Source: a virus. Taken from it: a DNA stretch of 23,767 nt. Shown one piece after another: positions 1 through 23,767 of the stretch (position 1 is the stretch's first letter; each line of letters starts with the position of its first letter). The DNA is taken from positions 1 through 23,767 of the IMG/VR virus record IMGVR_UViG_3300009537_000180, one strand, 5' to 3'. The notes beneath the pieces were generated by a model. That model ran no database searches, had not been told where the DNA came from, and was given only the letters and a program-made list of their open reading frames with translations. A program made the position numbers and the translations under genes.

Positions 1-477
1 AACCTGTCCTGGGTCAACCTGTCCCAGGCCAACCTGTACGGGGCCGACCTATTCGGGGCCAACCTTTCCGGGACCAACCTGTCCCGGGCCAACCTTTCCG
101 GGGCCGACCTGGGCCGGGCCAACCTTTCCGGGGCCGACCTGTCCCGGACCAACCTGTCCCGGACCAACCTGTCCTGGGTCAACCTTTCCAGGGCCTACCT
201 GTCCTGGGCCAACCTGTCCGGGGCCAACCTGTACGGGGCCAGTTGGCACAAAGACATCACCATCAACCGCCGTCCTCTTTTCATCGACGGCTTGCTTTGG
301 CCGGTATGGATATTGGACAAGCACATGCAGATCGGGTGCGAACTTCACAGGCTCGATGAATGGGCGGCCTTCGATGATCGCCGTATCGCACAAATGGGAA
401 ATTCATCGGCCATCAAAGCCTGGAACGCAAATAAAGCCGCATTACTGGCGCTCGCAAGGGCTAACAAACGAGGATGA
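1..477 (+). CDS. Pentapeptide-repeat protein, C-terminal part (5' truncated by window edge)
   Basis: The frame is open from base 1 and stops at 475-477. The first 80 codons are sixteen uninterrupted five-residue units of the form (N/D/Y)-L-x-x-(A/T/V), mostly NLSGA, NLSRA or NLSWV. This is the signature of pentapeptide-repeat proteins, which fold as a right-handed quadrilateral beta-helix. Some family members mimic DNA or bind topoisomerases, but no specific role can be read here. A non-repetitive tail of about 78 residues follows, rich in Trp and Leu near its start ([14 protein letters not shown]) and ending in a basic Ala/Lys helix. The start codon lies outside the window. The repeat DNA is itself a 15-bp tandem repeat and creates a Gly/Pro-rich shadow frame on the other strand. 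Confidence 0.85.
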
Positions 478-489
478 GAGGAAAAACTT

Positions 490-666
490 ATGAAAAATAG
501 TTTAACAATCCACCGTACTGGTGGTGCTCATTATGCACAAGTGGTGCTAGATGGGAAAAAAGGACAGCTCGATTTATCGAGCATGGATGAAAATAAGAGG
601 GTGCAGGTGGTTGGTGCTCTCTATCAATGGAAGAGAGGGGGCTTTGTCGGAAATCCTCCCGTTTGA
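490..666 (+). CDS. Hypothetical small protein (58 aa)
   Basis: The ATG at 490 lies 12 bases after the stop of the pentapeptide gene and is preceded by a GAGGA ribosome-binding site. The product begins MKNSLTIHRTGGAHYAQVVL and ends in GFVGNPPV. It is a short soluble protein with an alternating pattern suggesting a small beta-rich fold. I do not recognise a family. It overlaps the next gene in another frame by about 20 bases if that gene starts at 644. Support is the good ribosome-binding site and the packing, not homology. Confidence 0.55.
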   Translation: MKNSLTIHRTGGAHYAQVVLDGKKGQLDLSSMDENKRVQVVGALYQWKRGGFVGNPPV

Positions 667-820
667 AAAAGATAAGTTTACAGAGTTTTGCGGCTTCTGT
701 AAAAATAAGAAAGTGAAGAAGAATAAAGATGGCCTACCCGCTTATTGCTCTCCTGATTGTGCAATAGCCGGGCAGGCCCAATTTGTTTTGAGGAGCGGGA
801 ATAAAGGAGATAAGGCATGA
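644..820 (+). CDS. Small Cys-rich putative zinc-binding protein (about 58 aa)
   Basis: The product contains C-x2-C and C-x3-C pairs (FCGFC and YCSPDC) separated by a Lys-rich linker, consistent with a single zinc knuckle. The frame is open back to an ATG at 551. That start would overlap the upstream gene by 116 bases and adds an implausible N-terminus. A TTG at 644 is preceded by a strong AGAGAGGGGG and gives a typical start, (M)SEILPFEKDKF, so I chose it. The stop at 818-820 overlaps the next ATG as ATGA. The function is unknown; nucleic-acid binding is only a guess from the zinc-like motif. Confidence 0.55.
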   Translation: MSEILPFEKDKFTEFCGFCKNKKVKKNKDGLPAYCSPDCAIAGQAQFVLRSGNKGDKA

Positions 821-1032
821 TCGAGATTACGAAATTCTGTAAAGACTGCCGACACTATCAGTTGAGCCGTCCTGGCGAGCCCATTGGCAACGGTGAGTGC
901 CTCAAGACTATGGTGCGCGATCCTGTTGATGGATTGCGTCACTATCAAACCTGCCGAATAATTCGGCTTCCAGGCAGGAGATGTGGCCCCAAAGGTAGAC
1001 TTTGGGAGCCCAAGGAAAAGGATGCAGCATGA
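817..1032 (+). CDS. Small Cys-rich hypothetical protein (71 aa)
   Basis: The ATG at 817 forms a 4-base ATGA overlap with the preceding stop, indicating translational coupling, and AAGGAGA lies just upstream. The N-terminus has C-x2-C-x2-H (FCKDCRHYQL), with further Cys residues near positions 28, 46 and 56, so a metal-stabilised fold is plausible. Small phage proteins with a CxxCxxY/H start are common in early-gene clusters, but I cannot name the family. The last codons overlap the following gene. Confidence 0.6.
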   Translation: MIEITKFCKDCRHYQLSRPGEPIGNGECLKTMVRDPVDGLRHYQTCRIIRLPGRRCGPKGRLWEPKEKDAA

Positions 1033-1247
1033 TGGCTGACTGTGACCTCCGCTGGTGCAAGTCCGGGAAAATGGCGACCCGGCACGTCAACGAAATCATC
1101 GGCGACGGGTGTTTCGACGTGGAGATTTGCCAACCGTGTTTCGCCGCCTTGCAGCCGCACCTTGATTACAACCGGAACCTACCAGCGCCGCACGAGGTAA
1201 GGGCGATCTTAGCGGCGGCCGAGAAGCGGAGCGAAGGGGATGGCTGA
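1029..1247 (+). CDS. Small Cys-rich hypothetical protein (72 aa)
   Basis: The start is the ATGATG at 1029 (ATG at 1032 is equally possible), which overlaps the upstream TGA. The frame remains open to an earlier ATG at 1002, but coupling favours the later start. The product reads MMADCDLRWCKSGKMATRHV and later has EICQPCF, giving two Cys pairs about 30 residues apart and a possible zinc-ribbon-like module. The C-terminus is an Ala/Glu-rich helix. No function is recognised. Confidence 0.6.
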   Translation: MMADCDLRWCKSGKMATRHVNEIIGDGCFDVEICQPCFAALQPHLDYNRNLPAPHEVRAILAAAEKRSEGDG

Positions 1248-1407
1248 CAGCTATACCGAGCGCATAGCGGCGATGATTGCGGGCATCCACGGCGGTGAAG
1301 TCCTACATGCTGGCGGCCCGTTGAAGCCGCTCAAGCGTTGCCGGGCGAAGGGTTGCAAGCGTCGCACTCGATACGGCCGCTGTCATAAGCACTGGAAACG
1401 GCCGTAG
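1240..1407 (+). CDS. Small basic putative zinc-finger protein (55 aa)
   Basis: The ATG at 1240 overlaps the end of the previous gene by 8 bases and follows GAAGGGG. The N-terminal half is a short helix (SYTERIAAMIAGIHGG). The C-terminal half is highly basic with the pattern C-x4-C-x8-C-x2-H (CRAKGC, then GRCHKHW), a compact CCCH-type metal site surrounded by Arg and Lys. Nucleic-acid binding is plausible from charge and motif. The stop is TAG at 1405-1407. Confidence 0.55.
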   Translation: MADSYTERIAAMIAGIHGGEVLHAGGPLKPLKRCRAKGCKRRTRYGRCHKHWKRP

Positions 1408-1467
1408 CCGATGGGTCTATCCGCGCTGGCACCCGATGTTTAGAGCGTAAAGGAAGAGCGTAAAGAA

Positions 1468-1578
1468 ATGGATATTTTTTGGACAATAGTATTGATCGTC
1501 GGGGCCACTCTTTTGATGGTTGGTCTGATAAATTTATTGGCTGGATTGTATGATATATTTAGGGCGCATCATGACTGA
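1468..1578 (+). CDS. Single-span membrane peptide (36 aa)
   Basis: The ATG at 1468 is preceded by AAAGGAAGAG at a somewhat long spacing. The peptide is almost entirely one hydrophobic helix (TIVLIVGATLLMVGLINLLAG) followed by a short polar tail ending in RAHHD. It lies in a run of comparably tiny genes. The function is unknown. Inner-membrane localisation is inferred from hydrophobicity. Confidence 0.45.
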   Translation: MDIFWTIVLIVGATLLMVGLINLLAGLYDIFRAHHD

Positions 1579-1599
1579 TCGCTGGTATAGGAGATAGCC

Positions 1600-1701
1600 G
1601 TGAGCGTTTTGACCCCGATCATAGCATTCGCAGAGCAGCATACCCGTGTGGAAATATTTGTTATGACCCTTGTGGCGATTACCGCTGTGGTTATTGAGTA
1701 A
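1600..1701 (+). CDS. Single-span membrane peptide (33 aa), GTG start
   Basis: The GTG at 1600 sits 6 bases after TAGGAGA, a well-placed ribosome-binding site. The product starts MSVLTPIIAFAEQHTRVEIF and continues into a hydrophobic C-terminal stretch (VMTLVAITAVVIE). One membrane helix is likely. It is too short for family assignment. Support comes from the ribosome-binding site and the neighbouring tiny membrane genes. Confidence 0.45.
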   Translation: MSVLTPIIAFAEQHTRVEIFVMTLVAITAVVIE

Positions 1702-1757
1702 TTTATTAGATCGGTGGGATCATCTTAAATTCAAACGCACCGACAGGGAGTTGGACA

Positions 1758-1859
1758 ATGACTGACCTATTGCCTCTTTGGATTTACATTGCCGCCATCA
1801 TGCATGGCTTCGCCCTTGGCTTCTTAACCGCCGCATGTATGCGGGTGAAACTACCATGA
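1758..1859 (+). CDS. Single-span membrane peptide (33 aa)
   Basis: The ATG at 1758 follows CAGGGAG with about 8 bases of spacing. The product is MTDLLPLWIYIAAIMHGFAL continuing GFLTAACMRVKLP, one hydrophobic helix with a short basic tail consistent with the positive-inside rule. Its TGA overlaps the next ATG (ATGA at 1856-1859). This is the third one-helix peptide in 400 bases. The function is unknown. Confidence 0.45.
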   Translation: MTDLLPLWIYIAAIMHGFALGFLTAACMRVKLP

Positions 1860-1957
1860 CTGACGATCTAATTTGGGACGCCGCACCGAAGCCCAAGCCG
1901 TTGAACACGCCTAGGTGCCGCCGTCCGCGAAAGGGAAGAAGTAGATGGGCTGGCTAA
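1856..1957 (+). CDS. Hypothetical basic micro-protein (33 aa)
   Basis: The start is coupled to the preceding gene by an ATGA overlap. The product starts acidic (MTDDLIWDAAPKPKP) and ends strongly basic (RCRRPRKGRSRWAG). There is no recognisable domain. It overlaps the lipoprotein candidate at 1945 by 13 bases. Confidence is modest because the only evidence is the overlap arrangement and continuous packing. Confidence 0.35.
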   Translation: MTDDLIWDAAPKPKPLNTPRCRRPRKGRSRWAG

Positions 1958-2037
1958 TGTTAGGGCTTTTCATTTTGCTGTTAATCGGTGGCGCGTGCAG
2001 CTCATCGGACGACATTGATATGCCGGGAGGGCAGTAA
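1945..2037 (+). CDS. Very small putative lipoprotein (30 aa)
   Basis: The ATG at 1945 is preceded by GGGAAGAAG. The product, MGWLMLGLFILLLIGGACSS followed by a ten-residue acidic tail, has a short hydrophobic signal and a lipobox-like I-G-G-A-C before a Ser/Asp-rich segment. If processed, the mature peptide would be only 13 residues on a lipidated Cys. Small phage lipoproteins can act as outer-membrane spanins (Rz1-like), superinfection blockers or release peptides, but this one is shorter than typical Rz1. The function is unassigned. Confidence 0.45.
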   Translation: MGWLMLGLFILLLIGGACSSSDDIDMPGGQ

Positions 2038-2102
2038 TGGCCGACAAATTCGAGGAACAGGCGCAGAATTTGATAGACAACCACACTGATTACGAGGGGT
2101 AG
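2037..2102 (+). CDS. Micro-ORF (21 aa), acidic
   Basis: The ATG at 2037 overlaps the upstream TAA (TAATG) and follows a strong CGGGAGGG at ideal distance. The product is MADKFEEQAQNLIDNHTDYE plus a final Gly, an acidic amphipathic peptide. The strong ribosome-binding site is the only reason to list it. It may be a translated leader coupling the lipoprotein candidate to the 60-residue gene at 2109. Confidence 0.35.
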   Translation: MADKFEEQAQNLIDNHTDYEG

Positions 2103-2108
2103 ACAGAT

Positions 2109-2291
2109 ATGAAGGAACTTGAAGACCACATTGCTCAAGCTCTCCGTGACACTCACAACGCGGGGCTGGAAGAAGCGGCGAAGTGGCATGATTTTCAAGC
2201 GATTGGACATGACTCCGCAGGAGACAGGGTAATGTTCGCTCAACATAGAGTTTATGCTGCCGCCATCCGCTCCCTAAAAGTGCCAGAATGA
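2109..2291 (+). CDS. Hypothetical protein (60 aa)
   Basis: The ATG at 2109 follows GAGGGG in the end of the preceding micro-ORF. The product begins MKELEDHIAQALRDTHNAGL and is predicted mostly helical, with the pattern LEEAAKWHDFQA and ending AAAIRSLKVPE. Short phage proteins of the form 'ALR...GLEEAAK..D...........AAAIRALK' are common in early regions of dsDNA phages and have no assigned function. It overlaps the next gene by 4 bases. Confidence 0.6.
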   Translation: MKELEDHIAQALRDTHNAGLEEAAKWHDFQAIGHDSAGDRVMFAQHRVYAAAIRSLKVPE

Positions 2292-2386
2292 GCTACACGC
2301 CCTGGAAAAGTTTCTTTTGGTTTTGGGAGCGCCGTATTTATTACTGCTGGGCGGGCACTTGGGCGCAATACAGGAGGAAGCAATGA
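2288..2386 (+). CDS. Hypothetical aromatic-rich micro-protein (32 aa)
   Basis: It is coupled on both sides by ATGA overlaps: its ATG at 2288 sits in the previous stop region and its TGA ends inside the next ATG at 2383. The product, MSYTPWKSFFWFWERRIYYC followed by WAGTWAQYRRKQ, has five Trp plus many Tyr, Phe and Arg residues. It could be a membrane-interface peptide. No family is known. The double overlap gives moderate support. Confidence 0.45.
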   Translation: MSYTPWKSFFWFWERRIYYCWAGTWAQYRRKQ

Positions 2387-2814
2387 CTGACAACACGAAC
2401 GAGCGCCATGAACCGAAAATGGTTTCGGATGAGCGTTTTGAAGAACTACTTAATCAAAAGAAGGACTTCAAAGATACGCAGGCTGCCTTTTCAGTTATCA
2501 AAAGAACATTTTTTACTGACAGCACGAACGAGCGGCGGGCGAAGGTTATTGCCCTACATACCGGCGGCTTTGAGCCAGAAAACCCGGACTTTGTTGTAGC
2601 GAAGGCTATCGGAGAGTCCGACGCCGAGGCGGGGATGGTGCTGGTTAAAGCGGCACATCTTATTAAAATGCGAGACGCACACCACGAAGGTGACCAGAAA
2701 GAGGTCTACTACTGGCTGTATGCGATTGCTTGCCGCGATGATTTTGGAACGCCGTCGGCTGAAGTGTGGCCCGTACTTGAGCGCATCGCCCGCGCAGACA
2801 AGGAGTTAGGGTGA
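2383..2814 (+). CDS. Hypothetical protein (143 aa)
   Basis: The start is the ATG at 2383 with a perfect AGGAGG at 2372-2377. An in-frame ATG at 2317 exists, but it lies inside the upstream gene and lacks such a site. The product is soluble, with an acidic Asn-rich start (MTDNTNERHEPKMVSDERF) and a predominantly helical body (AKAIGESDAEAGMVLVKAAH, YYWLYAIACRDDF). I do not recognise a domain. This is the last GC-rich gene on this side; composition changes abruptly after its stop. Confidence 0.7.
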   Translation: MTDNTNERHEPKMVSDERFEELLNQKKDFKDTQAAFSVIKRTFFTDSTNERRAKVIALHTGGFEPENPDFVVAKAIGESDAEAGMVLVKAAHLIKMRDAHHEGDQKEVYYWLYAIACRDDFGTPSAEVWPVLERIARADKELG

Positions 2815-3092
2815 GAAGATTTAAACGACAGCTATTTTTTTTATCGGTTTCTATTAGTATATTAATTTGTTCTATTCTTTTTTTCCCTTGGTTCCGTCCC
2901 CGTGAAACTGTTTGCGGTATTATGGGGAGATGGGAAACCAGAGAAAGGGGATGGAAACGGATATTTGGCCGCTTAGGAGCGGCCTTTTTTGATGCCACAA
3001 TACACAATGATAATGAAAAATGTCATGTTATTTATGAGATGGAAGAAGCCGCAAGAGGCCAACTTTATATAGTGAGTAGGGAACGTAGATGA
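2811..3092 (+). CDS. Small membrane-anchored phage protein (93 aa), GTG start
   Basis: The GTG at 2811 forms a GTGA overlap with the previous stop and follows AGGAG. Residues 7-27 are a hydrophobic anchor or signal (LFFLSVSISILICSILFFPWF). The rest is basic, with RETVCGIMGRW and a C-terminal CHVIYEMEEAARGQLY. From memory, phage mini-proteins with an 'ETVSGxxGRW ... HC...EE.AR..LY' pattern recur, so I think the frame is real even though a terminator-like hairpin lies inside it at 2968-2991. The 3' end overlaps the next ATG by 4 bases. The function is unknown. Confidence 0.6.
   Translation: MRRFKRQLFFLSVSISILICSILFFPWFRPRETVCGIMGRWETRERGWKRIFGRLGAAFFDATIHNDNEKCHVIYEMEEAARGQLYIVSRERR
2968..2991 (+). 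terminator. Terminator-like hairpin inside a coding region
   Basis: A perfect 6-bp GC-only stem (GGCCGC / GCGGCC) with a 6-base loop TTAGGA is followed immediately by six T residues, the classic intrinsic-terminator layout. It encodes GRLGAAFF within the 93-residue gene. It may terminate or attenuate transcription arriving from the GC-rich block, or be coincidental. Confidence 0.45.
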
Positions 3093-3382
3093 AGAAAACA
3101 AAACTTCCTAATTGCTGTGGAGCAAGTATTATTCACGCAATAAAAAGTATGACAGGAGAAGATTTTGAAGAAGAATTAGTAAACGTATTAGCAGATGAAC
3201 ACAACCCCGATAATAATTATGGGGAGTGGGAGGACGTTCTTATTATTATAATTGTTAATGACTATCAACAAGATTTTGCAGAATATTATCTTAAAAAATA
3301 TGGGTTTACAGAGGTTGAAGAAATTCCGGGGGTACATGGGGGGAGGATATATTTATGGATTAAGAAAATTATCTTAGATTAG
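3089..3382 (+). CDS. P-x-CCG family paralogue 1 (97 aa)
   Basis: First of three neighbouring related proteins. The N-terminus is MKKTKLPNCCGASIIHAI and the C-terminal half contains LIIIIVNDYQQDFAEYYLKK, GFTEVEEI and a hydrophobic strand (GGRIYLWI). The same order, P-x-C-C-G, then hydrophobic strand plus Asn and Gln, then helix, then G-F-x-E-V, then Gly-rich turn and strand, recurs in the genes at 3392 and 3825. The strand-helix-strand ending is reminiscent of GNAT-like folds, but no catalytic motif is visible. The ATG at 3089 overlaps the upstream stop. Confidence 0.75.
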   Translation: MKKTKLPNCCGASIIHAIKSMTGEDFEEELVNVLADEHNPDNNYGEWEDVLIIIIVNDYQQDFAEYYLKKYGFTEVEEIPGVHGGRIYLWIKKIILD

Positions 3383-3391
3383 GAGAAAAAT

Positions 3392-3688
3392 ATGAGACAC
3401 CAACAATATCCCTGCTGTTGTGGGGCACGAATTATTTACGATTTAGGAGGAACGTGGTGCACTCTCGGGGGCAACCTGAATGCGCTCCCTAAAGAAAAAT
3501 TTAATAGGGAAATTGAAAGGCTGAAAAAAGAATATTTTAAAGAAAATATGTTTCTCATTCTTATAAATGGCTCCCAAAAGAAGAGTTATAATCAAATGCT
3601 ACTGGATGCCGGATTTAAAGAGGTGAATAGGGTTGTAGGGGGGCATGGATATCTTTTACATCTTTATTGTTGGAATAGAGATGTATAA
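3392..3688 (+). CDS. P-x-CCG family paralogue 2 (98 aa)
   Basis: The ATG at 3392 follows TAGGAGAAAAAT. The start MRHQQYPCCCGARIIYDL and the later LILINGSQKKSYNQ, LLDAGFKEV and GGHGYLLHLY align with the flanking paralogues at 3089 and 3825. Three consecutive Cys (CCC) occur where the others have two. This is an unrecognised phage family. The conserved adjacent cysteines near the N-terminus suggest metal binding, a thiol-based role or a structural turn; I cannot choose between them. TAATG couples it to the next small gene. Confidence 0.75.
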   Translation: MRHQQYPCCCGARIIYDLGGTWCTLGGNLNALPKEKFNREIERLKKEYFKENMFLILINGSQKKSYNQMLLDAGFKEVNRVVGGHGYLLHLYCWNRDV

Positions 3689-3828
3689 TGCACACAATCA
3701 AAGAATTAGAAAAAACAATTATTCTTCTATCAAAAGATAAAGAAAAGAGAACAGACAAGGAAAGGCTTTTTGTTAAGAAAGTATTAAAAGAGATTTTAAT
3801 AGAAAGACTAAAAGAGAGAAAGAAATGA
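3688..3828 (+). CDS. Highly charged helical mini-protein (46 aa)
   Basis: The ATG at 3688 overlaps the upstream TAA and its own TGA overlaps the next ATG (ATGA at 3825), so it is held by two translational overlaps. The product begins MHTIKELEKTIILLSKDKEK and is almost half Lys, Arg and Glu, a continuous amphipathic helix. It sits between two members of the P-x-CCG family and may be a partner or a spacer gene. No family is recognised. Confidence 0.6.
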   Translation: MHTIKELEKTIILLSKDKEKRTDKERLFVKKVLKEILIERLKERKK

Positions 3829-4274
3829 AACACTTACAAGTGCCTTATTGTTGCGGATTAGATTTTCTATATGGCTTCTATGCCGATCACGGTAACGGAG
3901 ATAGTAGTATTAATAAGGGATCACAGGCAAGTCCTCCTTGGGCCGCCATCACTACAGAAGATGTTGAAAAATGGATAGTAGAAGAAATTGAAAATACTAT
4001 CAGAGTAGGTGTACGGAAATATGGCACCCAGCCTTTGTCCGTGGATCGCAGCATGCGCCCTTTAAAACTTTTAATTATTAATACCTCCCAAAAACAAAAA
4101 GGAATGGACAAGCTTCTAGAGAAACTAGGTTTTAACGAAATCTTCAAAACTAAAAATCCAAAAACCAGGGGCTGGCTTTATTTTTATTTTAAAGATGTAC
4201 AAGTAGATATACAGAAAAAAATAGAAGAAATAATTATGACAAGGAGAGCAAAGATGTTGAGACGGGCATTATGA
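3825..4274 (+). CDS. P-x-CCG family paralogue 3 (149 aa)
   Basis: Longest member of the tandem family. The N-terminus MKHLQVPYCCGLDFLYGF is followed by an insertion (about residues 22-85) absent from the other two, then LKLLIINTSQKQKGMDKLLE, KLGFNEI and GWLYFYF, which match the shared C-terminal block. A basic helical tail (IQKKIEEIIMTRRAKMLRRAL) extends past the common core. The stop overlaps the ATG of the gamma-glutamylcyclotransferase-like gene, so this family is physically coupled to the amide-ligase cluster. The function is unknown. Confidence 0.75.
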   Translation: MKHLQVPYCCGLDFLYGFYADHGNGDSSINKGSQASPPWAAITTEDVEKWIVEEIENTIRVGVRKYGTQPLSVDRSMRPLKLLIINTSQKQKGMDKLLEKLGFNEIFKTKNPKTRGWLYFYFKDVQVDIQKKIEEIIMTRRAKMLRRAL

Positions 4275-4660
4275 AAGTATTCGTATACGGGTCATTAAAA
4301 CAAGGATTTGGAAATCACGATGTTATGTCCCAAATAGGGGCAGTTTTTATAAGTACCGCTATTACAGAACATACAAGATTTGATTTAGTCACTTTAGGGC
4401 ACTTCCCGGGGCTAGTAACTGGTAAATATCAAGTTGAGGGAGAAGTATATGAAGTAGATGCAGATGCTCTCAGAACTCTCGACCACTTTGAAGGTTCTCC
4501 TACATTCTATAAAAGAAAAGAAATACCAGTGCTCCTGATAAAAGAAAAGGCATTAAAAGAAACATTCGCATATGTTTATATATTAAATCGGAAAGTTACC
4601 AATAAGATTGTTGAAACGTTTTCAGACTCTTTGAAAACCATCAAAAAATGGGTCGAGTAA
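4271..4660 (+). CDS. Gamma-glutamylcyclotransferase-like (AIG2/GGCT fold) protein
   Basis: The 129-residue product opens with VFVYGSLKQG (residues 3-12), the hallmark substrate-binding loop of the GGCT/AIG2 fold. It contains the expected acidic catalytic position in DHFEGSPTFYKR (Glu74), plus EGEVYEVD and a late Y-V-Y strand. Such enzymes release 5-oxoproline from gamma-glutamyl amines or trim gamma-glutamyl amides. Its length is typical. In this operon it probably edits or removes a gamma-glutamyl group made by the downstream ligases. Known: fold and reaction type of the family. Inferred: the substrate. It starts by ATGA overlap with the preceding gene. Confidence 0.88.
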   Translation: MKVFVYGSLKQGFGNHDVMSQIGAVFISTAITEHTRFDLVTLGHFPGLVTGKYQVEGEVYEVDADALRTLDHFEGSPTFYKRKEIPVLLIKEKALKETFAYVYILNRKVTNKIVETFSDSLKTIKKWVE

Positions 4661-4661
4661 G

Positions 4662-5300
4662 ATGCCTAAAGTCTTTATTGTAGAGAACTACACTTTCCAG
4701 TATACCAGGATGTTTCAAGAGAAAGGGTGGGAAGTAATAGATAAGTTAACTGAAGCAGACTTAATTCAGTTTACGGGGGGAGAAGATGTCTCCCCTTCTC
4801 TTTATGGGCAATACCCACATCCCCGAACATCAAGCTCCTTACAGAGAGACTTACGAGAAAAAATAATCTTTGAAAGAGCTAAAGCCTTATTTATCCCGAT
4901 GGCTGGAATATGCAGGGGGGCTCAATTTCTCAATGTAATGTGTGGTGGCAGCCTATGGCAACATGTTGAGGGGCACGGTCAACCCCATATGGCATATGAC
5001 CATATACATAAAGTAGAAATAAAGGTAACATCCACACACCACCAAATGATGATACCCCCGAATAATAAGAACTTATACTGCACCCTACTCACTGCAAACG
5101 AAAACAAAATAAAACAAAAAGGTTTTTCTTTAAGATGTAAAAATAAAGAAAAAGATATAATTTCAGTATTTAATAAAGTTGACATAGAAGCTATTTTTTA
5201 TTGGGACTCCCAAATATTATGCTTTCAACCACATCCAGAATTTTGTAAGCAAGAACAACTCTCTACACTTTATTTTGAATATTTAAGCTGGCTGATATAA
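4662..5300 (+). CDS. Class I glutamine amidotransferase-like peptidase/hydrolase (C26 / PuuD-like)
   Basis: The 212-residue product contains FTGGEDVSPSLYG (about 38-50), typical of gamma-glutamyl-GABA hydrolase-like enzymes. The nucleophile elbow is GICRGAQFLN with Cys84, and QPHPEF supplies His191 and Glu193, so a complete Cys-His-Glu triad is visible. Relatives hydrolyse gamma-glutamyl amide bonds or deliver ammonia from glutamine. No synthase domain is fused, so stand-alone hydrolysis of a gamma-glutamyl conjugate is more likely. A 7-bp hairpin (GGGGAGA/TCTCCCC, 4777-4795) lies in its coding sequence. It sits 1 base after the previous stop with a weak ribosome-binding site. Confidence 0.88.
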   Translation: MPKVFIVENYTFQYTRMFQEKGWEVIDKLTEADLIQFTGGEDVSPSLYGQYPHPRTSSSLQRDLREKIIFERAKALFIPMAGICRGAQFLNVMCGGSLWQHVEGHGQPHMAYDHIHKVEIKVTSTHHQMMIPPNNKNLYCTLLTANENKIKQKGFSLRCKNKEKDIISVFNKVDIEAIFYWDSQILCFQPHPEFCKQEQLSTLYFEYLSWLI

Positions 5301-5311
5301 AGGAAACATGA

Positions 5312-6439
5312 ATGTGTGGGTTAGTTGGAGTTTTTGGTGATTTGGATGTTAAACTAGAAGAGGTATTTGAAGACCTCTTACAAATGGATGTAATACGCGG
5401 GTGGGAGTCAACGGGTGTTGCTGTTGTTCCTAGAGATGCTAAGAAAGTATCAATTATAAAGGATATCTATGTACCAATCTACATCATACAAGATGTAAAC
5501 TATATTCGAGCAAAAGCGGGGCAAAACCTTCTATTAATGGGGCATAATAGGGCAGCTACTTATGGTAAGGTAGAGAAACGAAATGCACACCCTTTTCAAA
5601 TAAAAAATATTACACTGTCGCATAATGGTACGCTTATCCCGGCTACCCCCCTTCCAAATTTAGATAAATTTGAAACCGACAGTGAAGCTATTACAGACTC
5701 AATTGCAAACATAGGTATAGAAGAAACATGGCCGCTCCTAAACGGTGCTGCTACTATTACTTTTTGGGATAATAAAGTAAAAACACTTAATATCGCCTCT
5801 AATGGTAAACGACCATTAAACTATGTATTCTTAAAAGATAATAAAGCTATCATGTGGGCATCAGAAGATTGGATGTTAGATGGGGTAATAAAACGACATA
5901 AATTAGAAGTTGAAAAGAGAAAGGATGAGGGATACTTATGGTATATTCGAACAAATACTGTTGGAATTTTCTCTTTTAAAAAAGAAAAAATAGTTTCAAA
6001 GTTTCCTCGTTTAAAAGAATATAAAAGTAGTTTTATTCAGGGTGGATTTAGGAACCAATACGATAATAATTATGGATTAAATGATGACGGTTGGTCAGAG
6101 GGATGGTATGAAATTACTAAAGAAGAAAAAGAAACGGATAATGTAGTGGACTTACAACAAAAATTTAAAGATAAGCGGAAACTTCTGGAAAAAGACGATA
6201 AAACTTTGAAGTTAAAAGCGATAGCTACAGATAAAGATGATCCAAATATTGCAAAAAATTTAATGTCTTTAATGGAATTTAGGTTGAGATACACAAATTG
6301 CGTTCTATGTAAAGAGTCTATTTTCGAAGAGTTTGAAACAGCAATCATCTTAGATAAGCATTCCGCTATTTGTAAGGCTTGTACAGGAATTGCGATAGCA
6401 AACAACATCCCCCTCACTGCAAACGGACTACTTGAATGA
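5312..6439 (+). CDS. Class II (Ntn-type) glutamine amidotransferase with C-terminal CxxC...CxxC module
   Basis: Met1 is followed by Cys2 in MCGLVGVFG, the autoprocessed N-terminal nucleophile of class II amidotransferases (GlmS, AsnB and PurF type). Supporting motifs are RGWESTGVAVV, GHNRAATYG, AHPF, LSHNGTL and TDSEAI, in family order across residues 30-130. These release ammonia from glutamine. No synthetase or isomerase domain follows. Instead, a Lys/Glu-rich linker leads to a C-terminal C-x2-C ... C-x2-C pair (Cys330, 333, 354, 357), a likely zinc ribbon. Ammonia or glutaminase activity would feed the adjacent amidoligases. ATG 5312 is fixed by the need for Cys2. The stop overlaps the next ATG. 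Confidence 0.9.
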   Translation: MCGLVGVFGDLDVKLEEVFEDLLQMDVIRGWESTGVAVVPRDAKKVSIIKDIYVPIYIIQDVNYIRAKAGQNLLLMGHNRAATYGKVEKRNAHPFQIKNITLSHNGTLIPATPLPNLDKFETDSEAITDSIANIGIEETWPLLNGAATITFWDNKVKTLNIASNGKRPLNYVFLKDNKAIMWASEDWMLDGVIKRHKLEVEKRKDEGYLWYIRTNTVGIFSFKKEKIVSKFPRLKEYKSSFIQGGFRNQYDNNYGLNDDGWSEGWYEITKEEKETDNVVDLQQKFKDKRKLLEKDDKTLKLKAIATDKDDPNIAKNLMSLMEFRLRYTNCVLCKESIFEEFETAIILDKHSAICKACTGIAIANNIPLTANGLLE

Positions 6440-7245
6440 CATTAAAAATTGGCGCTGATCCTGAACTATTCTTAAAGAAGAAAGGAGTTTTCTACTCCGG
6501 TTTTGGTGTTATACCAGGGTCTAAATCCCTCCCTTATCCAGTTAATAGGGGGGCGGTTCAGGTTGACGGTATGGCGGTAGAGTTTAATATTCTCCCTGCT
6601 GAAAATAGGGAAAGCTTTTCTGAAAATATTCAAGAAGTATTGAAAATATTAAGAAATATGGTACCAGTAGACTTCGATTTAGCAATAGAGTCGGTTGCTT
6701 ATTTTGAAAAAGAATATTTTAAAAGTCAACCGAGAGAGTGTAAACTTTTAGGGTGCAACCCCGACTATAATGCCTATACAGAGGAAATGAATATCCCCCC
6801 AAACCCAAGAAAACCAATAAGAACAGCAGCGGGGCATATTCACTTAGGGTGGGGAGAAGGAATTGAACCTAACAGGGGCCATTTCAATAGGTGTTTTACG
6901 CTTACCAAGCAATTAGATTTTTTATTAGGTATTCCTAGTGTGGTGCTGGACAGGGGAGAAGAACGTCGGAAGATGTATGGACAAGCAGGCTGTTTCCGCC
7001 CAAAACAATATGGTATGGAGTATCGTGTTCTTAGTAATTTTTGGTTAAAAGACACCAAACTAATTGAGTGGGTATTTGACCAAGCTAAACGAGCATTTGA
7101 ACTTCTTACAGAAGAGGGAGTTAATCTACATAAAGAACTTGGAGATGTTGCAAGAGATATTATAAATAAAAATAATAAAGAAGGAGCAGCTAATCTTTTG
7201 CAAAAGGAACTAAAGGGGTACGTGAATATTGAGGCACTTACATGA
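6436..7245 (+). CDS. phiEco32-type COOH-NH2 ligase (amidoligase, glutamine-synthetase-like fold)
   Basis: The 269-residue product carries the motif set of the phage COOH-NH2 ligase type 2 family: GADPELFL (5-12), VQVDGMAVEFNILPAE (about 41-56), AAGHIHLGWG (about 132-141) and a long basic signature with MYGQAGCFRPKQYGMEYR and LSNFWL (about 180-203). The conserved acidic residues and His would bind metal and ATP as in glutamine synthetase. The reaction is ATP-dependent joining of a carboxylate to an amine. The family was predicted by comparative genomics (Iyer, Aravind and colleagues) to act in peptide or protein modification together with ATP-grasp, GAT-II and GGCT enzymes, which is the neighbourhood seen here. 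ATGA overlaps occur on both sides. Confidence 0.88.
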   Translation: MTLKIGADPELFLKKKGVFYSGFGVIPGSKSLPYPVNRGAVQVDGMAVEFNILPAENRESFSENIQEVLKILRNMVPVDFDLAIESVAYFEKEYFKSQPRECKLLGCNPDYNAYTEEMNIPPNPRKPIRTAAGHIHLGWGEGIEPNRGHFNRCFTLTKQLDFLLGIPSVVLDRGEERRKMYGQAGCFRPKQYGMEYRVLSNFWLKDTKLIEWVFDQAKRAFELLTEEGVNLHKELGDVARDIINKNNKEGAANLLQKELKGYVNIEALT

Positions 7246-7892
7246 AAAATTCAACAAATAATGAACGATTTTACGACTTAAATCATGCAGATATGTATCT
7301 AAGACATACAGTAATTAGGGTGGAGAGTATTCCTGCCTATATTACAGCAATTGGGGGGAGTAAAAAAGCAGGCTTTTCTATCGAATATGTTGAGCTGGGG
7401 GATATACACAATAAATTAATTACCGCTTTAGGACTAAAAACGGTAGACCTTAGCCCCCTTCCATTAGGTATGATGAACTACTTTCCAGGAAAGGGTAACT
7501 TACGAACAGTAATTATAAGCCGTATACCCGTAAGGCGATGGAAAGTGGGGTTAGACACAAGAAATATGTTAATCTCAAGTATTGCGGGAGATCGCCATTC
7601 TATATTCCTTGAGCCCGGCCAAGTTATCCTATCCGCAGATTTAAAAAATACAATTATGGGAAAATTTCCAACATATAAAGAAGCAATTAATAGCTTAGAG
7701 AGCAGCTCTGCATATAGCTCTGTTGCTTTTAACCGGCATTTCGCTATAAAAACGAGAGGAAAGGGTAAGAATGAACTTATCTATTATAAATTTGATACAC
7801 CAATAGGAATATGCGGGCCAACTAAACCACTACTTTCTCCCGAATTTATGTTTTTAAAAGAACATCTTGATGAGGTACTGAAACATGAATGA
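7242..7892 (+). CDS. Conserved-looking unknown protein embedded in amidoligase cluster (216 aa)
   Basis: The ATG at 7242 overlaps the upstream stop and the gene ends 8 bases inside the next one, so it is tightly coupled within the ligase operon. Visible features are an N-terminal NHADMYLRHTVIRVESIPAY, then LSPLPLGMMNYFPGKGNLRT, the basic motif SRIPVRRWKVGLDTRNM, and a Ser-rich stretch (SLESSSAYSSVAFNRHFAIK). The 'LG.(M)N ... R.P.R.WK.GL...N' pattern is, from memory, shared with other phage hypotheticals near ATP-grasp genes, but I cannot name a domain. It may be the modification substrate, a specificity subunit or an unrecognised enzyme. No catalytic motif is clear. Confidence 0.8.
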   Translation: MKNSTNNERFYDLNHADMYLRHTVIRVESIPAYITAIGGSKKAGFSIEYVELGDIHNKLITALGLKTVDLSPLPLGMMNYFPGKGNLRTVIISRIPVRRWKVGLDTRNMLISSIAGDRHSIFLEPGQVILSADLKNTIMGKFPTYKEAINSLESSSAYSSVAFNRHFAIKTRGKGKNELIYYKFDTPIGICGPTKPLLSPEFMFLKEHLDEVLKHE

Positions 7893-8958
7893 TGATAAGA
7901 ATATCTACCCCACTATCAGAGAGCTTATTGGGGGCAGGAAAAAATTTAAAAAGGGGCAAGATATAGGGATAGAAATTGAAATCGAGGGGCGGAGAATATG
8001 GGACACATGGCCCGGTAATAATACTTGGCATATTGTTGAAGATGGGTCATTAAGGGGGGAAGAGGCCGCAGAATATATTCTTGCCCACCCAATCCATATT
8101 GATGAAATACCTGAAGCTCTAGAAGAACTAGAAGAGCTTCTTGAACCCGTAAAAATCGAACTAAGCGACCGCTGTGGGGTGCATATACATATCAATATAC
8201 AAGATATAACATTTAAAGAGTTGTTTAATTTTGCATTCTTATACTTAGTTATGGAAGATGTCCTTGTTAGTTATTGCGGGGCAAGCAGGGAAGGAAACCT
8301 ATTCTGCCTTAAAGCAAAAGATGCAGAATACCTAATAGACAAACTCATAGAAACTAAAAAAGAAAATGAATTGGGGCCCTTAAAAAATCAAGAAGAGAAT
8401 ATTCGTTATGCCGCTATCAACTTTGCATCCATATTTAAACATGGTTCTCTAGAATTTAGAGCATTAAAAACTCCAAAAGATTTTTCAGAGATTAATACTT
8501 GGGCTCGGATGCTCTGGCAGGTAAAAGAAGCCTCTGGTAAATACAACACCCCTATAGAGATAATTGAGGATTGTTCTTTACTTGGGATGCGTGGGTTTAT
8601 TATCAAAGTTATGGGAGACTTCACAAAAACTTTGGTAAGAAATGTACCAGAAATAGAAAATAAAATTAGAACAGGCATACGTTTAATGCAAGATGTAGCT
8701 TACACAAAATCTATTAAACGTCCTGTAATTAAAAGTGATTTAGTAAAACCAAAAAAAGTGTATAAGCCTGGCGCGGTCATAGTAGAAGATAATATATTCC
8801 TAGAAGAGCCCGAAGCCCCAGAAGCCGACGAAGCTGTGTTTCAAGAACCCGTAGAAGGGGAACAGATTAGAGGTGGTCATAGGGTTAACATCATGCGAGG
8901 ATACCAGGCGGCCCTATACCGCGACCGCGAACTAAGAGCCATAGCCGAAGAAGAGTAA
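7885..8958 (+). CDS. Amidoligase_2-family protein (357 aa)
   Basis: Motifs in order: DIGIEIEIEGRRIW (about 25-38), VEDGSLRG (about 50-57), CGVHIHINI (about 98-106), EDVLVSYCG then REGNLFCL (about 125-145), and YAAINFASIFKHGSLEFRAL (about 175-194). This matches the amidoligase family related to glutamine synthetase, where 'E.E.E', 'D.S', 'G.H.H' and 'EFR' supply metal and ATP ligands. It is a second, distinct ligase beside the COOH-NH2 ligase at 6436. The C-terminal 100 residues are acidic and Pro-rich (EEPEAPEADEAVFQEP), probably a flexible tail. TAATG couples it to the ATP-grasp gene. Confidence 0.88.
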   Translation: MNDDKNIYPTIRELIGGRKKFKKGQDIGIEIEIEGRRIWDTWPGNNTWHIVEDGSLRGEEAAEYILAHPIHIDEIPEALEELEELLEPVKIELSDRCGVHIHINIQDITFKELFNFAFLYLVMEDVLVSYCGASREGNLFCLKAKDAEYLIDKLIETKKENELGPLKNQEENIRYAAINFASIFKHGSLEFRALKTPKDFSEINTWARMLWQVKEASGKYNTPIEIIEDCSLLGMRGFIIKVMGDFTKTLVRNVPEIENKIRTGIRLMQDVAYTKSIKRPVIKSDLVKPKKVYKPGAVIVEDNIFLEEPEAPEADEAVFQEPVEGEQIRGGHRVNIMRGYQAALYRDRELRAIAEEE

Positions 8959-9686
8959 TGTTATATTTATATTCTTATATGGGGGGGTCAAACGGGGCAA
9001 AAGAAGTGGCTAAAAAATTAAAAGTTAATCGTATTAAACATAAAAATAGTAGCTTTAAAGGAGGCAGGAATAAGATAGTAATAAACTGGGGGGCCACTGA
9101 AGTCCCAAAAGAAGTGGGCAAGTGCACAATAATCAACACCCCTGAAGCTGTTAAAGAGGTGAGTAATAAACTATTATTCTTTGAAAAATTAAACGGTAAG
9201 AAACTCACCCCCACCTATACAAGAGATGCGAGGGTGGCGGAAGAGTGGTTAAAGGGGGGCTATCATGTACTATGCCGTACCCTCTTACGTGCTAGTGGGG
9301 GGCGGGGGATTGTTTTAGATAAGATAGTAGAAGCGAAATTATATGTACGCTATATAGCTAAAAAAGAAGAATATCGGGTACATATTTTCAGGGGGCAGGT
9401 CATTGATGTTCAAAGAAAAGCACGAAAGCTTGATGAAGAACAACCTAACTGGAAAATTAGAAACTTAGAAGGGGGGTTTGTTTATGTCAGAGAAGGGTTT
9501 AATATCCCTGAATGTGTTATTGATGTAGCTAAGAAAACATTTAAACATTTTAATTTAGACTTTGGGGCTATAGATATAATTTATACAGCCAATAAAAATA
9601 GGGCTTTCGCCCTTGAGATTAATACTGCCCCAGGTTTAGAGGGGCAAACAGTTGAGAGTTATGTAACAGCTTTTAAGGCGTTATAA
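8958..9686 (+). CDS. ATP-grasp family carboxylate-amine ligase (242 aa)
   Basis: The product ends in an ATP-grasp core: substrate or ATP-lid residues in NKLLFFEKLN, VLCRTLLRASGGRGIVL (Gly-rich loop, about 109-125), EEYRVHIFRGQVIDVQRKAR (about 136-156), FGAIDIIY and the metal-binding ALEINTAPGLEG (about 222-232). These enzymes activate a carboxylate as acyl-phosphate for attack by an amine. The N-terminus MLYLYSYMGGSNGAKEVAKK with NWGATEVP resembles the short pre-ATP-grasp domain seen in phage versions. It is the last gene of the cluster. Its DNA contains long G runs (7 G at 8981, and 6 G plus 5 G at 9297-9308). Confidence 0.88.
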   Translation: MLYLYSYMGGSNGAKEVAKKLKVNRIKHKNSSFKGGRNKIVINWGATEVPKEVGKCTIINTPEAVKEVSNKLLFFEKLNGKKLTPTYTRDARVAEEWLKGGYHVLCRTLLRASGGRGIVLDKIVEAKLYVRYIAKKEEYRVHIFRGQVIDVQRKARKLDEEQPNWKIRNLEGGFVYVREGFNIPECVIDVAKKTFKHFNLDFGAIDIIYTANKNRAFALEINTAPGLEGQTVESYVTAFKAL

Positions 9687-9736
9687 AAGTATCTCCGCAT
9701 ATGCTTAGTAGTATATCACCCCGGGGCCGTACATAC

Positions 9737-9766
9737 TTAATACTCCTTTTCTCCTAGTTTTGTGAC
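9737..9766 (-). promoter_or_regulatory. Partial, divergent copy of the shared promoter-like element
   Basis: Read on the - strand, GTCACA (9766-9761) is followed after 11 bases by AAAGGAGTATTAA. This keeps the GAGTAT core and matches 9 of 13 positions of the element at 9791 at identical spacing. It points back into the 3' end of the ATP-grasp gene, so it would drive an antisense RNA or serve as a second operator half. Confidence 0.35.
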
Positions 9767-9797
9767 AAAATATTTTATTTATTTTTTTTCGTCACAA
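9760..9797. repeat. Inverted repeat TTGTGAC ... GTCACAA with AT-rich spacer
   Basis: Perfect 7-base arms at 9760-9766 and 9791-9797 flank 24 bases of almost pure A/T. The right arm overlaps the GTCACA box of the + strand promoter-like element. It could be an operator, a divergent promoter core or a hairpin. The rest of the 150-base gap (9687-9759) holds a CCCCGGGG palindrome near 9720 and no gene. Confidence 0.5.
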
Positions 9798-9822
9798 CCT
9801 TCTACTTCAAAGAGTATATAAT
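9791..9822 (+). promoter_or_regulatory. Shared phage promoter-like element, copy A
   Basis: GTCACA (9791-9796), eleven unconserved bases, then CAAAGAGTATATA (9808-9820), with TATAAT at 9817-9822. The same 19 bases at the same spacing occur at 15999-16028, the only other sizeable + strand gap in the AT-rich block. A start would lie near 9829, just before the ATG at 9837. It may be read by host RNA polymerase or by the sigma factor at 12379. Confidence 0.7.
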
Positions 9823-9836
9823 AGAAAGGAAAAAAA

Positions 9837-9923
9837 ATGAACGAGGCAATAGTAGGAATGTGGGGGGTGGCCTTACTTTCTGGGGGGGTAATATTGGGTG
9901 GCCTATGGATAATCTTCCTGTAA
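9837..9923 (+). CDS. Promoter-proximal one-helix membrane peptide (28 aa)
   Basis: The ATG at 9837 follows AGAAAGGA at a good distance and is the first start after the promoter-like element. The product begins MNEAIVGMWGVALLSGGVIL and continues GGLWIIFL, a single hydrophobic helix with glycine zippers and a tiny polar start. It overlaps the next gene by 19 bases. The function is unknown. It could be an inner-membrane effector peptide or a translated leader. Confidence 0.5.
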   Translation: MNEAIVGMWGVALLSGGVILGGLWIIFL

Positions 9924-10204
9924 TATTTGGTAAATGGGAGTGCTTGTATAAGCGGCTCTTATTTAGGGGGGTGCCTCTTCCTCAATGGTTACATCTTTTA
10001 TTATATAGGTTTGATAATCGAAGAAGTGTACGAGGGAATTTAAAAAGATGGAACCCAAAAGGAAAAAGAGGGGGTAGGCAAGTTAAGAAAAATACCGAAA
10101 TGGAAACTTGGTTTTATTTGTTAAATAGAAAAATGTATAAACATTCTCTAAAGGTAGGTTATAGGCACGTATTAGGCAAGCAACCTTGGTATTGGTGGGT
10201 GTGA
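9905..10204 (+). CDS. Basic aromatic-rich hypothetical protein (99 aa)
   Basis: I chose the ATG at 9905 over an upstream in-frame ATG at 9860 because the earlier start lies deep in the membrane-peptide gene and would add a meaningless Gly/Trp run. The product is strongly basic with an Arg/Lys/Gly core (RFDNRRSVRGNLKRWNPKGK) and a C-terminal GYRHVLGKQPWYWWV. The charge suggests nucleic-acid association. No domain is recognised. It ends 7 bases before the metallophosphoesterase gene. Confidence 0.6.
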   Translation: MDNLPVIFGKWECLYKRLLFRGVPLPQWLHLLLYRFDNRRSVRGNLKRWNPKGKRGGRQVKKNTEMETWFYLLNRKMYKHSLKVGYRHVLGKQPWYWWV

Positions 10205-10211
10205 TGCAAAT

Positions 10212-10709
10212 ATGACAAATATATGGGTTATCGCTGATACTCATTTTGGGCATAGGAATATATTAACTTTTACAGATAAAGAGGGAAAGTTAATAAGGGG
10301 CGCTATATTTAAAACTATAGAAGAACATGATGAAACCCTTATAGCAAACTGGAACGAATTAGTCGGCCCACAAGACCATGTTTATCATTTAGGGGATGTA
10401 GTTATAAATAAAAAATCCCTAGAAATAGTTAAAAGACTAAACGGGCATAAAAGATTAGTGTTCGGGAACCACGATATATTTGATTATAAAAAATATATAG
10501 AGGCTGGTTTTGAAAAAGTTTATGGGGTGAGAGTATTTCCGAAACACAATTATATATTTACACATATTCCGTTACACCCGAGCTGTTTAGCTAGTAGGGG
10601 GTGGATTAATGTACATGGACACACCCATAGTAATATTATAAATGAACCAGGATATATGTGTGTTTCGGTAGAGCAGACAAATTATAGACCATTATTATTA
10701 ATGAGATAA
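10212..10709 (+). CDS. Calcineurin-like metallophosphoesterase (165 aa)
   Basis: It has all five metal-site motifs of the family: DTHFGH (9-14), HLGDVV (about 60-65), FGNHDIF (about 84-90), a lone His in FTHIPLH and VHGHTHSN near residue 136. It is a minimal single-domain enzyme that hydrolyses phosphomonoesters or phosphodiesters with two metal ions. Phage relatives act on nucleotides, on RNA 2',3' ends or on cyclic nucleotides; the substrate here is not evident. It is followed 11 bases later by the primase-helicase. A second, unrelated-length member of the same superfamily lies at 12864. Confidence 0.88.
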   Translation: MTNIWVIADTHFGHRNILTFTDKEGKLIRGAIFKTIEEHDETLIANWNELVGPQDHVYHLGDVVINKKSLEIVKRLNGHKRLVFGNHDIFDYKKYIEAGFEKVYGVRVFPKHNYIFTHIPLHPSCLASRGWINVHGHTHSNIINEPGYMCVSVEQTNYRPLLLMR

Positions 10710-10720
10710 GGACAAAGAAT

Positions 10721-12379
10721 TTGTCAGGCAATTGTATTGAAAAACTCCCGCACGAATGCGGAAGCTCTGATGCACTCCAAGTGTTTCAGAATGATAGAAC
10801 GGGGGAATATACAGGCTACTGCTATGCCTGTGACACATACGTTCCTTCTCCTTATGGGGGTTCCCAGCCTGTACGAAAGCCTAGAATAAAGAAGACACAA
10901 GAAGAAATTGATAGCGACCTGGAAGAAATAAAGGGCTTAAAAGCCTTTGATCTTCCTGATAGAAGCCTGTCTAAAGCATCCCTAGAGTATTTTGAAATAA
11001 AGGTGGGGGTTAGTGAACAAGATGGTTATACTCCTGTTATCCATCATTATCCTTATTTTAATAACGGGGTTCTTTCCGCCTATAAATCCCGTTTAGTTTC
11101 GGGTAAACAGTTTTGGTCTGTTGGGGATATTAAAGATGTTGAGTTGTTTGGGTGGAAACGGGCATTAGAAACGGGGGCTAAAGTCTTATACATTGTCGAG
11201 GGAGAGTTGGATGCAGTTGCTTTATTCCAAGCTTTAAAGAATAAGGCCAGGGGTACTAAGTATGCCGACTATAACCCCGCTGTTGTAAGCCTAGTTACTG
11301 GGGCAAGCGGGGCAAAGCGAGATATAACAAAACTCCTACCTTCTATTAAATCCAACTTTAAAGATGTTGTGTTGGTTTATGACCAAGATGAGCAGGGAAA
11401 GAAGGCTGTTGAGGAAACTATGCAGCTTATTCCTTATGCCCAATCCGTTGAACTCCCCGCTAAGGATGCAAATGAGTGTGTTATAAAGGGATATGAACTT
11501 GCCCTCTGTAACGCTGTCCTCTTTAAGAAGGCTAAGCCTAAAAATACACGGGTTATACGGGGGCATAGTCTCATCCAGGCAGCCCGTACAGCGCCCAAAA
11601 TGGGCCTCTCATGGCCGTGGGAGGGGTTGACGAAGATTACTAGGGGGATCAGGTTTGGTGAGACTGTGTACCTTGGGGCTGGCGTTAAGATGGGTAAGAC
11701 CACTATGGTTGCCACCATCTGTTCTCACCTTATAACGGAGCATGGGTTAAAAGTCTTTTGTGTACAGCCCGAAGAAACCAATGCAAAAACATTTAAGCTG
11801 GTAGTGGGGAAGGTGGCTAAAAGAATTTTCCATGACCCAGAAATCCCATTTGACTTTGATGCATATGATGCAGCTGCCCCAATAGTAGGAGAAAATCTCT
11901 ATCTTCTTAACCTTTATCAGAGCTTAGATTGGAATACCCTTAGAGGGGATATCGCAATAGCAGTGGAAGAGGGATGCCGTGTTGTATGTATTGATCCTAT
12001 TACCAATCTTACTAACGGTATTGATCCTTCTCAAGCTAATACTGTATTACAGGAATTTGCTCAAGAGCTTTCATACACCGCCAAAGACTTAAATATAATT
12101 GTATTTCTCTTTTGTCATCTTAAGGCTCCCGAGGCTGGTCCCCCGCATGAGCGTGGCGGAAAAGTTTATTCATCCCAATTCGCCGGGAGCCGCGCCATGA
12201 TGCGCTCATGTCATTCCATGATGGGGCTTGAAGGTAACAAAGACCCCGACCTCACCGAAGAAGAACGTAACTTAAGACGGCTTGTTATTTTAGAAGATAG
12301 AGAGTTTGGTGCAACAGGTTATATTAATCTGTTTTACGACAAGCATACAGGACTCTATCATGAGTTGAAGGAGAAGTAA
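10721..12379 (+). CDS. Replicative primase-helicase (TOPRIM + DnaB/T7 gp4-like), TTG start
   Basis: The N-terminus has a His/Cys zinc site (H11-x-C13 ... C34-x2-C37). A TOPRIM domain follows with IVEGELDAVAL (158-168) and VVLVYDQDEQG. The RecA-like helicase domain carries Walker A GAGVKMGKTT (319-328), VFCVQPEET, Walker B-like VVCIDPITNL and a late FAGSRAMMRSCHSMMG. At 552 residues it matches T7 gp4-like bifunctional proteins that unwind DNA and prime the lagging strand. The TTG at 10721 follows AAGGACAAAG. It overlaps the sigma-factor gene as TAATG, placing replication and transcription control in one operon. Confidence 0.92.
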   Translation: MSGNCIEKLPHECGSSDALQVFQNDRTGEYTGYCYACDTYVPSPYGGSQPVRKPRIKKTQEEIDSDLEEIKGLKAFDLPDRSLSKASLEYFEIKVGVSEQDGYTPVIHHYPYFNNGVLSAYKSRLVSGKQFWSVGDIKDVELFGWKRALETGAKVLYIVEGELDAVALFQALKNKARGTKYADYNPAVVSLVTGASGAKRDITKLLPSIKSNFKDVVLVYDQDEQGKKAVEETMQLIPYAQSVELPAKDANECVIKGYELALCNAVLFKKAKPKNTRVIRGHSLIQAARTAPKMGLSWPWEGLTKITRGIRFGETVYLGAGVKMGKTTMVATICSHLITEHGLKVFCVQPEETNAKTFKLVVGKVAKRIFHDPEIPFDFDAYDAAAPIVGENLYLLNLYQSLDWNTLRGDIAIAVEEGCRVVCIDPITNLTNGIDPSQANTVLQEFAQELSYTAKDLNIIVFLFCHLKAPEAGPPHERGGKVYSSQFAGSRAMMRSCHSMMGLEGNKDPDLTEEERNLRRLVILEDREFGATGYINLFYDKHTGLYHELKEK

Positions 12380-12867
12380 TGGATAAGGAACAATTTTATT
12401 CCTTAGTAGAAGAACACTACAAAAAGACTTTTCATATCCTTTCTAAGAAATTAACCCGGTATCTAGGTAATAAGGCAGTGGCGGAAGATGTTCTCCAAGA
12501 GGCTTATTGTCGCCTCCTACAATACTGGGAAACATACAAAGAAGATCAACCTTTTGAAGGATGGTTTAAGACAGTTGTTAATAATTCAATCCGGGATCAT
12601 TATAAGAAAGAACACCTACACGGTATGTTAGATGATGGCAATCTGATGAAGGAAGAGAGAGAGGAAGCGATGCTGCGCCCTTTCTTTGAGCGGATTGAAT
12701 TAAATAGCCTACTTGAAACCATAAAAAATAAACCATATAACGTGAGAAAAATTCTAACCCTTTATTTAGTTAAGGGATATTCTTCACAAGAGGTTGAAAA
12801 AGTAGTACCTGAAAGTTCAAATAATATCAGGAAGATTGTTCAACGGTTTAGGGATGAAATTAAATGA
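12379..12867 (+). CDS. ECF-like sigma-70 family factor (162 aa)
   Basis: Region 2 is visible as AEDVLQEAYCRLLQYW, then FEGWFKTVVNNSIRDHYKKE (about 35-75), the usual core-binding and -10-recognition helices. Region 4 is the C-terminal ILTLYLVKGYSSQEVEKVVP followed by a helix-turn-helix-like SNNIRKIVQRFRDEIK. Size and layout match ECF sigma factors; there is no region 1 or 3. Phage phiEco32 encodes a comparable factor that redirects host RNA polymerase to phage promoters, which is the likely role here. The repeated promoter-like elements at 9791 and 15999 are candidate targets. TAATG and ATGA overlaps occur with its neighbours. Confidence 0.85.
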   Translation: MDKEQFYSLVEEHYKKTFHILSKKLTRYLGNKAVAEDVLQEAYCRLLQYWETYKEDQPFEGWFKTVVNNSIRDHYKKEHLHGMLDDGNLMKEEREEAMLRPFFERIELNSLLETIKNKPYNVRKILTLYLVKGYSSQEVEKVVPESSNNIRKIVQRFRDEIK

Positions 12868-13490
12868 CGGTATTTATTGGGGATGTACACAGTAAATGGG
12901 ATAGGTATAAAAAGATTATCTCGCGGCACGCAAATACAATTCAGGTAGGAGATTTCGGTATTGGGTTTAGGAAAAATTTAGGGTTGGGGGAAGATGATCC
13001 GTATTATCCGAATGCCCCCTATGATAAAATGTTAAAAGGGGGGCATCGCTTTATCAGAGGAAATCATGATAATCCAAACGTATGTCGAAACCATACACAG
13101 TGGATTGCTGACGGCACTATTGAAGAAAATAAAATGTTTATTGGTGGCGCACTATCAATTGATAGGCACTGTCGGATTGAGGGGTATTCTTATTGGAAGG
13201 ATGAAGAGCTTACATATGACCAGTTAGATAAATGTTATTTGGAATATTGTGAAAACAAGCCCGAAATTATGGTAACGCACGATTGTCCAGAAATGCTGGT
13301 ATATCATATGAGACATCGGATATATAAGTGTGAGTGGCCTTCAATTACCCGACAAGCTTTTCAAAGAATGTGGGAAGAACATAAACCCCGAGTTTGGGTA
13401 TATGGGCATTGGCATATTTCTTTTGATAAAGAAATTGAAGGAACCCGTTTTATCTGTTTAAACGAATTAGAATATAAAGATATTGTTTAA
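12864..13490 (+). CDS. Metallophosphoesterase (208 aa)
   Basis: The motifs FIGDVHSKWD (4-13), VGDFGIGF (about 28-35), FIRGNHDNP (about 63-71), VTHDCPEM (about 137-144) and VYGHWHISF (about 178-186) give a complete dinuclear-metal phosphoesterase site. The GDVH and GDFG spacing resembles phage and bacterial Ser/Thr-phosphatase-like or nucleotide-phosphatase enzymes. The substrate is unknown; options are protein phosphate, diadenosine polyphosphate or cyclic nucleotides. It lies between the sigma factor (ATGA overlap) and DNA polymerase (adjacent stop and start), so it is co-expressed with replication genes. Confidence 0.88.
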   Translation: MTVFIGDVHSKWDRYKKIISRHANTIQVGDFGIGFRKNLGLGEDDPYYPNAPYDKMLKGGHRFIRGNHDNPNVCRNHTQWIADGTIEENKMFIGGALSIDRHCRIEGYSYWKDEELTYDQLDKCYLEYCENKPEIMVTHDCPEMLVYHMRHRIYKCEWPSITRQAFQRMWEEHKPRVWVYGHWHISFDKEIEGTRFICLNELEYKDIV

Positions 13491-15377
13491 ATGAAAATAG
13501 GAACATTTGATTTAGAGTGTGACGGCTTCTTAGACACAGCCAGAAAGGTATGGTGCGCCGTTGTTAAAGACCATAACACAGGAAATATTTATCCCTTTAG
13601 CCATGACGATATTCATCTTCTTCTCCGTTTTCTTTCTTCGTACGATTGCCTCATTGGGCATAACTGTATTCAGTACGATTTCCCTGTTTTAAGAAAGCTG
13701 TATAGGTGGGAGTATACGGGGATAGTTGTGGATACCCTGCTTATGTCCCGCTCCCAAAACCCTAAGCGGCCAAACCCAAAAGGATATTTTGGTAAGAACC
13801 CCCACAGTGTTGAAGCTTGGGGGCATAGACTAGGGCAACATAAAAAAGAACATAATGACTGGACAAAGTTTACACCTGAAATGCTTGAGCGGTGTGAACA
13901 GGATGTAGAAATTCAATATAAGATATATGAAGCCTTGCTGAAAGAAGATGTGCATGGGGCATGGAAGAATGCTCATAGGCTTAACGCTAAACTCTTCCAG
14001 TACCTTCAACTACAAGAAGAATATGGTTGGCCGGTAGATAGGAAACATCTTGAGAAAAGCCTTGAAACTTTGGAGCGGTGGATTAGTCGTATTGATAGGG
14101 CTCTTATTCCTACTCTCCCGCTTGTTGTAGATGTGCTTGAGACTAAAACAAAGGACGGATATAAATATGTTAGTAGGCCTTTTAAAAAAGACGGGGATAG
14201 GTCGAAAGCAGTTAGAGATTTTTTTGATGCTGGTAGTGGGGCTGCTTCTTTCAATTTTGTGGTTGGCCCTTTCAGTAGGATTTCTATACGACGTATTAAT
14301 CTTGATAGTATAAAGGAAACAAAAGAGTTCTTGTTGTCACAGGGGTGGCAACCAGCTAAGTGGAATGAAAAAGATGGACAAAGAACAAGTGCCAACCTTA
14401 ATAAAGACGATCCGTTTGAAGGGATACAATCCTCCCTTGGAAGACTTGTTGCAAAAAGAATACAGTGTCGTCATAGAAAAAGTAACCTTGAAGGATGGAG
14501 AGATAGTATTCGACCTGACGGAAGGCTCTCCGCTAAGGTGGTAGGTATCGCTACTACTGGTAGGTTAAGACATAGTGTTATTGTTAATATCCCCTCCCCC
14601 CATAGCAAAGCTTTCTTTGCTAAACAAATGAGACAATGCTTTATAGCTAAAGAGGGATGGAAACTTATAGGGGTTGATAGTAAGGGGAACCAGATGCGGC
14701 AGCTTGCTGCTCGTATGAACGACCCCGAGTTTACACAGGCTGTGTTGCATGGAAAGGCCGAAGATGGAACAGACCTTCATTCTCTCAATCAGAAGCGAAG
14801 CGGGGCCGCCTCTAGAAGTCTCGCTAAAAACTTCTTTTATGGATGCATCCTATTTGGAGCAGGTGATGCAAAGACAGCTAAGATACTTGATACAACAGTG
14901 GATGAAGCGCGAGCAACAAAGGAAAGATTTTTTGAAGAACTGCCCTCCCTAAAACGGGTGATTGATAGTTTAGCAGCCGAGTGGAAAGTTACAGCAAGAC
15001 GGATATACAATCCGAAATGGAATAGAGTGGAGTATATTAATGGCTACATCAAAGGATTGGATGGCCGAAACATCCTTGTCCCCTATGAGAAAGACCTATT
15101 ATGCTACGCTTTACAATCTGATGAAGCTATCCACATGGCCGTTGCATATAATATACTACACAAGTGGGCTGTACAAAGAGGGTGGGAAAGAGAAGTAGAT
15201 TGGGGGATGCTAGTCTGGATGCACGATGAATTTCAAATGGAAGCCCGCCCAGAGATAGCAGAAGAACTCGGGCAGCTTGGGTGTAAAGCAATTAAGTGGG
15301 CCGGGGAGTTCTTAAAAATTAAGTGCCCCCATGATGGTTCATATTTGATAGGAGATAACTGGTATGAAACCCATTAA
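13491..15377 (+). CDS. Family A (T7-type) DNA polymerase with 3'-5' exonuclease domain
   Basis: Exonuclease motifs: FDLECDG (Asp7, Glu9), IGHNCIQYDF (about 55-64) and CEQDVEI near residue 140. Polymerase motif A is GVDSKGNQMRQLA with catalytic Asp396. Motif B is AKNFFYGCILFGAGD (Lys446, Tyr450) and motif C is WMHDEFQ (His578, Asp579). The 628 residues fit a compact T7-like enzyme. Three departures from T7 gp5 are visible: Gln instead of Glu at the motif A steric-gate position, one extra residue in the finger helix (YGCILFGAG versus YGFLYGAG), and Arg instead of Tyr four residues before the exo III Asp. It replicates the phage genome with the nearby primase-helicase. Confidence 0.93.
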   Translation: MKIGTFDLECDGFLDTARKVWCAVVKDHNTGNIYPFSHDDIHLLLRFLSSYDCLIGHNCIQYDFPVLRKLYRWEYTGIVVDTLLMSRSQNPKRPNPKGYFGKNPHSVEAWGHRLGQHKKEHNDWTKFTPEMLERCEQDVEIQYKIYEALLKEDVHGAWKNAHRLNAKLFQYLQLQEEYGWPVDRKHLEKSLETLERWISRIDRALIPTLPLVVDVLETKTKDGYKYVSRPFKKDGDRSKAVRDFFDAGSGAASFNFVVGPFSRISIRRINLDSIKETKEFLLSQGWQPAKWNEKDGQRTSANLNKDDPFEGIQSSLGRLVAKRIQCRHRKSNLEGWRDSIRPDGRLSAKVVGIATTGRLRHSVIVNIPSPHSKAFFAKQMRQCFIAKEGWKLIGVDSKGNQMRQLAARMNDPEFTQAVLHGKAEDGTDLHSLNQKRSGAASRSLAKNFFYGCILFGAGDAKTAKILDTTVDEARATKERFFEELPSLKRVIDSLAAEWKVTARRIYNPKWNRVEYINGYIKGLDGRNILVPYEKDLLCYALQSDEAIHMAVAYNILHKWAVQRGWEREVDWGMLVWMHDEFQMEARPEIAEELGQLGCKAIKWAGEFLKIKCPHDGSYLIGDNWYETH

Positions 15378-15636
15378 AGTATGGTTTATAGATTACTGGA
15401 ACAGACAGCCTACCCAAATTATATTTTCTCCTAAAAAACTAGAGCTTATATATCTTAAACATAACCCACCATTTTTTACCGAATTAAATAATTTAGTATT
15501 AGAGTGGAAAAACAGCTATTCCAAAACAACAAGTAAAGATTGTGCTGAACAACTTGATGAATTAATTGATAAATATTTATATAGTCTTCATCAAAATATA
15601 ATTGTTAATATGGAAGAAGGATTTCAGAGGGTATGA
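15364..15636 (+). CDS. Hypothetical protein (90 aa)
   Basis: The ATG at 15364 lies inside the last codons of the polymerase gene (14-base overlap) behind a GGAG motif at 15350-15353. The product begins MKPIKVWFIDYWNRQPTQII and is rich in Lys, Leu, Asn and Tyr with an Asp/Glu-containing helix (DCAEQLDELIDKYLYSL). It is soluble and probably helical. I do not recognise a domain. Coupling suggests an accessory replication role, which is inference only. Confidence 0.65.
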   Translation: MKPIKVWFIDYWNRQPTQIIFSPKKLELIYLKHNPPFFTELNNLVLEWKNSYSKTTSKDCAEQLDELIDKYLYSLHQNIIVNMEEGFQRV

Positions 15637-15782
15637 AACTCATTGACGATACTCTCGATCCTGTCTATCAAACTAAAGATGGTAAGTGGTATTTTCTAGG
15701 ATTGGATAAAGAAGAATATGGTCCTTTCTTTTCTCGACAAGAGGCAGAGGAAGGGTGGTTTACATATATGGAGATGACGTAA
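15633..15782 (+). CDS. Small acidic hypothetical protein (49 aa)
   Basis: The ATG at 15633 overlaps the previous stop and follows AGAGGGT. The product, starting MKLIDDTLDPVYQTKDGKWY, continues YGPFFSRQEAEEGWFTYMEM. The K-W-Y ... G-P-F-x-S/T-R-x-E-A pattern is typical of short phage proteins with a WY strand followed by a 'GPF.SRQEAE' helix start. These are common and functionally uncharacterised. It ends 1 base before the next gene. Confidence 0.65.
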   Translation: MKLIDDTLDPVYQTKDGKWYFLGLDKEEYGPFFSRQEAEEGWFTYMEMT

Positions 15783-15783
15783 T

Positions 15784-15984
15784 ATGTTAATGGTAAAGTG
15801 TGATTACTTACATGTTTTTTGCCCCGGGAGTGCTCCCTGTCCCTACTGTATTCCTGTATATCCCCTAAGATTTGAGGATGGAACCTTTGCTCCTAACCGC
15901 CCTAGCCCTAGCGCAGGCCATGTAGCGGGTGTGAGAGAGCCCTTGTGCATTTTTGGTGTAGAGAGATTGGAGTGGACGGAATAA
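15784..15984 (+). CDS. Small hypothetical protein with CPGSAPCPYC motif (66 aa)
   Basis: The ATG at 15784 follows the preceding TAA by one base. The N-terminal part has C-x6-C-x5-C-x2-C spacing (KCDYLHVFCPGSAPCPYCIP), suggesting a zinc-binding knot. The rest is Pro-rich and flexible (NRPSPSAGHVAGVREP). No enzymatic motif is visible. It is the last gene before the second promoter-like gap and so probably closes the primase-polymerase operon. A second ATG (15790) is possible. Confidence 0.6.
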   Translation: MLMVKCDYLHVFCPGSAPCPYCIPVYPLRFEDGTFAPNRPSPSAGHVAGVREPLCIFGVERLEWTE

Positions 15985-15998
15985 ATTATAATTAATTT

Positions 15999-16030
15999 GT
16001 CACATAATACCCCGCCAAAGAGTATATACT
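15999..16030 (+). promoter_or_regulatory. Shared phage promoter-like element, copy B
   Basis: TTGTCACA (GTCACA at 15999-16004), eleven unconserved bases, then CAAAGAGTATATA (16016-16028) running into TATACT (16025-16030). This is identical in both boxes and in spacing to copy A at 9791. It lies in the 71-base gap (15985-16055), about 26 bases before the ATG at 16056. It should start the ssDNA-binding-protein/exonuclease operon. Confidence 0.7.
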
Positions 16031-16055
16031 GTATATAACTTTTAAGGAGAGAACT

Positions 16056-16256
16056 ATGGCTCTAGTATTACGATGTGAAAAGCATCCTGCTTACACAGGA
16101 AAAAGGAAGCCAAAGGGATCAGCAAAGCTTGACCCAGATTGTTGGGAGCTTTATGAGATGTTGCATCCCCCGGTTGTTGAGGGGCCACCGGCTGTCCCTG
16201 CCGCCCCCGTTCTACTCGAAGCCTCTGAAATTACAAGAGAAGGAGAAACTGTTTAA
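16056..16256 (+). CDS. Small hypothetical protein (66 aa), first gene after promoter-like element
   Basis: The ATG at 16056 follows TTAAGGAGAG at ideal distance. The product starts MALVLRCEKHPAYTGKRKPK, a short Cys/His-containing strand and basic turn, then WELYEMLHPP, and ends in a Pro/Ala/Val-rich flexible tail. The C-x2-H ... C spacing could hold a metal, but only one further Cys is present. The stop overlaps the next ATG (TAATG). It is probably co-expressed with the ssDNA-binding protein. The function is unknown. Confidence 0.7.
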   Translation: MALVLRCEKHPAYTGKRKPKGSAKLDPDCWELYEMLHPPVVEGPPAVPAAPVLLEASEITREGETV

Positions 16257-16930
16257 TGTCCCTTAATTCAAATAACCTCCCCTCTAATCGGGGAATGGAA
16301 ATTGTCCCTATGGAAGTGGGAACCTACCCTGCTCGTACTGTTGCAGTGGTGGACCTTGGCCTGCAACCGCAGGCTCCTTGGGCAGGTAAGGATCGCCCTC
16401 CCGCGCATAAGGTGGCCTTCACCTATGAATTTGTGGACGAGTTCTTAAAGGATGAAGATGGGAATGATATAAAGGATAAGCCTCGCTGGCTTACGGAGAT
16501 GATGCCCATCTATAACCTGTCTTCTGAGAAGGCCAAGTCCACTATCCGTTATAAGACTTTTGATCCCGAGAATAAACATAAAGGGGATTTCAGTAAGATT
16601 ATAAACACCCCCGTTATGGTAACAATCGTACATAACCCGAACAATAAAAAGCCCGGTAGTGTCTGGGAGAACGTCGGGGAAGTGACTGCTATGCGGGCTA
16701 AGGATGTCGAGAAGTGTCCGCCATTGGTTAATCCGGTAATGGTTTTTGATATGGATGAACCCGATGTAGCTGTCTTTACTATGCTCCCGCAGTTTATTCA
16801 GAAAATAATTGTCGGTGGTCTAGAGTTTAGCGGGTCTAAATTAGAAGCGGCTCTCACTGCTGTTAACTATAATCCTGTTGCAGAAGCGAAAGAAGAAACC
16901 AAAGATGGAGAAGCAGAAAATCCCTACTAA
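16256..16930 (+). CDS. Putative phage single-stranded DNA-binding protein (224 aa)
   Basis: The protein starts with a flexible segment, then beta-rich stretches (GTYPARTVAVVDLGLQPQAP, HKVAFTYEFVDEFLKDEDGN, PVMVTIVHNP, GSVWENVGEVTAM) consistent with an OB-like fold. It ends in an acidic, low-complexity tail finishing EAKEETKDGEAENPY. An acidic C-terminus with a terminal aromatic is the hallmark of T7 gp2.5-type and other replicative SSBs, where it recruits polymerase and helicase. Position beside the FEN exonuclease fits. Assignment rests on architecture and context rather than a diagnostic motif. Confidence 0.65.
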   Translation: MSLNSNNLPSNRGMEIVPMEVGTYPARTVAVVDLGLQPQAPWAGKDRPPAHKVAFTYEFVDEFLKDEDGNDIKDKPRWLTEMMPIYNLSSEKAKSTIRYKTFDPENKHKGDFSKIINTPVMVTIVHNPNNKKPGSVWENVGEVTAMRAKDVEKCPPLVNPVMVFDMDEPDVAVFTMLPQFIQKIIVGGLEFSGSKLEAALTAVNYNPVAEAKEETKDGEAENPY

Positions 16931-17708
16931 TTTAGTCCCCCTAGTAGATGGGGATATAATTCGTTACGAGCTGGGATATGCTGCTGAGACAGGGTGGAAC
17001 TCTATTACCGAAGGAAGGGAACAAGTTCCACCCTTCCACTACGTTGAAGAGCTTCTGTTAGCCCGGCTTGAAACATTAAAGAATAATTGTCAAACTACGG
17101 AAACACCTCGGCTATTTTTAACGGAAGGAAAAACCTTTCGGTTTGATATAGCAAAAACAAAACCATATAAAGGGACCAGGGTTGAAAAGAAACCTTGGCA
17201 CTTTAAGAATATAACTGTGTATATGAAAGATGTTTTAGGCGCAGAAGTTGTAACCGGGATTGAAGCAGATGATAGGATTGCCATTGAACATGTTGCATCT
17301 AATGGACAAACAATTATCTGCTCTAGAGATAAAGACCTTAGACAGGTTCCTGGTTGGTGCTATTCCTGGGAACTTGGAAGACAGCCTTCTTTTGGACCAA
17401 CTCTCATTACTAAAGAAGGTACGATTGAACTCTCAGAAAAGCGAGATAAACTAATTGCTACTGGGTTAGCTGCCTTTTATGGCCAAGTGCTTACCGGCGA
17501 CAGGGTTGACAATATTCCCGGCTTGGGGAAGTGCGGCCCAGTAGCAGCCTTCTCTCTTCTTGAGGGGGCTAAGGATATGTTTAAGGTTGTTAAGGATGCA
17601 TATAACAACAATGAATTATTGTTAGAGCAAGGCCGTCTCTGTTGGATGACTAGGCAGTTACATCCAGATGGGTCTCCTGTTCTTTGGGAGTTGGGGGTGG
17701 AAGAGTGA
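16905..17708 (+). CDS. 5'-3' exonuclease / flap endonuclease (FEN-like)
   Basis: The start chosen is ATG 16905 (MEKQKIPTNLVPLVDGDIIR), which overlaps the SSB gene by 26 bases; an in-frame ATG at 16878 adds a Lys-rich extension. Motifs are VDGDIIRYELG, KTKPYKGTR, IEADDRIAIEH, CSRDKDLRQVPGW and the helix-hairpin-helix-like LTGDRVDNIPGLGKCGPVAA. This matches the T7 gp6 / Pol I 5'-nuclease family, whose acidic residues bind two metals. It would remove RNA primers and degrade host DNA. At about 267 residues it is a normal family length. The stop overlaps the next GTG. Confidence 0.9.
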   Translation: MEKQKIPTNLVPLVDGDIIRYELGYAAETGWNSITEGREQVPPFHYVEELLLARLETLKNNCQTTETPRLFLTEGKTFRFDIAKTKPYKGTRVEKKPWHFKNITVYMKDVLGAEVVTGIEADDRIAIEHVASNGQTIICSRDKDLRQVPGWCYSWELGRQPSFGPTLITKEGTIELSEKRDKLIATGLAAFYGQVLTGDRVDNIPGLGKCGPVAAFSLLEGAKDMFKVVKDAYNNNELLLEQGRLCWMTRQLHPDGSPVLWELGVEE

Positions 17709-17956
17709 CTGAAAAACAAAGTAGGTTTATGTCATTTGTTGAGGCAATGACTAATGTTGCAATAGGCTATTCTGTTGCCTTGTTATCACAACTAATTGTT
17801 TTTCCCCTAGTTGGTATTCATATCTCATTAAGTACAAATATTTTAATTGGTGCGATATTCACAGTCATATCTATAGTTAGGAGCTATATAGTGCGGCGTG
17901 GCTTTGAGTGGCTTCGTGTGAATAGGAGTTTCAATTTTGGCCGAACGCAAATATAA
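17705..17956 (+). CDS. DUF7220-like two-helix phage membrane protein (83 aa), GTG start
   Basis: The GTG at 17705 makes a GTGA overlap with the exonuclease stop. The sequence QSRFMSFVEAMTNVAIGY, a hydrophobic span, FPLVGIHISL, TNILIGAIFTVISIVRSY and RRGFEWLRV matches a widespread small phage membrane protein family (DUF7220 as I recall it). Two membrane helices separated by a short loop and a basic C-terminal end are evident. The function is unknown. It often sits near replication or nuclease genes in phages. It overlaps the HNH gene by 20 bases. Confidence 0.75.
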   Translation: MTEKQSRFMSFVEAMTNVAIGYSVALLSQLIVFPLVGIHISLSTNILIGAIFTVISIVRSYIVRRGFEWLRVNRSFNFGRTQI

Positions 17957-18308
17957 TAGCGGCAATTGGACCCAAGCTAGGTTCAATAGTTTTGTAAAGA
18001 GTGCTCTTCGTATTGCCTCAAGAAAGTGGCCACCTAAGAATGAAGTGAGGAAGGCCGCATGGCGGGAGAGGGGGGTATATCTTTGTGCGGGGTATAAGAA
18101 AAGAAGCCATAAGGTTAGATGCACTCTCAATAAAAAGAACAATGTATTTGTAGACCATATCGCCCCAATTATAGACCCGGCTAAGGGGTTTGTGTCTTGG
18201 GACGAGACAATAAATAATCTATTCTGCGAGAAAGAAAACCTACAAGTCTTGTGCAAGAAATGCCACGATGAAAAAAGTAAAGATGAACGTTCCAGAAAGG
18301 AAACCTGA
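17937..18308 (+). CDS. HNH endonuclease (123 aa), TTG start
   Basis: The TTG at 17937 follows AATAGGAG with correct spacing. The catalytic block reads FVDHIAPIIDP, then WDETINNLFC, then ENLQVLCKKCHDEKSK, the D-H-(I) ... N-L ... C-x2-C-H pattern of HNH nucleases with a zinc-stabilised betabeta-alpha core. The N-terminal half is basic (SALRIASRKWPPKNEVRKAA) for DNA contact. The protein is too small for a homing-endonuclease DNA-recognition domain and sits in the replication operon, so a role in recombination, resolution or packaging is more likely than mobility. That role is inferred. Confidence 0.88.
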   Translation: MAERKYNSGNWTQARFNSFVKSALRIASRKWPPKNEVRKAAWRERGVYLCAGYKKRSHKVRCTLNKKNNVFVDHIAPIIDPAKGFVSWDETINNLFCEKENLQVLCKKCHDEKSKDERSRKET

Positions 18309-18568
18309 TGACAAAAGAAAGCAAAGAATATGATACGGAAGAAGCTGCGGAGGGTCTCTTTCAGCTTTTTGTAGAAAACTCTTTTGGTATTAAACACGAA
18401 GGGGTTAGAGTTACAGAAGAAGGACTAAAGAAAATGTCCTTACATTTTTCAGAGGTTCCTATAGAGGAAAGAGGATGGGTCTTTATATCTTTCCTAAGTA
18501 GGTTATACGAGAGCGAATATAGCTATGACATATTGCAGTTTATTGATATGGAACAGGTTGACGACTAA
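18308..18568 (+). CDS. Acidic hypothetical protein (86 aa)
   Basis: The start overlaps the HNH stop (TGATG) after AAAGGAAACC, and the end overlaps the next ATG (TAATG). The product begins MTKESKEYDTEEAAEGLFQL, is strongly acidic and predicted helical, with EVPIEERGWVFISFLSRLYE and a C-terminal DMEQVDD. No domain is recognised. Acidic mini-proteins of this kind can be DNA mimics or protein inhibitors, but nothing specific supports that here. Confidence 0.7.
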   Translation: MTKESKEYDTEEAAEGLFQLFVENSFGIKHEGVRVTEEGLKKMSLHFSEVPIEERGWVFISFLSRLYESEYSYDILQFIDMEQVDD

Positions 18569-19320
18569 TGAAAATCTTACTTCTGGACATCGAAACAGCA
18601 CCGAATAAGGTGTTTACTTGGGGGCTCTGGAACCAGAATATTGCCATTAACCAGATTGAGGAAGCTGGCTATACCCTGTGTTGGGCCGCTAAGTGGTATG
18701 GTAAAAAGAATGTTATGTTTGCTTCGTTATTTAGAGACGGAGCAGAAGAAATGCTTAAACAGGTTTATAATTTAATTGATGAAGCAGATGTTGTTATTCA
18801 TTATAATGGGACTAAATTTGACCTACCGACACTAAACCAAGAATTTGCGAAGATGCGGTGGTCTCCCCCATCACCTGTTTTAGAGATTGATTTGTTAAAG
18901 ACAGCGCGGAAAAAGTTTAGATTGCCATCTAACAAGCTAGCTTTCGTTGTCGAATATCTGGGCCTTAGTAAGAAAGTGGCCCATAAAGGTATGGAACTAT
19001 GGCGTGGGTGTATGCGGGGTGATCCTAAATCTTGGAAGATAATGGAAAAATATAACAAGGGTGATCTTCCCCCACTAGAAGATATTTATAATTACCTACG
19101 TCCTTGGATTAGTAACCATCCCAACTACGGCCTATTTGAAGATAGTGAAGTACCTACTTGCCCCAGTTGTGGCGGGCATCACCTTCAAAAGAGAGGCTAT
19201 GCCTACACGGCTACACAGAAATATCAGCGCCTACAGTGTCAAGATTGCGGTAGTTGGTCCCGTGAAAAGTTTACAGCCATTACTAAAGAGAATAGGAAGC
19301 AGGTATTAAAGGGGTTATAG
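18568..19320 (+). CDS. DEDD-type (RNase H-like) 3'-5' exonuclease with C-terminal zinc ribbon
   Basis: Motif I is LLLDIETAP (4-12). Motif II is VVIHYNGTKFDLPTLNQEF (about 75-93), and the third acidic motif lies in YNKGDLPPLEDIYNYLRPW (about 167-185), giving the DEDD quartet of predicted phage/PolB-like exonucleases. The C-terminal 45 residues add C-x2-C ... C-x2-C (TCPSCGGHH and QCQDCGSWSR), a zinc ribbon that should bind nucleic acid. The polymerase at 13491 already has its own proofreading domain, so this second nuclease probably acts in DNA end processing, host-DNA decay or RNA removal. Confidence 0.85.
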   Translation: MKILLLDIETAPNKVFTWGLWNQNIAINQIEEAGYTLCWAAKWYGKKNVMFASLFRDGAEEMLKQVYNLIDEADVVIHYNGTKFDLPTLNQEFAKMRWSPPSPVLEIDLLKTARKKFRLPSNKLAFVVEYLGLSKKVAHKGMELWRGCMRGDPKSWKIMEKYNKGDLPPLEDIYNYLRPWISNHPNYGLFEDSEVPTCPSCGGHHLQKRGYAYTATQKYQRLQCQDCGSWSREKFTAITKENRKQVLKGL

Positions 19321-19599
19321 ATGACAACTTGGCAAGATATTGTTAATGGTTCTTTTGAACTATTTGGTGCCCCTTTTATCTTTTTAAGTGTAATAAAACT
19401 TTATAAGGATAAACTCGTAAAAGGGGTATCTTGGGTAGGTGTGGGGTTCTTTGCTAGTTGGGGGTATTGGAACTTATATTTTTACCCACACTTAAATCAG
19501 TGGGCTTCCTTTTTTGGTGGTATAGCGATTGTTTTATGTAATACAATATGGTTAATACAATTATTGTATTACATAAAGTATCCTGGGGGGAAGAAATGA
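19321..19599 (+). CDS. Three-helix membrane protein (92 aa)
   Basis: Immediately follows the exonuclease stop. Three hydrophobic spans are visible (about 12-26, 38-54 and 60-82). Conserved-looking features are KLYKDKLVKGVSWVGVGFFA, WGYWNLYFYPHLNQWASFFG and CNTIWLIQLLYY. The 'K.YK.K.VKGVSW' turn after the first helix is reminiscent of the PQ-loop of SemiSWEET or PQ-loop transporters, which also have three helices in about 90 residues, but Pro-Gln is absent. I regard this as similarity worth testing, not an assignment. It overlaps the next gene as ATGA. Confidence 0.75.
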   Translation: MTTWQDIVNGSFELFGAPFIFLSVIKLYKDKLVKGVSWVGVGFFASWGYWNLYFYPHLNQWASFFGGIAIVLCNTIWLIQLLYYIKYPGGKK

Positions 19600-20036
19600 A
19601 AACAATCTATCTCATTGGTTCTCTTAGGAACCCGTTTGTTCCTACTTTAGCGAATAAACTACGAGAAGAAGGATATGAAGTATTTGATGACTGGTATGCT
19701 CCTGGCCCGGAAGCTGATGACTATTGGAAAGAATATTCACAACAGCGGGGGCAGACTTATAAAGAGGCTCTCAATTCTTGGAGCGGAAAACATATATTTG
19801 AGTTCGATAAGCATCATCTTGATCGTGCCGGTATTGGTGTACTTGTTCACCCTGCTGGTAAGAGCGGTCATCTTGAACTAGGATACCTGATAGGACAGGA
19901 GAAGCCGGGAATTATTTTTTGGCCAGAAGGTGAACCCCCGCAAGATAGGTGGGATGTTATGGTTCAGTTTGCTCAGACCGCTTTCTCATACGAAGAACTT
20001 GTAAAAGAATTAAAGGGGATTGCTTTTGTACCGTAA
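19596..20036 (+). CDS. Nucleoside 2-deoxyribosyltransferase-like protein (146 aa)
   Basis: The ATG at 19596 overlaps the membrane-protein stop and follows GGGGGGAAG; the frame is open further upstream to 19548, but that start is inside the previous gene. Motifs are IYLIGSLRN (4-12), YEVFDDWY (27-34), a VLVHP strand and AGKSGHLELGYLIG with catalytic-type Glu94. This matches the nucleoside 2-deoxyribosyltransferase superfamily, which cleaves or exchanges the N-glycosidic bond of (deoxy)nucleosides. Phage members may serve nucleotide salvage or NAD-like metabolite turnover. It is followed by GMP reductase, so purine metabolism is the most economical context. Confidence 0.82.
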   Translation: MKTIYLIGSLRNPFVPTLANKLREEGYEVFDDWYAPGPEADDYWKEYSQQRGQTYKEALNSWSGKHIFEFDKHHLDRAGIGVLVHPAGKSGHLELGYLIGQEKPGIIFWPEGEPPQDRWDVMVQFAQTAFSYEELVKELKGIAFVP

Positions 20037-20919
20037 ACTCGATTTCGATGATGTATTAATTGTTCCCCGATCCTCCACTGTTACATCTAGAGCTGATGTG
20101 GTGTTAGAGAAAACCTTTACTATTGGCCCCGATGAAACAACTCTAAGGTGTGTCCCTATTATCGCAGCGAATATGCAAAACATTGGTACTGTTTCAGTAG
20201 CTAGTATTTTACATAAATATGAGATGTTAACCGCCTTAGTTAAAAATACCCTTAATACCCTACCTACCACCTTCCCTGCTTTTAACACATACGGTATGGA
20301 AGGGGAGGTGGAAGATTTACAGTTTATATGTTTAGATGTTGCAAATGGCTATTTATCTTCTTTTGTGGAGCGGGTAAAACAAGTTAGAGAGAAATACCCA
20401 TTTTCTGTTATTATGGCAGGAAATGTAGTGACGACGGAAGGAGTAGAAAACCTTGCTAAAGCAGGCGCAGACATTATTAAAGTCGGCTTGGGTAGCGGGA
20501 GCGCGTGCACTACAAGAATTAAAACAGGAGTTGGTTACCCCCAGCTATCAGCAGTTCTTGAGTGTTCCGCTGCTACAAGGCATCATGGCGTTTATCTATG
20601 TTCTGATGGTGGGCATAGGAACCCTGGTGATATCGCTAAGTCTTTTGCTGCTGGCGCTGATTTTGTTATGCTTGGAGGGATGCTATCTGGCACTGATGAA
20701 ACTGGTGCAGTTTTCTACGGAAACGCTTCAAGGATGGCGCAGGGGACATTAGAAAAATACCGCGCAGAAGAGGGGCAAGTTATAGAAACCCCTTATAAAG
20801 GTAGCTTGGATGATGTGGTTCAAGATATTCTAGGAGGCCTTCGCTCGGCTTGCACCTATGTTGGGGCTAGAAACCTAGACGAGTTTAAACAGTTTTCGAG
20901 AATAATTCAGGTGAAATAA
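20026..20919 (+). CDS. guaC: GMP reductase (IMPDH/GuaC family), 297 aa, TTG start
   Basis: The start chosen is TTG 20026 (MYRKLDFDDVLIVPRSS) because AAAGGGGA lies 6 bases upstream; TTG 20020 is in frame but abuts that site. Diagnostic stretches are VPIIAANM, CLDVANGY, AGNVVTTEGVENLAKAGADI, GSGSACTTRIKTGVGYPQLS with nucleophile Cys161, SDGGHRNPGDIAKSFAAGAD, FVMLGGMLSG and GGLRSACTYVGA. These follow the order of E. coli GuaC, which I recall as about 347 residues, so this copy is some 50 residues shorter, with trimmed loops and C-terminus. It converts GMP to IMP and ammonia with NADPH. Finding it in a phage, beside a deoxyribosyltransferase-like gene, suggests purine-pool rebalancing. Confidence 0.92.
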   Translation: MYRKLDFDDVLIVPRSSTVTSRADVVLEKTFTIGPDETTLRCVPIIAANMQNIGTVSVASILHKYEMLTALVKNTLNTLPTTFPAFNTYGMEGEVEDLQFICLDVANGYLSSFVERVKQVREKYPFSVIMAGNVVTTEGVENLAKAGADIIKVGLGSGSACTTRIKTGVGYPQLSAVLECSAATRHHGVYLCSDGGHRNPGDIAKSFAAGADFVMLGGMLSGTDETGAVFYGNASRMAQGTLEKYRAEEGQVIETPYKGSLDDVVQDILGGLRSACTYVGARNLDEFKQFSRIIQVK

Positions 20920-21125
20920 TGAAGAAAGACACCATTAAAAGTTTAAGAATTAGGCTCGCAAAAATCGCTTTAACGAACGAGATTGGTACCCTTTTAAAAA
21001 GAAAAGAATTTTTAAAAGAAAAATTTGATAACGAACAAAGAGAAATAAGACGAATAAAATATTCTTTGGAGTTTGTAGAAAAACGTTTAGAAAGAAAGCA
21101 TAATCAACTCATGGGCCTATTATAG
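20919..21125 (+). CDS. Basic coiled-coil mini-protein (68 aa)
   Basis: The ATG at 20919 overlaps the GMP reductase stop (TAATG). The product starts MKKDTIKSLRIRLAKIALTN and is nearly all Lys, Arg, Glu and Leu in helical heptad-like spacing (FLKEKFDNEQREIRRIKYSL, EFVEKRLERKHNQL). A single long coiled coil, possibly dimeric, is likely. No family is recognised. Confidence 0.65.
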   Translation: MKKDTIKSLRIRLAKIALTNEIGTLLKRKEFLKEKFDNEQREIRRIKYSLEFVEKRLERKHNQLMGLL

Positions 21126-21134
21126 GGGAAAATA

Positions 21135-21371
21135 ATGGAACCTATCTCTCTTCTATTCATCCTTTGGCTTTATTCAGAAAATCCTTGGGGGAACCATCAG
21201 GGGCATTATTCTGCTGGATGGGTACCTATAGAGGTGTATGATACAGAGGGGGAGTGTAATAAGGCTGCCCATGATAGCGTTATTACAAAAAAATACGGAG
21301 CAGACTTTGCTATGCAATGTCTCCCCGAAAATGAAAGACCAAGAGGAAAGGTATCTGTCCCATTAGAATAG
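21135..21371 (+). CDS. Small probably exported protein (78 aa)
   Basis: The ATG at 21135 lies 9 bases after the upstream stop behind AGGGGAAA. A short hydrophobic N-terminus (ISLLFILWLYS) could be a weak signal or anchor. The remainder contains GWVPIEVYDTEGECNKAAHD and FAMQCLPENERP, with two Cys that could form a disulphide. The 'G.......Y.t.a.C..A.......' layout resembles small periplasmic phage proteins. The function is unknown. The 3' end overlaps a lipoprotein-like frame. Confidence 0.65.
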   Translation: MEPISLLFILWLYSENPWGNHQGHYSAGWVPIEVYDTEGECNKAAHDSVITKKYGADFAMQCLPENERPRGKVSVPLE

Positions 21372-21610
21372 TCTTTATCCTTTTTCTCTTATCTGGTTGT
21401 GCCACTATCTCTTATATTAAAACTGGGATAGAGGGGGCTAGCTTTATCTTGACAGATAAGACTGCTACCGATCAGGTAATATCAGAAATAGAAAATCAGG
21501 ATTGTGTTCTTTTCCGTATAATTCATGATGAACCAATCTGTGAATGGGATTGGTCTGATGTTGTTTTTAACGATAAATTAGGAGTATATAATGTTCACGT
21601 TTTTAAGTAA
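21362..21610 (+). CDS. Putative lipoprotein (82 aa) with a non-canonical start codon
   Basis: The frame encodes a textbook lipoprotein signal, MRIVFILFLLSGCATIS, with lipobox L-S-G-C. It is followed by a mature domain with Cys pairs and the aromatic motif CEWDWSDVVFNDKLGVYNVH. No ATG, GTG or TTG is available: the frame is closed by TGA at 21332, and only ATC (21353), ATT (21362) or ATA (21368) precede the signal. I propose ATT 21362 or ATC 21353, with AGAGGAAAGG upstream. The reading frame, signal and downstream overlap argue that it is real. Possible roles are outer-membrane spanin or exclusion lipoprotein; neither is proven. Confidence 0.6.
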   Translation: MRIVFILFLLSGCATISYIKTGIEGASFILTDKTATDQVISEIENQDCVLFRIIHDEPICEWDWSDVVFNDKLGVYNVHVFK

Positions 21611-21803
21611 TATAGGGCAGAATGGAATAATCTCTTCCCTATTATCGAAACTTGCTGGTAAGGCCGAAGCTAATAAGGGAACTACTAATCTGACAACTTT
21701 AGCTATGGGCCTCTTTATGGGCTATATGGGCATTGATGCGGCCCAGGTTGCAGACCTTCTCCGTACTCTGGCTGACTATATCAGTAAGGTACCGACACAA
21801 TAA
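21591..21803 (+). CDS. Small hypothetical protein, possibly membrane-associated (70 aa)
   Basis: The ATG at 21591 lies in the end of the lipoprotein frame (20-base overlap) directly behind AGGAG. The product begins MFTFLSNIGQNGIISSLLSK and has a moderately hydrophobic central helix (TTLAMGLFMGYMGIDAAQVA), then DLLRTLADYISKV. This could be one amphipathic or membrane helix. It is the last + strand gene before the convergent gap. Lysis-cassette membership (holin-like) is a guess from position next to a lipoprotein; no holin family is recognised. Confidence 0.65.
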   Translation: MFTFLSNIGQNGIISSLLSKLAGKAEANKGTTNLTTLAMGLFMGYMGIDAAQVADLLRTLADYISKVPTQ

Positions 21804-21809
21804 TTACCC

Positions 21810-21847
21810 GGATATGGCCGTATTATAATGTATAAGATGCCATATCC
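21810..21847. repeat. Perfect 9-bp inverted repeat with AT-rich 20-base loop
   Basis: GGATATGGC (21810-21818) and GCCATATCC (21839-21847) are exact complements. The loop contains TAATGTATA at 21826-21834, which from memory equals the -10-like consensus reported for promoters of the phiEco32 sigma factor. There is no T tract, so it is not a standard terminator. It may be an operator, a promoter in a dyad, or an RNA hairpin. Confidence 0.55.
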
Positions 21848-21857
21848 ATAAAACTAA

Positions 21858-21884
21858 GGGGGCAGAAAGCCCCCATTTTCTTTT
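21858..21884 (+). terminator. Bidirectional intrinsic terminator in the convergent gap
   Basis: Perfect 6-bp stem GGGGGC (21858-21863) / GCCCCC (21869-21874) with loop AGAAA, followed on the + strand by ATTTTCTTTT. On the - strand the same stem is followed by TTAGTTTTAT. It separates the + strand replication operon from the - strand unit and could serve both directions. Confidence 0.85.
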
Positions 21885-21895
21885 ATAATAGCTGT

Positions 21896-21992
21896 AAGCC
21901 CCTACGTTGCCCACAGAGAAGCGTTGGGAAAGGTTGATACATCTGGGTACCAATCTCTCTCCAACGCTTATATGGGAGCAACGTAGGGGCTT
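21896..21992. ncRNA. Nested long hairpin / candidate structured RNA (strand undetermined)
   Basis: Outer arms AAGCCCCTACGTTGC (21896-21910) and GCAACGTAGGGGCTT (21978-21992) are a perfect 15-bp pair. Inner arms AAGCGTTGG (21919-21927) and CCAACGCTT (21961-21969) are a perfect 9-bp pair. They are separated by a symmetric 8 x 8 internal loop. A third apical stem (TTGATAC / GTACCAA, 21934-21953) pairs with one mismatch. The apical pairs show one G-U and one A-C on either strand, so strand is not resolved. The + strand terminator would stop before it, which favours it being the 3' part of the leftward transcript. It is not a tRNA. Confidence 0.6.
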
Positions 21993-22000
21993 ATTTTATA

Positions 22001-22282
22001 TTATTTAATGGTTACGAGTTGGTTTTGTAGGAGCATCCGAACAGTTTCTTCTAAACTCTTTATAGCTGTAGTTTGTTCAGCATTAATTTCAGCTTGCTTA
22101 TTAACTATCTTAAGGGTGGCGGCTGCTGTTTCAGTATTTGTTTTAACATTCTCTTTATTCTGGGCGACAACCTGAATAGTCATTCCCCCCCAAAAGACAG
22201 CAGCTATAAATAAACCAGGAATACCCCAATCCTTTATAACCTTCCGCCAGCCATTATCATCATATCGAACTGGGGTGTTCAT
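22001..22282 (-). CDS. Membrane-anchored coiled-coil protein (93 aa)
   Basis: On the - strand the ATG at 22282 overlaps the upstream TAA (TAATG). After a polar start (MNTPVRYDDNGWRKVIKDWG), a hydrophobic span (IPGLFIAAVFWGGMTIQVVA) is followed by a Glu/Lys/Thr-rich helix with heptad character (NTETAAATLKIVNKQAEINA, then TAIKSLEETVRMLLQNQ). The one-helix anchor plus coiled coil resembles XhlA-like or inner-membrane spanin-like lysis proteins, but the family is not certain. It is the last gene of the leftward unit, before the structured gap. Confidence 0.72.
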   Translation of the reverse strand: MNTPVRYDDNGWRKVIKDWGIPGLFIAAVFWGGMTIQVVAQNKENVKTNTETAAATLKIVNKQAEINAEQTTAIKSLEETVRMLLQNQLVTIK

Positions 22283-22701
22283 TATTCAACCTCATATATT
22301 TCTTTTTGTGTCTCTGCTGCGAAAGCCGCAAACTTAGTTGTTTCTCTCGCCCACAAGTCTGCCCTAAGTTTTTGTATACTCTTTAACGGCTCCCAAGAAA
22401 CAGCGCGGTCTTTCATCAGCTTTCCTAAGAACTGATCTATATTGGGGCGGAGAGACATAGGTAGGTATCCCCCCCGTAATAGTTCATAAAGGGCATCATG
22501 CACAAGACTTGGCACCATTGTATCTTGGGTGTCAATTGTTGGGCCGCTGGCCCCATCCCAGGCGTAGTCAGCTCTGATATGCAGTTCTCCACTTTTATGG
22601 AGAATGATATTATGAGTGACAATAGCCTCTTGCATCTTAAATGGGGTGGGGATACGGAAGTCTTCCCATACCTGATATTTATACCCTTTAGTGTATTTCA
22701 T
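22282..22701 (-). CDS. DUF1353 family phage protein (139 aa)
   Basis: The central motif ADYAWDGASGPTIDT followed by MVPSLVHDALYELLRGGYL and a D-x-x-F helix matches the DUF1353 family found near lysis or tail genes in many phages and prophages. The exact function is unknown; the conserved W-D-G-A-S and V-H-D-A-L-Y motifs suggest an enzyme-like or metal-binding centre. The ATG at 22701 overlaps the upstream TGA (ATGA on the - strand). It is AT-rich like the central block, whereas the gene immediately upstream is clearly GC-richer, so the composition boundary sits at this overlap. Confidence 0.85.
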   Translation of the reverse strand: MKYTKGYKYQVWEDFRIPTPFKMQEAIVTHNIILHKSGELHIRADYAWDGASGPTIDTQDTMVPSLVHDALYELLRGGYLPMSLRPNIDQFLGKLMKDRAVSWEPLKSIQKLRADLWARETTKFAAFAAETQKEIYEVE

Positions 22702-23150
22702 GGCGTCAATATCGTTGTTTTACGCGCTTCGGTGATCGCGCCCTTCGACACGAACAAACCCATCGCCGCGATTGTCTTGGGATTTTCCAGATCAACGCTC
22801 TCCCGCCCCGCGATCTTCTTTTGCAAGTTCGGATAAAGTGGCTCGCCGGTAGTCGGGTTGTTCGTGTAGATGATCTTGGTCACAGCCAACTGTTCGTCGT
22901 CGTTGAAGCGAGCCAGGAAAGCATCGTAGGAAATGACGGATGGGTTGGTTATATCCGCCATGTGGGCCTCGAAGTCGAGGACTTTTGCCTCAACTTCGAC
23001 CGCTGTCACGGGCTTACCTTTCCACGTAGCACAGCGGTCGAGAAAAGTCTGATAGTCCTCTTCGCCGTCCCACGCTTCGGTCATCTCCAACAGGACTCCT
23101 GGAAAGGCCCATTGAAGGGCGCGGCGCATTTTCTTATGATCTATCGTCAT
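22698..23150 (-). CDS. Hypothetical phage protein downstream of tail fibre (150 aa)
   Basis: The ATG at 23150 overlaps the tail-fibre stop (TAATG), so the pair is translationally coupled. The product begins MTIDHKKMRRALQWAFPGVL, with a central VTAVEVEAKVLDFEAHMADI and a C-terminal YTNNPTTGEPLYPNLQKKIA, then NPKTIAAMGLFVSKGAI. Position directly after a tail-fibre gene is typical of fibre-assembly or chaperone proteins, but no chaperone motif is visible. It is the first GC-rich gene of this side. Confidence 0.75.
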   Translation of the reverse strand: MTIDHKKMRRALQWAFPGVLLEMTEAWDGEEDYQTFLDRCATWKGKPVTAVEVEAKVLDFEAHMADITNPSVISYDAFLARFNDDEQLAVTKIIYTNNPTTGEPLYPNLQKKIAGRESVDLENPKTIAAMGLFVSKGAITEARKTTILTP

Positions 23151-23767
23151 TACTGATACTCCACGATTTCAACCAAGATAAGGGCGTTGACGGTCGTCCC
23201 TGTAATGGTAATCTCGCCTGTCTGTGAATTGACGTTATCACCGAAGTAGACAGATACGGTCTGTGATCCTGTGGGGATGCTGTTCCCGGCAATATCGAAG
23301 GTAGACACGGCAGGGCTAGCGTTAGCACCGGCTATGTTATAGCCGTTGTTGACGAGGGCACTGGCAACGGATGTGTTGAGCCGATACCGTGGCATATATT
23401 GAAGAACGCCGTCCGCACCGTCCGCCACGCCCCATACCTTCGTCGTGTTGACGTTAATAGCGAAGCTGGCTTCGGCTGCTGCCGATCCTTCCGTTTCGTC
23501 CATTTCGATGGCTAAAACAGTGACGCGGATAAATCCCGCTGTCGGAATGGTCGCTGTAAAGCCTGTCCCGCCGATCTGCGTCCCACCTGCCGCCTGTGTG
23601 GCAAGGGCGGTGTCGGCGGTATGAGTAAGAAGGTGTGCTTGATACCCGGTCAACGCGGGCGTCTTGACGGCCTCGGTCGCCGCCGTGTTGAGGCCGAGAA
23701 GAGTTCGCCAAGCAGCGGTAGTGGCCGGGCCATATGCTATCACCCTAACTACGTTAGCCGCTGTAGA
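23150..23767 (-). CDS. Tail fibre / receptor-binding-like protein, C-terminal part (5' truncated by window edge)
   Basis: The frame is open from the right edge to the stop at 23150-23152. It begins STAANVVRVIAYGPATTAAW, then RTLLGLNTAAT, a repeat-like linker typical of phage tail fibres and tail-associated structural proteins. The following approximately 170 residues are Gly/Thr/Val-rich beta sequence (TQIGGTGFTATIPTAGFIRV, GSQTVSVYFGDNVNSQTGEI), fitting a jelly-roll or C1q-like receptor-binding tip. A GTG at 23743 would give a 197-residue internal product, but continuity of the linker upstream indicates a longer gene. It is GC-rich relative to the central block. Confidence 0.78.
   Translation of the reverse strand, partial: STAANVVRVIAYGPATTAAWRTLLGLNTAATEAVKTPALTGYQAHLLTHTADTALATQAAGGTQIGGTGFTATIPTAGFIRVTVLAIEMDETEGSAAAEASFAINVNTTKVWGVADGADGVLQYMPRYRLNTSVASALVNNGYNIAGANASPAVSTFDIAGNSIPTGSQTVSVYFGDNVNSQTGEITITGTTVNALILVEIVEYQ

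Follow-up and report, generated by a model that had tools for sequence, protein, structure and literature searches.

What do three small neighboring genes, whose products all begin with a P-x-C-C-G motif, do at the head of a phage amidoligase cassette? The genes, which encode the PxCCG proteins p1, p2, and p3, lie on an IMG/VR virus fragment of 23.8 kb (23,767 nt; the whole stretch is referred to as the window), and the cassette genes that they head are tightly packed (Table 1). As initially annotated, p3 is joined to the GGCT gene by an ATGA overlap at 4271-4274. The gap between p2 and p3 is 136 nt and contains a small lysine-rich ORF. The class-I amidotransferase carries its Cys (GICRG) and His-x-Glu (HPE) in the sequence. 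A pattern scan of the region found 7 terminator-like patterns against 2.4 expected. The hairpin upstream of p1, a pattern match of this kind, may mark the upstream edge of a transcription unit that p1 opens. It falls within a predicted 93-aa ORF (2811-3092), and this ORF may not be a real gene because a strong terminator-like hairpin lies inside it.

Table 1. Features at the head of the amidoligase cassette (all on the + strand; positions are those of the window).
Feature	Position	Strand	Length	Basis and remarks
Intrinsic-terminator-like hairpin and T run	2967..2984	+		Pattern scan; about 100-105 nt upstream of p1
PxCCG protein 1 (p1)	3089..3382	+	97 aa	ORF; family profile A1 match E 4e-23 (p1 is a row of A1)
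P-N-C-C-G motif of p1	3107..3121	+		Sequence, alignment
N-D-Y-Q block of p1 (Gln family-invariant)	3257..3268	+		Alignment
PxCCG protein 2 (p2)	3392..3688	+	98 aa	ORF; PHROG 8299 E 1.2e-3; half-GNAT-like model
P-C-C-C-G motif of p2	3410..3424	+		Sequence, alignment
N-G-S-Q block of p2	3566..3577	+		Alignment
Lysine-rich ORF between p2 and p3	3688..3828	+	45 aa	Overlaps p2 (TAATG) and p3 (ATGA); sequence, translation
PxCCG protein 3 (p3)	3825..4274	+	149 aa	ORF; inserts and C-terminal tail; A1 match E 1.9e-9 (p3 is not a row of A1)
P-Y-C-C-G motif of p3	3843..3857	+		Sequence, alignment
N-T-S-Q block of p3	4080..4091	+		Alignment
Gamma-glutamyl cyclotransferase-like (GGACT; GGCT)	4271..4660	+		Pfam PF06094 E 3e-23; phrog_2520
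Class-I glutamine amidotransferase / peptidase C26	4662..5300	+		PF07722 E 8.5e-21; phrog_7218
Class-II glutamine amidotransferase, N-terminal Cys2	5312..6439	+		PF13522; phrog_4736
COOH-NH2 ligase type 2 (phiEco32-like)	6436..7245	+		PF14395 E 1e-8; phrog_3815 E 2e-80
Cassette protein phrog_11055	7242..7892	+		phrog_11055 match
Amidoligase_2	7885..8958	+		PF12224 E 2e-12; phrog_7469
ATP-grasp ligase (S6 glutaminyl transferase-like; weak R2K_2)	8958..9686	+		phrog_2599 E 5e-70; PF18299 E 0.028

Elsewhere in the window, a 15-bp tandem repeat at 1-241 (N-L-S-G-A) encodes a pentapeptide-repeat protein that continues beyond the left edge, and a dehydrogenase (phrog_9582), possibly IMPDH/GMP-reductase-like, lies at 20020-20919 in the phage replication region. 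In the cassette itself, the phrog_11055 gene is located between the two ligases, and most of the cassettes compared have a similarly sized gene (about 180-220 aa) in the equivalent position. Its product qualifies better than the PxCC proteins as a candidate core component.

The relationship among the three proteins was investigated by alignment. The P-x-C-C-G motif occupies residues 7-11 in each of them. The second block of the initial annotation was also found in all three: the N-x-x-Q block is followed on its C-terminal side by GFTEV in p1, GFKEV in p2, and GFNEI in p3. Compared with 2000 shuffles, the alignment scores gave z = 13.0 for p1/p2 and 6.4 for p2/p3, which no shuffle reached, and 5.5 for p1/p3, which two shuffles reached. 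When the first 11 residues were cut off, z was 7.3 (p1/p2), 3.8 (p2/p3), and 3.3 (p1/p3). These results confirm, at the level of sequence, that p1, p2, and p3 are homologous and thus paralogues, as had been proposed. Two details of the proposal changed. Instead of a single 60-residue insertion, p3 has 52 extra residues distributed over an insert after the motif, an insert before the strand, and a C-terminal tail. The duplication had also been called recent. However, p2 shares only 25-29% protein identity with p1 and p3, blastn among the three genes gave nothing more than short chance words at the DNA level, and in the tree a single-copy relative from another phage (L016) clustered with the three proteins (support 0.86) and was nested within them, weakly (0.70). 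These results do not support a recent duplication, and by sequence the three genes appear to be old, diverged paralogues.

We then examined the family to which these proteins belong. PHROG 8299, which includes LUZ24 gp12, was matched by p2 and by 8 of the 10 members of alignment A1, and p1 and p3 are tied to it only via the wider profile A1. Members were found in four oyster Zobellviridae phages (PQ867852, PQ867842, PQ867841, and PQ867840), in LUZ24, NV1, tf, UFV-P2, Rembedalsseter, and other LUZ24-like phages, in Poriferisphaera phage ZRK32, and on the IMG/VR contigs L020 and L042. The second Cys of the motif, the Gln of N/T-x-x-Q, and the Gly of LG(F/W) were present in all 15 aligned members including p1-p3, and the Pro was present in 14. 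A His near the last hairpin was counted in 12/15 by a loose regular expression, the counted His being a last-strand residue in some members; it is absent from p3, L014, and L016. The combined motif [CV]C[TGS]...[NT]xxQ...G[FWS] was found in 20 of the 6,495 ORFs of at least 60 residues from all loci compared, and all 20 were family members including p1-p3; as the motif was tuned on the family, this shows its specificity and not an independent discovery. More than one copy was found only in the window among the 35 records scanned.

The suggestion that this is a phage-specific family holds in that every relative known so far comes from a phage. When IMG/VR was searched with window proteins as single-sequence queries, no matches were obtained. 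One Rembedalsseter query against 84,980 species genomes, a search that sees close relatives only, found no cellular homologues, and PADLOC detected no known defence family. Our literature search found no paper on a role of the family in the amidoligase pathway. The passages on UFV-P2 (PMC3890496), tf (PMC3517423), TC6 (PMC6209634), and ZRK32 (PMC10945688) report ligases or amidotransferases and do not describe the family protein. The Pae-1 orthologue of LUZ24 gp12 was deposited as an N-acetyltransferase, a name given without a stated basis.

Two AlphaFold2 models were built from nine-sequence alignments of window and IMG/VR proteins, one for an NV1-type member (pLDDT 70.6, pTM 0.67) and one for p2 (pLDDT 70.5, pTM 0.63). 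Both models show strand-helix-strand-helix-strand-strand. Unrelated structures had been named as the result that would speak against the family; for p2, the only window protein modeled, the topology agrees with that of the NV1 homologue. In Foldseek and VIA-align comparisons, GNAT acetyltransferases ranked for both models and were aligned over the GNAT C-terminal half. For the NV1 model, nearly all top PDB matches were GNATs (chain residues about 65-170), and the N-terminal domain of human NUDT6 gave Z 9.1. The p2 model matched AtNUDT7 (Z 7.5) and GNATs, with methyltransferases also among the matches. Structural Z values of 7-9 are close to what a common arrangement would give. Independent BFVD models of UFV-P2, tf, and LUZ24 gp12 superposed on the NV1 model with E down to 9e-17; since these are models of homologues, this indicates reproducibility rather than fold identity with GNATs. 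UFV-P2, tf, and LUZ24, together with four other entries, were the top seven matches (E < 1e-3) in a viral structure library.

Profile alignment pointed in the same direction. Aligned to 30 GNATs taken from three genomes, the family profile scored 16.4 compared with 6.9 +/- 1.1 for 150 column shuffles, none of which reached this score, at low probability, and the alignment kept the expected helix-strand-helix-LGF register. A methyltransferase control profile did not rise above its shuffles. A response-regulator control did so at 13.7, over 16 columns only, and its reversed profile scored equally high (15.8). Part of the GNAT signal is generic, because column shuffling destroys helix periodicity. 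Weak matches to FR47 and Acetyltransf_18 were obtained with the consensus only (E 0.2), and sequence searches found no GNAT or other enzyme family at a significant E-value. Taken together, the moderate-confidence models and the weak profile evidence suggest that the family probably has a half-GNAT fold. The GNAT N-terminal half is absent from the family proteins, alignment A6 showed no R/Q-x-x-G-x-G/A CoA pyrophosphate loop before the first helix, and the usual catalytic Tyr was not seen. The GNAT resemblance thus predicts no chemistry, and a role for CoA is unlikely given the missing loop. Among other candidates, a riboflavin-kinase-like profile match (P..C..xVVxGFGRGS, E 0.2) was put down to chance because the model does not form a barrel, Pfam matches to DUF6829, Imm30, GIIM, AA_kinase, and helicase Q1 were at chance level, and a papain/C39-like reading of the CCG motif was dropped after modeling.

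How might such a protein act? Homology, motif invariance, and cassette linkage are observed here, and our preferred reading, held tentatively, is that these are accessory proteins of the amidoligase pathway in which the invariant Cys is the working residue. Each protein would be a stand-alone domain with the shape of a GNAT C-terminal half (strand, helix, strand, helix, hairpin; with inserts in p3) that has lost, or never had, the CoA-binding loop, and p1-p3 would most likely serve the cassette as accessory subunits. The half-domain would form a substrate cleft, probably by dimerizing or by docking on an enzyme of the cassette. The invariant Cys would be placed where the first strand begins, close to the conserved Gln and, in most members, to a His of the last hairpin. 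By analogy with GNATs, the start of this strand and the last hairpin would both be on the acceptor side, so that the Cys, the Gln, and, where present, the His could come together there. The Cys may take or hold an aminoacyl or amide group from the amidotransferase-ligase enzymes and pass it to an acceptor, and the three copies would then provide three acceptor specificities. Of this scheme, we infer the dimerization, the thiol step, and the nature of the substrate.

Almost as likely is that the proteins are non-catalytic adaptors. As pseudo-acetyltransferase half-domains, they would bind to a target in the host or to one of the cassette enzymes and guide the ligases to it, and the Cys, Gln, and Gly would have structural or binding roles. 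The missing CoA loop, the small size, and the presence of only one identifiable invariant candidate for a catalytic residue favor such adaptors, and fast divergence and triplication suit a diversification of binding. The half-GNAT N-domains of NUDT6 and AtNUDT7 are likewise joined to another enzyme and do not act alone. However, in fast-evolving proteins a Cys that is invariant, often doubled, and fixed in position close to an invariant Gln would be an uncommon finding if its role were purely structural. We prefer a working Cys to an inert adaptor.

The proposed link to the ligase pathway gained support from other phages, in which relatives were found in or near the same amidoligase cassette. 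The neighborhood of amidotransferases, ligases, and ATP-grasp genes around the family gene is conserved across phages. In L003, L005, L014, L020, and L042, the family gene lies directly behind the class-I amidotransferase, and the class-II amidotransferase gene is next where the contig goes on. In L016 it lies just in front of the class-I gene, and in the window three copies are in front of the GGCT and class-I genes. In most of L003-L044, the class-I amidotransferase is preceded by a conserved protein at least about 300 aa long (more than 30 matching ORFs); nothing in the window matches it, and its place there is taken by the three PxCCG genes and GGCT. A COOH-NH2 ligase, the cassette marker, was found in more than 300 phage records. 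It is in the same genome as the family gene in LUZ24, tf, UFV-P2, NV1, Rembedalsseter, and ZRK32. Most cassette-bearing Zobellviridae have no family gene, so the gene is not essential to the pathway. These results indicate that the family gene is an optional companion of the cassette and its set of peptide-bond-making enzymes.

The same survey bears on whether the proteins are ordinary early host-takeover proteins that lie beside the cassette by chance. The arrangement in LUZ24-like phages would suit this, as the family gene is one of many small genes of the early region there, with the ligases several kb further downstream. However, several phages that are quite diverged have the gene within the cassette or immediately next to it, and every family-bearing phage with enough sequence has the ligase cassette. 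A chance neighborhood is unlikely.

The PxCCG proteins could also be the protein substrates of the cassette, receiving amino acids or amide groups from the ligases. Modification of host proteins by R2K.2 ATP-grasp enzymes has been proposed, and cassette reactions are predicted to modify proteins in the literature on R2K and amidoligases (PMC4431377); cell-wall modification by phiEco32 amidoligases has been described in a passage citing Iyer et al. 2009 (PMC10580990). Close linkage, small size, and variable C-termini would be in keeping with substrates. However, the C-termini are neither conserved nor similar in composition and the conservation lies in an internal folded core, so we consider substrates very unlikely. 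A small metal-binding Cys-Cys protein is extremely improbable: most members have two or three adjacent Cys, but the first Cys is replaced by Val in tf (L029) and L014 (Val-Cys), which argues against the cysteine metal site raised in the initial annotation, and there is no second conserved Cys or His pair.

Accessory proteins with a working Cys remain our preferred reading. A further step would be a CoA-independent, thiol-based class of minimal half-GNAT transferases in which the invariant Cys bears an acyl or aminoacyl group produced by the cassette, with three versions in this phage for different acceptors; we regard such a class as quite unlikely. Because the family protein goes with the cassette, offers a single invariant candidate for a working residue, and is encoded by cultured Pseudomonas phages (LUZ24 gp12), it provides a simple handle and a testable lead to what this widespread gene set does.

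Among known systems, the GNATs (RimJ, SpeG, MnaT/YncA, and others) share with the family the topology of their C-terminal half (beta4 to beta7) and the helix-strand-helix-LGF register, whereas the family is without the N-terminal half, the CoA loop, and a significant sequence match. The N-terminal domain of human NUDT6 and AtNUDT7 is of similar length and was the best or near-best match of both models. In those proteins, however, the half-GNAT is fused to a Nudix hydrolase, whereas the family protein is a separate gene product with no detected sequence similarity to them. Closest are PHROG 8299 and LUZ24 gp12, which share with the window proteins the N-terminal P-x-(C/V)-C, N/T-x-x-Q, LG(F/W), their size, and host phages with an amidoligase cassette. 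The window proteins differ from them in having CCG where most others have CCT, in missing the 20-residue GFGxS...D loop wholly or partly, and in standing at the cassette head in three copies. The family was already known but unexplained; what is new here is its triplication and the CCG subtype.

Follow-up and report, generated by a model that had tools for sequence, protein, structure and literature searches.

Podoviruses of the PSA-HP1/RIO-1 type carry a seven-gene putative "peptidoglycan modification" cassette, for which three unusual linkages and a logic of synthesis plus degradation have already been proposed in print (PMC5498523). The same reading has been repeated for a LUZ24-like phage (PMC11945000), and PMC10580990, where it cites Iyer 2009, gives the same module that name; superinfection exclusion, too, has been proposed for the cassette in earlier papers. 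The initial annotation of the DNA analyzed here had inferred a multi-step pathway of synthesis and editing and had credited Iyer et al. with predicting amide- or peptide-linked tags. The former is anticipated by the PSA-HP1/RIO-1 work, and on the latter, the citing papers, in the passages that bear on the module, give cell-wall modification against superinfection, not tags on proteins. The product of the cassette has been guessed at for more than 10 years, and we found no demonstration of it in the literature.

The locus and its described relatives

The seven-gene set in the window, by which we mean the whole stretch of 23,767 nucleotides analyzed, represents one more copy of a podovirus amidoligase cassette that is already known (phiEco32/LUZ24/PA11/RIO-1 type), not a new system. 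Its seven ORFs occupy positions 4271-9686, all on the + strand, and are tightly packed (-8 to +11 bp), with successive gaps of +1, +11, -4, -4, -8 and -1 bp; their place and order are as first annotated:

4271..4660, +, GGCT (GGACT/AIG2-like gamma-glutamyl cyclotransferase), 129 aa
4662..5300, +, C26/class I GATase-like gamma-glutamyl hydrolase, 212 aa
5312..6439, +, stand-alone class II (N-terminal-nucleophile) glutamine amidotransferase with a C-terminal Cys4 zinc-ribbon-like tail, 375 aa
6436..7245, +, COOH-NH2 ligase type 2, of the glutamine synthetase/GCS-like fold family, 269 aa
7242..7892, +, phrog_11055 core protein, between the two amidoligases, 216 aa
7885..8958, +, Amidoligase_2 (GCS-like) ligase, 357 aa
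8958..9686, +, ATP-grasp peptide ligase of the RimK/MptN/MvdD-type assemblage, 242 aa

The frames are not a product of chance, since homologues of every one sit at the equivalent place in other phages, numbering from tens to hundreds. The same cassette, its order mostly kept, lies upstream of primase/helicase in Zobellviridae, LUZ24-like phages and phiEco32, and the window matches these relatives in both gene order and site. The neighborhood is conserved across phage families: the class II GATase, COOH-NH2 ligase, 216-aa protein, Amidoligase_2 and ATP-grasp co-occur, in largely the same order, in at least 91 of 93 loci. The cassette occurs in podoviruses infecting Pseudomonas, Escherichia, Vibrio and Klebsiella, among others, therapy-candidate LUZ24-like phages included, and it is essentially viral: across 84,980 species genomes of bacteria and archaea, a search gave only 10 matches, all on MAG contigs. 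A DNA-level search of phage records with the cluster found no match, the sequences being too divergent. Within the window, an Rfam scan found no match, promoter-like sites were no more numerous than in shuffles, and the PADLOC defense models gave one weak partial match only (15 bits). The window also carries IMPDH-like and deoxyribosyltransferase-like genes.

The described clusters differ in membership and arrangement. In the PA11/TC6/O4 cluster (Zobellviridae, Paundecimvirus), the C26, class II GATase, COOH-NH2 ligase, 216-aa, amidoligase and ATP-grasp genes follow one another as in the window, with 28-51% protein identity, but a protein of about 310 aa is present and GGCT is absent from the stretch. 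PSA-HP1 ORFs 40-47 form a single seven-gene module that includes GGCT, GATase, COOH-NH2 ligase, a further amidoligase and ATP-grasp and shares with the window the synthesis-plus-degradation logic and the replication-side location; there, however, the ~310-aa protein is present and profiles found neither C26 nor the 216-aa protein (the record is labeled UNVERIFIED and may hold frame errors), whereas the window has the latter two and appears to lack the former. In phiEco32 (Kuravirus), gp77-gp86 comprise GGCT, ATP-grasp, class II GATase, amidoligase and COOH-NH2 ligase beside primase/helicase, and gp85 is a 216-aa-type protein (E = 1.1e-5). The link to this phage drawn in the initial annotation is thus real, the set being the same except for C26, of which no match was found, although the class II GATase and ATP-grasp come after the amidoligase and GGCT comes last. 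Inside that cluster lies gp79, an inhibitor of the host RNA polymerase. The LUZ24-like cluster (UFV-P2, tf, Ab22; PMC3890496) has COOH-NH2 ligase, a 186-189-aa protein, amidoligase, class II GATase, ATP-grasp and GGCT, but it is without C26 and its GATase follows the amidoligase. Planctomycete phage ZRK32 (PMC10945688) shares GATase, amidoligase, ATP-grasp (there named glutathione synthase) and GGCT; its gene order is LUZ24-like, and the genes were read as auxiliary to nitrogen metabolism.

Enzyme families and active sites

Profile searches of Pfam and PHROG placed the cassette families, and the catalytic residues first pointed out in the window proteins are kept in their homologues. Across the families, such residues are almost invariant (41-148 homologues each), and three ATP-dependent ligase families thus stand in one module, active sites intact, with three that handle glutamine or gamma-glutamyl groups. 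Gene identity, intact active sites and near-invariant co-occurrence and order are direct observations.

The COOH-NH2 ligase matches PF14395 (1e-8, above the cut-off) and phrog_3815 (2e-80), and residues D8, E10, Q42, D44, E49, H134, H136, R177, E195, R197 and S200 are invariant in 124-126 homologues. Its relatives occur in 316 phage records; a scan of viral contigs gave no match with a single sequence and worked with an alignment-based query. Amidoligase_2 matches PF12224 (2e-12, 47.8 bits) and phrog_7469 (2e-63), with E30, E32, E34, H100, H102, R135, E190 and R192 present in 129-130 of 130 homologues. Neither amidoligase, nor the 216-aa protein, gave a useful match in a sequence search of the PDB.

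The ATP-grasp protein matches phrog_2599, "ribosomal protein S6 glutaminyl transferase", at 5e-70, and its K71, E138, R140 and K154 (148/148) and D206, E220 and N222 (147/147) are kept in every homologue. No Pfam model scored above its cut-off, the R2K clade model R2K_2 (PF18299) reaching 14.7 bits against a required 26.2; the NCBIfam matches to MvdC, MptN and MvdD are sub-threshold at ~1e-6, the RimK model TIGR00768 gives 17.3 bits (cut-off 143), and S6-glutamate ligases in the PDB match at only ~1e-3. Judged by sequence, the protein's nearer kin are peptide ligases of the RimK/MptN/MvdD type, with the R2K clade farther off. A plasmid search found no relative of it.

The class II GATase matches PF13522 (GATase_6; 6.8e-14), and Pfam found no synthase domain in it. 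The proposed nucleophile Cys2 is kept in 94 of 95 homologues, alongside Arg80 and Asn105 (each 115/116), Gly106 (116/116) and Asp123 (116/117), while the Cys4 motif C330/C333/C354/C357 is present in 111-112 of 118. The C26 protein (PF07722, Peptidase_C26, 8.5e-21; phrog_7218, 7e-52) has solved relatives in 3fij (Lin1909), 7d4r and related entries, and its triad holds up as first described, with Cys84 and His191 each found in 99 and Glu193 in all of 101 homologues. Its likeness is to PuuD-type class I GATase-like hydrolases, again as far as sequence goes, and the matches to PuuD-like gamma-glutamyl-GABA hydrolases are below the cut-off. GGCT (PF06094, GGACT, 3e-23; phrog_2520) retains Tyr6 (41/41), Gly7 (40/41) and Glu74 (42/43); the Tyr-Gly of the annotated Tyr-Gly-Ser-Leu motif and Glu74 are therefore borne out, and the Ser is mostly Thr in homologues. 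The C26 gene occurs in 83 of the 93 loci and GGCT, an optional member, in 33; together with ATP-grasp, these genes shift position or go missing in some relatives.

The 216-aa protein and a usual extra member

Between the amidoligases lies a protein of 216 aa without a Pfam match, placed only in phrog_11055, a family of "unknown function" (2.5e-24), which is present in 91 of the 93 loci. The COOH-NH2 ligase is followed by it in 90 and Amidoligase_2 follows it in 91, and the three genes often overlap. Its G76 (120), R94 and R98 (118 each) and G103 (117) are conserved among 121 homologues. The AlphaFold2 model is confident (mean pLDDT 91.3, pTM 0.88), and a PDB fold search with it found no match at E <= 0.001; the best matches, to HEX-1, eIF5A and a tandem Tudor protein, have SH3-like barrels in common and are nonsignificant (E >= 0.018, TM ~0.2). 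The protein would thus have a confidently predicted fold without a solved relative. An eIF5A/EF-P-like acceptor role was rejected because the single loop lysine, K101, is not invariant (K in 59 and R in 28 of 121).

Another protein, of about 310 aa, with invariant Cys and Arg and a near-invariant His, is found in 82 of the 93 loci. It was not found in the window, where the best ORF gave E = 0.18 in a sensitive (--max) search, and since the family is very divergent, a remote homologue could have escaped. A fold search with its model found no match; its profile hit designed PPR proteins in the PDB through 18-residue repeats, which we judged spurious, and comparison gave no support to the Cys-Cys small proteins as its homologues. 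Common as it is in relatives, it is not a published defining feature of the cassette. The near-invariant triad of COOH-NH2 ligase, 216-aa protein and Amidoligase_2, the ~310-aa protein as a usual and GGCT as an optional member, and the conserved Cys4 motif are additions of the present analysis, and the core gene list, including two proteins annotated as hypothetical (216 and ~310 aa), points to the genes and protein mixture worth testing.

Possible functions

Active sites this strongly conserved, at a cost of about 5 kb of genome, mean that the cassette does something valuable. We tentatively favor a cytosolic, early amide-ligation pathway with a glutamate-containing peptide as substrate, most plausibly a peptidoglycan precursor, so that the new wall would differ from the host wall. 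Early in infection, the class II GATase would hydrolyze glutamine and so provide glutamate or ammonia; the three ligases (the two GCS-like ones, with the 216-aa protein as their common partner, and the ATP-grasp), with chemistry as predicted from their families, would spend ATP on making amide or isopeptide bonds, two or three in number, on the peptide; and the C26 hydrolase, plus GGCT where present, would strip gamma-glutamyl units that are wrong, surplus or derived from the host. The figure of three distinct bonds in the initial annotation comes from counting ligases. The altered wall might then bring superinfection exclusion or changed lysis. The hosts of the listed relatives are diderm bacteria, which possess peptidoglycan. 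The early gene products listed for phage SU10 include ATP-grasp, GATase and YtfP/GGCT, all of them detected by mass spectrometry (PMC4281155). On the other hand, the diderm host range may only mirror phage phylogeny, a lytic cycle leaves little time for wall replacement, and a soluble metabolite or protein target is equally compatible with the genes. Inspection by eye found no obvious signal peptides on the cassette proteins, so only cytosolic precursors would be within reach. Profiles found no wall-specific enzyme likeness among them; in comparison with the MurT/GatD peptidoglycan amidation system, a MurT-like Mur ligase was not found among the cassette proteins (Pfam, PHROG). We know of no experiment showing a modified muropeptide.

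It is unlikely, though worth serious thought, that proteins of the host or the phage are the targets instead, the ligases decorating them with Glu, Gln or amine units or with short isopeptide tags, much as RimK modifies ribosomal protein S6, and the hydrolases trimming these additions. The RimK-, MptN- and MvdC/MvdD-like profile of the ATP-grasp fits ribosomal-peptide or glutamate ligases, the early expression of relatives fits host takeover, and phage R2K ATP-grasps have been proposed to alter host proteins (PMC4431377, PMC7824862), but the present one falls below the Pfam cut-off for R2K, no conserved substrate protein is evident except possibly the 216-aa protein, and three hydrolase families speak for gamma-glutamyl small-molecule chemistry. 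Such chemistry could equally serve a soluble product, a gamma-glutamyl amide (glutathione-, gamma-glutamyl-polyamine- or amino-acid-amide-like) made or recycled to aid phage production, which we also consider improbable yet deserving of attention. A GCS-like ligase with an ATP-grasp parallels GshA/GshB logic, C26 has its sub-cut-off PuuD-like matches, GGCT acts on gamma-glutamyl amino acids, and ZRK32 was reported to boost growth on nitrate or ammonium, with cassette genes credited (PMC10945688); that attribution is correlative, however, two amidoligases and a dedicated 216-aa protein exceed the needs of such a pathway, and none with the same set was found in the cellular genomes searched.

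More speculative still, and in our view quite improbable, is a phage-only, carrier-protein-based peptide conjugation system, in which the 216-aa protein would be carrier or acceptor for an isopeptide-linked chain built by both amidoligases and the ATP-grasp, and the ~310-aa Cys/Arg/His protein, or Cys-Cys small proteins possibly replacing it in the window, would move the chain to its final target. Hypermodification of phage DNA with an amino acid or amide might be suggested by the adjoining replication genes and the IMPDH-like and deoxyribosyltransferase-like genes, but no match to a family of base-hydroxymethylating or DNA-modifying enzymes turned up among the scanned window proteins, we know of no report of modified DNA in cassette-bearing phages, and we hold it very improbable. 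That auxiliary genes with nothing in common came to lie together by chance is scarcely credible, the mobility of GGCT, C26 and ATP-grasp notwithstanding, and is refuted for the core, whose co-occurrence extends to 44 of the 45 ATP-grasp-anchored loci with enough flank, all 44 holding COOH-NH2 ligase, class II GATase and Amidoligase_2.

Layout and setting of the cassette

The seven-gene cluster that the initial annotation had described was confirmed in the window, an IMG/VR virus record of 23,767 bases, and its family assignments agree with Pfam and PHROGs profile placement for six of the seven proteins; the 216-aa protein belongs to phrog_11055, whose function is unknown in PHROGs. The cassette and the genes preceding it are arranged as follows.

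3089-4274, + strand: three tandem small proteins (97, 98 and 149 aa) of one family, in which Cys-Cys, Asn, Gln and Gly-Phe motifs are conserved
4271-9686, + strand: seven ORFs, for a gamma-glutamyl cyclotransferase-like protein (GGCT), a class I GATase-like gamma-glutamyl hydrolase (C26), a class II glutamine amidotransferase (GATase II), a COOH-NH2 ligase, the 216-aa protein, Amidoligase_2 and ATP-grasp, spaced by +1, +11, -4, -4, -8 and -1 bp

On the 3' side lie genes for a metallophosphoesterase, a Toprim/DnaB-type primase-helicase and a sigma-70 region 2 protein and, further on, a second metallophosphoesterase, a family A DNA polymerase and exonucleases. The polymerase is closest to those of oyster-associated and Vibrio phages (43-46% identity) and, because the two oyster-associated phages whose taxonomy was seen are both Zobellviridae, the window is probably a Zobellviridae-like phage fragment. 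Shortly 5' of the tandem small proteins, a strong terminator-like hairpin (2967-2984, + strand; 7 pairs, 6 of them G-C) is followed by TTTTTT.

Conservation among phages

With tblastn, relatives of the COOH-NH2 ligase were found in 316 phage records and those of Amidoligase_2 in 211, and the gene run beside the primase/helicase is common to annotated Klebsiella, Pseudomonas, Salinivibrio, Pseudoalteromonas and oyster-associated phages. Two scans of IMG/VR with alignment-based queries gave ~160 loci; once identical COOH-NH2 ligases were removed and flanks of no less than ~4 kb on the 5' side and 6 kb on the 3' side were required, the set comprised 93 loci, the window included, in which genes were called with profiles from seed homologues. 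GATase II, ATP-grasp and Amidoligase_2 were present in 93/93, as was the COOH-NH2 ligase as counting anchor; next in frequency came C26 (83/93), a protein of ~310 aa (82/93) and GGCT (33/93), although such counts are not independent observations since the loci share kinship. The 216-aa protein was found in at least 91/93, a lower bound because the profile misses the Ab22 protein at that position. In 45 loci anchored on ATP-grasp instead, each flanked by 7 kb or more on both sides, the COOH-NH2 ligase, GATase II and Amidoligase_2 occurred together in 44 and the 216-aa protein in 43.

The gene run and, for the most part, its order recur across the 93 loci and several phage groups, the neighbourhood conservation that the initial annotation had proposed to check. 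The steadiest neighbours are the COOH-NH2 ligase followed by the 216-aa protein (90 loci) and the latter followed by Amidoligase_2 (91), their genes typically overlapping (median 8 bp); the genes share a single strand in every locus, an arrangement common in phages. In L013, L019, L024, L033, L034 and other loci, ATP-grasp is duplicated or displaced to a position 5' of the GATase II or 310-aa gene, the usual copy after Amidoligase_2 being kept or missing. The cassette is essentially viral, as 84,980 bacterial and archaeal species, represented by one genome each, gave only 10 matches, all on MAG contigs. Eight of these were inspected again in detail, and no fewer than six proved to hold several cassette genes.

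The window copy is a new, divergent member, its ligases sharing roughly 30-50% identity with relatives, and appears to lack one usual gene: no homologue of the 310-aa protein, encoded 5' of C26 in most relatives (e.g., L004:4337-5269, L056:1586-2467 and many others), was found within the window. This family is highly divergent, yet the retention of Cys44 and Arg128 (51/51) and His181 (48/51) suggests a thiol enzyme; its model (pLDDT 78.8) had no PDB match. In place of this protein the window has the tandem small proteins, directly upstream of the cassette; their family, present in 24/93 loci, is enriched where the 310-aa protein is absent (7/11 vs. 17/82 loci; Fisher p 0.0056, a value that ignores locus relatedness).

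Active sites and the proposed pathway

The initial annotation had named loss of catalytic residues among homologues as evidence against its reading; the predicted catalytic residues are instead nearly invariant in GGCT (Glu74), C26 (Cys84/His191/Glu193), GATase II (Cys2, with Arg80/Asn105/Gly106/Asp123 of the glutamine site), both amidoligases (acidic, His and Arg residues) and ATP-grasp (Lys71, Glu138, Arg140, Lys154, Asp206, Glu220 and Asn222), from which we infer that selection maintains all these families as enzymes. The nearest relatives of ATP-grasp are RimK, MptN, MvdC/MvdD and Ddl ligases, every score being below the family cut-off. The C-terminus of GATase II (6299-6382, + strand) has a Cys4 motif (C330, C333, C354, C357), kept in 111-112 of 118 homologues and probably a zinc ribbon. 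No synthase domain was found in GATase II, so its ammonia or glutamate would have to serve another protein. The 216-aa family gave a confident AlphaFold2 model (mean pLDDT 91.3, pTM 0.88), for which a PDB search yielded no relative at E<=0.001; its matches in the viral library, a Salinivibrio CW02 protein among them, are best taken to belong to this family itself, and the conserved G76, R94, R98 and G103 suggest a binding surface rather than a catalytic one.

The interpretation of the cluster as an amide or isopeptide ligation and editing system was supported in part, the system itself being already described (PMC5498523, PMC11945000), and the window cassette is almost certainly identical in kind. 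In RIO-1-like podoviruses, it has been described as a seven-gene "peptidoglycan modification cassette" proposed to form three unusual linkages and including degradation genes, with RIO-1, phiEco32, 7-11, PA11, tf, MR299-2, LUZ24, PaP3 and CW02 as carriers (PMC5498523); our profiles place the set in both phiEco32 and the RIO-1-like PSA-HP1. The account is repeated for a LUZ24-like phage, with the added idea of readying the wall for lysis (PMC11945000), while a passage in PMC10580990 credits Iyer 2009 with cell-wall modification against superinfection in phiEco32. In phage ZRK32 the set was taken as nitrogen-metabolism genes (PMC10945688), and the genes are also listed in PMC3890496 and PMC6209634. 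The proteomics of phage SU10 counts ATP-grasp, GATase and YtfP/GGCT, all detected by mass spectrometry, among the early products (PMC4281155).

Our tentative reading is that the pathway would act in the cytosol early in infection, GATase II and the ligases forming amide or isopeptide bonds on a peptide that contains glutamate, and C26 and GGCT editing them, with peptidoglycan precursors the most plausible substrate. Modification of proteins and the making of a soluble gamma-glutamyl product are credible but less probable alternatives, about equal to each other, and the computed results agree with all three readings.

Elsewhere in the window, a nucleoside deoxyribosyltransferase-like gene overlaps one resembling IMP dehydrogenase/GMP reductase (299 aa; 19548-20919, + strand), an unusual nucleotide pair for a phage. 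At 1-241 (+ strand), 16 copies of the 15-bp tandem repeat AACCTGTCCGGGGCC, reading Asn-Leu-Ser-Gly-Ala, look like a pentapeptide-repeat protein interrupted at the contig end.
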